From Pseudomonadota bacterium (GTDB lineage: Bacteria; Pseudomonadota; Alphaproteobacteria; Rhizobiales; Hyphomicrobiaceae): a DNA stretch of 64,000 nucleotides. Of the stretch, positions 1 to 64,000 are shown one piece after another (position 1 is the stretch's first letter; every line of letters begins with the position of its first letter). Under the pieces are notes generated by a model that was not told where the DNA came from, did not search any database, and saw only the letters and a list, made by a program, of their open reading frames with translations. A program made the translations under genes and the position numbers. The stretch covers positions 620,001-684,000 of the forward strand of contig JAFECE010000003.1 in the NCBI GenBank assembly GCA_018242295.1. Direction: 5' to 3'.

Positions 1-31
1 AATCAGCGTGCGATGATATTCAATGCGCATT

Positions 32-841
32 TCAAAGCTTCAGATGTGGGCCGCGGATCTGATAGAGCATCAGCGCGGTGGCGATGGCGAGATTGAGCGA
101 GTCGAGTTCGCCGGCCATGGGAATTTTAACAAGGGTCGTACAGGAGGCCGCTGCGCCGGAAGAGAGGCCGGGGCCTTCGCCGCCCATGAGCAGTAACACC
201 GGATCCTTGTAATCGACTTTTCGAAAATCTTCGCGCGCGGCGAGATGCGTGCCGATGACGTCGCCCGGCCATGCTCGCGCCAAGGCGACGAAGGCCTGCT
301 GGTCCATTTTTACGAGCGGGACCGCGAAGATCGAACCCATGGTCGCGCGGATGGCTTCGATGGCGTATGGATCGCAGGTGGTGCCGACAAGAATGATGCC
401 CGCGCAGCCGGCCGCGTCCGCCGTGCGAACGATCGTACCCAAGTTGCCGGGGTCGCGAATTTCCTCGAGCGCGAGCCACGTTCCTTCACCAACCTTCGCC
501 GGGGCGGGAGGTTCAATAAAGCGCTGGCGAAAGACGCCGAGCAGTGTTTGCGGATTGTCCTTCGATGCGAGCTTGGCGAGCACGGCTTCCGAGACTTCCA
601 GCACTTCGGAGCCCGCGTCGAGCGCGTGCCGCACGAGGCCGCGCGCGATGCCGCTCGTTGCCGTTCCCGTTTGGTAGACGAGCGTTTCCGGCACGAAGCC
701 GTGCTCGCGCGCCGTCACCAGCAGCGATGTGCCTTCGGCGACGAACAAGCCGGTTTCCTTGCGGACCTTGCGCATCTCAAGCGCGCGAATGGCCTTGATC
801 CGGTCGTTCGTCAGGCTGGTGATCAGCTTCGGAGCGTTCAT
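32..841 (-). CDS. TrmH/SpoU family RNA 2'-O-methyltransferase
   Basis: A 269-residue member of the SPOUT class, which transfers a methyl group from S-adenosylmethionine to a ribose 2'-OH in rRNA or tRNA. The N-terminus (LTNDRIKAIRALEMRKVRKE, about 9-28) looks like the substrate-binding domain of RlmB-like enzymes. The three SpoU motifs are visible: RDPGNLGTIVRTADAAG near 130-147, LMGGEGPGLS near 218-226, and IPMAGELDSLNLAIATAL near 240-257, which form the trefoil knot and SAM site. The ATG lies inside an ATGA overlap with the stop of the upstream methyltransferase gene, so the two are probably cotranscribed and translationally coupled. The exact modified nucleotide cannot be told from sequence. 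Confidence 0.9.
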   Translation of the reverse strand: MNAPKLITSLTNDRIKAIRALEMRKVRKETGLFVAEGTSLLVTAREHGFVPETLVYQTGTATSGIARGLVRHALDAGSEVLEVSEAVLAKLASKDNPQTLLGVFRQRFIEPPAPAKVGEGTWLALEEIRDPGNLGTIVRTADAAGCAGIILVGTTCDPYAIEAIRATMGSIFAVPLVKMDQQAFVALARAWPGDVIGTHLAAREDFRKVDYKDPVLLLMGGEGPGLSSGAAASCTTLVKIPMAGELDSLNLAIATALMLYQIRGPHLKL

Positions 842-1764
842 GCGTTCTGTTTCCAGCGCACGAACAGCGAGGTCGGGACGAGCGGGCCGGCTTGTGAACG
901 GATCGCCAGTTCGCCGCTATCGAAGGTGCCGCCACGGCCTTTCAGCTCTTCCCGCACCAGCTGATCGAAAGCGAGCGACGAGGCGCGGATGGCGTAGATC
1001 GTCAGAACCATCGCGGCCATTTCCGGAGCGAGCAGCTTGGCGAGATCGCCGAGCAGCCGGGGCAGATTTTGGAAGAGATCCCAGATCTCGCCTTCGGGGC
1101 CGCGCCCGAACTTCGGCGGATCGACGATAATCATGTGATAGGTCTTGCCGCGGCGGACGTCTCTTGCGGCGAACTTCGCAGCGTCGTCGAGCAGCCAGCG
1201 GATTTTCGCGGCGCCGAGTTTTGACGCTTCCTGGTTTTCCTTGCCCCACTGGATTGCTTTTTTCGACGCATCGACATGTGTGACCTCGGCGCCCGCGGCG
1301 GCGGCCAGCAGCGATGCAGCGCCGGTGTAGCCGAAGAGATTAAGGACGCGCGGCGTCTCGCCTTTGATGCTCGCCAGATGTTCGAGCATCCAGCGCCAAT
1401 GCGGCTCCTGCTCGGGGAAGAGGCCGAGATGCCAAAGCCCTGCGAGCTTGCAGAGCATGGTGACGCTCTGCGCTTCGGGTTTTGGCGTTTGTGCCAGCGC
1501 GAGCCTCACGGGCCAGGCGTCCGGCACCGGCTTGTCGATCCGCCATTTGCCTTTTTCATCGTCCTCGCCGGACGCGGAGAAAACGGCGTTCGCTTTTGCC
1601 CAGTCCGATTTGCCGAGCTTCGGCTGCCAGAGCGCCTGTGGCTCAGGGCGGTCGACGACGATCTTGCCGAAGCGCTCGAGCTTCCGGCCAGCGCCTGAAT
1701 CAAGAAGCGCGTAATCAGGGAAGCCGTCGGAGGTGATGAGGTGCAGGTTTTCGAGCGGGGGCAT
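838..1764 (-). CDS. Class I SAM-dependent rRNA methyltransferase (RlmI/COG1092-like, no PUA domain)
   Basis: A 308-residue Rossmann-fold methyltransferase. Motif I is VLNLFGYTGAASLLAAAAGA (about 150-169), followed by an acidic residue in VTHVDASKKA, and the substrate motif is IIVDPPKFGRG (about 222-232), typical of the RlmI/RlmL group that methylates cytosine C5 or guanine N2 in 23S rRNA. Unlike RlmI there is no N-terminal PUA domain, so the protein is shorter and its target is uncertain. Its stop overlaps the start of the TrmH-type gene by 4 bp, giving a two-gene RNA-modification operon. The start is the ATG at 1764; no strong ribosome-binding site is visible. Confidence 0.85.
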   Translation of the reverse strand: MPPLENLHLITSDGFPDYALLDSGAGRKLERFGKIVVDRPEPQALWQPKLGKSDWAKANAVFSASGEDDEKGKWRIDKPVPDAWPVRLALAQTPKPEAQSVTMLCKLAGLWHLGLFPEQEPHWRWMLEHLASIKGETPRVLNLFGYTGAASLLAAAAGAEVTHVDASKKAIQWGKENQEASKLGAAKIRWLLDDAAKFAARDVRRGKTYHMIIVDPPKFGRGPEGEIWDLFQNLPRLLGDLAKLLAPEMAAMVLTIYAIRASSLAFDQLVREELKGRGGTFDSGELAIRSQAGPLVPTSLFVRWKQNA

Positions 1765-1851
1765 CGGCGCAGGTTTTCGAATAAACGATCGTTCCGCGCT
1801 TTAACACGAATGCCGCTCATGTCGAGAAATCAAACCTCGCGGGACAGCTTC

Positions 1852-1878
1852 AGGCGGAGATTTGGCTAATCTCCGCCT
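1852..1878. terminator. Stem-loop downstream of azoR
   Basis: Perfect 11-bp arms AGGCGGAGATT / AATCTCCGCCT with a 5-nt loop, 11 bp past the azoreductase stop codon and about 90 bp upstream of the next gene on the same strand. There is no strong T-run on either side. Read as a terminator or mRNA-end hairpin separating the azoreductase from the methyltransferase operon. Confidence 0.6.
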
Positions 1879-1888
1879 TCTCGCTTCA

Positions 1889-2497
1889 TCAGGCGGCGAG
1901 GCCAGCGATGCTCGTCTGGGCGGCCTCGATGGACTTGGCGCGCTGGTCGGGGCCGAGCGCCACGCCTTCGGCACGGATGAACGTCACGTCCGTAATGCCG
2001 AAGAAGCCGAAGATATTGCGCAGGTAGGTTTCCTGGTGATCCAGGAACGCGATGGGCGTCTGGGGCCCATAAAAGCCGCCACGCGACGAGGCGACGATCA
2101 CCTTCTTGCCGCCCGCCAGCCCCTCGGCGCCCTTTTCGGTGTAGCGGAAGGTTTTGCCGGCGACCGCGAGCCTGTCGATCCAGGCCTTGAGCTGGCTTGG
2201 AATGGCGAAGTTGTACATCGGAGCGCCAACAACCACGATGTCGGCTGCCAGGAACTCGTCGAGGGCAGCCTGACCTGAGGACACGTCCTGGCGTAGGGCT
2301 TCGGCCTCCGGAACGGCCCCCTGGGCGGCGGCAAGGTGGGCGCCGGAGAGGTGGCCGACAGGCTGCTGGCCAAGGTCGCGGTATTCGATTTCGAGACCCG
2401 GGTGCAGCAGCCGCTCGGCAGCGACGATTTCGGCCGAGAGCTGGCGGCTCACGGAGCCCGAGCCAAGAATGCTCGAATCGACATGCAGAAGTTTCAT
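1889..2497 (-). CDS. azoR: FMN-dependent NADH:quinone/azo oxidoreductase (AzoR)
   Basis: A 202-residue flavodoxin-like NADH-dependent reductase of the AzoR family, which reduces azo bonds and quinones by two-electron transfer using FMN. Visible family features are the N-terminal phosphate-binding start [20 protein letters not shown], the [20 protein letters not shown] segment (FMN contact and dimer interface) and [10 protein letters not shown]. An upstream in-frame start would add 33 residues, but the ATG at 2497 has GGAG upstream at good spacing and begins exactly where the family begins. It is divergent from an HxlR regulator with a palindrome between them. A second AzoR paralogue lies at 41147-41770. 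Confidence 0.92.
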
Positions 2498-2562
2498 TGG
2501 TTGGATCTCCATCCAGCGGATTGACGGAGACTGGGAGCGATGAGTTGACACGCGCCTCAGTC

Positions 2563-2579
2563 GGTCACATTTTGTGACC
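2563..2579. promoter_or_regulatory. Candidate HxlR operator palindrome
   Basis: The 17-bp sequence GGTCACATTTTGTGACC has perfect 7-bp arms with a TTT spacer. It lies in the 128-bp gap between the divergent azoR and HxlR genes, 47 bp before the regulator's start. HxlR-family proteins are dimeric winged-helix factors that commonly control a divergent redox gene, so this is the obvious binding site. Binding itself is inferred. Confidence 0.65.
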
Positions 2580-2625
2580 AACGCTAAATTGTTCACTGGC
2601 GGAGACCGCGCAAGGAGGCACTTTT

Positions 2626-3066
2626 TTGGAAGCCGGTATCAAAGAAGGAACCGAAAACTGCCGTGCCGTCGCGGACGTGCTGGCGCGGATCGGCGACAAA
2701 TGGACGGTCTATGTGGTCGGGCTGTTGTCGAACGGACCGATGCGTTTCAACGAAATCCGGCGATCGGTCGGCAGCATTTCCCAAAGGATGCTGACGCTGA
2801 CGCTTCGCGGGCTGGAGCGCGACGGCCTCGTGACGCGAACCGTCTATCCGACCATTCCGCCGCGGGTGGACTACGAGCTGACGGACCTTGGCCGGACGCT
2901 GATCTGCATCCTCGCGCCGCTCGGCCAATGGGCGATCGAGAACCGCCAGACGGTCGAAAAGGCGCGCGCGAGCTTCGATGCCCGATCCGAAAAGTCGTCC
3001 GCCGCCAGCGCCACAAAAATTGCTCTGAAGCGGCGACTGCCTGGCATTTGGCGGAGTACTCCCTGA
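2626..3066 (+). CDS. HxlR-family winged-helix transcriptional regulator
   Basis: A 146-residue protein with the HxlR pattern: an early cysteine ([20 protein letters not shown], near residue 9), the winged-helix core [20 protein letters not shown] and the wing [20 protein letters not shown]. Many HxlR proteins use the N-terminal cysteine to sense electrophiles or redox state; that is family knowledge. Translation appears to begin at TTG 2626, with AAGGAGG 7 nt upstream, a very strong ribosome-binding site. Divergent orientation and the shared palindrome suggest control of azoR and itself in response to quinones or similar compounds. The C-terminal tail (about 115-146) is lysine/arginine-rich and not obviously conserved. 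Confidence 0.88.
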
Positions 3067-3206
3067 TCGTGAGCAGCGTGCAGCGATAAGCGTAGTATCG
3101 ATGCAACACCGTCTCGAAAAGCGGTCGTTGGCCTAGATCCCTCCGCAAATTGCAGATAGCCGAAAAAGCTAGGGTGCGCGTCACGTTACGATGCTGGAGG
3201 GTTCTT

Positions 3207-3533
3207 ATGCGATTTGATCGAGGTATTGCGGCCGCGGTCTTTCTTTCGACCATCTTGATCTCTGCCGGGGCGCAGGCATTCGAGACGACCGCGATTGGCG
3301 GGACGAACGCCGATGGCTCGGCGCGCTATCAGGATCCCGACGAGGCATCGGCGCTGCTTTCGCCTTTCGGCTCCGGCTCCACGCAATCGAGCACGGACAC
3401 CTCGAGCAACTGGCGGGGCTCTATCGGTGCCGGTGTTGGCCCCGGGTCTGGCTTTGGATTCACGTCTTCGCAGAATTCATCGTCCGAACCCGCCTCCGGG
3501 TTCAACAATCCGCTGCTTCGCGAACGCAACTGA
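3207..3533 (+). CDS. Small secreted protein of unknown function
   Basis: A 108-residue protein with a signal peptide (MRFDRGIAAAVFLSTILISA, then GAQA, cleavage likely after residue 24). The mature part is rich in serine, glycine and proline and has no recognised domain. The ATG at 3207 follows GGAGG closely, which favours it over the longer in-frame start at 3150. It is convergent with prfB, with a stem-loop between them. No function can be assigned. Confidence 0.65.
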   Translation: MRFDRGIAAAVFLSTILISAGAQAFETTAIGGTNADGSARYQDPDEASALLSPFGSGSTQSSTDTSSNWRGSIGAGVGPGSGFGFTSSQNSSSEPASGFNNPLLRERN

Positions 3534-3550
3534 TCCTGCTGCATGACGCT

Positions 3551-3580
3551 AGGAGAAGCCGCTCGAGACAGCGGCTACTC
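3551..3580. terminator. Bidirectional stem-loop between convergent genes
   Basis: Arms AGCCGCT (3557-3563) and AGCGGCT (3570-3576) with a 6-nt loop, extended by GGAG/CTCC outside one A-A mismatch. It lies between the convergent small secreted protein and prfB and overlaps the prfB stop codon, so it could end transcripts from both sides. Confidence 0.6.
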
Positions 3581-4709
3581 CAGATCCTCGACCGTCACGG
3601 CCTCGCCACCGCCCTTAATGCGCTGCGATAGAGCCGCTTCAATGAATTGATCGACGTCGCCGTCCAGGACCTCGTCGGGGTTCGTCGACTGGGCGCCCGT
3701 GCGAAGGTCCTTCACGAGCTGATACGGCTGCAGGACGTACGACCGGATCTGATGGCCCCAACCGATATCCGTCTTCGCGGCCTGCTCGGCGTTTGCCTTG
3801 GCTTCCCGGCGCTTCAGCTCCATCTCGTAGAGGCGCGCCTTGAGCCGCCTAAAGGCGATATCCTTGTTCTGATGCTGCGAGCGCTGTTCCTGGGCGAAGA
3901 TGACGATGCCCGATGGCTTATGGACAAGGCGGACAGCAGATTCCGTTCTGTTGACGTGCTGGCCGCCGGCGCCTGACGAACGCGCGAATGAAATGTCGAC
4001 GTCGGCCGGGTTGATTTCGACGTCGATCGTGTCGTCGATGACCGGATAGACGGTGACAGACGCAAAGCTCGTATGGCGGCGGGCATTGGAATCGAACGGC
4101 GAGATGCGCACGAGACGGTGCACGCCGGCCTCCGTCTTCAACCAGCCGAATGCGTTTTCGCCTTCGATCTCGAACGTCGCCGATTTGATGCCCGCTTCTT
4201 CGCCAGGGCTTTCGTCGATCAACTTGACCTTGTAGCCACGGCGCTCGGCCCAGCGCACGTACATGCGCGCCAGCATCGAAGCCCAATCCTGGCTTTCGGT
4301 GCCGCCTGCGCCGGCGTGCACCTCGATGTAGGTGTTCATGGCGTCGGCTTCGCCCGACAGCATCGCTTCGATCGACCGGCGCTGCGCTTCGTGGTCGATG
4401 CGCTGGAGCGCGCTTTCGCCTTCGTGGACGCTCGCATCGTCGCTCTCGGCCTCGCCGAGCTCGATCAATGTCAGCGCGTCGTCGTAGTCGCGTTGCAGGC
4501 GCTTGAACTCGGACACGGCGCGCTCAAGCGATTGCCGCTGACGCATGACCTTCTGGGCGTTCTTCGCGTCGGTCCAGAGATTGGGGTCTTCAGCTTTCGC
4601 GTTCAGCGAGGCGAGACGGTCTTCGGCCGTCTCCCAGTCAAAGAGACCTCCTCAGGAGGGCAAACGCCTCCTCGATGCCGTCGGAAAGTTTTTGCGCTTC
4701 AGCGCGCAT
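3575..4709 (-). CDS. prfB: Peptide chain release factor 2, expressed by +1 programmed frameshift
   Basis: RF2 reads UGA and UAA stop codons and triggers peptide release. The gene is in two frames. The ATG at 4709 opens a 23-codon reading frame (MRAEAQKLSDGIEEAFALLR...) ending in UGA; a +1 shift there joins it to the main frame, giving about 377 residues, normal for the family. The main frame carries the SPF anticodon-like tripeptide (RISPFDS), the catalytic GGQ loop (GAGGQHVNRTES) and the C-terminal RF domain. A caller that ignores the shift would start at 4546 and lose the N-terminal 55 residues. Expression is autoregulated: low RF2 favours frameshifting at its own UGA. Confidence 0.96.
4636..4655 (-). 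promoter_or_regulatory. prfB +1 programmed frameshift site
   Basis: On the minus strand the sequence reads CTGAGGAGGTCTCTTTGAC. It has an internal Shine-Dalgarno-like AGGAGG three bases before CTT, then the in-frame UGA (codon 24) followed by C. This is the classical RF2 recoding signal: the ribosome slips from CUU to UUU and continues GAC TGG GAG. The downstream frame from GAC at 4639 is continuous with the rest of prfB. Confidence 0.95.
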
Positions 4710-4836
4710 GGCGGCCTCCGAAGCCGGCTCGTGCCGGCGAAAAGTGATGCTCAAAAAACAGGTGCGGAGCTATAGAGATGTGCGAGGGCGCTGTAAACGC
4801 AGACGGACCCTACGCGGCAATCGGCGCCTAGCTTAA

Positions 4837-7419
4837 CTACCACATGCCATTGGGAGAAAGAGATCCGCTGTCCGGCCGGGAGGTGGGGGACGTCGGCCGC
4901 GCCACCCGATCGCCCATCGGCTGCAATGGCGGCGGCGGGGGTGACGCATCGGCGGTGGCGTTGGCGATGCCGATCATCGCGTAGGCGTCGTCCGGATCTT
5001 CGTCGGGCTTGAAGGCTTCCATAATGGACGACGGATCGTCAGCCGAGGCTCTGAGGCCCGTTTTCGGATTGACGCGCACGAACTTGATGCCGGGCGGAAC
5101 GCGGAATGGCGCGGGCGGCGTCGCTCCCAACGCGTCCTGCACAAACTCGCCGAAAATCGGGGCAGCGATTGCGCCGCCCGTGTTGCCTTTACCGAGCGGC
5201 TTCGGCGTGTCGTAGCCGACAAAGACGCCGACGACCATGGTCGGCGTATACCCGAGGAACCAAACGTCCTTTTCCTCGTTCGTCGTGCCGGTCTTGCCGG
5301 CGACCGGACGATTGAGGGATTTCAATACCGTGGCCGTGCCCCGCTGGATAACGCCCTCGAGAATGTGGGTCATTTGGTAGGCTGTGTGCGGGTCGATGAT
5401 CTGACGGCGTCCATCGACGAGTTCGGGCTCGGGCTGACCCGCCCAATGATCCGCCATGCAGCCCATGCACTGGCGCTCGTCATGACGCCAGATCGTGTGG
5501 CCGTAGCGATCCTGAATCCGGTCCACCAGGGTCGACGTCACTTCCTTGCCGCCATTCGCCAGCATGCAATAGGCCGTCGCGAGCCGAAGCAAGGTGGTCT
5601 CGCCCGCGCCGAGCGACATCGACAGAACCGGCAAGAGATCGTCGTAGATACCGAACCGCCGCGCGTATTCGGTGATGACGGGCATGCCGAGATCCTGTGC
5701 CAGACGCGCGGTCATCTGGTTGCGGGAATGCTCGATGCCGAAGCGCAGCGTTTCGGGACCGGTCGTATCGTTGGTCTCGTAGTTCTTCGGGCGCCAGACG
5801 TCCTGGCCCGGGCCCTGATCGATCTCGATCGGCGCGTCCAGTATGATCGACGTCGGCTTATAGCCGTTGTCGATGGCGGCGGCGTAGACGAACGGCTTGA
5901 AGGACGAGCCGGGCTGGCGTTTCGCCTGGATGACGCGGTCAAACTGGCTCATGTCGTAGGAAAAGCCGCCGGCGACTGCGAGGACGCGTCCGGTGTAGGG
6001 GTCCATCGCGACGAGGCCGCCGCCGACCTCGGGAATTTGCATCAGGGACCAGACGCCCTGGATGTTGTTCGGGTCCTTGGGAGCGACATAGACCACGTCG
6101 CCCGGGTGCAGGATGTCGGCGGTCGACTTGGCGTCGATCCTCTTGGCGCCCGGGCGCTTGGCCGCCCATTTCATTTCTTCGAGCGTTACCTCGACGGCCT
6201 CGCGATCCTTGACGAAGGTCGCATCCTGCTGGCGCTGCGGTTTGAAACCGATGACGGCTTTCGATTTCTGGGTCTCGAGCACGACGCCGAGGCGCCAGGG
6301 CTGAATGTCGGACGGGCTCGGAATTTTACCGAGCGCTAGACCCCAGTCGCCCGCAATGTCGATCTTCGAGACGGGTCCGCGATAACCCTGCGTCCGGTCG
6401 AATTTCACGAGGCCGTTGATCAGCGCCTTCTTGGCGTATTGCTGCAACTGCGGATCGAGCGTCGTGCGGACCGACAAGCCGCCGCCGTAAAGTTTGTCCT
6501 CGCCGTATTTCGAAAGAAGTGAGCGGCGCACTTCCTCGGCGAAGAATTCGGCCGTCGAGATATGTACGGCGTTGGGACGCAGATTGACGACGAGCGGTTT
6601 CTTCCGCGCGATCTCCGCCTCTTCCTTGGTGATGTAGCCGTTTTCGGCCATCTGGCCGATGATCCAGTTCCGCCGCTCCGTCGCCTTCTCCTTCTGGCGA
6701 AACGGATGGTAATTGTTCGGGGCCTTGGGAAGCGCTGCGAGATAGGCGGCTTCCTCGATGTCGAGGTCCTTCAGCTCTTTGTTGAAGTAGGTCAGTGCGG
6801 CCGCACCGACGCCGTACGAGTTCATCCCGAGGAAGATCTCGTTCAGATAGAGCTCGAGGATGCGATCCTTCGAATAGGCGCCCTCGATGCGGATCGCGAG
6901 AATGGCTTCCTTGATCTTGCGTTCCATCGAACGCTCGTTCGTTAGCAGGAAGTTCTTGGCGACCTGCTGGGTGATCGTCGAGGCACCCTGGGCGCGCTTG
7001 TTCGAGCCATGGATCTTGGATTCGACCGCCGCGAAGACGGCGCGCATGATGCCCTGAAGGTCAATGCCGCCGTGTTCGTAGAACCGGCGATCCTCGGCCG
7101 ACAGAAACGCGCCGAGGACGCGCTTCGGAACCGTATTGATTGGGACGAAGATGCGCCGCTCGCGCGCGAACTCGGAGATCAGCGATCCATCATGGGCGTG
7201 GATGCGCGTCATGACCGGCGGCTCGTACTTCGACAAGCTCTCGTAGTCGGGCAGATCTTTCGATGCCTGCCAGATCAAGAATCCAGCGCCGGCCGATCCC
7301 GCGATGAAGATCAGAACGAAGGTCCCGAAGACGAACCCAAGGAAGTTGAGCAGCAGGCTCCGACGCCGCTTTTTTCTTCTCCGGGGCGCCGTGGGTGGCG
7401 GCAGCGTTGGCGCACGCAT
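4837..7419 (-). CDS. mrcA: Penicillin-binding protein 1A (class A, glycosyltransferase/transpeptidase)
   Basis: An 860-residue bifunctional peptidoglycan synthase. After a basic cytoplasmic stretch there is one membrane anchor (about 22-50). The GT51 domain shows EDRRFYEHGGIDLQG and QGASTITQQVAKN. An OB-like insert precedes the transpeptidase, which has the SxxK serine in RQPGSSFKPF (near 505), an SRN triad in EHSRNQMT, and KTGTTNEEKDVWF. The C-terminal tail is proline-rich. The start could be TTG 7422 or the adjacent ATG 7419; ATG is used. It lies downstream of the amidase gene on the same strand, a pairing common in alphaproteobacteria and fitting a shared role in cell-wall growth. Confidence 0.95.
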   Translation of the reverse strand: MRAPTLPPPTAPRRRKKRRRSLLLNFLGFVFGTFVLIFIAGSAGAGFLIWQASKDLPDYESLSKYEPPVMTRIHAHDGSLISEFARERRIFVPINTVPKRVLGAFLSAEDRRFYEHGGIDLQGIMRAVFAAVESKIHGSNKRAQGASTITQQVAKNFLLTNERSMERKIKEAILAIRIEGAYSKDRILELYLNEIFLGMNSYGVGAAALTYFNKELKDLDIEEAAYLAALPKAPNNYHPFRQKEKATERRNWIIGQMAENGYITKEEAEIARKKPLVVNLRPNAVHISTAEFFAEEVRRSLLSKYGEDKLYGGGLSVRTTLDPQLQQYAKKALINGLVKFDRTQGYRGPVSKIDIAGDWGLALGKIPSPSDIQPWRLGVVLETQKSKAVIGFKPQRQQDATFVKDREAVEVTLEEMKWAAKRPGAKRIDAKSTADILHPGDVVYVAPKDPNNIQGVWSLMQIPEVGGGLVAMDPYTGRVLAVAGGFSYDMSQFDRVIQAKRQPGSSFKPFVYAAAIDNGYKPTSIILDAPIEIDQGPGQDVWRPKNYETNDTTGPETLRFGIEHSRNQMTARLAQDLGMPVITEYARRFGIYDDLLPVLSMSLGAGETTLLRLATAYCMLANGGKEVTSTLVDRIQDRYGHTIWRHDERQCMGCMADHWAGQPEPELVDGRRQIIDPHTAYQMTHILEGVIQRGTATVLKSLNRPVAGKTGTTNEEKDVWFLGYTPTMVVGVFVGYDTPKPLGKGNTGGAIAAPIFGEFVQDALGATPPAPFRVPPGIKFVRVNPKTGLRASADDPSSIMEAFKPDEDPDDAYAMIGIANATADASPPPPPLQPMGDRVARPTSPTSRPDSGSLSPNGMW

Positions 7420-7569
7420 CAAATTCGTAATTCCGTCAGTCTGGCGCTGGCTTCGTCATTTCGAGCGAAAGGGCTTACGTCTATTGCCGCATCGCAGCAA
7501 TGACAATACCCTCAGAGGCTGCGCACATTAACACGGAATGTGGCAGGACGTCGTCCATAGCCCAAAGCC

Positions 7570-8805
7570 TCAGGGCTGCGAGGCGGTTCTTTTGTTGAAG
7601 TAAATTTGCACCGCATCGGTGATCGACACCGCGACCTTCGATTGCCAGTCGGCGGTCAACATCTGCTCTTCGTCCGTTTGGTTGCTGAGATAGCCCAATT
7701 CGACCAGGACCGAAGGGGCGTGAGTTTGCTTCAGCACCTTGAAGGCCGCGGACCTGCGGGGAATCTTCGACATTGCAATCGTCTTGCCCAACCGCTTGGA
7801 CAAAACTTGCGAAAAATCCGCCGAAAAGTTCGAAGTCTCTCTTTTGAGCAGATCTATCAAGATGTTCTTTACTTGGTCGCCGCCCCCCCGATCGATGTTC
7901 TCGATACCAGCGATGAGATCGGACGCGTTTTCCTTTTCCGCCATGATGCGGGCCTGTTCGTCGGAGGCGCGGCCCGAGAGCGTATAAATTGTCGCGCCGC
8001 GGATCGCCCCTCTCGCATTTTTCTCTTCGATTGAATCGGCGTGGAGAGAGATGAAGAGGTCGGCAGCGTTCTCGGCCGAAAACGCAAGCCGCTTGTCGAG
8101 GGAGACGAAGACATCGTCGGCCCGGGTCATTTTGACCTCGTAAAGCCCGGTTTTCGTCAGCGCTTCCTTCAATTGGATCGCGACGGCGAGTACGATCGTT
8201 TTTTCGGTCACGTTGTTGGCGCCGATGGCGCCGGGATCGATGCCGCCGTGTCCGGGGTCAATCACGATCACGGGCTTGCCGTGGGGTTTGCGCGCCGCCG
8301 GAGTGTTTTCGGGTTGGGCGTTGACGGCCTCCGGCTCATAGGCGGCTTTGTGGGCCATGGCTCCGGTACCGGCGCCGAATGCCTCCGCATCCATCGGCAT
8401 CAGAGCGATCGCGAGCTTCACCGCCGAGGAGCCCTTTAGTCTCGTCATGTTGGCGGAATTGATTTTGACGGGACCTTTGGTGTCGATGACGACGCGGGAT
8501 TTGTGCTCCGCAAATTGACCGTAGCGGAACGCGGAAACGAGACCCGCGCCTTTCTTGCCAGCCGCTGGATCGAGCCGGAACGAGAGATCGGGCAAGTCGA
8601 TCACGACGCGATAGGGATTGGCGAGCGTGAAGACCTGGGCGGTCACCCCTTCGCTCATGGTCAATTCGAAGATCGTGGACCGCCCGGTGAGGGTCAAATG
8701 GGCGTCGAGCGCTTCTGCTGCCTGCGCGGGCGCGGAGCCAAGCAAGGTGAGCCCGAGCCATGCCGCCGCCACCACGTTCTGCAAAAGTTCCTTGGGCCGG
8801 CGCAT
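7570..8805 (-). CDS. N-acetylmuramoyl-L-alanine amidase with AMIN domain (AmiC type)
   Basis: A 411-residue periplasmic amidase that cleaves the bond between MurNAc and L-alanine in septal peptidoglycan. A signal peptide (about 1-29, ending APAQA) is followed by an AMIN targeting domain (about 30-130) and, after a linker, an Amidase_3 catalytic domain starting VIVIDPGHGGIDPGAIG. Further zinc/catalytic features are FISLHADS and LVELGYLSN. In E. coli such amidases are activated by EnvC/NlpD; no such activator is visible here. PBP1a follows 150 bp downstream on the same strand. Confidence 0.92.
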   Translation of the reverse strand: MRRPKELLQNVVAAAWLGLTLLGSAPAQAAEALDAHLTLTGRSTIFELTMSEGVTAQVFTLANPYRVVIDLPDLSFRLDPAAGKKGAGLVSAFRYGQFAEHKSRVVIDTKGPVKINSANMTRLKGSSAVKLAIALMPMDAEAFGAGTGAMAHKAAYEPEAVNAQPENTPAARKPHGKPVIVIDPGHGGIDPGAIGANNVTEKTIVLAVAIQLKEALTKTGLYEVKMTRADDVFVSLDKRLAFSAENAADLFISLHADSIEEKNARGAIRGATIYTLSGRASDEQARIMAEKENASDLIAGIENIDRGGGDQVKNILIDLLKRETSNFSADFSQVLSKRLGKTIAMSKIPRRSAAFKVLKQTHAPSVLVELGYLSNQTDEEQMLTADWQSKVAVSITDAVQIYFNKRTASQP

Positions 8806-9600
8806 TACCGAACTGTTCCCCTTCGTCGCCCCATTCGCCTCATGCCCGGCGTATCGTTAAAGCTTTGTTTTCATTCGTATTATAAAAGTCTCATTCGTAC
8901 CACTCGGGGACGATCCAACTCTAGGTTTATAGCACTTGCCAGGGCGGGGGCGACCTCGTACAGTTTGAATTGTATTCGGTGGCGTTCGAGACACACGCCT
9001 GGATGGTGTGAGTCAGACGGGCGCCTGCGATACCTGATAGGCCTGCTGCGGGGATTAAAAAAGCTCTGCTTTTTCAGGCAATTAGGTGAGCACGGATGGA
9101 ACCTGCTCGAGGCAAGCGTACGGGAGTATCACGTCGCTCAGCAGGGTCTACGGCTTCGACTTCAGAGCCCCCGGCGGCTCTTTTGCCGAAGCATTAAAAC
9201 TTTGTGCCGGTCGCCCCGATTTGTCAGTCGGGTAACAGCGCGGATTGCCGGGCGACCATATTGATCCACCGCGATGCCGGAAGGCGTCGGATTTTTTCCC
9301 CGGCCAACGTCCCCCAATTCCGGACATGCAGCTGGGCAATTCACGACAGGCCATGACGAAAGCTTGCATCATCCATGACGGCGCCCAGCAGACTCCGATC
9401 TGCGCGGCTCCTCCATGCGTTCCCGCGCGCCTTGCGCGCACCGGCGGGACCGGGATGACGCAGAAAGCGGCGAGGCCCCCAATTACTTCTTCAGCGCCAT
9501 CAACCAAAAGCACGCGCCGCCGCGCGAATCTCGCAATCCGCTCCGTTGTTTGCGGTTCGAGATGCGAGCCGCCGCCCCGGCGCGCCAAGGAACATAAGCA
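8806..9600 (+). other. Long leader/intergenic region before RNase E
   Basis: A 795-bp stretch between the divergent amidase and rne genes with no convincing protein gene. Its GC-rich character and position suggest a promoter region and a long structured 5' UTR for rne, which in studied bacteria is the site of RNase E autoregulation. Immediately before the rne ATG lies AAGGA. I could not define a promoter with confidence. Confidence 0.4.
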
Positions 9601-12600
9601 ATGTCCAACACGAAAATGCTCATCGATGCCACCCACCCTGAGGAGACTCGGGTCGTGGTTCAACGCAACGGCCGGGTAGAGGAATTCGACTTCGAAAGCG
9701 CAGCCCGCAAGCTGCTTCGCGGTAATATCTATCTCGCAAAGGTGACGCGCGTTGAGCCGTCACTTCAAGCCGCTTTCGTCGATTACGGCGGGAACCGTCA
9801 CGGGTTTCTCGCCTTCAATGAAATCCATCCCGATTATTATCAGATTCCGGTCGCTGACCGGCAGGCGCTTCTCGACGAGGAAGCCGCCGCCGAAGCCGAG
9901 CTTGAAGCCGCCGCAGACCGGCGTGCAGAAGCTCTCGCGCGGCGTGCAGCTTCCCGCGGCGGTTCAGACACTGCCGAGCGGAGCGAAAGCGAAGCCAACG
10001 GCGACGAAGAGTACGGCGATCACGGCTCCGATGACGCCGGCGCCGAGTCTGCCCACATCGTCGACGTCGAGGAAGACGAGCACATCGAAGAAATCGGCGG
10101 CGACGAGGACGAGGAAGCTCCGACCGTCATCGCTGCGTCCGTTTCGCGCTCGGACGACGACGTTCGCTCTGAAGCGATAAAGGAGCACTCCGAGGCGCCC
10201 GTCGCAGCTCGCAACGACAACGATGCCGACGACGAAGCGGCACGTCCGAGCGACGAGGCTCGCGACAGTGCGGCGGCCAGCGACGAAGACGCGCCGCACG
10301 AACATGGCGAGCATGAGCACGATCACTCTCACGAGCATGCCGCAAGTGGCGAGAGCGACGAGCATGATCATGACCATGATCACGATCACGATCATTCCGA
10401 TCATCATCATTCCGAGCCGCACGCATCGCATGACGAACGCGGCGCCGATGCGGAGGAAGGTTCGAGCCGGGAAGATCGCGAAGAGGCGCCCCAGCGCCAG
10501 CGTCGCCGCCCGCGCAGCTACAAGATCCAGGAAGTCATCAAGCGCCGCCAGATCATTCTCGTCCAGGTGGTCAAGGAAGAGCGCGGCAACAAAGGCGCGG
10601 CTCTGACGACGTATCTGTCGCTTGCCGGCCGGTACACGGTTCTCATGCCCAATACCGCCCGCGGCGGTGGCATTTCGCGCAAGATCACCAATCCGCAGGA
10701 CCGCCGCCGCCTCAAGGCCATCGCTCAGGAGCTCGAGGTTCCGGAGGGCATGGGCCTCATCATCCGCACGGCGGGCGCTGCGCGGACGAAGCAAGAGATC
10801 AAACGCGATTTCGAATATCTGCTCAGGCTCTGGGAAAGCGTGCGCGAGCTGACATTGCAGTCCACCGCGCCGAGCCTCGTCTATGAAGAGGGCGATCTGA
10901 TCAAGCGATCGATCCGCGATCTCTATAACAAGGACGTGGAAGAGATCGTGGTTGCCGGTGAAGCGGGGCATCAGGAAGCTGCCGACTTCATGAAGATGCT
11001 GATGCCGAGCCACGCGAAGAACGTCATCCCGTACCGGGAGCCGACGCCGCTCTTCACGCGCTACGGCGTCGAGCGCCAGCTCAACGCCATGTTCCAACCG
11101 CAGGTAACACTGCGCTCGGGCGGCTACATCGTCATCAATCAGACGGAAGCGCTGGTCGCCATCGATGTGAACTCCGGAAAATCGACGCGTGAGTTCTCGA
11201 TCGAAGAAACGGCGCTGGCGACGAACCTCGAAGCGGCCGATGAAATCGCCCGGCAGTTGAAGCTTCGCGACCTTGCGGGCCTCATCGTCATCGACTTCAT
11301 CGACATGGAAGAGAAGCGCAACAACCGGGCCGTCGAGCGCCGGTTGAAGGACGCTCTCCGTTTCGATCGCGCGCGCATTCAGCTCGGGCGCATTTCGCAC
11401 TTCGGCCTCATGGAAATGTCGCGGCAGCGACTGCGAACAGGCGTGCTCGAAGGCTCGACCTCGCAGTGTCCGCACTGCCAAGGCACCGGCATCATCCGTT
11501 CGACCGAGAGTATCGCGCTCGCAGTTCTGCGCGGTCTCGAAGACGCGATCACAGCGGGCGCAACGGGTGCTCTCACGGCAACGACGACGCCGGCTGTCGC
11601 GCTCTACATCCTCAACAGCAAGCGTGCCTACATCACCGACATGGAAGCGCGTCACGGCCACACGATCACCGTGCTCGGCAGCGATCGGGTCCAGGGTGCG
11701 AACTTCACGGTTGAACGTGGCGGCGCCGCGGCCCCTGTGCGCCGCGTCGAACGGGCTGCGGTGAATATGGATTGGGGCTTCGACGGCGAGGAAGAGGCGC
11801 CATCGTTCGAGGGCGGCGAGATTGAAATCGCGCCCGATAGCGACGAAGCCGAGGATACCGTCGCCGGTCGCGAATCCGGTCGTGGCGAAGGCGAGGAAGG
11901 CGGCAACCGCCGCGGACGCCGCCGCCGGCGCCGTGGACGCGGTGGACGCGATCGCGGCGAAGGTCAGGGTCGCGAACGCATCGGATTCGAGCCGCGCGCA
12001 GATGCCGAGAGCTCCGGCGCTTCCGGTCCGCATAGCGACGACGATGCCGAAACCGGCCATGGCGACGATGAGGAAGCCGACGCCCAGCCGAATGTTGACG
12101 CTGCAGATTTCGGAGAACAACCCGGCACCGGGAACAGCGACAAGCCTGGACGGCGTCGCCGCAGGGGTCGTCGCGGCGGCCGTCGCGGCAGAGAACGCGG
12201 TGGCCGGGAAGATTCGAGCCTAGCCGCCGAAGGCCATGAGGGCGAAGGCTTCAGCGGAGACCAGCCCGAGGTCACCGACGTGGAGTCGGTGGACGTCGAA
12301 TCCGTCGATGCCGGGCCCGGTGTCGAGGCGGACGAAGCATCGGATAAGGCGGTGGCGCGGCGCTCGGCTTCTGGCCGATCGGAGGGCCGGAACGCCTCGG
12401 CCGAGAAATCGGGCGGCGCAAATCAACGCCCGCGGCGCATTTGGGATGCACCTTCCGCATCAGGAGACGACAGCGGCGCTGAAACCCAGCCTGCCGCCGC
12501 CGCTCCGGATCTCTCGGTGAAAGTCGAGGAGCCCGAGCGAGCCGCCGAAACGCCGCTCGCCGCAGCGCCGGAGGAAAGCGTTCCCGTCACGCGGCTTCGG

Positions 12601-12744
12601 CGGCGTCACGAAGTCGGATCGAGCGAGCCGCGCATCGAACGCGTCGTCGTTCGGCCCGGCGAAGAGAGCGATACCACGGTCGCCGAAGTCCAGGCGGTTC
12701 CACAGCGTAAGGGCTGGTGGCAGAGAAAGCTCAGCGGCGAATAA
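9601..12744 (+). CDS. rne: Ribonuclease E with histidine-rich insertion in the S1 domain
   Basis: A 1047-residue endoribonuclease, the scaffold of the RNA degradosome. The S1 domain begins near residue 37 (LLRGNIYLAKVTRVEPSLQA) and is split: after about residue 85 there is an acidic, low-complexity insertion of roughly 220 residues, and S1 resumes at YKIQEVIKRRQIILVQVVKE. Residues 231-277 hold about 18 histidines. The DNase I-like catalytic domain has AIDVNSGKSTREFSIEETA and VIDFIDMEEKRNNRAVE, with the Zn-link CPHCQGTG near 623. The C-terminal half has arginine-rich RNA-binding blocks and ends KGWWQRKLSGE. In Caulobacter a C-terminal GWW motif of RNase E binds PNPase, so this one probably does too. 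Confidence 0.95.
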   Translation: MSNTKMLIDATHPEETRVVVQRNGRVEEFDFESAARKLLRGNIYLAKVTRVEPSLQAAFVDYGGNRHGFLAFNEIHPDYYQIPVADRQALLDEEAAAEAELEAAADRRAEALARRAASRGGSDTAERSESEANGDEEYGDHGSDDAGAESAHIVDVEEDEHIEEIGGDEDEEAPTVIAASVSRSDDDVRSEAIKEHSEAPVAARNDNDADDEAARPSDEARDSAAASDEDAPHEHGEHEHDHSHEHAASGESDEHDHDHDHDHDHSDHHHSEPHASHDERGADAEEGSSREDREEAPQRQRRRPRSYKIQEVIKRRQIILVQVVKEERGNKGAALTTYLSLAGRYTVLMPNTARGGGISRKITNPQDRRRLKAIAQELEVPEGMGLIIRTAGAARTKQEIKRDFEYLLRLWESVRELTLQSTAPSLVYEEGDLIKRSIRDLYNKDVEEIVVAGEAGHQEAADFMKMLMPSHAKNVIPYREPTPLFTRYGVERQLNAMFQPQVTLRSGGYIVINQTEALVAIDVNSGKSTREFSIEETALATNLEAADEIARQLKLRDLAGLIVIDFIDMEEKRNNRAVERRLKDALRFDRARIQLGRISHFGLMEMSRQRLRTGVLEGSTSQCPHCQGTGIIRSTESIALAVLRGLEDAITAGATGALTATTTPAVALYILNSKRAYITDMEARHGHTITVLGSDRVQGANFTVERGGAAAPVRRVERAAVNMDWGFDGEEEAPSFEGGEIEIAPDSDEAEDTVAGRESGRGEGEEGGNRRGRRRRRRGRGGRDRGEGQGRERIGFEPRADAESSGASGPHSDDDAETGHGDDEEADAQPNVDAADFGEQPGTGNSDKPGRRRRRGRRGGRRGRERGGREDSSLAAEGHEGEGFSGDQPEVTDVESVDVESVDAGPGVEADEASDKAVARRSASGRSEGRNASAEKSGGANQRPRRIWDAPSASGDDSGAETQPAAAAPDLSVKVEEPERAAETPLAAAPEESVPVTRLRRRHEVGSSEPRIERVVVRPGEESDTTVAEVQAVPQRKGWWQRKLSGE

Positions 12745-12752
12745 TGAGGCTT

Positions 12753-12780
12753 AAGAGGCCAGGAGCAGTCTTGGCCTCTT
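12753..12780 (+). terminator. rne terminator stem-loop
   Basis: Perfect 9-bp arms AAGAGGCCA / TGGCCTCTT with a 10-nt loop, starting 9 bp after the rne stop codon and followed by CTC. A likely transcription end or 3'-end-protecting hairpin. Confidence 0.65.
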
Positions 12781-12990
12781 CTCAAAACCGCCGGCGCCGC
12801 GCGCCTCAAGTCCACCCGGGAACGAGCAAATCACCCTTCAACATTTGCTATTCTCGGTTGTCACTCTGATGCCCTAAAGTGATGACTGATGCGGCTATCA
12901 TCCGCGTCGTAATTGACCCAGCGGGGCTTGCTGCCTAGTTTGCCCGCGCGTGGCGTCTCGACGCGGTTCATCGAGAGCGGGGCAAATCCA

Positions 12991-14400
12991 ATGCCTGACA
13001 TTCCGAGGACTTTTCCGGCGTTCTCGGCCGCCAAAAGCGGTTTGCTCATGGCTGCCGTCTTCGCCGCCCTGTTCCTCACACCGGCACCCTGCGCACGCGC
13101 GCAGGGGTTGCCCCTCATCCGCGATGCCGAGATCGAGGCGTTGTTGCAGGATTATGCAAAGCCCATTTTCCAAGCGGCTGGTTTCGGCGGCGGCCGGGTA
13201 ACCGTCCGGATCGTCAACAACGATGCCTTCAACGCATTCGTTCTCGATGGCGGCAACGTGTTCGTGCACACCGGCACGCTGATGCAGGCCAACACGCCGA
13301 ACGAAGTCATCGGCGTTATCGCGCATGAAAGTGGCCATATCGCCGGCGGTCACATGGCGGCTCTCAGGGCGCGGATCGCCAAGGATCAAACGCGCGCATT
13401 GCTAACGCAGGTGCTTGGCATCGGCGCGATGGTCGCGGGCGGCGTCTCAGGCGGCAGTGGCGGCCGCGACACGATGCAGGGCGGCCAAGCGCTCTTGCAG
13501 GGCGGCACGTCCGTCATCATGAAGGGACTGCTGGCCGAGCGCCGCTCGCAGGAATCCGCCGCGGATCAAGCCGGCATCAAATATCTCACAGCCACGAAGC
13601 AGTCCGGCAAAGGCATGCTCGACACGTTCGAGCGCTTCAAGGAACAGGAATATCTGACGGATCAATTTCAGGACCCATTCGTGCGGTCGCATCCCCTTTC
13701 CGTCGACCGCTTAGCGCGACTGAACCAGCTCGCAACGACAAGTCCGTATTTCGGGCAGAAGGACCCTCCGTCGCTTCAGCTTCGGCACGATCTGATGCGG
13801 GCAAAATTGTCGGGCTATCTCGAAAATCCGACGACGGTGTTCAACCGTTATCCCGAAAGCAACACGACACTTCCAGCTCGCTATGCGCGGGCTATCGCAA
13901 AATTCTTCAAAGGCGGCCCTGGCGCATTGGAAACGGCAGTGCAGGACGCCGAAGGCATGATCCGCGAGAACCCGTCGTATCCGTATTTCTACGAGCTCAA
14001 GGCCGACTTCTTGATGAGATCGGGAAAAATGGTCGCAGCCGTGCCGAGCCTGCGACAGGCGCTTAAGCTCGCTCCGAGCAGCCCTTTAATCCGCGTCGAA
14101 CTCGCGAGCGCCTTGCAGAACAGCGATAATGCCGAGGCGCAAAAGGAAGCATCGGACCTATTGCGTAAATCCCTCGTAGACGATTCAGAAAACGGCCACG
14201 CTTACAGATTGCTCGCCAATGTCTATTATAAGCAGGGCAAGTCCGCAGAAGCCGATGCCATGACGGCGCAGGCTTACTTCTTCGAAGGAAACATCAAGCA
14301 AGCGCAGCTCTTCGCGAAACGCGCACAACTGCAGCTACGTGCGGGTTCACCCGAGTGGCTGAAAAATGACGACATCATCAATTACAAACCGCAGACGTAA
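12991..14400 (+). CDS. Periplasmic M48 metalloprotease with TPR-like repeats (BepA/YfgC-like)
   Basis: A 469-residue protein. A signal peptide (about 10-37, GLLMAAVFAALFLTPAP then CARAQG) leads to an M48 protease domain with the zinc motif HESGH (112-116) in VIGVIAHESGHIAGGHMAA, the downstream glutamate in QESAADQAGIKYL, and after about residue 280 a helical TPR-like region. The BepA family degrades misfolded outer-membrane proteins and helps LptD assembly. The ATG at 12991 is chosen because it starts just before the signal peptide; the longer frame uses TTG. A DsbA-type gene follows 35 bp downstream, so the two probably share a transcript and both act on envelope proteins. Confidence 0.9.
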   Translation: MPDIPRTFPAFSAAKSGLLMAAVFAALFLTPAPCARAQGLPLIRDAEIEALLQDYAKPIFQAAGFGGGRVTVRIVNNDAFNAFVLDGGNVFVHTGTLMQANTPNEVIGVIAHESGHIAGGHMAALRARIAKDQTRALLTQVLGIGAMVAGGVSGGSGGRDTMQGGQALLQGGTSVIMKGLLAERRSQESAADQAGIKYLTATKQSGKGMLDTFERFKEQEYLTDQFQDPFVRSHPLSVDRLARLNQLATTSPYFGQKDPPSLQLRHDLMRAKLSGYLENPTTVFNRYPESNTTLPARYARAIAKFFKGGPGALETAVQDAEGMIRENPSYPYFYELKADFLMRSGKMVAAVPSLRQALKLAPSSPLIRVELASALQNSDNAEAQKEASDLLRKSLVDDSENGHAYRLLANVYYKQGKSAEADAMTAQAYFFEGNIKQAQLFAKRAQLQLRAGSPEWLKNDDIINYKPQT

Positions 14401-14416
14401 GCGGCTTACGTCTGCG
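14390..14416 (+). terminator. Perfect hairpin overlapping the M48 protease stop codon
   Basis: Arms CGCAGACGTAAG / CTTACGTCTGCG are a perfect 12-bp inverted repeat with loop CGG. The stop codon TAA (14398-14400) lies inside the left arm. There is no T-run after it. It may be an attenuator or processing/stability element that sets the ratio of protease to DsbA mRNA rather than a full terminator. Confidence 0.55.
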
Positions 14417-14435
14417 ACAACGCGAGATTGGATCC

Positions 14436-15287
14436 ATGACCTTGAAGACAAAATTCTATAATTCCGCAAAGCTGGCTTCGATCAGCAAAAGGTTTGCCGC
14501 AGCCTTGCTCGGACTCGCCTTGCTGGCCTCCCTTGCGGGCGTCCACTTCGGGCCGGAAGATGTCCGCGCCGAGCCGGTCGCTCCGACGGCGGGTGGCTCT
14601 ACTTTCACCGACGAGCAGAAAAAGGCGCTCGGCGAGATCATCAAGGACTATCTCGTCAAGAACCCGGAGACCATGTTCGAGGTTCAGAACGCTCTCGACG
14701 AGAAGACGCAGAAGGAGCAGGACGCCAAGCTCAAGGCGTTCATGACCGAGAACGCCAAGTCGATCTATCGCTCACCCGGCAGCGCGGTCGCAGGCAATCC
14801 TGACGGCGACATCACGGTTGTCGAGTTCTTCGATTTCAACTGTGGCTATTGCAAGCACGGACTTCCGGAAGTGCAGAAGCTGATCCAGGCCGACAAGAAT
14901 GTGCGCTTCGTGTTCAAGGAGCTGCCGATCCTGTCGAAGGGATCGGAAGAGGCTGCGAAAGTCGCGCTCGCCGCGAAGCGCCAGGGCAAATATTGGGAAT
15001 TCCACCAGGCCCTGCTCGGCTCCAAGGGGCAGGCAAACGAGGCGTCGGCCCTGAAGGTCGCCGAGAGCCTCGGTCTCGACATGCACAAGATCAAAGCCGA
15101 CATGGCGAGCGACGACGTCAAGAACGAGCTTCTGGCTGAGATGAGGCTTGCCAAGACGATGGGCGTCAACGGCACGCCGCACTTCCTCGTCGGCGATAAA
15201 TCGATCCCTGGCGCGCCTGATGATCTTCACGAGCAGCTCGAGACGCTGGTGACGGAATTCCGCAAGAACAAATGCTCGACCTGCTAG
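14436..15287 (+). CDS. DsbA-family thiol:disulfide oxidoreductase
   Basis: A 283-residue secreted thioredoxin-fold protein. The N-terminal hydrophobic segment (about 20-36) directs export; a helical region (about 50-110) precedes the thioredoxin domain with the active site CGYC (136-139) in FFDFNCGYCKHG and the cis-proline loop GTPHFLVGD. This resembles the ScsC/BdbD-like group common in alphaproteobacteria, which oxidise or isomerise disulfides in the periplasm. The extra N-terminal helices may mediate oligomerisation, as in ScsC; that is inference. It follows the M48 protease gene with a hairpin between them. Confidence 0.88.
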   Translation: MTLKTKFYNSAKLASISKRFAAALLGLALLASLAGVHFGPEDVRAEPVAPTAGGSTFTDEQKKALGEIIKDYLVKNPETMFEVQNALDEKTQKEQDAKLKAFMTENAKSIYRSPGSAVAGNPDGDITVVEFFDFNCGYCKHGLPEVQKLIQADKNVRFVFKELPILSKGSEEAAKVALAAKRQGKYWEFHQALLGSKGQANEASALKVAESLGLDMHKIKADMASDDVKNELLAEMRLAKTMGVNGTPHFLVGDKSIPGAPDDLHEQLETLVTEFRKNKCSTC

Positions 15288-15340
15288 GGAGATCAGCCAG
15301 AAATATCTAGTTGTCGCAGCTAGTTACCATAATTCTCACT

Positions 15341-15372
15341 GCAAAGTGCGCGGTCACGCCCGCGCACTTTGC
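15341..15372 (+). terminator. Strong stem-loop after the DsbA-type gene
   Basis: Perfect 12-bp arms GCAAAGTGCGCG / CGCGCACTTTGC with loop GTCACGCC, 53 bp past the stop codon. GC-rich and very stable; there is no T-run behind it. Likely transcription end of the M48-DsbA unit before aroQ. Confidence 0.6.
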
Positions 15373-15451
15373 GCATTCGTAGAAAGCTGATAGACCGGGG
15401 TTCCGCGCAATTGGTTCGGGCATCTGCCCGGTGCCCGAACGGCCTCCAAAC

Positions 15452-15907
15452 ATGACATCCCTCATTTACGTTCTGAACGGCCCCAATCTAAATATGCTCG
15501 GTGTTCGTGAACCAGAAGTCTATGGTACCGAAACGCTTGCCGATCTTCGTGCGCGCACCGAGAAGGCGGCTGCGAAGAACGGACTTTCGATAGATTTCCG
15601 GCAGTCGAACATCGAGGGGGAAATCGTGAGCTGGGTGCAGGAGGCGCGCGGCAAGGCGAAAGGCATCATCATCAACGCGGGCGGGTATACGCACACGTCC
15701 GTCGCCATTCTCGATGCCCTGCAAGCCGTCAGCCTTCCGGTCGTCGAGGTGCATCTTTCGAACATCTTCCGGCGGGACGAGTTTCGCCAGCACTCCTACA
15801 TTTCGCTTGCCGCGACGGGCGTGATTTGCGGCCTCGGCGCGAAGGGCTACGAGCTGGCCATCGACGCCATGGCCAACATCCTGAATAAATCTACAAGCAA
15901 AGCCTGA
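15452..15907 (+). CDS. aroQ: 3-dehydroquinate dehydratase, type II
   Basis: A 151-residue type II enzyme of the shikimate pathway converting 3-dehydroquinate to 3-dehydroshikimate. It has the family start IYVLNGPNLNMLGVREPEVYG, with the catalytic tyrosine in VYG, the NAGGYTHTSVAI segment with the catalytic histidine, and VEVHLSNIFRRDEFRQHS. Type II enzymes form dodecamers. A GTG at 15431 would add 7 residues, but the ATG at 15452 matches the family start. The aroQ-accB-accC order is common in alphaproteobacteria, so these form one operon. Confidence 0.95.
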   Translation: MTSLIYVLNGPNLNMLGVREPEVYGTETLADLRARTEKAAAKNGLSIDFRQSNIEGEIVSWVQEARGKAKGIIINAGGYTHTSVAILDALQAVSLPVVEVHLSNIFRRDEFRQHSYISLAATGVICGLGAKGYELAIDAMANILNKSTSKA

Positions 15908-15967
15908 CGCCGAACCCAGCGCTTACGCTATAAGACGCACGCCAACAAAATCGAGGATACGGGACTG

Positions 15968-16459
15968 ATGAGCGCAAAAGACCAAGGGCCGAAAACGGGA
16001 AGCGCCGAAGGTCAGATGATCCGCGAACTCGCCGAGCTCTTGAACGCTACGGGTCTGACGGAAATCGAGATCGAGAAGAGCGGCCTCAAGGTTCGCGTCG
16101 CGAAGAAGATTTCGATCAATGCCGCCGCGCCGCAGGCCTATGCTGCGGCTCCGGTTGCCGCTCCATCGGCTCCGGTCAGCGAGGCGATGCCGGCGGCTGC
16201 GCCTTCGGGAGATCTCTCGAAACATCCCGGAGCCGTCAAATCACCGATGGTCGGCACGGCCTATCGCTCGCCTGAGCCCGGTGCGCCGGTCTTTTGCGAA
16301 GTCGGCAGCAAGGTCAATCAGGGCGACACGGTTCTGATCATCGAAGCGATGAAGACGATGAACCAGATCCCGGCGCCGCGCGCCGGCACCGTCAAAGCCA
16401 TCCTCATCGAGAACGCACAGCCCGTCGAATACGGCGAGCCGCTGATCATCATAGAATAG
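15968..16459 (+). CDS. accB: Biotin carboxyl carrier protein of acetyl-CoA carboxylase
   Basis: A 163-residue carrier. An N-terminal helical region ([20 protein letters not shown]) and an Ala/Pro-rich linker (about 55-80) precede the biotinyl domain, with the biotinylated lysine in EAMKTMN (K129). The biotin arm carries CO2 from AccC to the carboxyltransferase AccAD in the first step of fatty-acid synthesis. It lies 60 bp after aroQ and 40 bp before accC. Confidence 0.97.
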
Positions 16460-16499
16460 AGCGCTACCGGTAAGCCCGGCAAAGACGCCTGGAGTGCAA

Positions 16500-17840
16500 A
16501 TGTTCGATAAGATTCTGATTGCCAATCGAGGAGAGATCGCGCTGCGGGTGCAGCGGGCCTGCCGCGAGCTTGGGATCGCAACGGTCGCCGTTCATTCGAC
16601 AGCCGATGCGGACGCCATGCACGTCAGGCTCGCGGACGAAAGCGTTTGCATCGGGCCACCGCCGGCGCGCGATAGCTATCTCAACATTCCGGCGCTCGTC
16701 ACGGCTTGCGAAATCACCGGCGCCGACGCCGTGCACCCAGGCTATGGCTTTCTTTCCGAGAACGCGCGGTTCGCGGAAATCCTCGAAGAGCACAAGATCA
16801 CCTTCATCGGTCCGACCTCCGAACACATCCGGATCATGGGCGACAAGATCGAGGCGAAGGAGACCGCGAAGAAGCTCGGCATTCCTGTTGTGCCGGGTTC
16901 GGCCGGCGCGGTGACCAGCGAAACCGAGGCGATGAAGATCGCCAAGGAGATGGGATTCCCGGTCCTCATCAAAGCGGCCGCAGGCGGCGGCGGGCGCGGC
17001 ATGAAGGTCGCGACGTCCGCCGCGGATCTCGGCGTCGCGCTATCGACGGCGCGCTCGGAAGCGAAGGCCGCCTTCAACGACGATGCGGTTTACATCGAGA
17101 AATATCTGCAGAAGCCGCGTCATATCGAGATCCAGGTTTTCGGCGACGGCAAAGGCAACGCCGTCCACCTCGGAGAGCGCGACTGCTCGCTGCAACGCCG
17201 GCACCAGAAGGTTCTCGAGGAAAGCCCCTCGCCCGCTCTCAACGCGGCCCAGCGCCAGAAGATCGGCACGACGGTGGCCGAGGCGATGAAGAAGATCAAG
17301 TACCGCGGCGCCGGTACGGTCGAGTTCCTGTTCGAGGACGGCGAATTCTATTTCATCGAAATGAACACGCGCCTGCAGGTCGAGCATCCGGTTACCGAGA
17401 TGGTCACGGGGACGGATCTCGTGCTCGAGCAAATCCGTGTGGCGGCCGGGCTGCCGTTAAGCTTCACGCAGGATGATATCGACCTTAGAGGTCATGCCAT
17501 CGAGTGCCGTATCTGCGCCGAGAATCCGAAGGATTTCCGCCCGTCGCCCGGCCAGATCACGTATTGGCACCCGCCGGGCGGTCTTGGGGTTCGGGTCGAC
17601 AGCGGCGTTTACCAGGGCTACAAAATTCCGCCCTTCTACGACAGTCTCATCGGCAAGCTCATTGTGACGGGCAAGACGCGCAATGACGCTCTGATGCGTT
17701 TGCGCCGCGCCCTTGCCGAGTTCGTCATTGACGGCATTGAAACGACGATCCCGTTGTTCCAGGATCTCGTTAAAGATCCCGACATTGTAAACGGCGTCTA
17801 CGATATTCATTGGCTCGAAAAACATTTAGGGATGAAGTAG
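16500..17840 (+). CDS. accC: Biotin carboxylase subunit of acetyl-CoA carboxylase
   Basis: A 446-residue ATP-grasp enzyme that carboxylates the biotin of AccB using bicarbonate and ATP. The start MFDKILIANRGEIALRVQRA is diagnostic; the glycine-rich ATP loop is KAAAGGGGRGMKV, and the active site includes RDCSLQRRHQKVLEE and EMNTRLQVEHPVTEM. A GTG two codons upstream (16494) is possible but overlaps the GGAG ribosome-binding site, which sits correctly for ATG 16500. Third gene of the aroQ-accB-accC operon, with aat starting 3 nt after its stop. Confidence 0.97.
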   Translation: MFDKILIANRGEIALRVQRACRELGIATVAVHSTADADAMHVRLADESVCIGPPPARDSYLNIPALVTACEITGADAVHPGYGFLSENARFAEILEEHKITFIGPTSEHIRIMGDKIEAKETAKKLGIPVVPGSAGAVTSETEAMKIAKEMGFPVLIKAAAGGGGRGMKVATSAADLGVALSTARSEAKAAFNDDAVYIEKYLQKPRHIEIQVFGDGKGNAVHLGERDCSLQRRHQKVLEESPSPALNAAQRQKIGTTVAEAMKKIKYRGAGTVEFLFEDGEFYFIEMNTRLQVEHPVTEMVTGTDLVLEQIRVAAGLPLSFTQDDIDLRGHAIECRICAENPKDFRPSPGQITYWHPPGGLGVRVDSGVYQGYKIPPFYDSLIGKLIVTGKTRNDALMRLRRALAEFVIDGIETTIPLFQDLVKDPDIVNGVYDIHWLEKHLGMK

Positions 17841-17843
17841 ACT

Positions 17844-18584
17844 TTGCCTCTGCGCGATATGTTCCGCGCGCGTCCGAGAGTTCGCTTGGCAATTGGCAGC
17901 ATGGCGTCGCGCGACGACCCGATGTTCGAGATTACTCCTCAGGTTCTCCTGAAGGCCTACAGCTGCGGCATTTTTCCGATGGCGGAAAGTGCCGATGACC
18001 CTGCCCTTTACTGGATCGAGCCGCAGCAGCGCGGTGTGCTGCCCCTCGATGCACTGCATGTCCCCCGCCGCTTGCTCAAAACGATCAGAACGACACCGCT
18101 TAGGGTCGCAATCGATAGCGACTACGACCGCGTCATCGATGGATGCGCGGCGCCGAGGGCGGGCCGGATGTCGACCTGGATCAACACCCGCATCCGCACG
18201 CTCTACCGCGAACTTTTCGAGATCGGCGCCTGCCATACCGTCGAGGTTTGGAACGGCGCCGAAATGGTCGGCGGCCTGTACGGCGTTGCGCTGAAGAGCG
18301 CGTTCTTCGGCGAGAGCATGTTTTCGACGCAACGCGACGCTTCGAAGATCGCGCTCGTGCATCTTGCCGCGCGGCTTACGAAGGGCGGCTTTACTCTGCT
18401 CGACACGCAGTTCGTCACCGAGCATTTACGCCAATTCGGAACGATCGAACTCGACCGGTCGGCGTTCCAGAGGCAGCTCGAATTGGCGCTTGAGAAGAAC
18501 GCCGATTTCTACGCCTTGCGCCGTGATGCTTCAGGAGCCGAGGTCGCAGCGATTTTCTCATCCGAGCACTCGCGCCAAGCCTAG
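17844..18584 (+). CDS. aat: Leucyl/phenylalanyl-tRNA--protein transferase
   Basis: Up to 246 residues. This enzyme adds Leu or Phe from aminoacyl-tRNA to the N-terminus of proteins starting with Arg or Lys, marking them for ClpAP through the N-end rule. Visible family features are LLKAYSCGIFPMAE, YWIEPQQRGVLPLD, CHTVEVWNGAEMVGGLYGVA and FFGESMFSTQRDASKIALVH. The longest frame opens with TTG three bases after accC; ATG codons at 17859, 17901 and 17922 are alternatives, the last nearest the usual family start. Tight spacing suggests it is cotranscribed with accC. Confidence 0.93.
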   Translation: MPLRDMFRARPRVRLAIGSMASRDDPMFEITPQVLLKAYSCGIFPMAESADDPALYWIEPQQRGVLPLDALHVPRRLLKTIRTTPLRVAIDSDYDRVIDGCAAPRAGRMSTWINTRIRTLYRELFEIGACHTVEVWNGAEMVGGLYGVALKSAFFGESMFSTQRDASKIALVHLAARLTKGGFTLLDTQFVTEHLRQFGTIELDRSAFQRQLELALEKNADFYALRRDASGAEVAAIFSSEHSRQA

Positions 18585-18614
18585 CCGTCCACGATCGAGC
18601 CTTACGTCGATCGC

Positions 18615-19304
18615 ATGTTCCGGCCGAGCGAACAGCGCGATGGCTCAATATCGACGGTGATGGTCACGGGAGGCCGAGCGATTGCCCTGAAACCTCACCG
18701 GCATAAAGCTAACCACCGGCTGCTCGCACGCGCGGATCTACCGAGCGATACGGCCTCTCTCGCCCGCTATCTCATCGGCAAGATCGCGGTGCGCGAGCTA
18801 CCCGATGGAGTCGTCAGCGGTCGGATTGTCGAGACCGAGGCGTATGTTATCGGCGACGCTGCCGGGCATGCCTACCGGGGAATGACCCCGCGTAATGGTT
18901 CGCTCTTTCTCGAGCGTGGGCATGCCTACATTTATTTCGCCTATGGGAGCTCGTACATGCTGAATGTCTCGAGTGAGACGCGCGGGATCGGAGCCGGCGT
19001 CCTGATCAGGGCTCTCGAACCGCTTGAAGGCATCCCCATCATGCAGGCCAATCGCGGCATCGAGCGCCTGCGCGACCTGGCGCGCGGACCCGGAAGGCTG
19101 GCTGCAGCTCTGCTGATTGATCGTCGGCTCGACGGGCTCGATCTTTGCCGGAAGGGCCCTTTATGGCTCGGACGTAGTGACCACGAACCCGGCGAAATCG
19201 GACAGAGCATTCGGATCGGCATTTCACGGGATGCGGACCGCCCCCTGCGATTTTATCTTCGGGGCAGTCCGTTTGTCAGCGGTTCAAGATCTCTGAATGG
19301 CTAA
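18615..19304 (+). CDS. 3-methyladenine DNA glycosylase (AAG/MPG family)
   Basis: A 229-residue monofunctional DNA glycosylase that removes alkylated purines to start base excision repair. Family motifs are ARYLIGK, GRIVETEAYVIGDAAGHAYRGMTPRN, with the catalytic glutamate in ETEAY, AYIYFAYGSSYMLNV (base-flipping tyrosine region) and VLIRALEPLEG. The start could be later than ATG 18615, for example near 18660, because the first residues are not conserved. It runs toward the diguanylate cyclase gene with a stem-loop between. Confidence 0.92.
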   Translation: MFRPSEQRDGSISTVMVTGGRAIALKPHRHKANHRLLARADLPSDTASLARYLIGKIAVRELPDGVVSGRIVETEAYVIGDAAGHAYRGMTPRNGSLFLERGHAYIYFAYGSSYMLNVSSETRGIGAGVLIRALEPLEGIPIMQANRGIERLRDLARGPGRLAAALLIDRRLDGLDLCRKGPLWLGRSDHEPGEIGQSIRIGISRDADRPLRFYLRGSPFVSGSRSLNG

Positions 19305-19321
19305 GAGGCAACGCCTAGCCA
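19298..19321. terminator. Stem-loop between convergent mpg and diguanylate cyclase
   Basis: Outer arms TGGCTA / TAGCCA with an inner AGGC..GCCT pairing across only 24 bp; it covers both stop codons of the convergent pair and could end transcripts in both directions. Confidence 0.5.
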
Positions 19322-20565
19322 GTCTTGAGTCTGACGAGGTCGATAGGACTGCGCTGATCATCCCGCACCGACCGGGTGTGAGCTAGGAATTCAATCTTGC
19401 CTGAATTGACGGCGACCCGGTCGCGGCCGTTCCGCTTGGCAGCATAGAGTGCATTGTCGGCGTCACGTAGCAGCGTTTCGAAATCGGCGGCGGCATCCTC
19501 GGAACAGGAAACGCCGGCGCTGACGGTACAGTTGAATGAGCCGCCATTTCCGGTGAATTGGCGTTTGGCAAGGCGCGTGCGCACGACGTCTGCGAGAAGC
19601 GCCGCTGTGACGAGTGAGGCGCCAGGCACCAGCAGCGCAAACTCCTCACCACCGAGCCGCGCTGCGAGACCTTGCGACGGAGAGGATAACTTGAGGATCT
19701 CCCCGAAAGTTCGCAGCACCTCGTCGCCGGCCAGATGTCCGTGGACGTCGTTGATAATCTTGAAATGATCGGCGTCGAAAATGACGAGCGCGGCGGGGCC
19801 TTCGATGTCGTCCGCGATATGGCTGAGCAGCGCGCGCCGATTGAGCAAGCCGGTGAGAGGATCGGTTTCGGCGTCGCGCTTGTGGCCGCGTGCCAACCGC
19901 GCCTGGTTGAGCGCCAAGGAAAGGGCGCCGATGCCGGCGAGGGTGGTCAAGCATACGACGATATTGAGGTCCTCTGCCCAGTTCGACGGGATCTGCGACA
20001 GGCGCCATTCGCCGGCATACAGCAGCACGATTGCACAGGGAACGAAGGAGAGCCCTGTCAGGATATAAAGGGCTGTCAGCAGCGCAATGGCTAGTCGGGC
20101 TTCAGCGCGTCCGCGCCAGTAGTCCCAGGCCGTTACAAGCAGGATCAACGTCGCAGCAATATTGAGCACGATGATGGAGGCACCGTTGTAGCCGGCCAGC
20201 ATGGGGACAGCCATGGCGGTGGAAGAGGTGACTGCGATGATGCACATGCTGCGCCATGGGAGAACGCCCGTGCGAAACTCCCGGCCGGCACCGAAAACGA
20301 AGGCGAGGCCAGTCAGCAAGATCGTGTATCCGGCCGCGCCGAGCACCGGGGACATGGTCTGTGCGTACCAGCTATAGAAGAGCACGCCGAGTGCCATGAA
20401 GGAAACGCCGAGCTTCCAGGCAATCAGGAAGCGTTCCGTCCTGGAGACAAGCCAGCTGACGAAAAAGGTGATCGCCAATCCGCAGCCGGAAAGAACAAAA
20501 GCCGTCAGGAGCGAATGGTAGTCCAACGGCACGGCAAGACTCTGAAACGGTTGGCGAAAGCGCAT
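19315..20565 (-). CDS. Membrane-bound diguanylate cyclase (GGDEF domain)
   Basis: A 416-residue protein that should make cyclic di-GMP from two GTP. The first 210 or so residues contain about six or seven hydrophobic segments forming a membrane sensor module with no named ligand domain. The GGDEF domain follows, with DPLTGLLNRRAL, FDADHFKIINDVHGH and the active-site GGEEF at about 305-309. No RxxD inhibitory site is visible at the usual position before GGEEF (the residues there are SQGLAARL), so product inhibition may be absent. There is no EAL domain. Confidence 0.9.
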   Translation of the reverse strand: MRFRQPFQSLAVPLDYHSLLTAFVLSGCGLAITFFVSWLVSRTERFLIAWKLGVSFMALGVLFYSWYAQTMSPVLGAAGYTILLTGLAFVFGAGREFRTGVLPWRSMCIIAVTSSTAMAVPMLAGYNGASIIVLNIAATLILLVTAWDYWRGRAEARLAIALLTALYILTGLSFVPCAIVLLYAGEWRLSQIPSNWAEDLNIVVCLTTLAGIGALSLALNQARLARGHKRDAETDPLTGLLNRRALLSHIADDIEGPAALVIFDADHFKIINDVHGHLAGDEVLRTFGEILKLSSPSQGLAARLGGEEFALLVPGASLVTAALLADVVRTRLAKRQFTGNGGSFNCTVSAGVSCSEDAAADFETLLRDADNALYAAKRNGRDRVAVNSGKIEFLAHTRSVRDDQRSPIDLVRLKTG

Positions 20566-20806
20566 CGATTATCGATTGGTTGCCATTGCGAAAAGCTTAA
20601 GCCGTCAGCGTAGAAAACCTGATCTATCGCGCGACAGGATGCCGCTTGGCGGCGTTGCCCACGCACCCGACCCGCGGGGCCTCAGATGCTGGCGGAATTA
20701 ACTGGCATCGACGTCGCCAGCATCAGTTGCGGGCAGAGCGCAATTGCAACCTACCAAGGTCAGGCGCTCCCGACCCGGTCCGGCGCCGTCGCCGTCGCAA
20801 ACGCTT

Positions 20807-22378
20807 TCATTCCCACTCGATCGTGCCGGGCGGCTTCGAGGTCACGTCATAGACGACACGATTGACGCCCCGGACCTCGTTGATGATCCGCGTCGCGACA
20901 CGGCCGAGGAATGCCATGTCGAAGTGGTAGAAGTCCGCCGTCATACCGTCGACGGAGGTCACGGCGCGAAGTCCAAGCACGTGATCGTAGGTTCTGCCGT
21001 CGCCCATGACTCCAACCGTGCGTACAGGGAGCAGAACGGCGAAGGCCTGCCAGATGGCATCGTAGAGACCGGCGCGGCGGATCTCATCGAGATAAACGGC
21101 GTCGGCCTTGCGCAAGATTTCGAGCTTCTCGCGCGTGATCTCTCCGGGAATGCGGATCGCGAGACCCGGTCCCGGGAACGGGTGGCGGCCGACGAAGGCT
21201 TCTGGCAATCCGAGTTCGCGGCCGAGCGCGCGGACTTCGTCCTTGAAGAGCTCGCGCAGCGGCTCGACGAGCTTCATGTTCATGCGCTCGGGCAAGCCGC
21301 CGACGTTGTGATGCGACTTGATCGTCACGGACGGGCCGCCAGTGAATGAGACGCTTTCGATGACGTCGGGATAGAGGGTGCCTTGAGCCAGGAATTCGGC
21401 GGGCCGATGTTGCGCGCCTTCGGCACGACCGATCTTCTTGGCTTCGGCCTCGAACACGTCGATGAAATGCTTGCCGATCGTTTTGCGCTTGGTCTCGGGA
21501 TCGGAGACGCCTTCCAGAGCCTTCAGGAACTGCTCGGAGGCATCAACATGAACGAGCGGAATGTTGTAGTGATCACGGAAGAGGCCGACGACCTCATCCG
21601 CCTCGCCTTGCCGCATCAAACCGTGGTCGACGAAGACGCAGGTGAGCTGATCGCCGATCGCCTCGTGAATGAGGACGGCTGCAACGGCGCTATCAACACC
21701 CCCAGACAATCCGCAGATGACGCGGCCCTTGCCGACCTGACGGCGGATTTTTGCGATCATCTCGCGCCGGTAGGCAGCCATCGTCCAGTCGGATTTCAGA
21801 CCCGCGATGTTGTGGACGAAGTTGGCAATGAGCTTGGCGCCGTCGGGCGTGTGGACCACCTCGGGGTGGAACTGCACGGCGTAGAAGCGACGCTTCTCGT
21901 CGGCAACGGCTGCGAACGGTGCGTTCTCGCTCGTCGCGATCACCTCGAAGCCTTCGGGCAAGCGCGTGACGCGGTCGCCGTGGCTCATCCAGACCTGGTG
22001 ACGCTCGCCGGGAGCCCATGCGCCGTCAAACAGCGGGCTCGGTTTGCCGATCGAGAGGAAGGCGCGGCCGAATTCGCGGTCGAGGCCGCTTTCGACCTTG
22101 CCGCCGAGTTGTTCGGCCATGGTTTGCTGGCCGTAACAGATGCCGAACACCGGAACGCCCGATGAGAAGACGGCGTCGGGCGCGCGCGGCGAATTCGTCT
22201 CGGTGACCGAGGCGGGTCCGCCCGACAGGATCACCGCCTTGGGCTTCAGCTTGGCGAACGCTTCTGCGGCGTTCTGAAATGGGTGGATTTCCGAATAGAC
22301 ACCGGCTTCGCGCACGCGTCGCGCGATGAGCTGCGTCACCTGGCTTCCAAAATCGATGATGAGAACGGCGTCGGTCAA
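20807..22378 (-). CDS. guaA: GMP synthase (glutamine-hydrolysing)
   Basis: A 523-residue enzyme converting XMP to GMP with ATP and glutamine. The N-terminal class I amidotransferase has the nucleophile cysteine in [17 protein letters not shown] and the histidine in [11 protein letters not shown]; the ATP pyrophosphatase domain has [16 protein letters not shown]; the C-terminal dimerisation domain ends in KPPGTIEWE, the normal terminus. With guaB at 26368-27882 it completes the guanine branch of purine synthesis, though the two are about 4 kb apart and not one operon. Confidence 0.98.
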
Positions 22379-22511
22379 AGTCGGGGCGAGCCTCTGTTCA
22401 AGGCCATCCCCTACGCGAAGACGGCGGCTGCCGCAACGCCTGCCGGGGCCGCTCCGCTGCGACAGTGCAGCCCGGGCGGGGGAATGCCCGTTTCTAGGCC
22501 CGGAGAGGCTA

Positions 22512-22994
22512 TCAATTCAGTTGCCAAATCGCGAAATTCAAGGCGCCGGCAAACGTTACCCAGGCGAGATAGGGCACGAACAACAAGCTGGCGCGCGAGT
22601 CGATGCGCCAGGCCATCACGATAAACAAGACGATTGCGATCCAGAGACCGGCGAGTTCCAGAAACGCCAATGAAATCTCGTGCTGTCCGAACATGATATA
22701 GGACCAGAGCGCGTTGAGGATCAGCGCCAGACCCCAGACCACCATCGCGTGGGTGAAACCCGCCGCTTTCCATGCCAGCCAGCCGGCGATGGCTATCATG
22801 ATGTAAAGGATGGTCCAGGCGACCGGGAAAGCCCAATTGGGAGGGGTCCAAGCCGGCTTGTTTAGCGCTGCGTACCATTCGCCGGGCATGAACGTCGCGC
22901 CGGAGGATGCCGCGATGGCGACGAGCGCCGCGAATACGATGAGTGATCCGATATTGCGCAACGGCTCTGCTCCAAATTTTTTCCGATCCACCAA
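22512..22994 (-). CDS. tspO: TspO/MBR-family membrane protein
   Basis: Up to 160 residues with five hydrophobic helices, the fold of the tryptophan-rich sensory protein/translocator family that binds porphyrins and related ligands. Conserved parts are [31 protein letters not shown], with the family's KPxWxPP motif, and [10 protein letters not shown] at the end. The first codon shown is TTG; a TTG at about 22961 has GGAG 8 nt upstream and would put the start just before the first helix, so the N-terminus is uncertain. In alphaproteobacteria TspO affects tetrapyrrole-linked regulation; no target is visible nearby. Confidence 0.88.
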
Positions 22995-23268
22995 CGAGAC
23001 TGCGAGAGACTAAACGCCAATCTTCGTAAATCGGATGCACCGGCGGCGCACGCATTAGGACCGGGAGATTTGGTGCTCTCCCGAGATCTCGGGAAATTTT
23101 CCAAATCGCTCCAAAAGTCTCGAGCCAAATTGGTTGACGTGTTCGCCGTTCTTATAAAGGAGAATGCCATCCATCACGGGCGAGCATCAATCGAATGACT
23201 TTTGGTCAGAAGGAGCCCCTCGGGACTGGTGATTTTTTTTAGCGGCATGGAAGTTGGAGAGCTGAGCG

Positions 23269-23664
23269 ATGCTAATGGTCAAAACACGGTTAGGTCAGAG
23301 CGCTATTGCCGGCATCGGTCTTTTCGCGGATCAGGATATTCCCAAGGGCACCGAAACATGGCGCTTCATGCGCGATTTCGACAGGCTGCTGACCGAGCGC
23401 GATATCGGCAGCCTGCCGGAGCCTGCGCGCTCGAACATACTCGACCACACGTATCTCGATGCCGCGAGCGGTCTATTCGTGCTCTGCGCCGACAACGCCC
23501 GATTCATGAACCACGCGGATGAACCCAACACCGCGGGCGTCCATGAGCCGGGGGCGATCGAGGGCTATGACATTGCCCTCCGCGATATTCGCGCCGGGGA
23601 AGAAATGACCTGCGATTACCGGACTTTCGATGCGCACGTCACGTTGAAGCTCGGCTGGAAATAG
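23269..23664 (+). CDS. Small SET-domain protein
   Basis: A 131-residue protein almost entirely a SET fold, as in lysine methyltransferases. Visible motifs are GIGLFADQDIPKGTETWRF at the N-terminal strand region, RFMNHADEPNT (the NHS/NH pseudoknot motif, here NHA) and AGEEMTCDYRTF (ExxYDY-like). It lacks the post-SET cysteine cluster. GGAGAGC precedes the ATG. The neighbouring SET gene is convergent, ending 15 bp away. Bacterial SET proteins are sparsely studied; substrate and even activity are unknown. Confidence 0.8.
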   Translation: MLMVKTRLGQSAIAGIGLFADQDIPKGTETWRFMRDFDRLLTERDIGSLPEPARSNILDHTYLDAASGLFVLCADNARFMNHADEPNTAGVHEPGAIEGYDIALRDIRAGEEMTCDYRTFDAHVTLKLGWK

Positions 23665-23679
23665 CGAGCTTCAACCCGT

Positions 23680-24264
23680 CTACTCTCCCGGGATGACGAC
23701 AGGCTCGGCGACCTTCCGCGCCGAACGGCGGCGCTTGGCTGCCAGCGACCGAAGCGCTTCGGCTGCCAGGATCCGGCGCTGCAGGTAGGGTGAGAAATAG
23801 CCCGCGTAGCGGCGCCAAAGATCCGACCGCATCCAGTCGTCTCCCGAAACGTGACCGCGACAGTGGGGGGAGCCGCACGAGCAGGCGAACTCATCGTAGG
23901 GAGAGCCGTCGCTCATCGCGTAATCGTAGGTGATTTCCTCGCCGGTCTGGATATCGCGCATGGCGACGAGCGTGATCTGGCCGGAAAGACCGGAATTCGG
24001 CTCGCAGCTATGGTTGACGTAGTCCGGCGGCTCACAGTCGGAGAGCGAAACCAGATATTGGTTTTCCTCGACCTGCAGGGAATATCTCCGCACCGTTTGA
24101 GGCATGTCGTGCAGTTCTTCGCCGGAAATCAGAGTTCCGCTCCAGACAACAATCAGCTCGCCCTTGGCGATGGCTTCTCGCGCGACGACAGTGTGGCCGC
24201 CGCGATCTGGAGTCGAATGAACTTCACATTTCGGAGTGAGGAAAGAGTGGGGCCTGCCGCTCAT
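23680..24264 (-). CDS. SET-domain protein with post-SET-like cysteines
   Basis: A 194-residue SET protein. It has GGHTVVAREAIAKGELIVVW, the SAM-binding pseudoknot VNHSCEPNSGL, TGEEITYDYAMSD, and then FACSCGSPHCRG, which matches the CxC..C post-SET zinc motif of histone lysine methyltransferases. With NHSCEPN and YDY intact it is more likely to be catalytic than its neighbour. The tail (about 165-194) is basic, ending in a proline/glycine-rich stretch. Convergent with the small SET gene. The substrate is unknown; DNA-binding or ribosomal proteins are possible. Confidence 0.83.
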   Translation of the reverse strand: MSGRPHSFLTPKCEVHSTPDRGGHTVVAREAIAKGELIVVWSGTLISGEELHDMPQTVRRYSLQVEENQYLVSLSDCEPPDYVNHSCEPNSGLSGQITLVAMRDIQTGEEITYDYAMSDGSPYDEFACSCGSPHCRGHVSGDDWMRSDLWRRYAGYFSPYLQRRILAAEALRSLAAKRRRSARKVAEPVVIPGE

Positions 24265-24565
24265 TCAATGACCTCAATTGGCCTCACGAGCGTGGGCACG
24301 GCGTGACCGCGAAAAGCGAACCATGACACCTGTCCCTCGATTTGCCGCGAGCCGGCGACAAACGCCTGCATCAGATAGTTTCGTCGCGTCCGATGTCAAC
24401 GGCGAAAAGTAGGCATTTCAGTGATGACTGTGCGCTCACAATTTATGTCTGGAGCACACGAGCGGCAAAAAAGTTCCCGGAAGAGTTCGAATACGGACGA
24501 TATTTGCCACTCGCTGCCTAGAGAGACAGAAGGCACCCTCCACGGAGCAATCCACAGAAACTTGG
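24265..24565. other. Intergenic gap without recognised gene
   Basis: About 300 bp upstream of the second SET gene and downstream of the RsmB-type gene. I see no convincing coding frame, RNA gene or repeat. Confidence 0.5.
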
Positions 24566-25855
24566 TTAGGCCTTGCGCGCTAGAGCGGCGATGAAGAAGC
24601 CGTCGGTGCCATGGCGCTCGGGCGTCAGCAGCAACGAATCAGTTCGGCCGTCTGAGGACGCCGGAAGTTCGCCCGACCCGGTGTCCCAGATTTCCGCGAC
24701 CGGGATGGGAAGGAAGTCAGCGTTTTCGGCAAGAAAACGGGCGATCTGCTCCGTGTTCTCTTCAGGAAGAAGCGAGCACGTAACGTAAACCAGCCGGCCG
24801 CCGGGCTTCACCAGCGCCGCGGCGCGCTTCAATACTGCCCTTTGCTCGGCCGTGCGCGCGTTCAGCGCTTCTGGCTTCAGCTTCCATTTGGCATCGGGGC
24901 GCCGCCGCCAAGTTCCCGTTCCGGTGCAAGGTGCATCCGCTAGGACGACGTCGAAGCGCGGACCAAGGGCGTCGACCGCGGTTTCGTCTCCGGCGCGCAG
25001 CACCTGCAGGTTACGAACGCCCGCGCGCTTCACCCGCTCGAAGATCGGCTTCAGCTGATTGCGATCGGCATCGTAGGCATAGAGCTGACCAGTGTTCTGC
25101 ATCAGCGCCGCGAGCGCCATCGTCTTGCCGCCTGCGCCGGCGCAAAGGTCGAGCACCTGCTTCCTCGGGCCGGCGCCCGAGAGCAGCGCGGCGATCTGCG
25201 AGCCCTCGTCCTGGATTTCAAACCAGCCCGCCTGGAATGCCGCCTCGGCTTGCAGGTTGGGCGTGCGCTGCGCGCCGACGGGTGGGGGCACGCGGACGCC
25301 TATGGGAGAAATGGCGCACGGCTCCGCTCCGAAACTCGCGAGTGCCTTCAGGACCTTTTCGCGCGTCGCTTTCAGCGTATTCACCCTCAGATCGGCAGGC
25401 GCGCGGCGGGCCATGGCTTGGCCTTCGGCGACAGCCCGATCTCCGAACTGGGCGGAAAACGTTGGCCACAGCCATTCGGGAATGTCGGCTTGGACATAGT
25501 CGGGTGCCGCGTCCAGAGGCCGTGTCAGACCGGCCTTTTCGGCATCAGTCAAAGGCTCGGGCGAATGATCGGCTCCGTCGCAGGCAGCAATGACGGCTTC
25601 CGGCGTCAGGCCCAGCGCCGAAGGTGCCGCACCGATGGCGAGCGCACGTGGCGTGTCGGCGCCGAGCGCCCAGGCGATCGAGGCGCGGCGACGCAGAGCG
25701 TCGTATACCGTGCCGCCGATAGCGTTGCGGTCTCCCGACCCGGCGAAGCGGTGCGCCTTACCCCAATCGGTCAGGGCGATGGAAACGGGCTGATAGCGAT
25801 TGAGGATGGATTCCAATACTTCAATCGCCGCAGCGATGCGTGCGCCGGGTTTCAT
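24566..25855 (-). CDS. RsmB/NOP-family RNA cytosine-C5 methyltransferase
   Basis: A 429-residue enzyme of the m5C RNA methyltransferase group. An N-terminal NusB-like helical part (about 1-150) precedes the Rossmann domain, which has VLDLCAGAGGKTMALAALM (SAM motif I), the motif-IV cysteine in ADAPCTGTGTWRRRPD and the motif-VI catalytic cysteine in VYVTCSLLPEEN. RsmB methylates C967 of 16S rRNA in E. coli; the exact target here is not proven. The MAPEG gene lies 38 bp upstream and guaB further up on the same strand. Confidence 0.9.
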   Translation of the reverse strand: MKPGARIAAAIEVLESILNRYQPVSIALTDWGKAHRFAGSGDRNAIGGTVYDALRRRASIAWALGADTPRALAIGAAPSALGLTPEAVIAACDGADHSPEPLTDAEKAGLTRPLDAAPDYVQADIPEWLWPTFSAQFGDRAVAEGQAMARRAPADLRVNTLKATREKVLKALASFGAEPCAISPIGVRVPPPVGAQRTPNLQAEAAFQAGWFEIQDEGSQIAALLSGAGPRKQVLDLCAGAGGKTMALAALMQNTGQLYAYDADRNQLKPIFERVKRAGVRNLQVLRAGDETAVDALGPRFDVVLADAPCTGTGTWRRRPDAKWKLKPEALNARTAEQRAVLKRAAALVKPGGRLVYVTCSLLPEENTEQIARFLAENADFLPIPVAEIWDTGSGELPASSDGRTDSLLLTPERHGTDGFFIAALARKA

Positions 25856-25893
25856 GCAGAGATCATTTCAAGTGCCAGTTTCGGATGCCGGTC

Positions 25894-26316
25894 TCAGATT
25901 CCGGTCAGGATTTTAATGGCGAAGACGATCCACATGGTGATCAGCGCCACCGCTCCAAAGCCGAAAATGCCTCCGCGATGGCGGACGGTGTTGTACGTCA
26001 CGTGGATATAGGCGTGGATGATGCGCGTGATGACGAAAAGCCACGCCAGAACGAGCAGCAGCACGTCCCCGACCTTGGTGATCAGGATGAAGGCGACGAG
26101 CGCGTAAAAAAGAACCGGAAGTTCGAACTGGTTTCTGAAGGCGTTGGCATACTGCGTCACCTTCGTCGGCCACTTTGGCTCACCGAGCGCAATGTCGTTG
26201 GGCCGGACTTCGCCGCTTCTGAGACTGCTGGTACGCGCGATCGCCATCATAATGAGGAGCACGAACGTCAGCCCCACTTCGACGAAAACCGGCAACAGGA
26301 AATCAGTAACCGTCAT
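25894..26316 (-). CDS. MAPEG-family membrane protein
   Basis: A 140-residue protein with four hydrophobic helices. It resembles the MAPEG superfamily (membrane-associated proteins in eicosanoid and glutathione metabolism), with an N-terminal helix FLLPVFVEVGLTFVLLIMMA, NQFELPVLFYALVAFILIT, where NxFExPxLFY is the family signature, and RIIHAYIHVTYNTVRHRGG, which matches the RxxHxxxxx..N..RxR pattern. Bacterial members are often glutathione-dependent transferases or peroxidases, but many are unassigned. It lies between guaB and rsmB. Confidence 0.85.
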   Translation of the reverse strand: MTVTDFLLPVFVEVGLTFVLLIMMAIARTSSLRSGEVRPNDIALGEPKWPTKVTQYANAFRNQFELPVLFYALVAFILITKVGDVLLLVLAWLFVITRIIHAYIHVTYNTVRHRGGIFGFGAVALITMWIVFAIKILTGI

Positions 26317-26367
26317 TGGTATCCCCCTCTCGCCGGCGCGCTTCGTCCAAATTCCGATTTCAATAGC

Positions 26368-28017
<1,650 letters not shown>

Positions 28018-28130
28018 TCAACGGAGTGCGGAAATTGCACCCCGGCCGTCATTCCGGTGTCGCAGAAAGCTGGCAAATGAACTGCACGGGGTTCACAGCC
28101 CCCATGAGATTTGCTTCCGATTCGGCCGCT

Positions 28131-28159
28131 GGCAGGGCATTTGGGCGTAGCCCCCTGCC
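28131..28159. terminator. Stem-loop downstream of rlmE
   Basis: GGCAGGG and CCCTGCC form 7-bp GC arms with a 15-nt loop, 35 bp downstream of the rlmE stop (minus strand) and well upstream of guaB. A plausible end of the ppx-rlmE transcript. Confidence 0.4.
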
Positions 28160-28193
28160 CCGGCGCCAAGGGGAGCAAAACCGAAGCGGGCCG

Positions 28194-28952
28194 CTAGCCT
28201 GCATCCTCCTCCACCGGTCCCCCTTCCTTCCGTCCCCGAAAGCCCGTCGCCAACACGTAAAGCTCCGAACTGTCGGAACGGCTGGCTGGCGGCTTCACGT
28301 GGCGCACGACTTTGAAATCACGCTTCAGCGCGTCGAGCAGATCTCGTTCCGTGCCACCTTGGAAGACTTTGCAGAGGAAGACGCCGCCCGGCTCCAAGAC
28401 ATCCGCCGCAAAGGCGGCTGCGGCCTCGGCAAGACCCATGATGCGTATGTGATCGGTTTTGGCGTGCCCAACCGTCGGCGCTGCCATGTCGGAGAGAACG
28501 ATATCGGCGCGGCCGCCGCGGAGATGCGATTTCAAGAGGTCTTCGGCGTTCGGGTCGGTGAAGTCCATTTTGATGATCTCGACGCCTTTGATCGGCTCGA
28601 AATCCAAATAGTCGATGGCGACGACCTGGCCCTTGCCCTCGCCGGCCTTGACGCGCTCCGCCGCTTCCTGCGACCAGCCGCCAGGCGCCGCACCGAGGTC
28701 GATGATGCGCTGACCCGGTTTCAGGAAATGATAGCGCGCATCGATCTCACGCAGCTTGAATGCCGCGCGCGAGCGCAGACCTTGCTGCTTGGACGCCGCG
28801 ACGTAGGGATCGTTCAGCTGGCGTTCGAGCCAGCGCGCCGACGATGCGGAGCGTTTCCTCGCCGTCTTCACGTTCGTGCGAAGCTGGCGCTGTCCACCGC
28901 TCAGGCTGCTGCGGATACCGCCGCCGCCCTTATTGTTGCCCTTGCTTGTCAC
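28194..28952 (-). CDS. rlmE: 23S rRNA (uridine-2552) 2'-O-methyltransferase
   Basis: A 252-residue RrmJ/FtsJ-type enzyme that methylates U2552 in the A loop of 23S rRNA late in 50S assembly. Motif I is IIDLGAAPGGWSQEA; the K-D-K-E tetrad is suggested by FKLREIDARY, LSDMAAPTVGHAKTDH and LCKVFQGG. The N-terminal 30 residues are a basic Gly/Lys/Arg extension (SKGNNKGGGGIRSSLSGG). The start is GTG, within a GTGA overlap with the ppx stop, so translation is coupled to ppx. Confidence 0.95.
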   Translation of the reverse strand: MTSKGNNKGGGGIRSSLSGGQRQLRTNVKTARKRSASSARWLERQLNDPYVAASKQQGLRSRAAFKLREIDARYHFLKPGQRIIDLGAAPGGWSQEAAERVKAGEGKGQVVAIDYLDFEPIKGVEIIKMDFTDPNAEDLLKSHLRGGRADIVLSDMAAPTVGHAKTDHIRIMGLAEAAAAFAADVLEPGGVFLCKVFQGGTERDLLDALKRDFKVVRHVKPPASRSDSSELYVLATGFRGRKEGGPVEEDAG

Positions 28953-30280
28953 GATTGCTCAGCGCCGTTCGACCGCTTCGAGCGTCCACGCCGGCGGCGT
29001 CCGGCACGCCAGACGCCGTCTTCCATCATCAATTGCATCAAAATGCCTTCTCTTAGTCCGCGGTCGGCAACACGCAGGCGATCCGCGGGCCACAAATTCA
29101 GTATCGCATCCAGGATCGCGCAGCCGGCGAGCACGAGATCGGCTCGCTCGCGGCCAATGCAGGGCTCCAAGATGCGTTCCTCGTAGCTTTGTCCGAGAAG
29201 CTTGGACGTTACATCGTCAATGTCGCTGACGTTCAACCAAATTCCATCGACGCGTTTACGATCGTAGCGCTCGAGCCCGAGCATCACCCCGGCGATGGTC
29301 GTGACCGTTCCGGATGTACCCAGGAAGTGTACCGGCTTTCCGGCCATCAGGTCGCGAAAACGGTGCAGGCTTTCGAACGGCAGGAGCAGCTCCGTCACCG
29401 CTTTCGACATGGCCGCGAAGGTTGCCGGGTTGACGTCGCGGCCACCGAAGTGTTCGGCGAGCGTTACGACGCCGACGGGAAGCGACTCCCAGGCGACGAT
29501 CGCATCATTGACGTCGGAGCGGCCGGTCCACACGTCGCGCCGGGAGCCGAGGCGCGTCAGATCAAGCCATACGATCTCGGACGAGCCGCCACCGATATCG
29601 AAGACCAGAACGTAATCGGCAGCTGGATCGATAAGCGTCGCGCAGCCCGCGACGGCGAGATGCGCCTCGGTCTTCGGCGTCAGTATCTCGATATCGAGGT
29701 CGAAGATGTTTTTGACCTTGTCGACGAAGGACGATCCGTTGGCGGCAACGCGGCAGGCTTGCGTCGCCACGAGACGCGTCCTCGAAACATGATGGCGTTG
29801 CAGCTTTCCGGCGCAGACCCGGAGCGCATCCAGGGTGCGATTCATCGCAAGGTCGGAAAGACGGCCGGTCTGGCTAACGCCTTCGCCGAGACGAATAATG
29901 CGCGAGAACGCATCGACGACCTGGAAGCCGCGTCGCGACGGGCGCGCCAAAAGCAGTCGACAGTTGTTGGTACCGAGATCGAGCGCGCCGTAGATCTGTT
30001 CATTCGGACGATTGGATCCGGCGGAAAAACTCCGCTCGTCGAAACTCTGACGCTGCCATTCGGCGGGGCGTTCAAGCCTCGACGATGTCGTCAGCCGGTT
30101 CGACAGAATGCCGGGCCTCGCCGGGCTTCTCTGGCGAAACCGGCGTTCGCCGCCATTGCCGAAGCGGTTCGGCGGCAGCGGTAACTCTTCCTGCCCGGAG
30201 ATAAGGCTGAAGTCGTCGTTCAAGTTGTCGGAGGAACCTGAGCCGTCGGACCGGTCAGGATCTGAATTTGCAGGCTTCAA
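28949..30280 (-). CDS. Ppx/GppA-family phosphatase (exopolyphosphatase-like)
   Basis: A 443-residue ASKHA-fold protein. After a variable basic N-terminal extension of about 95 residues comes the ATP-like phosphate loop IYGALDLGTNNCRLLLARP, then a second loop VLVFDIGGGSSEIVWLDL and LGTSGTVTTIAG. Family members hydrolyse polyphosphate and/or convert pppGpp to ppGpp; which applies here cannot be told. The start is TTG with GGAG about 8 nt upstream. It overlaps rlmE by 4 bp, an alphaproteobacterial arrangement linking a stringent-response/polyphosphate enzyme with ribosome maturation. Confidence 0.9.
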   Translation of the reverse strand: MKPANSDPDRSDGSGSSDNLNDDFSLISGQEELPLPPNRFGNGGERRFRQRSPARPGILSNRLTTSSRLERPAEWQRQSFDERSFSAGSNRPNEQIYGALDLGTNNCRLLLARPSRRGFQVVDAFSRIIRLGEGVSQTGRLSDLAMNRTLDALRVCAGKLQRHHVSRTRLVATQACRVAANGSSFVDKVKNIFDLDIEILTPKTEAHLAVAGCATLIDPAADYVLVFDIGGGSSEIVWLDLTRLGSRRDVWTGRSDVNDAIVAWESLPVGVVTLAEHFGGRDVNPATFAAMSKAVTELLLPFESLHRFRDLMAGKPVHFLGTSGTVTTIAGVMLGLERYDRKRVDGIWLNVSDIDDVTSKLLGQSYEERILEPCIGRERADLVLAGCAILDAILNLWPADRLRVADRGLREGILMQLMMEDGVWRAGRRRRGRSKRSNGAEQS

Positions 30281-30466
30281 CGTCGTTCTCCAGGACCTGG
30301 TATAGCGCTAACTTGCCGCAATGCAGCCGCGCTCCTCAGGCGTTTTGATCTGGACCTCTGTTGACCCAAGTGTAGCAGGTCACGCCCCGTCGTAAAGCTC
30401 TAGTGGGCCGTTGCTTAACACTGCAAAGAAGAGGCGCGATCTGGCTCGATCCGGCGCGATTTATCG

Positions 30467-31258
30467 ATGTTGAGGAGAAAGGCCTTAGGGCTCGCGGCAT
30501 TCGTTGCGGCGGCGATTTGCCTAACGGAGCCAACAGTTTTCGCGGAGGGTCTCGGCAGCGATCAGATTGGAGCGCGTCTCCGCTCGGCGTATCCGGCGTT
30601 CATAACCGGCATCGAAGGGAACGAGATTGTCTTCCGGGACGGTTCGCGGCTGCCGATCTCGGATGGAAAGGAAAAGTCGTTCGAGGCGTGGCTTGCCAAC
30701 CCCGATATTCGCGACATGTTTCGATTTGCCTATCCGCGAGGCGCGCCCGCTGAGCCCCCTGCCCGCAATTTCGATCCGGGCCGCGCGCGCAACGATGCGT
30801 TCTTCAAGAAGATCTATGGCGATTGCGGGACGCCAGGGTTCGCCTCCTCGCTGACAACGATCACGTGGCTTCCGTCGAAGTCCGCGCAACGGATCCAAAT
30901 CTCCCGGCTCAACGGCGCTGCCGAACACCTGCAAGCCGTCAGCCGCGAGCTCGATGCACTTCCGGCGAAATTCGATGTCTTTCTCGTTCCGTCCGCGGGA
31001 GGCTACATGTGCCGGCCGATTGCCGGGACCGAACAGCGCTCGGCTCATGGCTATGGCATTGCGATCGATATCGCGACACGACGCTCGCATTATTGGCGGT
31101 GGGCAAAAAGCGGTTCGGGTTATGCCTTCCGAAACGAGATCCCTTCGGAGATCGTCGATATCTTCGAAAAGCACGGCTTCATCTGGGGCGGCCGCTGGTA
31201 CCATTACGATACGATGCACTTCGAGTACCGGCCCGAACTCCTCGCGGCGCCGAAGTAA
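30467..31258 (+). CDS. Secreted M15-family peptidase-like protein (VanY/LD-carboxypeptidase type)
   Basis: A 263-residue exported protein with signal peptide MLRRKALGLAAFVAAAICLT..VFAEG. The C-terminal domain resembles peptidase M15: RSAHGYGIAIDIATRR supplies the zinc ligands HxxxxxxD, and GFIWGGRWYHYDTMHFEYRPEL supplies the final ExxxxxxWxxxxHxxx-like histidine. M15 enzymes cut D-Ala-D-Ala or L-Ala-D-Glu bonds in peptidoglycan. The preceding 120 residues are not recognised. Divergent from ppx. Confidence 0.8.
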   Translation: MLRRKALGLAAFVAAAICLTEPTVFAEGLGSDQIGARLRSAYPAFITGIEGNEIVFRDGSRLPISDGKEKSFEAWLANPDIRDMFRFAYPRGAPAEPPARNFDPGRARNDAFFKKIYGDCGTPGFASSLTTITWLPSKSAQRIQISRLNGAAEHLQAVSRELDALPAKFDVFLVPSAGGYMCRPIAGTEQRSAHGYGIAIDIATRRSHYWRWAKSGSGYAFRNEIPSEIVDIFEKHGFIWGGRWYHYDTMHFEYRPELLAAPK

Positions 31259-31438
31259 TCGCGCCAGTGGAGCCGATAAAGCCGGTGCGGCGCGGTTCCG
31301 CTAAATCCGGCTGCGAAGCGCGCGACGGTGAAAAGCGGTATCCGCGTCAGGAAGACCCCGGTTACCGCGCTTGCAGACGCAGGAGGCTGCTGCTATGACC
31401 CGCGCTCCGGCGGCCAACGCGCCGCCTGATCCCGGCTT

Positions 31439-31512
31439 TGGGGGATCGTCTAATGGTAGGACTGCAGACTCTGACTCTGCCTGTCTAGGTTCGAATCCTA
31501 GTCCCCCAGCCA
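31439..31512 (+). tRNA. tRNA-Gln (anticodon CTG)
   Basis: Acceptor arms TGGGGGA / TCCCCCA, D-arm with TAATGGTAGG, anticodon stem GCAGA/TCTGC with loop CTCTGAC (anticodon CTG, reading CAG), T-arm CTAGG-TTCGAAT-CCTAG, and an encoded CCA (31510-31512). Full cloverleaf by eye. It marks the boundary between dense core genes and the accessory region to its right. Confidence 0.95.
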
Positions 31513-31725
31513 GCCAGCTCGCTGAAATCGCCGAATTTTCCTGTTCTCCGGCGCCCGCGGAATAACGCCGCTATTTCCGTGGCTTAGCCATGCCTGAATC
31601 CCGTCAGTGATCCGGAGAGACGCGAAGCGGTGTATTACGACGCGGCATTCCGCGAAACGTCTCTACTGCCGACTTTCGGGGCGGGCGGTTTGGATCATGT
31701 GAAGAAGCGTTTCGCCGATTAGCGA

Positions 31726-33027
31726 TCAGGGGAAGCGCAAGAACTTGCGCTGCTCAGTCCAATCCAGCGGCAGACTTTGGGAGGTCCTGAGCAAGCGCTT
31801 CGGGCTGAGTTCCTGTGGCTGCCGACCGCCGAGAATGTCCTCGATGATGCTTGGGGCGAGATACGTCAGCCGCATCAGCGCGGTCAGACGTCCCTTGCTC
31901 TTTGTGATGCTCGACGTGATTTCATTGAGAGTCTCCGTCGTGTCGGACACCATCTTGCTTCGAACAGAGAAGGCCTCTTGCAACACTTGAACGAGGGATG
32001 CGTCTGGAGACCGCTGCAGCGGGTCGCCGATCACCATGCGCTTGCCTTGACCGGAACGATGCAGCTCCGCCGGAACGGTGAGGACGATTGAGCGATCTCC
32101 GGCGCTGATATCCTTTCCCTCCACACCGAGCGCGCCTGCAAGTTGCGCTGCATCGATCACAATCTCGATCCGATCCGGTGACAGCGTCACGCGAGCAACG
32201 GCCTGACGCACGATTGCCCGCAGGGTCTCAGGCGGCATGATGAGCCATTCTTTGTTGATCTCCACAGCACGGTTTAGAGCTGCCTCGAGTTCTGCGGCCC
32301 TTAATTCCAGTGCAACGAGAGCGTTGGCGATCTCCTGTCGCGATGCCAGGAGCCTACGCACGCGATCAAGGACCAGACCCTCCACCTCGCTCGCTGGCAC
32401 GCGCATCGCGTTCACAGTGGTTTTCCGGGAATCAAGCAGAGCGGCGGAGATATAGTACCGATACCGACGACCGCGCTTGTTGGCGTGAGTCGATGTCATC
32501 CGGTTACCGTCGTGGTCGAAGAGCAATCCGGATAACAGGCTTGCGGCTTCCGCTCCTGTCGCAAGGGACCGTGCTTTTCGGTTCGCGGCCAGCCTCTCCT
32601 GAACGACAGCCCAGATCTCAGGGTCAATGATCGCATCGTGCTGGCCAGGATAAACGTTGCCCTTGTGGGCGACGTCTCCTCGGTAGAGATGGTTCTGAAG
32701 GATCAAATACAGGATTCCACGAGAGAACTTCGTGCCGCCGGTGATCAGACCTCTCGCGCCTTCCCGGCGCTTGCTGCGCAGGCCGCGGCGATCGAGTTCG
32801 GCTTGCAGCAATTTGACGGAGCCGAGTTCGGCGTAGCGCTGAAAAATCAACCGGACAGTTTCCGCTTCGCCGGGATTGATGACGAGCTTTCTGTCTTTGA
32901 CGTCATAGCCGAGCGGCACGGTGCCGCCCATCCACATGCCCTTGGCCTTGGATGCCGCGATCTTGTTCGCATGGGGTCTCGGCGCGGAAACAGTGGCTGT
33001 GCCGGGTGTCGCCAACGTGACCGGCAT
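31726..33027 (-). pseudogene. Large serine recombinase lacking the catalytic resolvase domain
   Basis: Up to 433 residues. From about residue 25 it matches the middle and C-terminal parts of large serine recombinases: KIAASKAKGMWMGGTVPLGYDV, then a recombinase domain (VRLIFQRYAELGSVKLLQAEL..RGILYLILQNHLYRGDVAHKG), a zinc-ribbon-like SGLLFDHDG (without obvious cysteines) and a coiled-coil segment. The N-terminal resolvase domain with the catalytic serine is missing; upstream DNA encodes nothing like it in any frame. The first 24 residues come from unrelated sequence. So it is most likely inactive, a relic of the element that brought in the island. Confidence 0.8.
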
Positions 33028-33487
33028 AAGTCATGATGGCATGCTCATAATTTTTCTGCAGAGAGGCGAACTCGTTGTGCGCCTCTTTCCGCGATGCGCA
33101 GCTGAACTTCTTGAAAAGTCTCTCGTGAAACGCATTTTGATCGCGACCTGCCCCGAACACATCTAGGAGCTCACCGCGAAGATCACTCAGCTCTTGATTA
33201 GTGGCCCGTTCAAAGCTGGCAGACAGCTTCAATCTTCTAAACTGATATCGAGCGTGGTCGAACGTATCAGCATCAAGCCTAGGTGTCTGCACCATCTCGT
33301 GGTGACACCTCAGCTGATGGTCTGCGCCTGGAGTTTAGGGCAGTGCCCGGCCAGTCAGCCGGTAAGCAGTTTGTCAATATCCGGTCAATCTCCATCCAGA
33401 CGACTACATTGCCGATTGAATGACAAGTTCACCCGAGCGTTGCGGGGCGCTGAGCTTGTGTCAACTAGGCTGCAGACCACAATTGCC
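33028..33487. other. Gap upstream of the truncated recombinase
   Basis: About 460 bp without a confident gene. On the minus strand a frame from 33295 runs into the recombinase in another frame and contains TYAGHVGDTRHSHCF, faintly like the GHxxxxT region of tyrosine integrases, too weak to call. The region may be the joint where unrelated DNA replaced the recombinase N-terminus. Confidence 0.4.
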
Positions 33488-34717
33488 CTAAAAGTTGCAC
33501 CTGGCAGGCGGTGGCGAGCTCTCCTCTCGTGCCCGGAATGGAATTGACCACAAAAAATCTGTTTGCATGAAATACGGCTTGTTGTTGCGTCCAAATGGTT
33601 CGGGTTGAGGCGTTCCCACTTCAGTAGTTTGCAAAGGTCCTTCAAGACTCGACACTATCCGCCCGCGATTGTCTCGTTGAAGCTTACCATCGGACGACCT
33701 CTTTGGCTCAGGGTGTCCATGTGCATTTGCATGGCAGGTCATGCACGATGACTTCCAAAATTGATATTCTATATAGTAGTCGGATACGATCGTTGGCTCG
33801 CCAACGGGAGTGATGAAGTCCACTTGAGTTCCACCGAGCACATAGTTTTGCCAAACTGTTCCGTTCAGCACCGCTGGTCTGCCGAAAGTGTCTGTCATCT
33901 CGAATTCGTTTTTAGGCGCGTCGATGTAATGAAAGGTCGCCCAAAACCAGTTAGGTAAATCCTTGGTGAGAATGTGAAGAGACGTCAGCCCATATTTTTC
34001 CCCGTTTGCTTCTCCGGAATAGTATTTTTTGTCTAATCCGGAGGCTAAATCTTGAGGAGTGAATTTAACCCACACCGCTTTAACCTCGATTGATTCTGTC
34101 GGAAAAACCAACTTAGGCTTTTTACCATCGAGGACCGCTTTCGAATATCGCGATAAGCCGTCGAAGCTCCACAAACAGTTCTCCTTTATGAAGTCATAAG
34201 TCGATTTATTCATATGAGTTTCGCCAATTCCTCCTCGGCCTTCGAACACACCTTGGTCCGGTTCGGGATCAAGGAGGATATGGCTGGACAGCAGCATCGT
34301 CGTATTTTCTTGAGCTTTTGCTATCCCGAGTTCCTGAATAAGCAGCTTGCTTGGAGGGCTGTGAGGCGAAATGGCATCCTCGGGCGTCTTTCCCAAGTAC
34401 CCGCGTGGTAGACTCAGATCCTCCCAGGCAGGTGGTTCCGCTCCGTTGCTCAAGAAAACTTCTGTTCTGGCCAACCGCCACGTTTCCCAAACAGCGGTGC
34501 TACCAGGGGCACCCACTGGCTTGGAACAGTCGGGCTGCCCGCGTCCTACTGCAATGTCTTTGGAGGGGTGGATGAGAGTGATAAATAAATCCCACGCATG
34601 CTTATTAGGATTGTCTAGTGCATCTGATCTAACAGGAACAGCACCGCAGAAATCGGCTGCTCGACAAATACTAATAGAACTCAGAATTACTATACCTACG
34701 GCGATTGCTCTCCGCAT
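33488..34717 (-). CDS. Secreted protein with one CxxCH haem-binding motif, unknown function
   Basis: A 409-residue exported protein (signal peptide MRRAIAVGIVILSSISIC then RAADFC). The C-terminal third contains SSCMTCHANAHGHPEP, a typical covalent haem c site. The body (about 30-310) includes tryptophan-rich LPNWFWATFHYIDAP and NKHAWDLFITLIHP and matches no domain I know by name; secreted proteins of this style occur near copper oxidases and small IRPLF proteins. The start at ATG 34717 is favoured by GAGG 8 nt upstream. The small gene at 34736-34963 ends 18 bp upstream, so both are likely one operon. AT-richer than the core genes. Confidence 0.65.
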   Translation of the reverse strand: MRRAIAVGIVILSSISICRAADFCGAVPVRSDALDNPNKHAWDLFITLIHPSKDIAVGRGQPDCSKPVGAPGSTAVWETWRLARTEVFLSNGAEPPAWEDLSLPRGYLGKTPEDAISPHSPPSKLLIQELGIAKAQENTTMLLSSHILLDPEPDQGVFEGRGGIGETHMNKSTYDFIKENCLWSFDGLSRYSKAVLDGKKPKLVFPTESIEVKAVWVKFTPQDLASGLDKKYYSGEANGEKYGLTSLHILTKDLPNWFWATFHYIDAPKNEFEMTDTFGRPAVLNGTVWQNYVLGGTQVDFITPVGEPTIVSDYYIEYQFWKSSCMTCHANAHGHPEPKRSSDGKLQRDNRGRIVSSLEGPLQTTEVGTPQPEPFGRNNKPYFMQTDFLWSIPFRAREESSPPPARCNF

Positions 34718-34735
34718 TGCAAACACCTCTATGTA

Positions 34736-34963
34736 TCAAGGCAGCTTTCCGTCTGAAATCCATGCCTGAAAAAGTTCAATTTGCTGTTTTGGCCATTTTT
34801 CGTCGCAGGGCATCTGACCACTTCGGAGCTTATCCAGAATTTCGTCGGCCCAGCTGACAACGTCATCGTAATTTGAAAGATCAAATTGCCCGAAGGTCTT
34901 CATCGAGCTGATATCCTTGTCTCTAAACAAGGGTCGGATGTCGGAAGCAAAGCGAGTACTCAT
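34736..34963 (-). CDS. Small protein with IRPLF motif, partner of the CxxCH protein
   Basis: A 75-residue protein, MSTRFASDIRPLFRDKDI, then SMKTFGQFDLSNYDDVVSWA, then RSGQMPCDEKWPKQQIELFQ, ending WISDGKLP. The pattern IRPLF..D...M, FDLxxYDDV, RSGxMPCD, WPxxQIxLFxxWxxxGxxP is one I recognise as a short cytochrome-c-like or tyrosinase-tail domain seen next to copper oxidases, here without a CxxCH. No signal peptide is visible. Its closeness to the haem-motif gene suggests they work together. The role is unknown. Confidence 0.6.
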   Translation of the reverse strand: MSTRFASDIRPLFRDKDISSMKTFGQFDLSNYDDVVSWADEILDKLRSGQMPCDEKWPKQQIELFQAWISDGKLP

Positions 34964-35807
34964 CGGCCCCCCATTATCAGCAGTATGCTGACATATATGT
35001 TTACCATATGCAAGGAGATGATTCTCAACAGCTGTCGCCGAGAAATTTGCTGTTCCGATTGGAGTGACTATATATTTGTTCGAACGAGAAGACGGAACAA
35101 CAGCCGAAATTCCAGAAATCTATTTCCCCCTTAATGTCGGCTGACATCGCGATCCAAGACATCCACGGCTGATGGTCTCGCAGCAGCGGCAAGTTCTCAA
35201 ACGGCGCCATCGGCGCCGCATTCGCTCATCTGTTTACCGCAGAGAAGCATCTGGCGCTCTGCGATAGAGTCATAATGGCGGTCCACCACCAGAGGGTCGT
35301 ACGCAGGTTCAGTATCTGCTGACCGATCACTTAGGCTCACTTGACGTCGGCAGCCGGCGCCATCGTCGCGCGGGCATAGAGATCATCGATCAGTTGAGCC
35401 TATCAATGGTGCCATGTCTTGGCCCCTTGAGGCCGAGACGAAGATCGTTCTTGGCCGTTGGTTGGCTAATGGCTGGTATCAGACCTCATTAGATGTGCGG
35501 CCATCGGCACCTTGGTTTAGGAGTGAACCATCGTCGGACCGACATTGAACTGCTTGGATTACTCAATTCGCGAGTCCCGGTTTGCAGTGACTCTGCCCAC
35601 CAGGGGCGAGTCGGGAAAATGGATCTTTCATGCGCCTCGCCGCCTGCGCCAGCGCTGAGATGAATTGGGATTTCTCCTGGGGACCTTTGACCGCTTCATC
35701 AAAAGTCACTGGCAGGCCTCGGATTCGAGCGAATTAGCGGCGCGCATGACCACCCGCACTGCGCTCCTTGTGGATTGGCTGCATCGTGCACCATCAAGTG
35801 CCAGTTA
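34964..35807. other. Gene-poor stretch with an RHS remnant
   Basis: About 840 bp without a convincing intact gene. On the plus strand, 35305-35352 reads VQYLLTDHLGSLDV, almost the same peptide as in the RHS pseudogene at 35808-36298 on the minus strand; it is an inverted, degraded copy of an RHS core segment. The rest appears to be non-coding or decayed. Confidence 0.55.
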
Positions 35808-36298
35808 GGCGGTAAGGGCCATCATATGGATGAGGCCGACCGGATCGAGCTGCTCGTGGAAGGTGTAGCCGCGCGTCAGTGCCTGCCCCTGCCACGCGCA
35901 CGGCAGGCTGGCGGTGTAAACTGTCCAGTCGAACTTGCGCTGCTTGCCCAGGCGTCGAACGACGCCCGCTCGACGATGGCGCCGCTCGAGTCGGTGACGA
36001 CGTCGAGCGAGCCCAAGTGATCGGTCAGCAGATACTGAACCTGAGACTGCCAGGCTCCAGGTGTCGTCTGCGTATCGAGGAAGACGACCGCGCCGCCGAT
36101 GGTCAGACGGCATGTCACCTGTCCCGTCGCCGTCGTCACGACCTCATAGGTGCCGCCGGCAACGTAGCGCGTCGTCGTCGTGCCGGTCTCGATGGTGTCG
36201 ACGCGCTTGAAGCGGGCGCGATCCGGGCCGTAGGCGATGTCGATGGCCCGGAGCTCCTGCTCGACGCGCGTTGGCATGCCCGATGACATGATCTGCAT
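35808..36298 (-). pseudogene. RHS-repeat protein fragment, frameshifted
   Basis: A piece of an RHS/YD-repeat protein, the polymorphic toxin scaffold. The first frame gives VQYLLTDHLGSLDVVTDSSG and VERASFDAWA; at 35946-35949 one G is missing, and the next frame continues GKQRKFDWTVYTASLP, then RGYTFHEQLDPVGLIHMM, the RHS core end RGYTGHE..D..GLIHMNGR. It then stops. There is no N-terminus, no toxin tip, and no obvious immunity gene. A relic. Confidence 0.8.
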
Positions 36299-36396
36299 GC
36301 TGCAAGAGCTTTACAGGTTCCCACATTCGAAATAGGCCTTGTCCGGCACAGCAAATCTCGTTTGTTTCTTTATCTCCGAGCCTCGATAATTATAGG

Positions 36397-37287
36397 GTGG
36401 ATAATATGGAGCTAGATCACGCGGCACGACTGGATCAGCCCGCACGCTTGATCATCCTCTACGACGCTTTTGGGCGGAAGCCAGACCTCACAAAGGATTG
36501 GGGCTACGCAGCGCTTATTGAGGTTGGAGGGCGGCGAATTTTGTTCGACACCGGCAAGGACGGAGCGGTGTTCGAGCATAATGTCGATGCCTTAAAGGTT
36601 GATCTGCGAGCGATAGATTTTGCCGTGATTTCACATCGCCATATCGATCATGTCAGCGGTATCTCGCATCTTGTCTCGGTAAATCCGAATGTAAAGATCT
36701 ACGGGCCCAAGGAGAGTTTCGGAATATTCGGATCTTCGCTGCCTTCCACATTCTATCGAAAGTCGGGATCAGTTCCGGATACCCAGCGATACTACGGTGG
36801 GTACCCGCCATCCGTGCTAACATTTGGTTCGCTCTGGCCCGATGCGAATATTATCGCTGTTGATCGGACGATGGAGGTCAGCCCTGGGATTCACTTGATT
36901 GCCCTAGGCTCTGAACGGGAAGAAAGGCACGGCTTGCTTGAGCTTTCCTTGGCTATTCAAACCGCGCATGGCCTCATTTTGATAGTTGGATGCGCGCATC
37001 CGGGCATAGCGCGCATCCTTGATGCCGCGACAAAAATCGATAAACGTATCCGCCTTCTTGCTGGGGGATTGCATTTTGCAGCTGCCTCCGACACGGATAT
37101 CGCCGAATTGATTTCTGTCCTTAAAGACGAGTACAGGGTACAAGGCGTCGCCCCTGGTCATTGTACTGGTGAACCCGCTTTTGCAGCTCTCTCCCGAGCT
37201 TTTGGAGATAGCAACCTCTACGCGGGGCTCGGAGAGGTGATAACGGTCGGCGCTCTCTCAACGACAGATGTAGCCTCTGGTGAGTAG
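36397..37287 (+). CDS. MBL-fold metallohydrolase (dihydropterin/RFA-P synthase-like group)
   Basis: A 296-residue metallo-beta-lactamase-fold protein with the zinc motif HRHIDH (80-85), the first strand YAALIEVGGRRILFDTGKDG, a later ligand in LIVGCAHPGIARIL, and AGGLHFA near the last histidine, all matching the subgroup that includes archaeal MJ0301 and members named 7,8-dihydropterin-6-methyl-4-(ribofuranosyl)aminobenzene phosphate synthase. The real substrate is unknown. No signal peptide. It stands alone between an RHS relic and an empty stretch. Confidence 0.82.
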   Translation: MDNMELDHAARLDQPARLIILYDAFGRKPDLTKDWGYAALIEVGGRRILFDTGKDGAVFEHNVDALKVDLRAIDFAVISHRHIDHVSGISHLVSVNPNVKIYGPKESFGIFGSSLPSTFYRKSGSVPDTQRYYGGYPPSVLTFGSLWPDANIIAVDRTMEVSPGIHLIALGSEREERHGLLELSLAIQTAHGLILIVGCAHPGIARILDAATKIDKRIRLLAGGLHFAAASDTDIAELISVLKDEYRVQGVAPGHCTGEPAFAALSRAFGDSNLYAGLGEVITVGALSTTDVASGE

Positions 37288-37688
37288 CTTCCGAGCAAGC
37301 GTCGATCGGCAGTTCAATTCCAGTCAATTGAGTGCCCGATCGCCGGCGGCACAAATCCCTTAAGATACGGTGCGAGACCCTCGGCGGGTCAGCATGCCCT
37401 ATAAGCAGCTATTTGAAATGGTAGCAATCGACGACCCATATCGCGCTGTCGCCACGGGGCAGTGGCTGAGAGACAATCGTCCTGGGGGTTCCCGGGTGTG
37501 CAGGTGAGGATAGTGCAGCAGCCTTCCGCCCATGAGGCTGCAGCACTGGTTCCGCGATTACCTGCTGTTGCCGTCGTCGTTTATGTTCAGCTCCTCGACC
37601 GGCAGCATCTGTATCGATTGATTTCAACGCTCTAGACTTAGGAAATGTGAAATCAACAGTCGAGCCATCCAATTGGCGACGCTTTTCT
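37288..37688. other. Intergenic gap, nothing recognised
   Basis: About 400 bp between the MBL gene and the convergent DsrE-like gene. Short open frames on both strands look like chance; no repeat or RNA structure stands out. Confidence 0.4.
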
Positions 37689-38261
37689 TCATCCGGTCAT
37701 CAGCACCCATCCCTTGAGCTGGAGAGTCGCCAGTGTGACCATCGCGGCAAGATCGATGGTTACGTTTCGTGCCACTGCGTCCTTCTCGATCTTGGCATTG
37801 GCGAGCGCATAGCTGCACACATGGATGGCGACGCCGGCCTGTTGCAGCGCCTCAATCAGCGGCGTGTCGGGATTAGCCTGATGAAACCGCGCCTGATAGG
37901 CGTCGTCGCTCAGGATTGAAGAGGTTGCTGGACCGTGAATCACGACCACGATGTCTCCGTTCGCCGGACGGATGCCTGAGGCTCCCAGCAGGTTCACGAA
38001 CCTGGCGACCCGTTCCAGGGCGGGATTGATTTGAGCAGGGTCGGATGCCGCGCGCGTGACCTCAAACACAACCCGATAGCGCAACGATGGGTCGGGGAGG
38101 TTGGCAGCATCCCCGGCTGGCTTGACCGCACCGAAGCCAGCGATGACAGGGTGGCCTGCATCCTGTGCCATTACGCCACCGGCGAGTGTTAGCCCTAAAA
38201 CCAGTCCCAGTCCGATTCTCTTCCACCAAGCCGCGCGGCCGTGGGTTACTTTCGATAGCAT
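37689..38261 (-). CDS. Exported DsrE/DsrF-like protein
   Basis: A 190-residue protein. A signal peptide (IGLGLVLGLTLAGGVMAQDA) leads to a domain with RYRVVFEVTRAASDPAQINPA, NGDIVVVIHGPATSSIL and VAIHVCSYALANAKIEKD, matching exported DsrE-family proteins whose single cysteine (in VHVCxxAL) may carry sulfur. Related cytoplasmic proteins relay sulfane sulfur in sulfur oxidation and tRNA thiolation. The start is the ATG at 38261, preceded by GGAAGAAG, rather than the longer frame. No other sulfur gene lies next to it. Confidence 0.8.
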   Translation of the reverse strand: MLSKVTHGRAAWWKRIGLGLVLGLTLAGGVMAQDAGHPVIAGFGAVKPAGDAANLPDPSLRYRVVFEVTRAASDPAQINPALERVARFVNLLGASGIRPANGDIVVVIHGPATSSILSDDAYQARFHQANPDTPLIEALQQAGVAIHVCSYALANAKIEKDAVARNVTIDLAAMVTLATLQLKGWVLMTG

Positions 38262-38686
38262 GGATTCTTCTTCCTTGTTTCTTGAACGGCGCCGGGCCCA
38301 GAGACATCGCCGTGCTACTCGCATTGCTTAGCAGCTCCACTGAACTTGATCGCAGCGTTGGTAGATCAATTGTAAGGGATGCACACGACGGACAGCGGTG
38401 GGTTGCCAGCCGAAGTTTATAAATTTCATAGGCGCTTGTTGCAGGAAATTCACACGCAGTTCTACAGTAGCAGCAAGTGAGAACTTTTGCATCGACGTCT
38501 CGGAAAATCCAACCGTATTCAGACTCGGAATGTGCTTAAAGTCGACTGTTGGCCCACAAGGGGCATCGATCTGGATAAAGGAAGCGCCCTTGTTCTATCC
38601 GGAGATCTGCGGGCTGAGGGATGAAGTTCGGGAACGAAACTGCCAGGCGGCAGCGCCCATGAACGCGAAGAGAGGTGCGCCCATCG
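38262..38686. other. Gap with no confident gene
   Basis: About 425 bp upstream of the DsrE-like gene. A plus-strand frame (38398-38757) has no ribosome-binding site and no family resemblance. I see nothing else. Confidence 0.35.
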
Positions 38687-38947
38687 TTACTCGCCGCGAT
38701 GGATTCGTCTTACCCGAAGTCGCAACACAGCAGCTCGGCAGGCGATGGACTCTTTAATCCTGGGATTGGTCCTATAAATGTATCCCACTTGGATGAGCCC
38801 GAAAAGACTTCCGAGAGAAATGACGGCGGATCGACCGTCGAATCCCTTGGACGCAAGCCACAAGTAGCTAAGACCGAATACAATGAACCCGATGGCGCTT
38901 CGTGCGCTTAGCACGAGGTAACTGATGCCATACAGCAGGTAGTACAT
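38687..38947 (-). CDS. Possible small membrane protein
   Basis: An 86-residue frame with two or three hydrophobic stretches (YLLYGISYLVLSARSAIGFI, VFGLSYLWLA and VISLGSLFGLIQVGYIY) and a basic tail. No ribosome-binding site of note precedes the ATG, and no family is recognised. It may be a real small membrane protein or a gene relic. Confidence 0.3.
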   Translation of the reverse strand: MYYLLYGISYLVLSARSAIGFIVFGLSYLWLASKGFDGRSAVISLGSLFGLIQVGYIYRTNPRIKESIACRAAVLRLRVRRIHRGE

Positions 38948-39418
38948 TGAACGCAGCTTGTTATCCTCACTGTGTCTGGCGCACTCGCAACGCCTAGCGA
39001 TCTGAAAATTGTGCGACGTATCAAGCAGCGCAGTGCTACGAGATCGAAAGGAAATGTGAATGCACGGTCTCGGAAGCCACTGTCCACACTAACAGTCCCA
39101 CATATACGAGCAGATGGCTCGACGTATGATCAAGGGTTACAGCGAATCGGGACGTGAAAGATGCCTCAAATATTTTCAATAAAAATAACACTCATAAGCC
39201 AGATCAATTATCGAGACGACGCGGATGTCCGAGGATCTCGATCTTAGTAAAATTCCTAATGTTTCAAGCCCGTCATGGCTGATAGTTGTAACCCGCTGCG
39301 TTTGTCAGAGGGACGTCCCAACTGCTTCCAAGCCATGGTCCGTAAGATCCTCCGGCATGCTCCATTGCTGACGAACCGGCACATTCAATCGACATCACGA
39401 AACATGAAAGGAAGGCTT
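38948..39418. other. AT-richer intergenic stretch
   Basis: About 470 bp before the secreted protein at 39419, with several AT-rich tracts (for example near 39175-39190) that could hold its promoter. No gene recognised. Confidence 0.35.
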
Positions 39419-39973
39419 ATGGTTGCCCGCTTAGTTCTCGCCATTACTCTCTATTCGACGACAGCATCGATCGCTTTAGCCGCCGGCGTTATGAGAAGTG
39501 ACGAGGAACTCATCAAGGCGTTGAAAACAGCAGCGCCAGCCGCAATCGTTGAACACGCCACGATTATGAACATGGCGAATGATGGGACGATGAAGGTCAT
39601 ACAAAAAGGAACGAACGGCTGGACTTGCATGGATCCGGGATCGCACGGTAACGGCGAACCCATGTGCGCCGATGAGGCAGCGATGGCCTGGGCTGATGCC
39701 TGGCAAAACAAAAAGCCTCCGACCGCCACGATTGGCTTCATGTACATGCTCAATGGCGACAGCGGGGTGAGCAATACGGATCCATTCGACAAAAGCTCCG
39801 AGGCAACTCCGACAAACAATTGGGTCCAAACAGGGCCTCACGTGATGATCGTCGGTACCGACGCAAAAGGTATGATAGAAAAATATCCCAAAAATCCGAA
39901 AGCAGACCCCAGCCAACCTTATGTTATGTGGCCAGGGACGCCCTACGAGCATCTGATGCTACCGACAAAATGA
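39419..39973 (+). CDS. Secreted protein of unknown function
   Basis: A 184-residue exported protein (signal peptide MVARLVLAITLYSTTASIAL, cleavage after AL-A-AG). Mature features are IMNMANDGTMKVIQKGTNGW, TCMDPGSHGNGEPMCADEAA, with two cysteines likely bridged, and a C-terminal VMWPGTPYEHLMLP. Similar hypothetical proteins exist in soil proteobacteria, but I know no function. The longer frame starts at 39275, but AAGGAAGG directly before ATG 39419 decides the start. Confidence 0.6.
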   Translation: MVARLVLAITLYSTTASIALAAGVMRSDEELIKALKTAAPAAIVEHATIMNMANDGTMKVIQKGTNGWTCMDPGSHGNGEPMCADEAAMAWADAWQNKKPPTATIGFMYMLNGDSGVSNTDPFDKSSEATPTNNWVQTGPHVMIVGTDAKGMIEKYPKNPKADPSQPYVMWPGTPYEHLMLPTK

Positions 39974-40101
39974 AATTGATTGAGGTCATTGGGCTCGCCG
40001 ATCTGTCAGGTCGGTGAGCCCCTCGTCAGTCTGACCTTCTTGGTGCAAGTGTGCGCAGCGTCATAGATGAGCAAAGCTTGAGGAAATTCTTGACGCAAAT
40101 T

Positions 40102-40119
40102 CTACCATTTAGTAGGTAG
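40102..40119. promoter_or_regulatory. TetR operator, copy 1 (before the tetR gene)
   Basis: CTACCATTTAGTAGGTAG, with CTACC/GGTAG arms, 5 bp before the regulator's ATG. Its reverse complement, CTACCTACTAAATGGTAG, matches 17 of 18 bases of the site at 42297-42314. This position would let the repressor shut down its own gene. Confidence 0.75.
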
Positions 40120-40124
40120 TTGCG

Positions 40125-40691
40125 ATGACAACCGACACCAAAACATTATTGCTACAAGAGGCCGAGACCTTACTGCGGACGCGTGGATATGCGGCGTTCA
40201 GCTATGCGGACCTGTCGGAGCGCGTCGGCATCCGCAAGGCGAGCATCCACCATCATTTCCCGACCAAGGAAGACTTGGGCGTGGCGGTCATCGACACCTA
40301 TCTCGAGCGTTTCAAGGAAGACCTTGATGAGCTGGCGAGCAAGCCCGTCAATGCGGCCGCCAAGCTTGCCGGTTATGGGGACTTCTTCGCATCAAGTTTG
40401 TGTGACCACATGATGCCGCTCTGTGGAGCGCTGGCCGCAGACTCGAGCGAACTACCACCCTCGATGCAAAAACGTGTCAGCAAATTCTTTCAGCTCCATC
40501 TTGATTGGCTGCAGGAGGCCATCGCCGAGGGCATCCGAGAAAAAGAACTCAAAGCCGAACCTTCGGCTGCTCGTACTGCAGTGTTGTTATTGAGCACGTT
40601 GCAGGGAGCCAGCATCGTCGCATGGGCGCTGACGGACCCGAGTCTCATCAAACGTGCCTATGGGCAAGTATTGGAGACCATCATCCGGTAG
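40125..40691 (+). CDS. TetR/AcrR-family regulator
   Basis: A 188-residue protein with an N-terminal HTH (GYAAFSYADLSERVGIRKAS, then IHHHFPTKEDLGVAVID; about 21-57) and a ligand domain with SLCDHMMPLCGALAADSSEL; cysteines 93 and 100 could sense electrophiles, as in NemR-type regulators, but that is inference. The matched palindromes upstream of it and upstream of the AhpD-like gene suggest a small regulon: itself plus the AhpD-like and AzoR genes. Confidence 0.9.
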   Translation: MTTDTKTLLLQEAETLLRTRGYAAFSYADLSERVGIRKASIHHHFPTKEDLGVAVIDTYLERFKEDLDELASKPVNAAAKLAGYGDFFASSLCDHMMPLCGALAADSSELPPSMQKRVSKFFQLHLDWLQEAIAEGIREKELKAEPSAARTAVLLLSTLQGASIVAWALTDPSLIKRAYGQVLETIIR

Positions 40692-40826
40692 TGTTTTGGC
40701 GCGAAAGCCCACCAACTGCGAGGAAGGCAGCAGCATGTGCACGATGGAGCAATTGCGTGCCGTCATCACTGCGAATGCGGACGAAACCTATGTATTTCGG
40801 GTGCATTGAGACGCCGCAGGCTGGAT

Positions 40827-41040
40827 AGGCCTAGCCATCTCACCTCTGCACTGGCTTTCACTGTTGCGCCATTTCTTTTCAAGATCCCGGCACGGGCCGA
40901 GACCCCAATGCCTTTTACCGAGGTTGCTTCGGGAGTTTTCGTCCACCAAGGACGATATGAACTTCAGTCTCCGGATAATAATGGAGATATGGCGAATGCA
41001 AGCTTCATCATCGGATCTGACGCGGTTGCAGTCATCGACA
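40827..41040 (+). pseudogene. N-terminal fragment of an MBL-fold quinoprotein-relay hydrolase
   Basis: The peptide begins with a signal-like LTSALAFTVAPFLFKIPA and continues MPFTEVASGVFVHQGRYELQ, then MANASFIIGSDAVAVIDT, the opening of SoxH/quinoprotein relay zinc metallohydrolases. The homology ends where the zinc-binding HxHxDH would soon follow; what follows is unrelated sequence, so only about 70 residues remain. A relic between TetR and AzoR. Confidence 0.6.
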
Positions 41041-41146
41041 CGCACTCTGGTTCGCGCCCCCTCGCGCGAATGAACATACGAAAACGGGATGAGCGCCTCC
41101 GTTACGCAAACAGCGGCGCCCATCCATCATCTGTAGCTGAACGAAA

Positions 41147-41770
41147 TTACGCCGCGAGATCGCGCGCCAGGGCGGCAGCTTCCGCGATAGCAGTCTCTCT
41201 TGCCTCGGCGCCGAGAAGGCCCTTCTCCACTGTGATCGCCTTGATCTCGCCAACGCCAAGGAAGGACAGCCAAGACATCAGATAGGCTTTCTGATAGTCC
41301 AGGTTTTCTTCCGAAATGGGCGTGCCGTCAACATATTCCAGGCCGCGCGCACAGACGATAACGGCGCGCTGCCTCCTCAGCATTCCACCAAATCCGTTTG
41401 CATCGAATGTAAACGTGACGTCCTTTTGGGTTACCAAATCGATCAAATGCTTCAGGCGATAGGGAACACCAAAATTCCACATCGGAACGGACATGACGAT
41501 TTCATCAGCCGCACGAAAGCGGGCGCCAAGCGCATCAATCGCAGCCCATGCAGCTTTCTGGGCTGCGTTGAGAGGCGTTCCCGCGAGGCCCGCGTACTTG
41601 GCTTCGAGTGCGGCGCCATCAAACGCCGGCAGATCCTCAGTCCAAACGTCGAGCACATCGAGGTCGATTGCGCCCTTCGCGCGCAGAGCATCTATGTAGG
41701 ATTGAGCCACACGCTCCGATGCGGAACGGGCGCCGCGCGGCGACGCCTGGATGTAGAGAATTCTTTTCAT
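41147..41770 (-). CDS. azoR: FMN-dependent NADH-azoreductase (second AzoR)
   Basis: A 207-residue AzoR paralogue, with MKRILYIQASPRGARSASER, VPMWNFGVPYRLKHLIDLVT, FGGMLRRQRAVIVCARGL and YLMSWLSFLGVGEIKAITVE. It reduces quinones and azo compounds with NADH. ATG 41770 fits the family start and is preceded by GGTGAA. It is 105 bp downstream of the AhpD-like gene on the same strand, so they may share a transcript controlled from the operator at 42297. Confidence 0.9.
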   Translation of the reverse strand: MKRILYIQASPRGARSASERVAQSYIDALRAKGAIDLDVLDVWTEDLPAFDGAALEAKYAGLAGTPLNAAQKAAWAAIDALGARFRAADEIVMSVPMWNFGVPYRLKHLIDLVTQKDVTFTFDANGFGGMLRRQRAVIVCARGLEYVDGTPISEENLDYQKAYLMSWLSFLGVGEIKAITVEKGLLGAEARETAIAEAAALARDLAA

Positions 41771-41875
41771 TTCTTCACCTGAGAACAATAAGACGAAGTG
41801 AGCAGCCCTGCACATCACCGTTACAGGGAATGTGTGCCGCGAATAGAGGTCTACCCGCGGAAGATACGGCCATCT

Positions 41876-42220
41876 TTATTTGGAAGCCGCGTCGACGGCA
41901 TCGAGGACACGGGCAGAGTAGACGAGGGCAGCGCCTGCGTTCATTGCGATCGCAACACCTAGAGCTTCGGCAATTTCCGCCTTGGTCGCACCACTCTTGA
42001 CCGCAAGATTAGAGTGCACCGAAATGCAGCCGTCGCACCGCGTCGTCGCGGCTACCGCAAGCGAGATTAATTGGCGCGTCTTTTCGTCAAGATGTCCAGT
42101 CTTCGCGCCGGCGCCACTTGCCATCATGTAGCCTCCCACGGAGTCGGGCGACAGCTTTCCCAATTCGCCAATGCGGGCCATGAGGTTATTACGATAGTGA
42201 GACCAGTCCATCAGTGACAT
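41876..42220 (-). CDS. Carboxymuconolactone decarboxylase/AhpD-like protein
   Basis: A 114-residue all-helical protein with the AhpD redox motif CDGCISVH (C62, C65, H69), found in alkylhydroperoxidase-like members of the carboxymuconolactone decarboxylase family. Such proteins reduce peroxides using thiols. The other conserved stretch is GATKAEIAEALGVAIAMNAG. Its upstream region carries the TetR-type palindrome; AzoR follows. Together the pair looks like a detoxification unit for quinones and the peroxides they generate. Confidence 0.88.
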   Translation of the reverse strand: MSLMDWSHYRNNLMARIGELGKLSPDSVGGYMMASGAGAKTGHLDEKTRQLISLAVAATTRCDGCISVHSNLAVKSGATKAEIAEALGVAIAMNAGAALVYSARVLDAVDAASK

Positions 42221-42671
42221 GATGTTCTCCCGAGCATGTTGTAGGTGTTGCTTTCCACCGCTCAGGTTTGGGTCACCAAAGCCATAGGCAGCGCACCTAC
42301 CTACTACATGGTAGGTACGCTCCCGTCAAGAAGCTACCTCGCTCGCGGTGGGTGACTAGTGAGGGTGAACTACGGCCGGTGCTGTAGCTCGATGCTATGC
42401 GTCAGCTGCCCCTTCAAGGACTATGCCCCCGGATTTGATTTATGCTTCGCGCGTATTGCGCCATCGTCGGTCACATCAAAGGGTTTGATGCCAGCCGCGC
42501 GATAATCCGAACTTCACTGACTTCCGACGTAGAAGCACGCAGGGCTGTACGGCCACCTCCGGCGCGCAGACTTATACAATTCTGTGTGCTGATTGCTGCA
42601 TTGTCGTTCTTTCACCGGCGGCAAAGCATCTGCCCGCGGCGGCATCGGACACAGAGGAGTTTTGAGCTGAA
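42221..42671. other. Intergenic region holding the AhpD promoter/operator
   Basis: About 450 bp between the divergent AhpD-like and NYN genes. It contains the 18-bp TetR-type palindrome at 42297-42314. Nothing else clearly recognised. Confidence 0.5.
42297..42314. promoter_or_regulatory. TetR operator, copy 2 (before the AhpD-like gene)
   Basis: CTACCTACTACATGGTAG, which in context extends as ACCTAC-TACATG-GTAGGT. It is 77 bp upstream of the AhpD-like ATG and is the near-exact partner of the site at 40102-40119. Confidence 0.75.
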
Positions 42672-43202
42672 ATGCATTTTTACCCCGACGATCGCGTTGC
42701 GCTCTTCATCGATGGGGCCAATCTTTACGCAACCGCCAAGTTGTTGGGGTTCGAAGTTGATTACATGCGGCTACTCAGTTTGTTCCGCCAAAAAGCCCAG
42801 CTTCTTAGACCAATTTATTATACCGCGATCGCCGAGGATCAGGAATATTCGTCCCGTCGCCCTCTCATCGACTGGCTCGACTACAATGGCTTTGCGATGG
42901 TGACGAAGCCGATGAAAGTCTTCCCGGACACGGACGGCCGTCGAAAAATCAAAGGCAACATGGACATAGAGCTGACGATCGACGCCATGTGTTTGGCCAA
43001 AAGCCTCGATCACCTCGTCATATTTTCGGGCAACGGCGACTTCCGCAGCCTTGTCGTGGCGCTCCAAGAGAAGGGCAAGCGGGTCAGCGTCGTCTCGACG
43101 CTAAGGACACAGCCACCTATGGTCGCTGATGAACTCCGTCGTCAGGCCGACCAGTTTATTGATCTCGCTGATCTCGAGCGCCATGTTGCTAGAAACATAT
43201 AA
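42672..43202 (+). CDS. NYN-domain (LabA/DUF88-like) putative ribonuclease
   Basis: A 176-residue PIN-like NYN protein. Acidic active-site positions are in VALFIDGANLYATAKLLG, NMDIELTIDAM and VIFSGNGDFRSLVVALQEKG, the classical four-acid pattern of metal-dependent RNases. The C-terminus HDELRRQADQ-like segment ADELRRQADQFIDLADL is also typical. LabA-like proteins act on RNA in several bacteria, but the target here is unknown. GAGGAG lies upstream of ATG, a little far. It stands alone. Confidence 0.87.
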   Translation: MHFYPDDRVALFIDGANLYATAKLLGFEVDYMRLLSLFRQKAQLLRPIYYTAIAEDQEYSSRRPLIDWLDYNGFAMVTKPMKVFPDTDGRRKIKGNMDIELTIDAMCLAKSLDHLVIFSGNGDFRSLVVALQEKGKRVSVVSTLRTQPPMVADELRRQADQFIDLADLERHVARNI

Positions 43203-43295
43203 TAGCGTTCGCATGAGCGAGCTCGTTGTGCTTCGTCGGACTCGGGCGATGTCAGCTCCCTTCGATTAGGGACCGACAAGTCCAAAGGACGAGGT

Positions 43296-43550
43296 TCAAT
43301 CGCAATACGTCACGACTTCCTGGCACTCTTGCCAACAACGGCGATTAATTGCACGGAGCGACGAGGGGCGACAGACTTCGTGGCACACGTTTCTAAAGTG
43401 ACAGTTTGCGTGTCCTGCCGGTTTGTAGGTGCGGACATTACCGGCGCAGCCGCTTCCGACGCCGTTGTGACATCCATCCATCCCACCCGCTATCGCGGCG
43501 GTCGCCGCAGTCAAAGCCACAAGAGTGAGAACACCAATCGTTTTCAGCAT
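43296..43550 (-). CDS. Small secreted eight-cysteine protein
   Basis: An 84-residue precursor (signal peptide MLKTIGVLTLVALTAATAAI then AGG). The mature chain of about 62 residues has eight cysteines in the spacing DGC, SGC, ANC, NVC, EVC, RRC, QEC, TYC, enough for four disulfides. GGGAG precedes ATG 43550; the longer frame is rejected. No known family. It could be a secreted effector, inhibitor or metal-binding peptide; unknown. Confidence 0.6.
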   Translation of the reverse strand: MLKTIGVLTLVALTAATAAIAGGMDGCHNGVGSGCAGNVRTYKPAGHANCHFRNVCHEVCRPSSLRAINRRCWQECQEVVTYCD

Positions 43551-43834
43551 GAAAAACTCCCTACACATAAAGTGTACTGACGAATGGCGCTCCATCAGAT
43601 CAAAGTCATGATCAAAATTCATCATGCGAAAGTTTGCGCAGCGGACCAGATCTTCCGGCACAAGCTTGGACGTTTCGGAAGCCTTGAGCCTTATGCCGCG
43701 TAAGGGCGGGCATATTCCGACCATCCATTTAGCACGAAGGCGCGCAGAGCTTTCAACGAGTTCAAGCTATTGGAGTGTACGTAGACGATAAGCGAGGTTG
43801 CTAAAATGCAAGCCGCTGGCGCCGTTCCTGCCAG

Positions 43835-44707
43835 CTACGACGCGATTAACGCATCGATATCGATTCCGAGCATTGCACTCATTTCCCTGACACCCGGTAA
43901 GCTTGCCAATCGCCAGCGCATACCTTGATCGATTTTGCTCCGCCACCGGCCGTCATCATCCTGAATTGGATCAACGCGGGCAAAGTAGTCGATACTAGCA
44001 TCGAACTGGGGCGCCGATTGCTCGGACTTGGGTTTGAAAGGCCAAGCCGCTACGTTACCGCCCAGAAAATGCTGTGGCCGATACTCTTCAAGCTCACCGA
44101 GGTTAGCCCAATTCGCGAGGGAAACGAGAAAGCCCTCCGGATCGCGTAATAGATCATTGTGATAGACCACGAGGACGGGCGAGTAGGCGCGGGAAATCTG
44201 AACGACATTGAGAGCATCGCGATTGATGATCACCCACGAAAGTACGCATTGCTCTAGTGGTTGTCCGGTGCGGTTTGCAAGGCTCAGCGCAAATGCAAAT
44301 GGATGGCGCACACAATGCAACGTCAAAATACGACCTCGCCAATCGCTGAAAGCGCGGTGCTTAGAGAGGTTTAAAAACCACCAAGGTGTCTTAGAGCTGT
44401 CGAGTATGACTTCACTGCCTACGGCGCGAGCGAGGCACTCATACAGACCAGGACTCGGACCCGTAGATGAAAGCTCTTCGAACAGCGATGGCGTCCAAAC
44501 GGGACACGCGAGGTCGTGCGCTCTGCAGTAAGCGCAGCTGTCGAGATAGCACTTCGGGTCGTGCTCAAGGTGAGGATGCATATTAAAGGCGCGGATACGG
44601 TCGATCTCGCCGGCGATGAATACCTTCGCAAATCGGCCCAACAGCAGTTGCGTCAGCGTGCTGCCTGAGAACGGTGTGCCGATGATCCAGATGGCGCGCG
44701 TGGTCAT
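43835..44707 (-). CDS. PAPS-dependent sulfotransferase family protein
   Basis: A 290-residue sulfotransferase-fold protein. The 5'-phosphosulfate loop is IIGTPFSGSTLTQLLLG (about 9-24), and the 3'-phosphate site is LHCVRHPFAFALSLANR (about 130-146). An internal cysteine cluster (CYLDSCAYCRAHDLAC) is unusual and could bind zinc. Such enzymes in bacteria sulfate glycans, lipids or peptides. It precedes the glycan operon at 46051-49960 and a broken sulfotransferase at 49999-50714, so sulfated polysaccharide is a reasonable guess. Confidence 0.82.
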   Translation of the reverse strand: MTTRAIWIIGTPFSGSTLTQLLLGRFAKVFIAGEIDRIRAFNMHPHLEHDPKCYLDSCAYCRAHDLACPVWTPSLFEELSSTGPSPGLYECLARAVGSEVILDSSKTPWWFLNLSKHRAFSDWRGRILTLHCVRHPFAFALSLANRTGQPLEQCVLSWVIINRDALNVVQISRAYSPVLVVYHNDLLRDPEGFLVSLANWANLGELEEYRPQHFLGGNVAAWPFKPKSEQSAPQFDASIDYFARVDPIQDDDGRWRSKIDQGMRWRLASLPGVREMSAMLGIDIDALIAS

Positions 44708-45449
44708 GCGTGAATCGAATCCCCCGCGAAATTCCTATCAACAGCGCTTTCGATAGTTCAACATATTGAAAGGGAATCTCCCCCTTCTATCGCAACTCAA
44801 TATTGCAATTAGCGCTTTGTATGGTCCATTTCTCGTGTTTGAGCGCGGTGTCGGCTACCTTGGATGTAAGCCAGTTGGCGTTCCTGCCCGGCGGGATCGG
44901 CCTTGAAGAAAGGCGGGTACGGGTACTTGGCGGGCTTCGCTACTATCTGAATTTTCCGAATGCGATCAGTGGCAATTAGTACGTACCGATGTTGGGGAAC
45001 CGGCGTCCGACGTTGGAGACCAGATCGCGCGGAACAGGGCTCGCCGCCAAAACCCTTTCTCTTGAGGAGTACCAACATCATCGGAGCCGTGGCCTATGGA
45101 CGCGTCATCCCATTCCTCTCCTGCCGATGATCGGCTACCGGGCCCTCGCCTAACAGCTATGAACACATTTGAAAAACGGCTCTCGGCATCGAGATGCGTT
45201 GCACCGATGTCACTCGGTTCTGCGCGAGATGTTCTGCACACTTTGTCCGAAGATTCCTCGCTGTATAAAACCACCCGGAATTTTGTCTTTCCGGGGTGAT
45301 TTTCCATCATTCGGGTGATCTTAAACCGCCACGGTGATAAGGCGACTCAGCCGCAAGATTTTAGTGGCTTGGGATTTCTTTGGCGACTGTCCATTTTGTT
45401 CTGCCGACGGACGTCCTTGTTCGCCGACGAGTTGGATTTTGCATGCACG
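44708..45449. other. Long gap before the AraC-type gene
   Basis: About 740 bp without a convincing gene. Around 45269-45290 there is a hairpin-like ACCCGGAA..TTCCGGGGT on the plus strand that could be a terminator. Frames on both strands lack family likeness. Confidence 0.4.
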
Positions 45450-45935
45450 ATGAAACACGAGCTTCAGTCATTTGCTATGGACACCGGAAGTTTGCCCCCC
45501 CAAAACAGCGATCCCTTTTTCCTCCGCGTCTTGGCCCTCGTCGAAGAGTGGATTGATAGCGAGTGGGATCGCAAGGAAGCCATCCGCGCCGAGGCCCGGG
45601 CACTTGGTTGGAATGCGGAGCGCGAAGCTAAGTACAAAGATGCGATCCTTACCTCTCATCGTTTGGCCAGCGCTCTCGACGGAATGAGCGAGGCGACCTT
45701 CCGGCGGGAGCTCGAAAGGCTCGGAGCTCCGACGCCAGGTGAAATTATCCGAAAGTCGCGCCTGCGCTTCGCAGCAAAGCTCCTGACCCACACGCGCCTC
45801 AGGATCAACCAGGTCGGGAGGAGGGCTGGCTATCAAAGCGAGAAGCACTTCACTGACGCTTTCCGGTCGGAATTCAAACACACGCCCACCGACTACCGAC
45901 GCCGGTCAAGCAACGTGAATGGAGAATCACAATGA
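45450..45935 (+). CDS. AraC-type HTH protein
   Basis: Up to 161 residues with a C-terminal AraC/XylS DNA-binding region: MSEATFRRELERLGAPTPGE, IIRKSRLRFAAKLLTHTRLR, INQVGRRAGYQSEKHFTDAF and FRSEFKHTPTDYRRRSS. The N-terminal part is short and unlike a sensor domain, so this may be a truncated regulator or a small AraC-like factor. The start is uncertain (GTG 45315 gives a longer product). It lies just upstream of the glycan operon and might control it. Confidence 0.7.
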   Translation: MKHELQSFAMDTGSLPPQNSDPFFLRVLALVEEWIDSEWDRKEAIRAEARALGWNAEREAKYKDAILTSHRLASALDGMSEATFRRELERLGAPTPGEIIRKSRLRFAAKLLTHTRLRINQVGRRAGYQSEKHFTDAFRSEFKHTPTDYRRRSSNVNGESQ

Positions 45936-46050
45936 TACCGATATCGTCGGTGCTCTGCCTGGCGTCACGATGCGCGGGCTCGTCCATCAGGTGAGCAGCT
46001 TCGGGAAGGCGAAGCCGCCATCCGCCTAATCGTTGCATTGGAGTTGTGTT

Positions 46051-47109
46051 GTGACCTTGCGTGCCGACGTCATCATGCCAATCCGCAACGGAGCGCGCTT
46101 CATCGTTCCGGCGTTGAAAAGCATCCTCGCGGATCAAGCGCTTGGTACGCTAATCATCATCGACGATGGGTCCACCGATGATTGGGAGAGCGCGGCAACA
46201 CCTTATCTCAAGCGCGGGCGTACGATGGTCATCAAGCAACCCGCATCCGGTATCGCGGCAGCACTGAACCGTGGACTTGAAGCAAGCACCAGCAAGTACG
46301 TTGCGCGGATGGATGCCGATGACGTGTCCCTGCCAGGACGACTTGAGTCACAGATCGCGTGGATGGAGCGCTTTCCGCACATTGTGGCCGTGGGTGCCCA
46401 GGTTGTTGAGATCGATACCGACGGAGTACTGGGCAAGCGCAGCAACTACCCCACTAAGCCAGACCAGCTGCGCCATGAATTATTAGAGCGTGGCCGCTGT
46501 GCCGTCTGTCATCCCTCCGTGATGCTTCGGCGCTGTGACGTCATCGCAGCGGGGGGCTATCGCCAAAGCTTCCTTCACGCGGAAGACTACGATCTTTGGC
46601 TGCGGCTTTCCGAAAATGGCTTGGTTGCAAACCTTACACGCTGCTTCCTCCGCCGCCGCGTCCACTCGGGGCAGATCTCCCACCTTCAGCGAGTCCGCCA
46701 ATCCTTTACGCGAGATTTGGCACTGTTCGCGGCACGGGAACGCGCCGGTCGACGGCCGGATCCGACAGCCCCATGGGTCAAACCCCTCTCATATCTAGAA
46801 TTGCAATCGTCGTTGCATCATCCGACGATCCAGAAACTTGCGACGGCTTACGAGGCCATCGACAACTTCTACACCGGCAGACATGCTTCCCTGTCCGTCG
46901 GAGCCGTGCGAGCGATCCCGTTGCTCGCACGGCAGTCCTATCTCGGTGAGACCCGGCGCATCCGTTACAATCTCATCCGCACAGCGGGTAACGCGGCGCT
47001 GCGCCGAGGCAACATCGGCGACGCCCTCGAGGCCTACATGGCGCTCGCGCGGTGCCGGACCGCCGACAGCAAATACTTCCGCAAGAAGACGCCCGTGGGC
47101 GCCAGATGA
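46051..47109 (+). CDS. Family 2 glycosyltransferase
   Basis: A 352-residue GT-A enzyme with the nucleotide-sugar site IIIDDGSTDDWE, the metal-binding ARMDADDVSLPGRLE and the acceptor region LHAEDYDLWLRLSENG. The C-terminal 100 residues are helical and not recognised. The start is GTG 46051 with GGAG 7 nt upstream. It overlaps the next gene by 4 bp (ATGA). It would transfer a sugar to a growing cell-surface glycan; the specificity is unknown. Confidence 0.9.
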   Translation: MTLRADVIMPIRNGARFIVPALKSILADQALGTLIIIDDGSTDDWESAATPYLKRGRTMVIKQPASGIAAALNRGLEASTSKYVARMDADDVSLPGRLESQIAWMERFPHIVAVGAQVVEIDTDGVLGKRSNYPTKPDQLRHELLERGRCAVCHPSVMLRRCDVIAAGGYRQSFLHAEDYDLWLRLSENGLVANLTRCFLRRRVHSGQISHLQRVRQSFTRDLALFAARERAGRRPDPTAPWVKPLSYLELQSSLHHPTIQKLATAYEAIDNFYTGRHASLSVGAVRAIPLLARQSYLGETRRIRYNLIRTAGNAALRRGNIGDALEAYMALARCRTADSKYFRKKTPVGAR

Positions 47110-47960
47110 CAAACCCGATTCCGTATCAGGAAACGCCGGCCATGCTCTACTCCATAACAGAGTTCGAGCCGCTGCTCAGGCCTCTGCTGTTCAAGCCCCA
47201 GATCCGCAGTGTGTGCGAAATCGGTGCCGAGAACGGCGGTTTCTCCGAGATCTTATGGCACCACGTCGAAGTTGGCATTCTCTCACACACAACGATCATA
47301 GAGCCCGAGCCCAAGGACAAGATTATCGAGCTTTGCCAAGACCCGCGCATGATCCTGTGCGAAGGGCCGTCCTTATCAGCGTTGGCCGATCTGCGTTCGC
47401 ACGATCTTTATATCCTCGACGGCGATCACAACTACCATACCGTTCTCAATGAGCTGCGTCTCATCTACGCGTCCAACCGGCATGCTATCGTCATCGCGCA
47501 CGATGTCGGCTGGCCGTGTGGAAGAAGAGACCAATACTACAGCCCATCGTGCTTGCCGGCTCACGCGATCCGTCCGCATTCGTTCGACATCGCGATCAGC
47601 CCGGGCCAGTCTGGTGCCGCTCCCCATGGGATGATCTCAGCCGGCGCCTACGCCACCGCGCTTGAGGAGGGCGGGAAAGAGAACGGCGTGCTCACCGCCA
47701 TCGAGGACTTCATCACCGAACGGCAAGGGCACACGTTCTTTTCCATCCCCATTTTCCATGGCCTCGCCGTCATCCATCCGGCCGACCACCCGCTTGGATC
47801 TTGGCTCTACGAAACGATGGTGCCGAACCCCGCCTGGATGCAGATCCTGCGGCGCCTCGAAGACAACCGGCTCCGCAACTGGCTGGGACTCATCGAGTTG
47901 GGCCAGAGGCTGGCGGTTGTTACCCAGAATATGCACCGTAGCAACGGAGAAGTTCCATGA
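47106..47960 (+). CDS. Methyltransferase-like protein of a glycan operon
   Basis: A 284-residue protein with a Rossmann-type motif I in VCEIGAENGGFSEILW (about 37-52) and an acidic end of strand 2 in TTIIEPEPKDK, then LYILDGDHNYHTVLNEL, which resembles Methyltransf_24 (class I) enzymes. A long insertion with GRRDQYYSPSCLPAHAIRPH follows, and the C-terminus is helical. It overlaps both neighbours by 4 bp, so the three genes are translated as a unit. It could methylate a sugar. The assignment is moderate. Confidence 0.7.
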   Translation: MTNPIPYQETPAMLYSITEFEPLLRPLLFKPQIRSVCEIGAENGGFSEILWHHVEVGILSHTTIIEPEPKDKIIELCQDPRMILCEGPSLSALADLRSHDLYILDGDHNYHTVLNELRLIYASNRHAIVIAHDVGWPCGRRDQYYSPSCLPAHAIRPHSFDIAISPGQSGAAPHGMISAGAYATALEEGGKENGVLTAIEDFITERQGHTFFSIPIFHGLAVIHPADHPLGSWLYETMVPNPAWMQILRRLEDNRLRNWLGLIELGQRLAVVTQNMHRSNGEVP

Positions 47961-49960
47961 AACACTTCGCCCACGGCGATGTGTCCTTTCCCCCATACTT
48001 CCTCCAGCGTTCGTTTTGCTCGACGGTGGATGAGGCTCTGGACCGCGCTTCTCTGGTCTCCTTCGACGTATTCGACACGCTCCTGCGAAGGCCTTTCCTC
48101 GAACCCACGCATCTCTTCGACGCCCTTGGCACCTTCTGCGGAGCGGTGGAGTTTGGCCGGGAAAGAAGGTGGGCGGAGGCGCAGGCGCGCCACCGGCACG
48201 CCGCTGCGCGGGATGTGACGCTCTCCCAGGTCTACGACCAACTGCATCAGCCGGCAGAACTCGAGCTCGCCTTCGAAAAATCGCATATCTACCCGCGCGC
48301 CGAGATCATCACCTGGCTGAGCTTAGCGCGGGCCAAGGGCAAGAAGGTGGTCGCGGTCTCAGACATGTATCTTCCGAAGGCCTTCATCGCCGAACTGCTG
48401 CAGATGCACCGGTTGCCCGTTGACGACCTCATCGTCTCCTCAGTCGACGACGTCACCAAGTGGGATGGGACGTCCTTCCGCCTTCTGTCGGCGCGACACA
48501 GCGTGCCGTTCAAGGACATCCTGCATTTCGGGGACAATCCCCATGCGGACTATCACGCGCCGTTGTCGCTCGGGATTCCCTCGGTGCTCATCGCCAACAA
48601 GCTGCCGCGTGGCGCGGACCAAAACCATCTCACTCAGATGTTAGCAGCCTTGGAGGTCAACGGCTCGCACCAGAGTTCGACCGTGGGAAGCCTCATTCGC
48701 GATACCTTTGTCACAAACGGTCCCGGCCGCTTTTGGGAGGACATCGGGCGTTATGTCGTCACGCCGCTGATGGTCGGATTTGCGCAGTGGCTCGACAAGG
48801 AGGTGCGGAAAACTGGATGCGATAGACTGGCCTTTGCAGCGCGCGATGGAAAATTGCCGCGCGATGCCTTCAACGCCCTGCAAGGGGACAAGACTATCGC
48901 CACGCCCTACGCGCACCTCTCCCGCTTGGTGGTGCTGCGAGCGGGCCTGGAGACGCGCTCTGAGATAGTCCTCTTCCAGCTTTGCTCCGGTGTTGAGGCG
49001 CCAGTGTCCGATTATATCAGAAGATTGGGCGAAGGATCCGAACCACTGCTTCAAAAGGCGCGGGCGCATTTCGGCGGCGATCCCATCATGGGGAGGGACG
49101 CCAAACGCGAGGACCTTGTCGAATTTTTCCACTCCGCAAGAGAAGAGCTTGGCGCGATCTCTTCGCGCGCAAGGCCCCTGCTCTACCGTTACCTGGAACA
49201 GCTCGACCTGCTGCGCGATCCATCCAAAGTCGCGATCGCAGACATCGGCTGGGGCGGCACATGCGCATCGGTGCTGTGGGACGTCGTGCCCGAGACTCGC
49301 AACTGGAGCTGGCTCTATTTCGGGACAAGGAAAGAATACCAGCCTAACGCTGGCAAGCACCGCGCGATGTTTTTTAGCTACGGCGTGCCGTGGGATCATT
49401 ACACCGTGGTGTTCGACTGCGTAGAAATCACGGAGTTCCTGTTCTCGGCACCGGAAACATCAACCATTGGCCTTCGTGAAACATCCTGCGGCGTGGAACC
49501 TGTCTTCGCGGGCGAGGAGACACAATGGGAGGGCTGGGCGCCGCGCGTCACGGCGATGGCGCAAGGCTTCGCGGAGGTGCTGCCCGCGTTCGTGCGACGC
49601 ATTCAGCATGCCCATGACCTTGTCATTGGCCAGCCCACGATCTTCGCGCTGCTCAACCACATCGTCCGCACCGCCGACCCCGAAGTCATCCGCGAGTTCG
49701 GACAATTGCAGCACCAGCTGGGCTTTGGCGCGTCCCGTTATGAGCCGCTGCTCGCCGCTGACGGCATCCGGTACTGGAGGAATATTTGGCGATTGCTGAA
49801 GGGCCGGTCTCCCAAGCCGGGCGCAGGACGGCTTTACTGGAAGAACCAGACCGTCGGCCAGTTCCTGTCGCCGCTGAAAGGCTGGAAGCGTAGCATCGCC
49901 CTCTGGGCACTCCGACAGCACGCGCATGGCGGCCTCTTCAAGTCGCGGAAGCGCCGCTGA
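47957..49960 (+). CDS. HAD-type hydrolase/glycan-biosynthesis protein (COG5610-like)
   Basis: A 667-residue protein. The N-terminal HAD domain has the nucleophile DxD in VSFDVFDTLLRRP (about 34-46), VVAVSDMYLPKAF and ILHFGDNPHADYHAPLSLG. The rest (about 240-667) includes DRLAFAARDGKLPRDAF, VAIADIGWGGTCASVLWDV and a tryptophan-rich segment, resembling large proteins in polysaccharide clusters that carry HAD domains in tandem with an unknown domain. Overlaps the methyltransferase gene by 4 bp (ATGA). Likely the final enzyme of the operon, maybe adding or removing a phosphate-linked substituent. Confidence 0.75.
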   Translation: MKHFAHGDVSFPPYFLQRSFCSTVDEALDRASLVSFDVFDTLLRRPFLEPTHLFDALGTFCGAVEFGRERRWAEAQARHRHAAARDVTLSQVYDQLHQPAELELAFEKSHIYPRAEIITWLSLARAKGKKVVAVSDMYLPKAFIAELLQMHRLPVDDLIVSSVDDVTKWDGTSFRLLSARHSVPFKDILHFGDNPHADYHAPLSLGIPSVLIANKLPRGADQNHLTQMLAALEVNGSHQSSTVGSLIRDTFVTNGPGRFWEDIGRYVVTPLMVGFAQWLDKEVRKTGCDRLAFAARDGKLPRDAFNALQGDKTIATPYAHLSRLVVLRAGLETRSEIVLFQLCSGVEAPVSDYIRRLGEGSEPLLQKARAHFGGDPIMGRDAKREDLVEFFHSAREELGAISSRARPLLYRYLEQLDLLRDPSKVAIADIGWGGTCASVLWDVVPETRNWSWLYFGTRKEYQPNAGKHRAMFFSYGVPWDHYTVVFDCVEITEFLFSAPETSTIGLRETSCGVEPVFAGEETQWEGWAPRVTAMAQGFAEVLPAFVRRIQHAHDLVIGQPTIFALLNHIVRTADPEVIREFGQLQHQLGFGASRYEPLLAADGIRYWRNIWRLLKGRSPKPGAGRLYWKNQTVGQFLSPLKGWKRSIALWALRQHAHGGLFKSRKRR

Positions 49961-49998
49961 GCACAATACCGACGCCTCGCGCAGTGCAGAAGGAGGAC

Positions 49999-50714
49999 TC
50001 ATGGCCGACGCCACAGCCCTGATCCCGCGACACGGTGTGGACGATCCCCGCCGGGCACGACTTGGCGTTGGTCCAGAAAGTTTGATGATGGCCCGATCAT
50101 CGAAAGTCGACCAGTTACAGGCGGTGGCGGCGTCATGTGCATAGCTCCAACGTATTTTCGTCCGTCTAGTGACGATTGATACCGAAAGCACATTGCATGC
50201 AAGACATCTGAAGCGGCAAGTGGCATGCTTTTATCAAGACGAAAGGAAGTTGCTTCCCTGGGCGTGGCCATCCAGCGCGCGCTTGCATTTCTTTGCAAAC
50301 CATCGGATTGAGGCCTATTCGAAAATTCGATTCTTCTGCTACGCCATATAGGCGCGGGATCCATGATCCAGCCCACATCGCGCACACAGCAAATGATGCG
50401 GCAATCAGGATAGAGGCCCGCGAGCAGAGAGGCGCGCGCCGTCCAAGTACGGTTGGTGTCGAAAATCACACCGTTAGGTGGCGGCCGCTCATAATATGCT
50501 TTGAATACGTTTTTAAGAATAGCAGCCCGGCGCTCGTCATCAAAGAAGAGGGAAAATTCCGTGGCGCCACTCATCTTATGTTGCAGGGCTGCGAATAGCA
50601 GGGCGACGGGGCTGGTCATGGCCGCGTGGAGGCGCGGTTTTGCCGCAAGATCGCCGCGAGCAGGGTCGAACCCGAGCCGGGCAGGCCTGATATGAAGTGG
50701 ACGGTTCCGGCCAC
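49999..50714 (-). pseudogene. Frameshifted sulfotransferase
   Basis: Reading from GTG 50714 (AGGGAGA upstream) gives VAGTVHFISGLPGSGSTLLA, the PAPS-binding loop of a sulfotransferase. One base is missing in the C-run at about 50633-50637, and the next frame continues with MTSPVALLFAALQHKMSGAT, then VIFDTNRTWTARASLLAGLY and IICCVRDVGWIMD, the 3'-phosphate site. Past about 50370 the similarity is lost. So it is a broken, truncated paralogue, a second sulfotransferase of this locus. Confidence 0.75.
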
Positions 50715-51228
50715 TCTAGATCTCCCTTAAGCAGCTGCATCTAGACAGCCTTAAGCTTTTCAGACAAGTGCATATTACTATCGGGCTAGCGATCAACAGC
50801 GAGCAGCTTATTGCGCTGAAACGGTACCAAGGGTTGCTGAAAGAACCCTTGGAAATCTCGAGACGACAAGCTTCGAGCGGATGCTATCCGACTCCCGGAC
50901 AGTGTTTCTTGTCAGCCGACCGATCGCGGTCGATGAAGTCTGGGAGCTGGTGAAGATACTTCAGGGGGAGACTTACGTCGTCATCGAGTCCCGGAACAAC
51001 TTTTAGAAGGCTTTCCCGAAGCAGCCCGGGGACTAGCGCATCCGCAACAAGCATATCCGTCATGGAACAGGGAAAAACGACGATCTACAGATTCTTGGAC
51101 TCAAATGAGCAGATCGCGCAGTCAGAACATCAATCGCAGATTCTGCGGCTAGCGTAGGTCGCGGACCTTCTTGTCACGGGCGCGATCGCGCCCAAATTCT
51201 CACTATGTCCTAGGTTGCACTCGTTGAA
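50715..51228. other. Gap with no recognised gene
   Basis: About 510 bp between the broken sulfotransferase and the tandem secreted genes. No convincing frame, RNA or repeat. Confidence 0.4.
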
Positions 51229-51903
51229 TTATTTTTTCCGGCCGAAGTCTGTCAGCTCCACCGTATCGTTGCGGATGATATGCCCACCCTGGCGAACAAT
51301 CAAACTGCGCTTCACCCAATGATCCAGATCGGGGCTGTACCATGTCTTCTGCGTGATTTCGCTGAAGCGCGAGGGAGCCCTATTATTCCGCTCTGTGAAT
51401 TTTGACTCGATGACGAAGGCGTCGAATGCTCCAACCTTGGTCGCCACCGTCTCCTTGCCGGTGACATGGGCGCTGCCACTCCGCCTGAACGTTACGCCCG
51501 TGTTTGAATTCTGGCTGTTGTTTGTGAACTTCCACTCGGCATTGACTGCCAACGGTAGCCTAACGCCCGTTCCGTCATTCGGCGTATAACGGAAGGCCTC
51601 GTCCGAGAGTATGTTCCATGATTGATCGTACACAATGACTCCCGACCGTCCGTTGCCGACAATGTCAAAGCGTATGGTGACGTTAGTTTTTGACAAGTCG
51701 GTAATCAGGACTGTTCGCGTTGCCGTAAGCTTGCCGCTGATCTCGTCGGTAACTTGATAGGTCCAGTGATCGCCGACGGCCGGGTCTTGCATGTTTGCGG
51801 CCGCTGGCGGTGTGGAGTTTGTCTGGACGGCAGGGTCATCCGCTGCGCGGGCGGACAAGATTAAAAAGAGGAACATGACTCCCGCTAACAATGAGCGCAG
51901 CAT
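51229..51903 (-). CDS. Secreted protein, tandem paralogue A, unknown function
   Basis: A 224-residue exported protein (signal peptide MLRSLLAGVMFLFLILSARA). The mature domain starts with VGDHWTYQVTDEISGKLTAT and ends with WYSPDLDHWVKRSLIVRQGG, HIIRNDTVELTDFGRK. The next gene upstream encodes a paralogue with the same landmarks, VGDHWTYEVHDEITGTLKNT and WYAPSIDHWVKRTTKVEENG. A likely all-beta fold. GGAG precedes ATG at good spacing. The function is unknown; these look like periplasmic beta-sandwich proteins. Confidence 0.7.
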   Translation of the reverse strand: MLRSLLAGVMFLFLILSARAADDPAVQTNSTPPAAANMQDPAVGDHWTYQVTDEISGKLTATRTVLITDLSKTNVTIRFDIVGNGRSGVIVYDQSWNILSDEAFRYTPNDGTGVRLPLAVNAEWKFTNNSQNSNTGVTFRRSGSAHVTGKETVATKVGAFDAFVIESKFTERNNRAPSRFSEITQKTWYSPDLDHWVKRSLIVRQGGHIIRNDTVELTDFGRKK

Positions 51904-51942
51904 TGTAAACTCCGGAGATAAAGCTGGCGGGGATAATGACGT

Positions 51943-52689
51943 TCAGCGTCGGCCGCAATCGACCAGCGCGAGGGACAAGTTCTGGGTAACGTGGCCGTTC
52001 TCCTCTACCTTCGTTGTCCGTTTTACCCAATGATCAATCGAAGGCGCATACCATGACGTCAAGGTCGCCTGGGATTTCTTGGTGGGATTGTTGATGTTGT
52101 GCCCATTGATCACGGTCTCAATCTTGAATGTATGAAATGTCCCGGCATCTGTTGTTATCGTCTCCTCGGCCTCGACCTTTGATGAGGAGACGCGCGCCTC
52201 AGTCGCACTGCGTCCTTGGAACACTGATGTGTCCTGACGCCCTTGGAACAGAGCCGTGTCGTGGCTTTTCCAAGTGCTGCCCACCTTCAGTGGCAACTTC
52301 ACGCCGGTGTCGTCCCCTGGGGTGAATTTCCAGACAGGACCATTTTTTATATTCCAGAGATTGTCGTAGACAAAGTCCGCAGCCGAGGGTCCGCCAACTG
52401 TTTCGCTCCGCACGCTGATCTCGGTCTGTGAGATATCGGTGATTGTTTCGGTGTAGGTATTTTTGAGCGTTCCAGTGATTTCGTCATGAACTTCATACGT
52501 CCAATGATCGCCAACCATCGGCTGATCCATTGCAGGCGCATCTGACGTGTCAGCGTCGGACTTTCCGTCGACCGGAGCTGTTTGAGCAGTGGCTGGACCA
52601 GAGTGAAGTGCGACAAGCGATGCAGCCAGGATTGCGACAGCCGCAAGGCACAGCCGCCTCAGATCGGTTCCTTCGATATGAGTTCTCAA
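51943..52689 (-). CDS. Secreted protein, tandem paralogue B, unknown function
   Basis: A 248-residue exported protein: signal peptide LCLAAVAILAASLVALHSGP, an acidic linker, and the same domain as its neighbour 39 bp downstream (shared VGDHWTY.V.DEI.G, W..KFTP.DDTGV.LPL, AGTFHTFKIE, and HWVKR). TTG 52689 has GGGGGAG about 5 nt upstream and opens shortly before the signal peptide, so it is preferred to the longer frame. Tandem duplication with divergence; both appear intact, so the family probably matters to the cell. Confidence 0.7.
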   Translation of the reverse strand: MRTHIEGTDLRRLCLAAVAILAASLVALHSGPATAQTAPVDGKSDADTSDAPAMDQPMVGDHWTYEVHDEITGTLKNTYTETITDISQTEISVRSETVGGPSAADFVYDNLWNIKNGPVWKFTPGDDTGVKLPLKVGSTWKSHDTALFQGRQDTSVFQGRSATEARVSSSKVEAEETITTDAGTFHTFKIETVINGHNINNPTKKSQATLTSWYAPSIDHWVKRTTKVEENGHVTQNLSLALVDCGRR

Positions 52690-53042
52690 AGCGCTCCCCC
52701 TACGTCTTGTGTAGTCGCAGGGATTGCCATAGCGCCACCATGTGATCCCGCCCATTGCCCAAATGGCAGAATTGACTCGCGATCGCTTACAATTTGCTAA
52801 GTGGCTAGAACGGTCACGTTCGGGCGGAAGACCTGGATGACCACAATGTCCGAACTACAGGTCCCATTTGGAAGGCTGGCCCGTCCTCGCAGCGATTGCG
52901 TGTCAGCAACCTGGGCCAGGAGAAATCCGGGTGACCGACCATTGTCATCGTCGTGGCTGTGTTGGACTTCGGAAGTGAAGAAGCCTGTTCCCGACGAAGC
53001 CCGTGGAGGCCTTCGCCGCAGCCATAACTTCGGGAGACACCT
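52690..53042. other. Gap upstream of paralogue B
   Basis: About 350 bp between paralogue B and the glycosyltransferase remnant; it should contain the promoter for the tandem pair. No gene recognised. Confidence 0.4.
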
Positions 53043-53264
53043 TTGAGAGCCGATCTTTCGATCATCGCAACGCGCCGCCCCAGGCTTCTGCCGGCAGTGT
53101 TCAAGAGTTTTGAGAGATACATCTTTCCGAAAGTCGACATCGCGCACGTCGTCGCCAACGTCGATCCGGTCTTCGACTCCGAACGGAATCAGGCGGCCGC
53201 CATCGCTACGATCCGGCGCTACTTCCCAACGGCGACGCTCTTTGAGCCGGATAACTGGCTCTGA
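53043..53264 (+). pseudogene. Short fragment resembling a glycosyltransferase N-terminus
   Basis: A 73-residue frame, MRADLSIIATRRPRLLPAVF, then KSFERYIFPKVDIAHVVANV, DPVFDSERNQAAAIATIRRY. It resembles the first strands of a GT-A glycosyltransferase (DLSIIATRRPxLL..FxSF) but ends abruptly, without the DxD. Probably a relic of the glycan locus. Confidence 0.45.
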
Positions 53265-53357
53265 GAAGCTCCGTGTGCAGTATTCGGCACCGCCATTTTG
53301 GCAGTCTCTGCTCAGCACTCGTCATTTGTTCATCCAGCATTCAACGCAACCTTATAA

Positions 53358-53837
53358 ATGTGCGAGCTTTGCAAGGATTCATCCGTGAGGCGGCGCACCT
53401 TTTTGACGACCGGATTAGCGGCCCTAATCCCGATCAGGGCCGTGCGGGGGGAAGGCATGACAGAGGTCGCGACGCTCCCCAGCGATCGAGCTGGCCACAG
53501 CCGCATCGCGGACGTTGTGTGTGATTATGCGAAGCAACTGTCCGAGCGTGCGTTCGATCCACCAGTGGAGCAAGTGCCGCCTGCGATAGCCACAATGGCC
53601 TACGATGACTATCGAGATCTCAGATTTCGACCGGATTGCGCCGTTTGGCGAGACGAGAATCTTGGCTCCCAGCTTCAGTTTTTTGTTGCCGCCTATATTT
53701 ACAAGTCTCCTGTCGATATTTTCTTTGTCGAGAATGACACGATTAGGAAATTCGAAGCCAACTCCTCCTTATTCGATTTTGGACGGCAAGTGGTACCTAC
53801 CGGCGTAGGAAGCTACTGGAGAAGCGGCGCCGCCTGA
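53358..53837 (+). pseudogene. Truncated glucan-biosynthesis protein (OpgD/OpgG N-terminus)
   Basis: A 159-residue frame. A twin-arginine-like start (SSVRRRTFLTTGLAALIP) is followed by the opening of OpgG/OpgD: YDDYRDLRFRPDCAVWRDEN, then LQFFVAAYIYKSPVDIFFVE and SLFDFG. A full family member is about 500 residues, so most of the beta-sandwich and the second domain are missing. OpgG/D make periplasmic glucans. A relic. Confidence 0.75.
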
Positions 53838-53848
53838 TGGACGATTGT

Positions 53849-54187
53849 TTACGCATACTGGAAGGCGTCATCGACAAGACGGTCCCATACCCATTCGGAG
53901 CCCTGGGGTACGAGTACCCAATCGAAGAATCGCTCGCCGTGTCCATTCTTGAACCGCTGAACCATTCCTGCATTGAAAAGGAATGCGGCGCGGCGCAAGG
54001 GTAGCCTAACGGCCAACTGCCCCTCGTGCAGATAAGCAAACAATCTACCGTTGTGACCCATTCCGATGATTTCTCTCCGACGCGAGACCGTAATCGGTTC
54101 GGCACCAAGTGCCATGATGCGCGCTAACAAACGGGAATACTGCTTGGAGATGTTGACGGGCTGCCAGATTGAACGCTCGCCGTCCAT
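53849..54187 (-). CDS. TfoX-N-like small protein
   Basis: A 112-residue protein with the compact alpha/beta pattern of TfoX N-terminal domains: GMGHNGRLFAYLHEGQLAVR, LPLRRAAFLFNAGMVQRF and WVLVPQGSEWVWDRLVDDAF. The likeness is moderate and no DNA-binding signature is obvious. It lies next to the OpgD relic. Function unknown. Confidence 0.5.
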   Translation of the reverse strand: MDGERSIWQPVNISKQYSRLLARIMALGAEPITVSRRREIIGMGHNGRLFAYLHEGQLAVRLPLRRAAFLFNAGMVQRFKNGHGERFFDWVLVPQGSEWVWDRLVDDAFQYA

Positions 54188-54654
54188 CGGTGATTACTCC
54201 GAACATTCGACTTTTTCCGAGGGAACTTAAGTGAACGATCAGACCGGCGTCCGTTAAATGGAATTTTGCAAAAATATTGCCGTCGATTGACCGTTCACCG
54301 TCTCGAACCTAGCTCGTCAGCCATCGAACCATTTGACCTGAGTCAAGCTGTGCGACGTGCGGCATACGGATGATTGGTACAGATTATTTCGAGTTGTGAG
54401 CGCTTTCGCTCGGCGCTCTTTTCGAATGTTTTTGCTCATCGCTGAGCAAAAAAGGACAAGGGTCCCTTCGCGGATGCAAACCTAGCGGATCTTGGCGAGC
54501 GCCGCCTTAAGCGCTTCGACTTCACTGGCAAAGCGCCGAGTAAGGGCGCGAGCGTTGTACTACCTCAAAGACAGACTGACCGGCGCGAGTTGCACAACCG
54601 CCGCGTCACCTGCGTGTGTCCATAAATCTGATCTTCCAGAACCCCTGTTTCGTT
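54188..54654. other. Intergenic gap with a 10-bp hairpin
   Basis: About 470 bp without a convincing gene. At 54429-54452, TTTTTGCTCA/TGAGCAAAAA form a perfect 10-bp stem with loop TCGC. It lacks a U-run after the stem in either direction because the A/T bases are inside the stem, so it could be a weak bidirectional terminator or a regulatory hairpin. Confidence 0.45.
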
Positions 54655-55119
54655 TCAGAAAAGGCCGCGACTTCCTCCGACAGCTCCGACCACGGTGATG
54701 AGCGACAGCGTCAGCAGTATCCGATGCATGCGCTCCATGCGCGCAAAATCGGCGGCGGGATCCGGCGACGCCCTCATGCGCTTGTGGAGGATGAGAGGTT
54801 CAACGACGAACAGCATCGTCGCGAAGATGAGCCAGACGCCGAGCATGGCTTGCATCCACCGGAAGTGCGAATCGGCAAAGCGGTCCCAAAGCGACGCGCG
54901 ATAGGTCATCCAGAATCCGCCGGCGCCGGCGATAAGCACCCAGATCCGTGCCTGCGGCGCGAAACGGCCCTCGATGCGGTGAAAGGAGGCTAGGCGCTCC
55001 TGCGGTGCAGAGGAGCGGCGGATGGACGGTATCATGACTGTGGTGACGAAGGCGACGCCACCGATCCACATCAGGACGGCGAGAACGTGGATGACGCGTG
55101 CAACTGTGAAATCATCCAT
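54655..55119 (-). CDS. Four-helix integral membrane protein
   Basis: A 154-residue protein with four hydrophobic segments and histidines in the membrane: VARVIHVLAVLMWIGGVAFV, IWVLIAGAGGFWMTYRASLW, WMQAMLGVWLIFATMLFVVE and ILLTLSLITVVGAVG. The RVIHVLAVLMWIGG start resembles the CopD/DUF2269-type haem or copper membrane family, with H near the first helix. The start ATG 55119 is used. Function uncertain. Confidence 0.65.
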   Translation of the reverse strand: MDDFTVARVIHVLAVLMWIGGVAFVTTVMIPSIRRSSAPQERLASFHRIEGRFAPQARIWVLIAGAGGFWMTYRASLWDRFADSHFRWMQAMLGVWLIFATMLFVVEPLILHKRMRASPDPAADFARMERMHRILLTLSLITVVGAVGGSRGLF

Positions 55120-55736
55120 CGTCCAGGAAGATCCGTTCGGCGTAGAACTAGACCAAGGCCCACAGCACAAATGTCCGGTCGATCCTCATCTTGCCGCTCC
55201 ACTCCCCAGCTTTGGCAGAAAGAGACACAAGCGAAGCGGATAGCGATAAACATGAGCGAGTCATGCGCTCGATCGCGGGCAAGCGCTTATAATGGGATCC
55301 ATGATGAAAACCCTAGGAGACCCGCCTTATTAGTGCGTGTATTCGCGACCGAACTGGAGAGGCTCAGCTCCCCTGAACCAATCCACAGCTTGCCCGGCCA
55401 ACGCGATGATCGTCGTGCGCTGATCCATGACCCGGCAAATAACGCCTCAGAGACTTGCCTCCAAGGTGAGGGTAATGCCGTCTATGCCTTCCATGACAGA
55501 GGTCTTCTTCCAATGACTGGCTTTTACCGACAACCGCTTAACGCAAAGACGTGCGCTTAGCGTAGTCCACGGTTGGTAAAAGCCCGAGACAAGCAATATG
55601 AAAATTGTGCGAATCGAAGGGTTGATGAACCTTGTCCAGGCATTTGATGCCAACCCAATAAAAGCATGGAGGCGATGATGTACGCACTATTCGAATACAA
55701 TTGCCACGTTCCGGCCCATCTGACGGACACCAAAGC
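55120..55736. other. Gap upstream of the bestrophin-like gene
   Basis: About 620 bp between divergent genes. I see several short frames on both strands but none with a good start or family likeness. Confidence 0.4.
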
Positions 55737-56633
55737 ATGATCGTTCGGTCACGGCCTCGTTTTCGAGATATTCTCTTCGCGGTAAGAGGCTCGATCCTCC
55801 CGCGAATTTGGCTGCATCTCGTTTCAATCGCGTTGGTGAGTGTCTTCGCTGTCCTTGCGGCGTGGGAACATCCGGGAATCTTTGCTCGGATGAGTGCCAT
55901 TCCGTTCACGCTGGTTGGCATCGCGCTATCCGTCTTTATGAGCTTCCGCAACAGCGCCTGCTATGACCGCTGGTGGGAAGGGCGGAAGCTTTTGGGAGAT
56001 ATGGTCATCACCTGTCGCTCGATCGCACGCCAAGTATCGACATTGGACAATGCTGACAAGATCATCATCCTCCACGGCTTATGCGGGTTTTCGGCAGGGT
56101 TGGTCGCACACTTGCGCAACGAGGATGAACGGCAAGCGATCAAGAGTTGGTGCGATGTGGGCTCTGCGTCGCATGCTCCCAACCCTACCAATGCCGTACT
56201 CGATTACGTCGGGCGCCACTGCCTATTGCTGATGAACGAAAACAAGATCAACCCTATTCATTATTCCGTCATCGAGGAGCAACTCAGCAAGCTTTCAAAT
56301 GTTCAGGGTGGATGCGAGCGGATAGCGTCGACGCCAGTGCCCTATGCCTACTCGCTTTTGCTTCACCGTACCGCTCTCATTTTTTGCGTTACGCTGCCAT
56401 TTGCGCTTGCCGGCTCCCTGAACTGGTGGACGCTATTGCCAGTCCTTCTCGTTGCTTACACATTTTTTGGCCTCGACGCTCTAGGGCATGAGCTCGAAGG
56501 CCCGTTTGGACTAGAGCCAAATGCGCTTCCGTTGAACGCGCTAAGAAGGACGGTTGAGCGCGAGATGCTCGCGAGCCTCGGATTGAAGGATATTCCGCCT
56601 TTAATCGAACCACAGGGTAATGTGCTTACTTAG
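55737..56633 (+). CDS. Bestrophin-family anion-channel-like protein
   Basis: A 298-residue membrane protein of the bestrophin/UPF0187 family. Diagnostic parts are IWLHLVSIALVSVFAVLAAW, LVGIALSVFMSFRNSACYDR followed by WWEGRKLLGDMV, and DALGHELEGPFGLEPNALPL near the C-terminus. Bacterial bestrophins form pentameric channels for monovalent ions. ATG 55737 is chosen over the longer 55701 frame. It seems to stand alone. Confidence 0.88.
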   Translation: MIVRSRPRFRDILFAVRGSILPRIWLHLVSIALVSVFAVLAAWEHPGIFARMSAIPFTLVGIALSVFMSFRNSACYDRWWEGRKLLGDMVITCRSIARQVSTLDNADKIIILHGLCGFSAGLVAHLRNEDERQAIKSWCDVGSASHAPNPTNAVLDYVGRHCLLLMNENKINPIHYSVIEEQLSKLSNVQGGCERIASTPVPYAYSLLLHRTALIFCVTLPFALAGSLNWWTLLPVLLVAYTFFGLDALGHELEGPFGLEPNALPLNALRRTVEREMLASLGLKDIPPLIEPQGNVLT

Positions 56634-56793
56634 CTTGGATGGCGGTATCTAATTTACGTCACGGCTATTCCGCAGCTGCCGGAACCTTTGTCGGGTCGTC
56701 TCCGCGCTGAGAAAGTCCGGATTCAGCCATGGCGGTCCATCGCTGAAAATTGGCGATGTCCTCCGATGAAAGCCCTGCGGGATTCGCCGTCAA

Positions 56794-57120
56794 CTATAGA
56801 ATCCGCTCATTCATTTGCAGGAGCCCCGAGGCCGTATGCGTGGAAAGGTGCCCATCCTGATGCAAGGCCTGAATGATATGATGATAGCTGTCACGGCCGA
56901 AGCCCGCATATTTCTTGCGCTGCAGGGGGTGCAGGATATTCGTCACTGCTAGATCGATGCGGTCGCGAACCCGACGCCAGTCTCGTTGCACTCTAGACCA
57001 ATGGTCGTAAACTTTCGTTGCCATTGACGAGGCGTGGACAGCTACGGCAGACGCAGCAGCGTCGGCGGAGTTGCCCGCTGCGTTGGCGATCTCGGCAGCC
57101 ATGTCGATTTTGTTGTTCAA
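56794..57120 (-). CDS. Hypothetical helical protein
   Basis: A 108-residue frame with an alanine-rich helix (MAAEIANAAGNSADAAASAV) followed by WSRVQRDWRRVRDRIDLAVT and SYHHIIQALHQDGHLSTHTA. It has no recognised family and no clear ribosome-binding site. Weakly supported, but coherent as a small helical protein. Confidence 0.35.
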   Translation of the reverse strand: MNNKIDMAAEIANAAGNSADAAASAVAVHASSMATKVYDHWSRVQRDWRRVRDRIDLAVTNILHPLQRKKYAGFGRDSYHHIIQALHQDGHLSTHTASGLLQMNERIL

Positions 57121-57483
57121 TTCGACGGCAAACTCGGAGACCTGAGCCCCGATTTTACGCCGCTAGGCGCGGGCTGACTCAAAAGAGGATGCCGACCATG
57201 ACAAGACTGCACAAGGCATCCAGGCACCTCTGAGAGCTTCAATTTGCGGTGCGGCCTGCGTTGAACACTTCGCCAAGCAGTCGTTGTGGCTTCACCCTTA
57301 CCGAACGCCACAGCGTCTGAGAACGTGATTGAAATCCTACTCGGCCAAAGGGCAGCGATCCGCGTCGGTTTCGACGTCGCCTGCCAGTTGCTCTGGAACC
57401 AAGCGCAATACGCAGGACGACAGAAGACTTGCTACGCCCGCAGCAGCAACGCCGACGCAAAATCCCGGCCCAGAGCGAATGCT
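57121..57483. other. Short gap downstream of the OsmC operon
   Basis: About 360 bp past the lipoyl-carrier gene with nothing recognised apart from ordinary GC-rich sequence. Confidence 0.4.
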
Positions 57484-57891
57484 TTATGCTTTCTGACCTT
57501 TGCCAGATAGGTACGCGGTATAAGCCTCGGATGTGAGGAGCTGCGCGGTATCTGAGGGCTCCAACCGTAGTTTCAGAAGCCATCCCTGTCCGTAACAATC
57601 TTCATTGATGAGCTGGACGGACTTCTTCAACGAAGCGTTAGGTTCAAGGATGGCTCCTGAAATCGGCGAGTGCAGGTCAAACACCACCTTGCTTGATTCC
57701 ACGGCGCCGAACGTCTCCCCCTGCGTAACCTTGGTTCCAGCCACTGGCAGGTCTACAAACAGGATTTTCCCGAGCTGCTTCTGCGCGTACTGCGTAATGC
57801 CCAGGTGGTATTCCCCTGCTGCTTCGGCAGGCCGCAGCCAGAAATGTGTCTCGTGATACAAGAGATCGTCAGGAAAATTGAAGGATGTCAT
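57484..57891 (-). CDS. GcvH-like lipoyl-carrier protein
   Basis: A 135-residue lipoyl-domain protein of the GcvH family. The lipoylated lysine is K68 in AVESSKVVFDLHSPISGAI, and DLLYHETHFWLRPAEAAGEY and GITQYAQKQLGKILFVDLPV are typical. There is no gcvT or gcvP here, so it may not serve the glycine cleavage system. It overlaps the lpd gene by 23 bp, which implies coupled translation, and is last in the osmC-lpd-lbp operon. In Hyphomicrobium, GcvH-like LbpA proteins work in sulfur oxidation with sHdr enzymes; none of those is present either. Its Lpd neighbour would re-oxidise or reduce its lipoate. Confidence 0.85.
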   Translation of the reverse strand: MTSFNFPDDLLYHETHFWLRPAEAAGEYHLGITQYAQKQLGKILFVDLPVAGTKVTQGETFGAVESSKVVFDLHSPISGAILEPNASLKKSVQLINEDCYGQGWLLKLRLEPSDTAQLLTSEAYTAYLSGKGQKA

Positions 57892-59278
57892 GGTGCTGCC
57901 GTTTGCTGAGGAGCTTATGCGTGGCTTGCCCGAGTGCGTCCTCTACAGCCTCCAGAACCGCTTCCGCGATCGTCGGATGCGCGTGAACCGTTGCACGCAG
58001 TTCTTCTGCTTTACCGTATCTTTGCAAGAGCAAAGCACCCTCATGCACCAATTCTGAGGCATGTGGTCCGATGATGTGCAGTCCCAGAAGATGCCCGTTA
58101 TCTTTGGCCACAATGGCTTTTACGAAACCCGAAATTTCACCCAAGGCATGCGCCCGACCAAGAGCACGCAAATCGAATTTTCCGACTGTGTAATCAAGCT
58201 CGTCACGCTTCGCTTCTTCCTCAGTGCGCCCGACATAGGCAATTTCCGGATGGGTAAACACGGCGACCGGAATGGCACGATCCCGGATGGGTGTGCAATG
58301 ACGGTTGAGGAAATGGTCTACGGCGAGCTTCGCTTGGGCTGACGCCGCGTGCGCAAGACCGGACCGGCCATTTACATCACCGGCGGCGTAAATATCGGCG
58401 GCCGTCGTTCTCATGAGATCGTCGACGACGATTTCGCCATAACCGTTAATTGCCACACCGGCACTTTCGAGCCCGAGGTTTTTCGAATTCGCGTCACGGC
58501 CAATGGCGACTAACGCGCGTTCGGCCACCGCGACCGCTTGGCCGTCCTTATACGCTACGACGCCTTCCGGTTCGCGGACAACCCGTTCGATCCTGCAATC
58601 GAAGATGCACTTGATTCCGTTCTTTCGCATTTCTCGCTGCAGCACTACGGAAACGTCCTTGTCTCCTGCCGACATCAGCCGCGAGCCACTGGCTAGGATC
58701 GTAACATCGACATCGAGGCTTTTTAGTATGCAGGCAAACTCGCAGGCGATGATGCCGGACCCGATAATAAGGATGGATTGCGGTAAGCTCTCCCACTGCA
58801 GCAGATCATCAGAGGTTCCGATGAAGGCGCCATCAATGTCGAAGCCGGCTGGCGCGGTTGGAAAGGAACCCGTACAGATAAGCGTGGCATCCGGCCTGAT
58901 CACCTTGTCGGCGACGCGCAGGGTGTCTTCGTCGATGAAGCATCCGTAGCCGCGAATGCATGTCACGCTTCGGTTTTCCATGAGTCGATCGATGCCTTCG
59001 CCCAGCATCGCGACTACTTCGCTGAAGCGCTGCTTGAGTTTCGACCAATCTGCCGATATTGACCCGACGGTCTGAAGACCGAACTCCTCCGCGCGTTTGA
59101 ACTTTTCGAGAAGCACGCAGCTCTCGACCAGCACCTTGGTCGGAATGCATCCCTGATGTAGACACGTTCCGCCAAGGGGTCTGGGATCGATAAGTGTCAC
59201 GCGGGCGCCGTGGGCGGCCGCGTGGGAAGCGGCGACGTAGCCCGCAGGCCCGCCGCCGAGAATTGCCAAATGCCTCAT
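57869..59278 (-). CDS. lpd: Dihydrolipoamide dehydrogenase
   Basis: A 469-residue flavoprotein disulfide reductase. An FAD motif (LAILGGGPAGYVAASHAAAH), the redox cysteines C39 and C44 in GGTCLHQGCIPTK, an NAD site (ILIIGSGIIACEFACILKSL), a second FAD contact (DIYAAGDVNGRSGLAHAASA) and the C-terminal catalytic HAHPTIAEAV. It exchanges electrons between NAD(H) and the lipoyl group. It begins within a TGATG overlap with the osmC stop and overlaps the lipoyl gene at its end. The tight placement suggests it serves that specific carrier rather than the pyruvate or 2-oxoglutarate complexes. Confidence 0.95.
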   Translation of the reverse strand: MRHLAILGGGPAGYVAASHAAAHGARVTLIDPRPLGGTCLHQGCIPTKVLVESCVLLEKFKRAEEFGLQTVGSISADWSKLKQRFSEVVAMLGEGIDRLMENRSVTCIRGYGCFIDEDTLRVADKVIRPDATLICTGSFPTAPAGFDIDGAFIGTSDDLLQWESLPQSILIIGSGIIACEFACILKSLDVDVTILASGSRLMSAGDKDVSVVLQREMRKNGIKCIFDCRIERVVREPEGVVAYKDGQAVAVAERALVAIGRDANSKNLGLESAGVAINGYGEIVVDDLMRTTAADIYAAGDVNGRSGLAHAASAQAKLAVDHFLNRHCTPIRDRAIPVAVFTHPEIAYVGRTEEEAKRDELDYTVGKFDLRALGRAHALGEISGFVKAIVAKDNGHLLGLHIIGPHASELVHEGALLLQRYGKAEELRATVHAHPTIAEAVLEAVEDALGQATHKLLSKRQHHDILQFS

Positions 59279-59817
59279 CAGGCCGTGGCCTCGAGCACCA
59301 GAGGATGATCGTTGAGTGTCACGCTACCGGTGACCTCAACCGGCACCTGCAGGGTGTTGAGAACCGGACAGTGGGTTTCAACGACCTGCACTAGCTTTGC
59401 CATCGCTTCGGGACTTGCTGAACTGCGGATTTTTGTTTCGAACATGATCTTCTGGAACCCTGCCCGAACACTGGGATCCATCGCGAAAAGACCGCGAAGA
59501 TCAAGATGACCGCGGACGTCGCACTTCACGCTTTCCAGCGGAATGCCCATCACAGCCCCGTATGCGCGATAAACGATCTCCTGGCATGTGCCGAGAGCGG
59601 CAAGAACGACTTCAACGGGGTTCGGCCCACGATCCATACCGCCAAGCTCTGGCGGCTCATCGATGCTCATCGCCGGAAATTCGCGGATTTTGCTGGTGCA
59701 ATGCATGCCTTCGCCGAGCTCGGTTGATGCACGGAAGACGACCTTGGCAGCACCCGGATTGGCCTTGATATTATCGATAGCGGAAAGCAGGGTCTTCTTG
59801 ATATGCTCCGTGGACAT
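59278..59817 (-). CDS. OsmC/Ohr-family protein
   Basis: A 179-residue OsmC-fold protein with the two family cysteines: C78 in ALGTCQEIVYRAYG and C150 in VETHCPVLNTLQVPVEVTGS. In Ohr/OsmC these form the peroxide-reducing pair; Ohr-type enzymes are reduced by lipoylated proteins and Lpd rather than by thioredoxin. First gene of the operon, followed directly by lpd and the lipoyl carrier, so the electron path NADH-Lpd-lipoyl protein-OsmC is encoded together. Two extra cysteines (C40 and C99) are noted. Some OsmC homologues are not peroxidases, so the activity is inferred. Confidence 0.85.
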   Translation of the reverse strand: MSTEHIKKTLLSAIDNIKANPGAAKVVFRASTELGEGMHCTSKIREFPAMSIDEPPELGGMDRGPNPVEVVLAALGTCQEIVYRAYGAVMGIPLESVKCDVRGHLDLRGLFAMDPSVRAGFQKIMFETKIRSSASPEAMAKLVQVVETHCPVLNTLQVPVEVTGSVTLNDHPLVLEATA

Positions 59818-60765
59818 TGCATTTCCTTCCCATTTTTAGAATTATTATTGGCCGCGGAACATACGGGTATGCGGGAAGGTGCAGCAATTGGGGCTATTCC
59901 TTATTGTCTTAGGAATCACCCTAATATCTGTTTTAACTTTCGAGGGCCGCCCGACTGCGGAAAGCGACATAAATTCTTACAACTGCGACCACGCCCGCGA
60001 AGCTATTACGTAGGTGAGTTTTCTTGGGCGCGAGTGCCGTTGCTGCGCTGCGGCAGATAAAGCCACCGGCAATCCCTCTGGGCGATATACTAGGCCGCGA
60101 GCATCCAATTCACGAGACCGGATACATCGAAATAGGCCGCTGACGTCGCACCAAAGGCCATGACAGACGCATGCGATGATCCGATCTCGTGAATCAACAG
60201 CATGCCCGTGGCCGCCGTAGGCTTGGCACGATCAGGGAGCCGCCACCAATTCCAAAAAACCAAAAGCAGGCTAACCGCAAAACCGTAGACAACAACGGGC
60301 GGCAACAGTTCGACGGGTGTTCTCGCGGCAAAGCCTTACGTCCCCGTTGCTGTCTCGCTTCTTCTTGAAGAACAACAATGTGGCTATCACAAGCATCAAA
60401 CCGCTTGCATCAACTGCGTTGTGCAACGGGTCCTGGTTCGTTCAACAGGCGAGGATCGACTTCTGCATCACCTCGACAGGCGCCACAAAATGTGGAAGCG
60501 ACTTGGTCGCTCTATTTCCCCAAAACAACTGGCATATCACGCCATTCAATGGGAGCGGCAACCACTTCGATACGTCTTGCTGAAGGCATAGTCCCCTCAT
60601 CCCAGGCATCCGAACATCAAAGGATAAGGCAGCCGCGACGTCCCTCATATCCATCCAGGAAGGCTTCTGCGGATGCATAACACGCCACAGATACCACACG
60701 GACGTGAGCAGCAAACCAGGGGCTCTTGAGCGGCCTTGTTGTCGTCGCCGACGAAGCCGCATTCC
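59818..60765. other. Gap between osmC and the histidine kinase
   Basis: About 950 bp. It probably contains the promoter of the osmC operon near its left side. A 71-residue frame (60090-60305, minus) with a hydrophobic start (VVVYGFAVSLLLVFWNWWRL) may be a remnant of a membrane protein. Another minus frame (60442-60762) has a DMRDVAAALSFD patch that could be a decayed membrane gene. Nothing is firm. Confidence 0.4.
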
Positions 60766-62031
60766 TTAGCTGGCATAGGCTAATTCCCGATGCGCAAGTG
60801 GCAGGTTGACCACGAACGTCAATCCGCACTCGGGTGAATTGCTCGTCACTCTGAGTTGACCGCGGTGCGCTTCGACAATAGAGCGGGATATGGGAAGACC
60901 CATTCCCATCCCCATCGACTTGGTTGTGAAAAACGGCTCGAAGATCTTGTCTAGATCCGGATCTGGCAGAAGCGAACCACTGTCGCTGATCAATATTTGG
61001 ACCACATCGGATTGCGTAGCATCGGTCGTGATCGTCACGACTTTGCTGCTCGCCTGCGAACCGTCAATGGCCTCGATTGCATTGCGCACGATGTTGAGAA
61101 TCACCTGCTCGAGCTGGATGGCATCGCCCTTCACGTAGGTTGGTAAGGGGCTCGGCACCACACGGATGCCAATACCGCGCGACTGCGACTCAGGCAGCAC
61201 GACGCGCAACGCATTCGAGATGAGCACCTGCACGTCGAGCTTCCGGAATGCGGGATCACCTTTGACGAGGAACCGTCGCACACTGGCGATGATGTCGGCA
61301 GCCCGGTCCGCCTGTTTGCACACATGCTCCATGGCCCAACGAACCTCGGGATCATTTGGATTTTGATCAAGACGGTACAGACACCCACGCGAAAAGTTGG
61401 CAATCGCCGCGAGCGGTTGGTTCAGTTGATGGGCAAGAGCCGTTGTCATTTGCCCCATCGAGCTCAGGCGGGAGGCAATTGATAATTCGCGGTGGTGCAG
61501 GTGAAGTTCGTCCTCGTACCGTTTGAGTTCGCTGATATCGCGCGTGATGCCGAGGAGGGACGTGACGCATCCCTCCTTGTCGCGCAATGGCGCCGCATGC
61601 GTTTCGAGCCAACGTGTGCGGCCTTTGAGAGAAATGATCTGGAACTCGAACTTGACGTGATGACCGGCAAAGACCTTGCGGGTCATCTTCTCGTAGATCT
61701 CGCAATGGGCGGGAGATATTACATGGTAGACGGATCTTCCGACGATGTCTTCAGGCTTCTCGGCATCGATAAGATGCAGGCCCGCCGGGTTCATCTCTAA
61801 GATCGTGCCATCCTGGGACTGGATCTTCACACACTCCGGTTCCGTGGCGATGATCTGGCGAAGTCGTTGTTCGCGGTCAGCAAGTGTGCTTTCCGCGCGA
61901 ATGCGATTGGACCGTTCGGCCATGAGAAGCTTCTTCGCGTTGCCAAGGGCACGGCGCACGAAAAGCGCATATGCGCTCGTCACAACGGCCAACGCGTAAC
62001 CTGCAAATGGAAGGATTTGCGTCGTAAACAT
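60766..62031 (-). CDS. PAS-domain sensor histidine kinase
   Basis: A 421-residue kinase. A single N-terminal hydrophobic helix (LPFAGYALAVVTSAYALFV), a coiled-coil linker, a PAS domain (about 57-180, with IIATEPECVKIQSQDGTILE and ending FLLGITRDISELKRYEDELH-like), then a HisKA H-box with MTTALAHQLNQPLAAIANF (H near 202) and HATPase_c with QVILNIVRNAIEAIDG (N box), ISDSGSLLPDPDLDKIFEPF and GMGMGLPISRSIVEAHRG. FixL-like layout. No response regulator is adjacent, so it is an orphan here. The signal may be a small molecule in the PAS pocket; no haem histidine was identified. Confidence 0.92.
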   Translation of the reverse strand: MFTTQILPFAGYALAVVTSAYALFVRRALGNAKKLLMAERSNRIRAESTLADREQRLRQIIATEPECVKIQSQDGTILEMNPAGLHLIDAEKPEDIVGRSVYHVISPAHCEIYEKMTRKVFAGHHVKFEFQIISLKGRTRWLETHAAPLRDKEGCVTSLLGITRDISELKRYEDELHLHHRELSIASRLSSMGQMTTALAHQLNQPLAAIANFSRGCLYRLDQNPNDPEVRWAMEHVCKQADRAADIIASVRRFLVKGDPAFRKLDVQVLISNALRVVLPESQSRGIGIRVVPSPLPTYVKGDAIQLEQVILNIVRNAIEAIDGSQASSKVVTITTDATQSDVVQILISDSGSLLPDPDLDKIFEPFFTTKSMGMGMGLPISRSIVEAHRGQLRVTSNSPECGLTFVVNLPLAHRELAYAS

Positions 62032-62257
62032 GGGCGTTTGACCGGTAGTCTCAGCCTCGTCTTTATCTCTTCGGAGGTTGCCCGAATGAGGCTTCGCATC
62101 AATAGCACTGACCTCATATTCTGAGACATTGTGATCGATTTTTCTGTCGGGAAAATCCCTGCGTTGGGTAAGGGAAAACCCTCCATTTCGTTGTTTTTAT
62201 TTGACACCGCCTTCCGTCTACCGACCCTGACCTGACAGATTGTTCGTTTCGAATGCA

Positions 62258-62269
62258 ATTCTAGAGAAT
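62258..62269. promoter_or_regulatory. Palindrome in the divergent LysR/histidine-kinase gap
   Basis: ATTCTAGAGAAT, a perfect 12-bp palindrome 49 bp before the LysR-type ATG. LysR proteins bind T-N11-A sites with imperfect symmetry and usually regulate their own divergent promoter. A candidate only. Confidence 0.4.
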
Positions 62270-62318
62270 CATACCTGAAATGTAGTGTCTTTCTGTCGAT
62301 GGTTCCGGAGGTTCCGCC

Positions 62319-63272
62319 ATGAATCTGCAGCAGCTAAGGTACGTCAGGGCTTTAGTCGAGGAAGGATCCTTTGTAAGCGCAGCTGCCCAATGCTCTGTCA
62401 CCCAGCCGACGCTATCGAATGGCATCGCACAGTTGGAAGCTGAACTTGGTCAACGGATTTTCCGCCGTACGACGCGCAGTTTGTCTCTCACGCCTGTCGG
62501 AGAGCGCTTGCTGCCGGCAGTGATCGAAACGCTCAAGTCATTCGACAAAATCAAGGACCTTGCGGCACAGGCTGGTCCCGCTAACAGTTCGATCCACGTT
62601 GGTATTTCCCCCGTCGTGGGGATCAGTCGAGCTCAGACCACCCTCGAAGTGTTCCAGCACAATCGTCCCGACGTGGAGCTTGTGTTTCGGGAGGCCAACC
62701 TCCAGGGCCTCAGTGATGCGCTCAAGGCTGGGGAGTTGGACTTGATCCTGGCCCCCATGGATGCCGACTGCGCCATCCTCACGGCTTACGTTTACAGGAA
62801 ACTTTGCAGTGAGCCTCTGCTCTTCCTACCGAAACTTATCGACCGGCATAGATGGAAAGGACGGACGTCCGTTGCGATTGAAGACGTAGCCGACGAAACA
62901 TTTGTGCTTGTACCAAATCTTTGCGGGCTCACTCAGGTCACGCGCAAGTTATTTGAAAGGGCCTCGCTTGTCCTCCGGCGCTATCCAGGAGAGGCCAGTA
63001 ATTACAGTGTCGTGCAAGAATGGGCTACGTTTGGACTCGGAGCTGCGCTTCTTCCGGCCTCAAAACTTGCCTCCACACCAGACGCGGACTCCGCGCTGTC
63101 GCTGACCTATCAAGGCGAACCGGTGCTCATTGACTACTACGCATTGGGCAAACCCAACACGGTATTGCCTGAACTCTTTTTCGAACTGTGGGAGGGACTT
63201 CGTCCGTTCGACATCAAGGAAGCCTGCGTACCCTCTTCCGAAGGTGATTACGTCCTCGATTGGGCGGTCTAA
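62319..63272 (+). CDS. LysR-family transcriptional regulator
   Basis: A 317-residue regulator with the N-terminal winged HTH (MNLQQLRYVRALVEEGSFVS, AAAQCSVTQPTLSNGIAQLE, LGQRIFRRTTRSLSLTPVGE) and a LysR substrate-binding domain (HVGISPVVGISRAQTTLEVF, ELVFREANLQGLSDALKAGE, LDLILAPMD). The helix-turn-helix and the short-pitch core fit the CysB/OxyR-like group; the cysteines at about 26, 152, 164 and 209 are worth noting but do not match OxyR's pair by position. Divergent from the histidine kinase. Confidence 0.92.
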   Translation: MNLQQLRYVRALVEEGSFVSAAAQCSVTQPTLSNGIAQLEAELGQRIFRRTTRSLSLTPVGERLLPAVIETLKSFDKIKDLAAQAGPANSSIHVGISPVVGISRAQTTLEVFQHNRPDVELVFREANLQGLSDALKAGELDLILAPMDADCAILTAYVYRKLCSEPLLFLPKLIDRHRWKGRTSVAIEDVADETFVLVPNLCGLTQVTRKLFERASLVLRRYPGEASNYSVVQEWATFGLGAALLPASKLASTPDADSALSLTYQGEPVLIDYYALGKPNTVLPELFFELWEGLRPFDIKEACVPSSEGDYVLDWAV

Positions 63273-63741
63273 CCGGCAGACGGAACCCCATAGGTGGTTC
63301 GAGCGGAGCAGGGTGAGCTTCGGTTAGCTACGAAATCACCCCGACAGCTCTCCGGAGGCCCGCCGGATTCCCGATGCGACGGACACACCGCCAAGCCGGG
63401 TAGGATCCCCGCAAGTTCCGTAGAAGAATGAACATAACGCGACCTTACCGGTCGTATAATTCGACAGCCGTCTTGGCCTTCAGGAGCGGAAAACAAGGCG
63501 TCAGTCGCGCTTTCTGCCGATATCACCGTGGAGGTCCTATAGACGCCTTACAACAGTGACGTAAGTGACGTACGCAAACAAAAAGGAGAGTCGCCGAAGC
63601 TCTCCTTCAAGTTATTTGGTAGTGCAGCGTAGCGGACGGAGAGAACCGGCGGTTCCAAAAAATGAGGAAGCGTGTTTTCGGACCGCCGGATAGCGAACCA
63701 TGGCGCGAAGTCGCTATGCGTCTCCGGCCATGGTGAACAGA
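63273..63741. other. Intergenic region between LysR and porin genes
   Basis: About 470 bp with a strong terminator (63583-63607) for the porin on the minus strand. The rest holds no recognised gene. Confidence 0.5.
63580..63607 (-). terminator. Rho-independent terminator of the porin gene
   Basis: On the minus strand AAGGAGAG-CTTCGGCGA-CTCTCCTT is followed by a T-run (TTTTTG). An 8-bp stem with a UUCG-containing loop, about 135 bp past the porin stop. A classical intrinsic terminator. Confidence 0.8.
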
Positions 63742-64000
63742 CTAGAAGTTGATGAGTGCGCCAGCCGTAATCACGTTGATGTTGTCAAACTTGCCCGTGA
63801 GGCTGTCGCCGCCGTTGTTGAAGCCTGCCGGCGTCGGGCTCCCAGGACCCGAAAGCGTCGGCTGGTATTGCTTGAAGTTGACCCAAAGCGACATTGAGGC
63901 GGCGTCGATTTCCTGAACGGCGCCGACACCCCACTGCGTAAGGTCGCTTCCCGTCACTCCAAAGAGGGTCAAAGCCTCCTGGAACATATCCGAGCGTTTG
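63742..64000 (-). CDS. Porin, C-terminal part (runs off the window)
   Basis: The visible 86 residues are the end of an outer-membrane porin: MFQEALTLFGVTGSDLTQWG, VGAVQEIDAASMSLWVNFKQ, and the last strand GKFDNINVITAGALINF, ending in phenylalanine, the outer-membrane insertion signal. The frame continues without a stop past position 64000 (KRSD before the methionine), so the gene's start lies outside. It resembles the large porins of Hyphomicrobium-type bacteria. It marks a return to core-like sequence. Confidence 0.85.
   Translation of the reverse strand, partial: KRSDMFQEALTLFGVTGSDLTQWGVGAVQEIDAASMSLWVNFKQYQPTLSGPGSPTPAGFNNGGDSLTGKFDNINVITAGALINF

Follow-up and report, generated by a model that had tools for sequence, protein, structure and literature searches.

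A lipoyl-fed OsmC protein is, as a biochemical idea, already known from the hydrogenosome of Trichomonas vaginalis, where OsmC works with an incomplete glycine decarboxylase (Nyvltova 2016) and, according to a review, removes peroxides via the L and H proteins. By description, the Trichomonas system and the bacterial locus reported here contain the same three kinds of part, namely OsmC, an H-type lipoyl carrier and dihydrolipoamide dehydrogenase (Lpd), and both lack a full glycine cleavage system. In contrast to the organellar parts, which serve peroxide detoxification, the bacterial genes form an operon, are tied to methanethiol genes in relatives and encode an OsmC that by alignment lacks the Arg and Glu of Ohr. 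Ohr itself displays the OsmC/Ohr fold and two cysteines and is reduced by lipoylated proteins, which are its reported reductant in Xylella. The carrier resembles two described proteins, GcvH, with which it shares sequence family and lipoyl lysine, and LbpA of the sHdr system, a GcvH-like lipoyl carrier of sulfur metabolism that also occurs in Hyphomicrobium and is marked by a pair of conserved cysteines, one close to each terminus (PMC6067878). The fourth point of reference is the mtoX-SCO1-mauG cluster of methanethiol oxidation, which forms the neighbourhood of the trio in relatives and lies on the same contig in the genome under study; in their main text on this cluster, Eyice et al. use neither "OsmC" nor any "lipo-" word. 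Among the products of MtoX they report evidence of formaldehyde, H2S and unquantified H2O2, while Cao et al. 2024 describes sulfane sulfur, no H2O2 and a Cys-S-S-CH3 intermediate for Rhodobacteraceae enzymes (MTOs) and expects the Hyphomicrobium enzyme to work alike.

The window, that is the whole stretch of 64,000 nucleotides analysed, encodes an OsmC-like protein, an Lpd and a GcvH-like carrier (the trio; Table 1). The open reading frame coordinates agree with the earlier note in placing the three genes on one strand with overlaps of 1 bp (OsmC/Lpd) and 23 bp (Lpd/carrier), and the translations contain its proposed functional residues C78 and C150 of OsmC, C39 and C44 of Lpd and K68 of the carrier. 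All three proteins score over the Pfam cut-offs, the OsmC-like protein against PF02566 (68.0 bits), Lpd against Pyr_redox_2 (206.8 bits) and the carrier against GCV_H (114.5 bits). Lpd is assigned as a dihydrolipoamide dehydrogenase by its score against NCBIfam TIGR01350 (452.3 versus a cut-off of 408.8) together with the C39/C44 pair. The reading frames are intact, and pN/pS, given in place of dN/dS because synonymous sites are saturated, is 0.16 for OsmC, 0.24 for Lpd and 0.35 for the carrier against relative G016, and 0.21, 0.33 and 0.46 against relative G008. No signal peptide is evident by eye in the trio proteins, and an Rfam scan of the window returned a single tRNA and no riboswitch near the trio. 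The genome (4.05 Mb, 11 contigs, 99.99% complete) encodes LipB and LipA over cut-off, thus canonical lipoylation is available.

Table 1 Genes and gene remnants of the trio and its surroundings in the window
Feature	Position	Strand	Description	Basis
OsmC-like gene	59278..59817	minus	179 aa, C78 and C150	ORF, Pfam, alignment, AlphaFold
Dihydrolipoamide dehydrogenase (Lpd) gene	57869..59278	minus	469 aa, C39/C44	ORF, Pfam, NCBIfam
GcvH-like lipoyl carrier gene	57484..57891	minus	135 aa, K68	ORF, Pfam, NCBIfam
TauE/SafE gene remnant	59936..60399	minus	matches in three frames; intact in G016	
Response-regulator gene remnant	60535..60711	minus	matches in two frames; relatives have intact gene	
PAS histidine kinase	60766..62031	minus	72.5% identity over 404 aa to G016 kinase	
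LysR-type regulator	62319..63272	plus	related to LysR adjoining mtoX in relatives	
Porin, C-terminal part	63745..63999	minus	like porin of mto clusters; continues beyond window end	

The carrier (114.1 bits in the genome-wide scan) is the one strong match to the GCV_H profile in the whole genome, the other match over the cut-off of 22.2 being a 27.7-bit piece within a 474-aa frame. It scores 115.0 against the GcvH equivalog TIGR00527 (model cut-off 115.85) and 131.2 against the GcvH subfamily model NF002270 (model cut-off 117). The proposal that the trio stands without a glycine cleavage partner holds for GcvP throughout the genome, where the best GDC-P match reaches 18.5 bits, under the cut-off of 26. 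In a tree of 52 rows, which include 19 trio carriers, GcvH adjoining GcvT/P, and LbpA, a group of 27 GcvH and one unplaced row contains none of the 19 trio carriers; the support of this GcvT/P-linked group is 94/96, just below the star level of the tool. Six of the 19 trio carriers lie nearer to the GcvH group, on a weak fork (53/85). The LbpA rows form their own branch with a support of 100/100 and the trio carriers fall outside it. A single clade of the 19 trio carriers is compatible with the tree (p-AU 0.459) rather than demonstrated by it. Of 20 aligned trio carriers, 19 retain the lipoyl lysine. The motif after it is KVV in 10 of 20 and takes other forms in the rest, while the lysine motif is KAAS or KTAS, with few exceptions, in bona fide GcvH and KWVGPAKS in LbpA. 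The only cysteine of the carrier is C99, so that the LbpA cysteine pair is missing. No sHdr gene product was seen among nine proteins scanned in the surroundings of the trio, as the earlier note had remarked for the genes in view, and the genome contains no second GcvH-family protein resembling LbpA. The carrier phylogeny called for earlier thus places the protein outside both the GcvT/P-linked GcvH and LbpA: an identity as GcvH serving GcvP is rejected on genome content and tree, and the LbpA alternative, once entertained, is rejected on motif, cysteines and tree. Cys99 was also considered as a feature peculiar to this carrier, an idea dropped because the solved GcvH 2edg has a cysteine at that position as well.

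The OsmC-like protein keeps C78 and C150, which are invariant in an alignment of 52 sequences, and its AlphaFold model (pLDDT 95.4) displays a predicted OsmC/Ohr fold. No match was obtained with the Ohr model TIGR03561 at E<=0.001 or with the OsmC peroxiredoxin model TIGR03562, and the score against the OsmC-related (seleno)protein model NF041052 is 94.1 (model cut-off 95). A separate orthodox Ohr is encoded in the same genome (TIGR03561, 162.2 versus a cut-off of 88.85). In a MAFFT sequence alignment with this Ohr, Val68 of the OsmC-like protein lies opposite the catalytic Glu, and the catalytic Arg has no Arg opposite it; the protein keeps both cysteines of the Ohr pattern and appears to lack the Arg and Glu of the triad. 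By its PF02566 score and predicted fold it belongs to the OsmC/Ohr fold superfamily, and it appears to lie outside Ohr proper.

The distribution of lipoyl carriers over OsmC loci is complementary. Sixteen Lpds in OsmC loci were compared, 15 from named genomes and one from G008. All ten plain Lpds, which have no lipoyl domain, come from loci that also encode a GcvH-type carrier, and the Lpd of the window, likewise plain, also lies beside one. In contrast, all six Lpds without a carrier in the locus (L087, L095, L100, L102, L103 and L106, spread over three branches in the tree of OsmC) have a fused N-terminal Biotin_lipoyl domain. The association has a Fisher p of 1.2e-4, a value that ignores relatedness. 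In 8 of 17 loci with a carrier no Lpd is seen in the available flanks, and such loci could be served by a general Lpd. Lipoylation genes also occur inside the clusters, LipB and LipA in Methylobacillus L091 and LipA in Methylophilus L061. The complementary carrier forms and the clustered lipoylation genes provide strong indirect evidence that OsmC functions with a lipoyl carrier and Lpd.

Close homologues of the OsmC-like protein are found in five other genomes among 150 relatives (own genome included), with 57-78% identity and at least 229 bits, the next match falling to 100.9 bits. The three-gene order, whose conservation the earlier note proposed to check, is conserved in part: the carrier is beside OsmC or one gene on in all six genomes, but Lpd lies between them in only four. 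When named genomes were searched with an alignment of the six OsmC sequences, 80 of 100 loci were kept and inspected up to 10 kb on each side of OsmC, many being cut by contig ends. Among these 80 loci a carrier is present in 17, Lpd in 15, either in 23 and both in nine, and 57 have neither in the available flanks. The gene mtoX (HMM score >300) is present in the flanks of 20 loci and absent from those of 60. A carrier or Lpd accompanies OsmC in 14 of the 20 mtoX-linked loci, six having neither, versus 9 of the 60 others (Fisher p 9e-6, ignoring relatedness). A phylogeny-aware pair test of the same association is not significant (median p 0.25), with six usable pairs, of which two to three agree and zero to one are opposed. 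The mtoX-linked loci span alpha-, beta- and gammaproteobacteria, with representatives in Hyphomicrobiaceae, Methylophilus, Methylobacillus, Sedimenticola selenatireducens and Methylophaga thiooxydans DMS010, among others. In relative G082 (L036), Pfam identifies SBP56 (MtoX), SCO1, MauG, porin and rhodanese within the 20 kb surrounding the trio.

At the level of whole genomes, MtoX at 57% identity or more occurs in 12 of the 150 relatives, one of them a fragment. All six genomes with the close OsmC have MtoX, and six of the 12 MtoX-bearing relatives lack the close OsmC (Fisher p for co-occurrence 6e-8, calculated with n=151 although 150 genomes were searched, and ignoring relatedness). In a phylum draw of 398 genomes, OsmC (E<=1e-35) was found in three and MtoX (E<=1e-90) in five; only the genome under study has both, and the other four MtoX genomes are without close OsmC. 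The link of OsmC with mtoX is thus not obligatory. The genome's own mtoX-SCO1-MauG genes are on the same contig as the trio at a distance of about 180 kb and hence not adjacent to it. In G008 mtoX is also far from the trio, and no mtoX is seen at the Hyphomicrobium zavarzinii locus, whose sequence reaches just 2.6 kb upstream of OsmC. The wider gene set around the trio matches what surrounds the methanethiol oxidase (mto) genes in relatives, a context absent from the earlier note. In the six related genomes a kinase similar to that of Table 1 is found upstream of OsmC, and in the window the response-regulator and TauE fragments sit between kinase and OsmC.

Part of the OsmC loci have genes for methanethiol, dimethylsulfone or methionine synthesis as neighbours. 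In L098 and L112 OsmC is flanked by MetY and MetX with a SAM riboswitch upstream, and in L068 it is adjoined by SfnG. Rhodanese genes adjoin the carrier in several loci, SQR-like matches occur in some clusters and L106 includes a lactamase-rhodanese protein of the persulfide-dioxygenase type. Locus MDMS009_894 in the Methylophaga DMS study of Kroeber and Schaefer 2019 (PMC6548844), at 41243-41737 of scaffold 1104571000277, corresponds exactly to L106:4393-4887 read from the opposite end, which identifies L106 as their mto-cluster 2. The lipoyl-Lpd adjoining OsmC in L106 is the sole strong Lpd match on that scaffold, and tag 809 falls among the tags of mto-cluster 2 (768 and 894 as stated; 765, 886 and 921 by pairing with cluster 1). 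MDMS009_809 would accordingly be the lipoyl-Lpd of L106 (10636-12345) and MDMS009_906 the FadL-like gene L106:13457-14665, and the highly DMS-induced Lpd of the Methylophaga transcriptome is probably the OsmC-linked lipoyl-Lpd. In the M. thiooxydans proteome of the same study, one of the Lpds is up 7.67-fold with pyruvate dehydrogenase E2 at 7.50-fold. Elsewhere, the gene named osmC by the authors, behind a SAM-V riboswitch, is the most up-regulated transcript in sulfur-limited Pelagibacter (PMC5069961), and Rhodococcus growing on an organic disulfide increases an OsmC-like protein encoded beside SQR (PMC5157978); in both papers the authors interpret these proteins as peroxidases.

We hold it marginally probable that the trio is a dedicated lipoyl-dependent reductase module of methanethiol (C1-sulfur) metabolism that reduces sulfur-bound oxidants, and the module is probably cytoplasmic. 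Electrons would move from NADH through Lpd to the lipoyl group that the carrier bears on K68, and onward to the C78/C150 disulfide of OsmC. Cys78 would take a sulfur-bound oxidant arising around methanethiol oxidation, candidates being sulfane sulfur or a persulfide and, alternatively, DMDS or another methyl mixed disulfide, and Cys150 would resolve the Cys78 adduct with release of sulfide or methanethiol. Sequence comparison supports the parts themselves, the way they recur together, the complementary carrier forms, the link to mtoX and the canonical lipoylation genes; lipoylation of the carrier, direction of flow, physical contacts and substrate are what we infer. Since like genes are located beside mtoX in other bacteria, a role in organic-sulfur breakdown is probable rather than one in general peroxide defence. 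More specifically, and tentatively, the trio may use NADH to reduce methylated disulfides and persulfides in C1-sulfur catabolism, and would convert, for instance, DMDS to methanethiol or MtoX-derived sulfane sulfur to sulfide. OsmC would then have moved from peroxide to sulfur chemistry, in a new lipoic-acid-dependent enzyme system. DMDS reductase activity is described for thiobacilli in the older literature, and we know of no gene for it; a full-text literature search by the name of the enzyme returned nothing beyond a food review.

The dedicated Lpd-lipoyl-OsmC line of the earlier note gains from a carrier that is neither GcvH for GcvP nor LbpA and from the complementary carrier forms, but its description as a peroxide-reduction chain finds no support as such. 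That the NADH-Lpd-lipoyl-OsmC chain reduces H2O2 or organic peroxides, and guards against the H2O2 that MtoX reportedly makes, is possible but rather unlikely. The H2O2 reported by Eyice et al., the precedents of Xylella and Trichomonas and the retained cysteines and fold all agree with it, as does the increase of catalase and a peroxiredoxin in M. thiooxydans on DMS (PMC6548844). Reduction of sulfane sulfur or methyl disulfide is favoured over that of peroxide by the Ohr residues missing from the alignment, by the presence of an Ohr elsewhere in the genome and by the sulfur-related neighbours, including MetY/MetX and SfnG beside OsmC relatives; the missing Ohr and OsmC model matches and the H2O2-free reaction of Cao et al. 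2024 also count against peroxide, and MtoX is reported to be exported, while the trio carries no evident signal peptide.

Flow in the reverse sense, as proposed for LbpA in sHdr, would have the carrier accept sulfane sulfur or electrons, Lpd form NADH and OsmC act as a sulfur carrier. Dihydrolipoate can take sulfane sulfur from rhodanese and reoxidation of the dihydrolipoyl group to NADH has been proposed for LbpA, and the rhodanese genes beside the carrier, the SQR-like matches and the lactamase-rhodanese of L106 would fit; nonetheless reverse flow is improbable, given a carrier unlike LbpA in tree, motif and cysteines, a genome in which no second GcvH-family protein resembles LbpA and the occurrence of OsmC with the biosynthetic MetY and MetX. 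The carrier would also differ from LbpA, which is lipoylated by sLpl(AB)-LipS1/S2, in the canonical LipA/LipB of two clusters, and no sHdr gene was seen among its scanned neighbours. Hardly credible is an ordinary H and L pair of glycine cleavage, detached beside an unrelated OsmC gene: the NF002270 score would suit it, but no GcvP reaches the cut-off, GcvH next to GcvT/P is a separate tree group and the pairing with OsmC recurs in several proteobacterial lineages.

Compared with Ohr, the sulfur-directed reductase proposed here would differ by its OsmC subfamily and by a private, operon-borne carrier and Lpd, and compared with GcvH its carriers are distinguished by their mostly different post-lysine motif and their position outside the GcvT/P-linked group. 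In the open-licence PMC literature searched, OsmC, lipoyl, GcvH and dihydrolipoamide dehydrogenase nowhere occur together, nor do OsmC and methanethiol oxidase; it likewise yielded no description of such an operon, of a methanethiol context for it, of the OsmC subfamily there or of the complementary carrier architecture. If true, the proposal would add a lipoic-acid-dependent step to the breakdown of methanethiol and DMS, a globally important sulfur flux, and would provide a function for an OsmC subfamily that is easily mistaken for a peroxidase. It would also explain an induced dihydrolipoamide dehydrogenase earlier ascribed to dehydrogenase complexes and glycine cleavage, and would extend the use of free-standing GcvH-like carriers in bacteria beyond glycine cleavage and sHdr.

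The OsmC clade to which the trio-type protein belongs is tied to methionine synthesis through two loci in Bacteroidota/Ignavibacteria-type MAGs (L098 and L112), since in both the gene order is MetY-OsmC-MetX and a SAM riboswitch (RF00162) lies upstream. In Methylococcales-type loci, of which L068 is an example, the trio-type OsmC gene is adjoined by SfnG (dimethylsulfone monooxygenase), acyl-CoA-dehydrogenase-like genes and an FMN reductase. Four more distant OsmC matches among the related genomes (G112:C156, G072:C300, G058:C29 and G031:C159) each carry one in-frame TGA, which may mark either a selenoprotein like those of NF041052 or a disrupted gene. A relative of this OsmC, with 46% identity, occurs at L128 in a MAG titled Klebsiella pneumoniae, whose title, or binning, may be wrong.

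In the window the trio locus is losing its neighbours, as the TauE and response-regulator genes have decayed beside the intact kinase and trio.

A GcvH-like carrier lies ~3.5 kb from the methanethiol oxidase MtoX at L195 of the related genome G039, where the search gave no close OsmC. In a Thiogranum MAG (L090) a second GcvH-like gene near OsmC is devoid of the lipoyl lysine. In the related genome G016 an LbpA gene that adjoins an HdrB-like gene is ~13 kb from mtoX, and thus one genomic island can hold both an sHdr and an mto module.

Positions of the features discussed
Feature	Location	Remark
SAM riboswitch (RF00162)	L098:8372-8483	upstream of MetY-OsmC-MetX
SAM riboswitch (RF00162)	L112:5223-5332	upstream of MetY-OsmC-MetX
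SfnG/OsmC neighbourhood	L068:7028-8134 and neighbours	Methylococcales-type
TauE	window 59936-60399	decayed
Response regulator	window 60535-60711	decayed
GcvH-like carrier	L195:8117-8485	G039
MtoX	L195:12051-13301	G039
Second GcvH-like gene	L090:12232 region	Thiogranum MAG
LbpA gene	L190:8529-8969 (G016:C8)	adjoins HdrB-like gene (HdrB-like call by eye)
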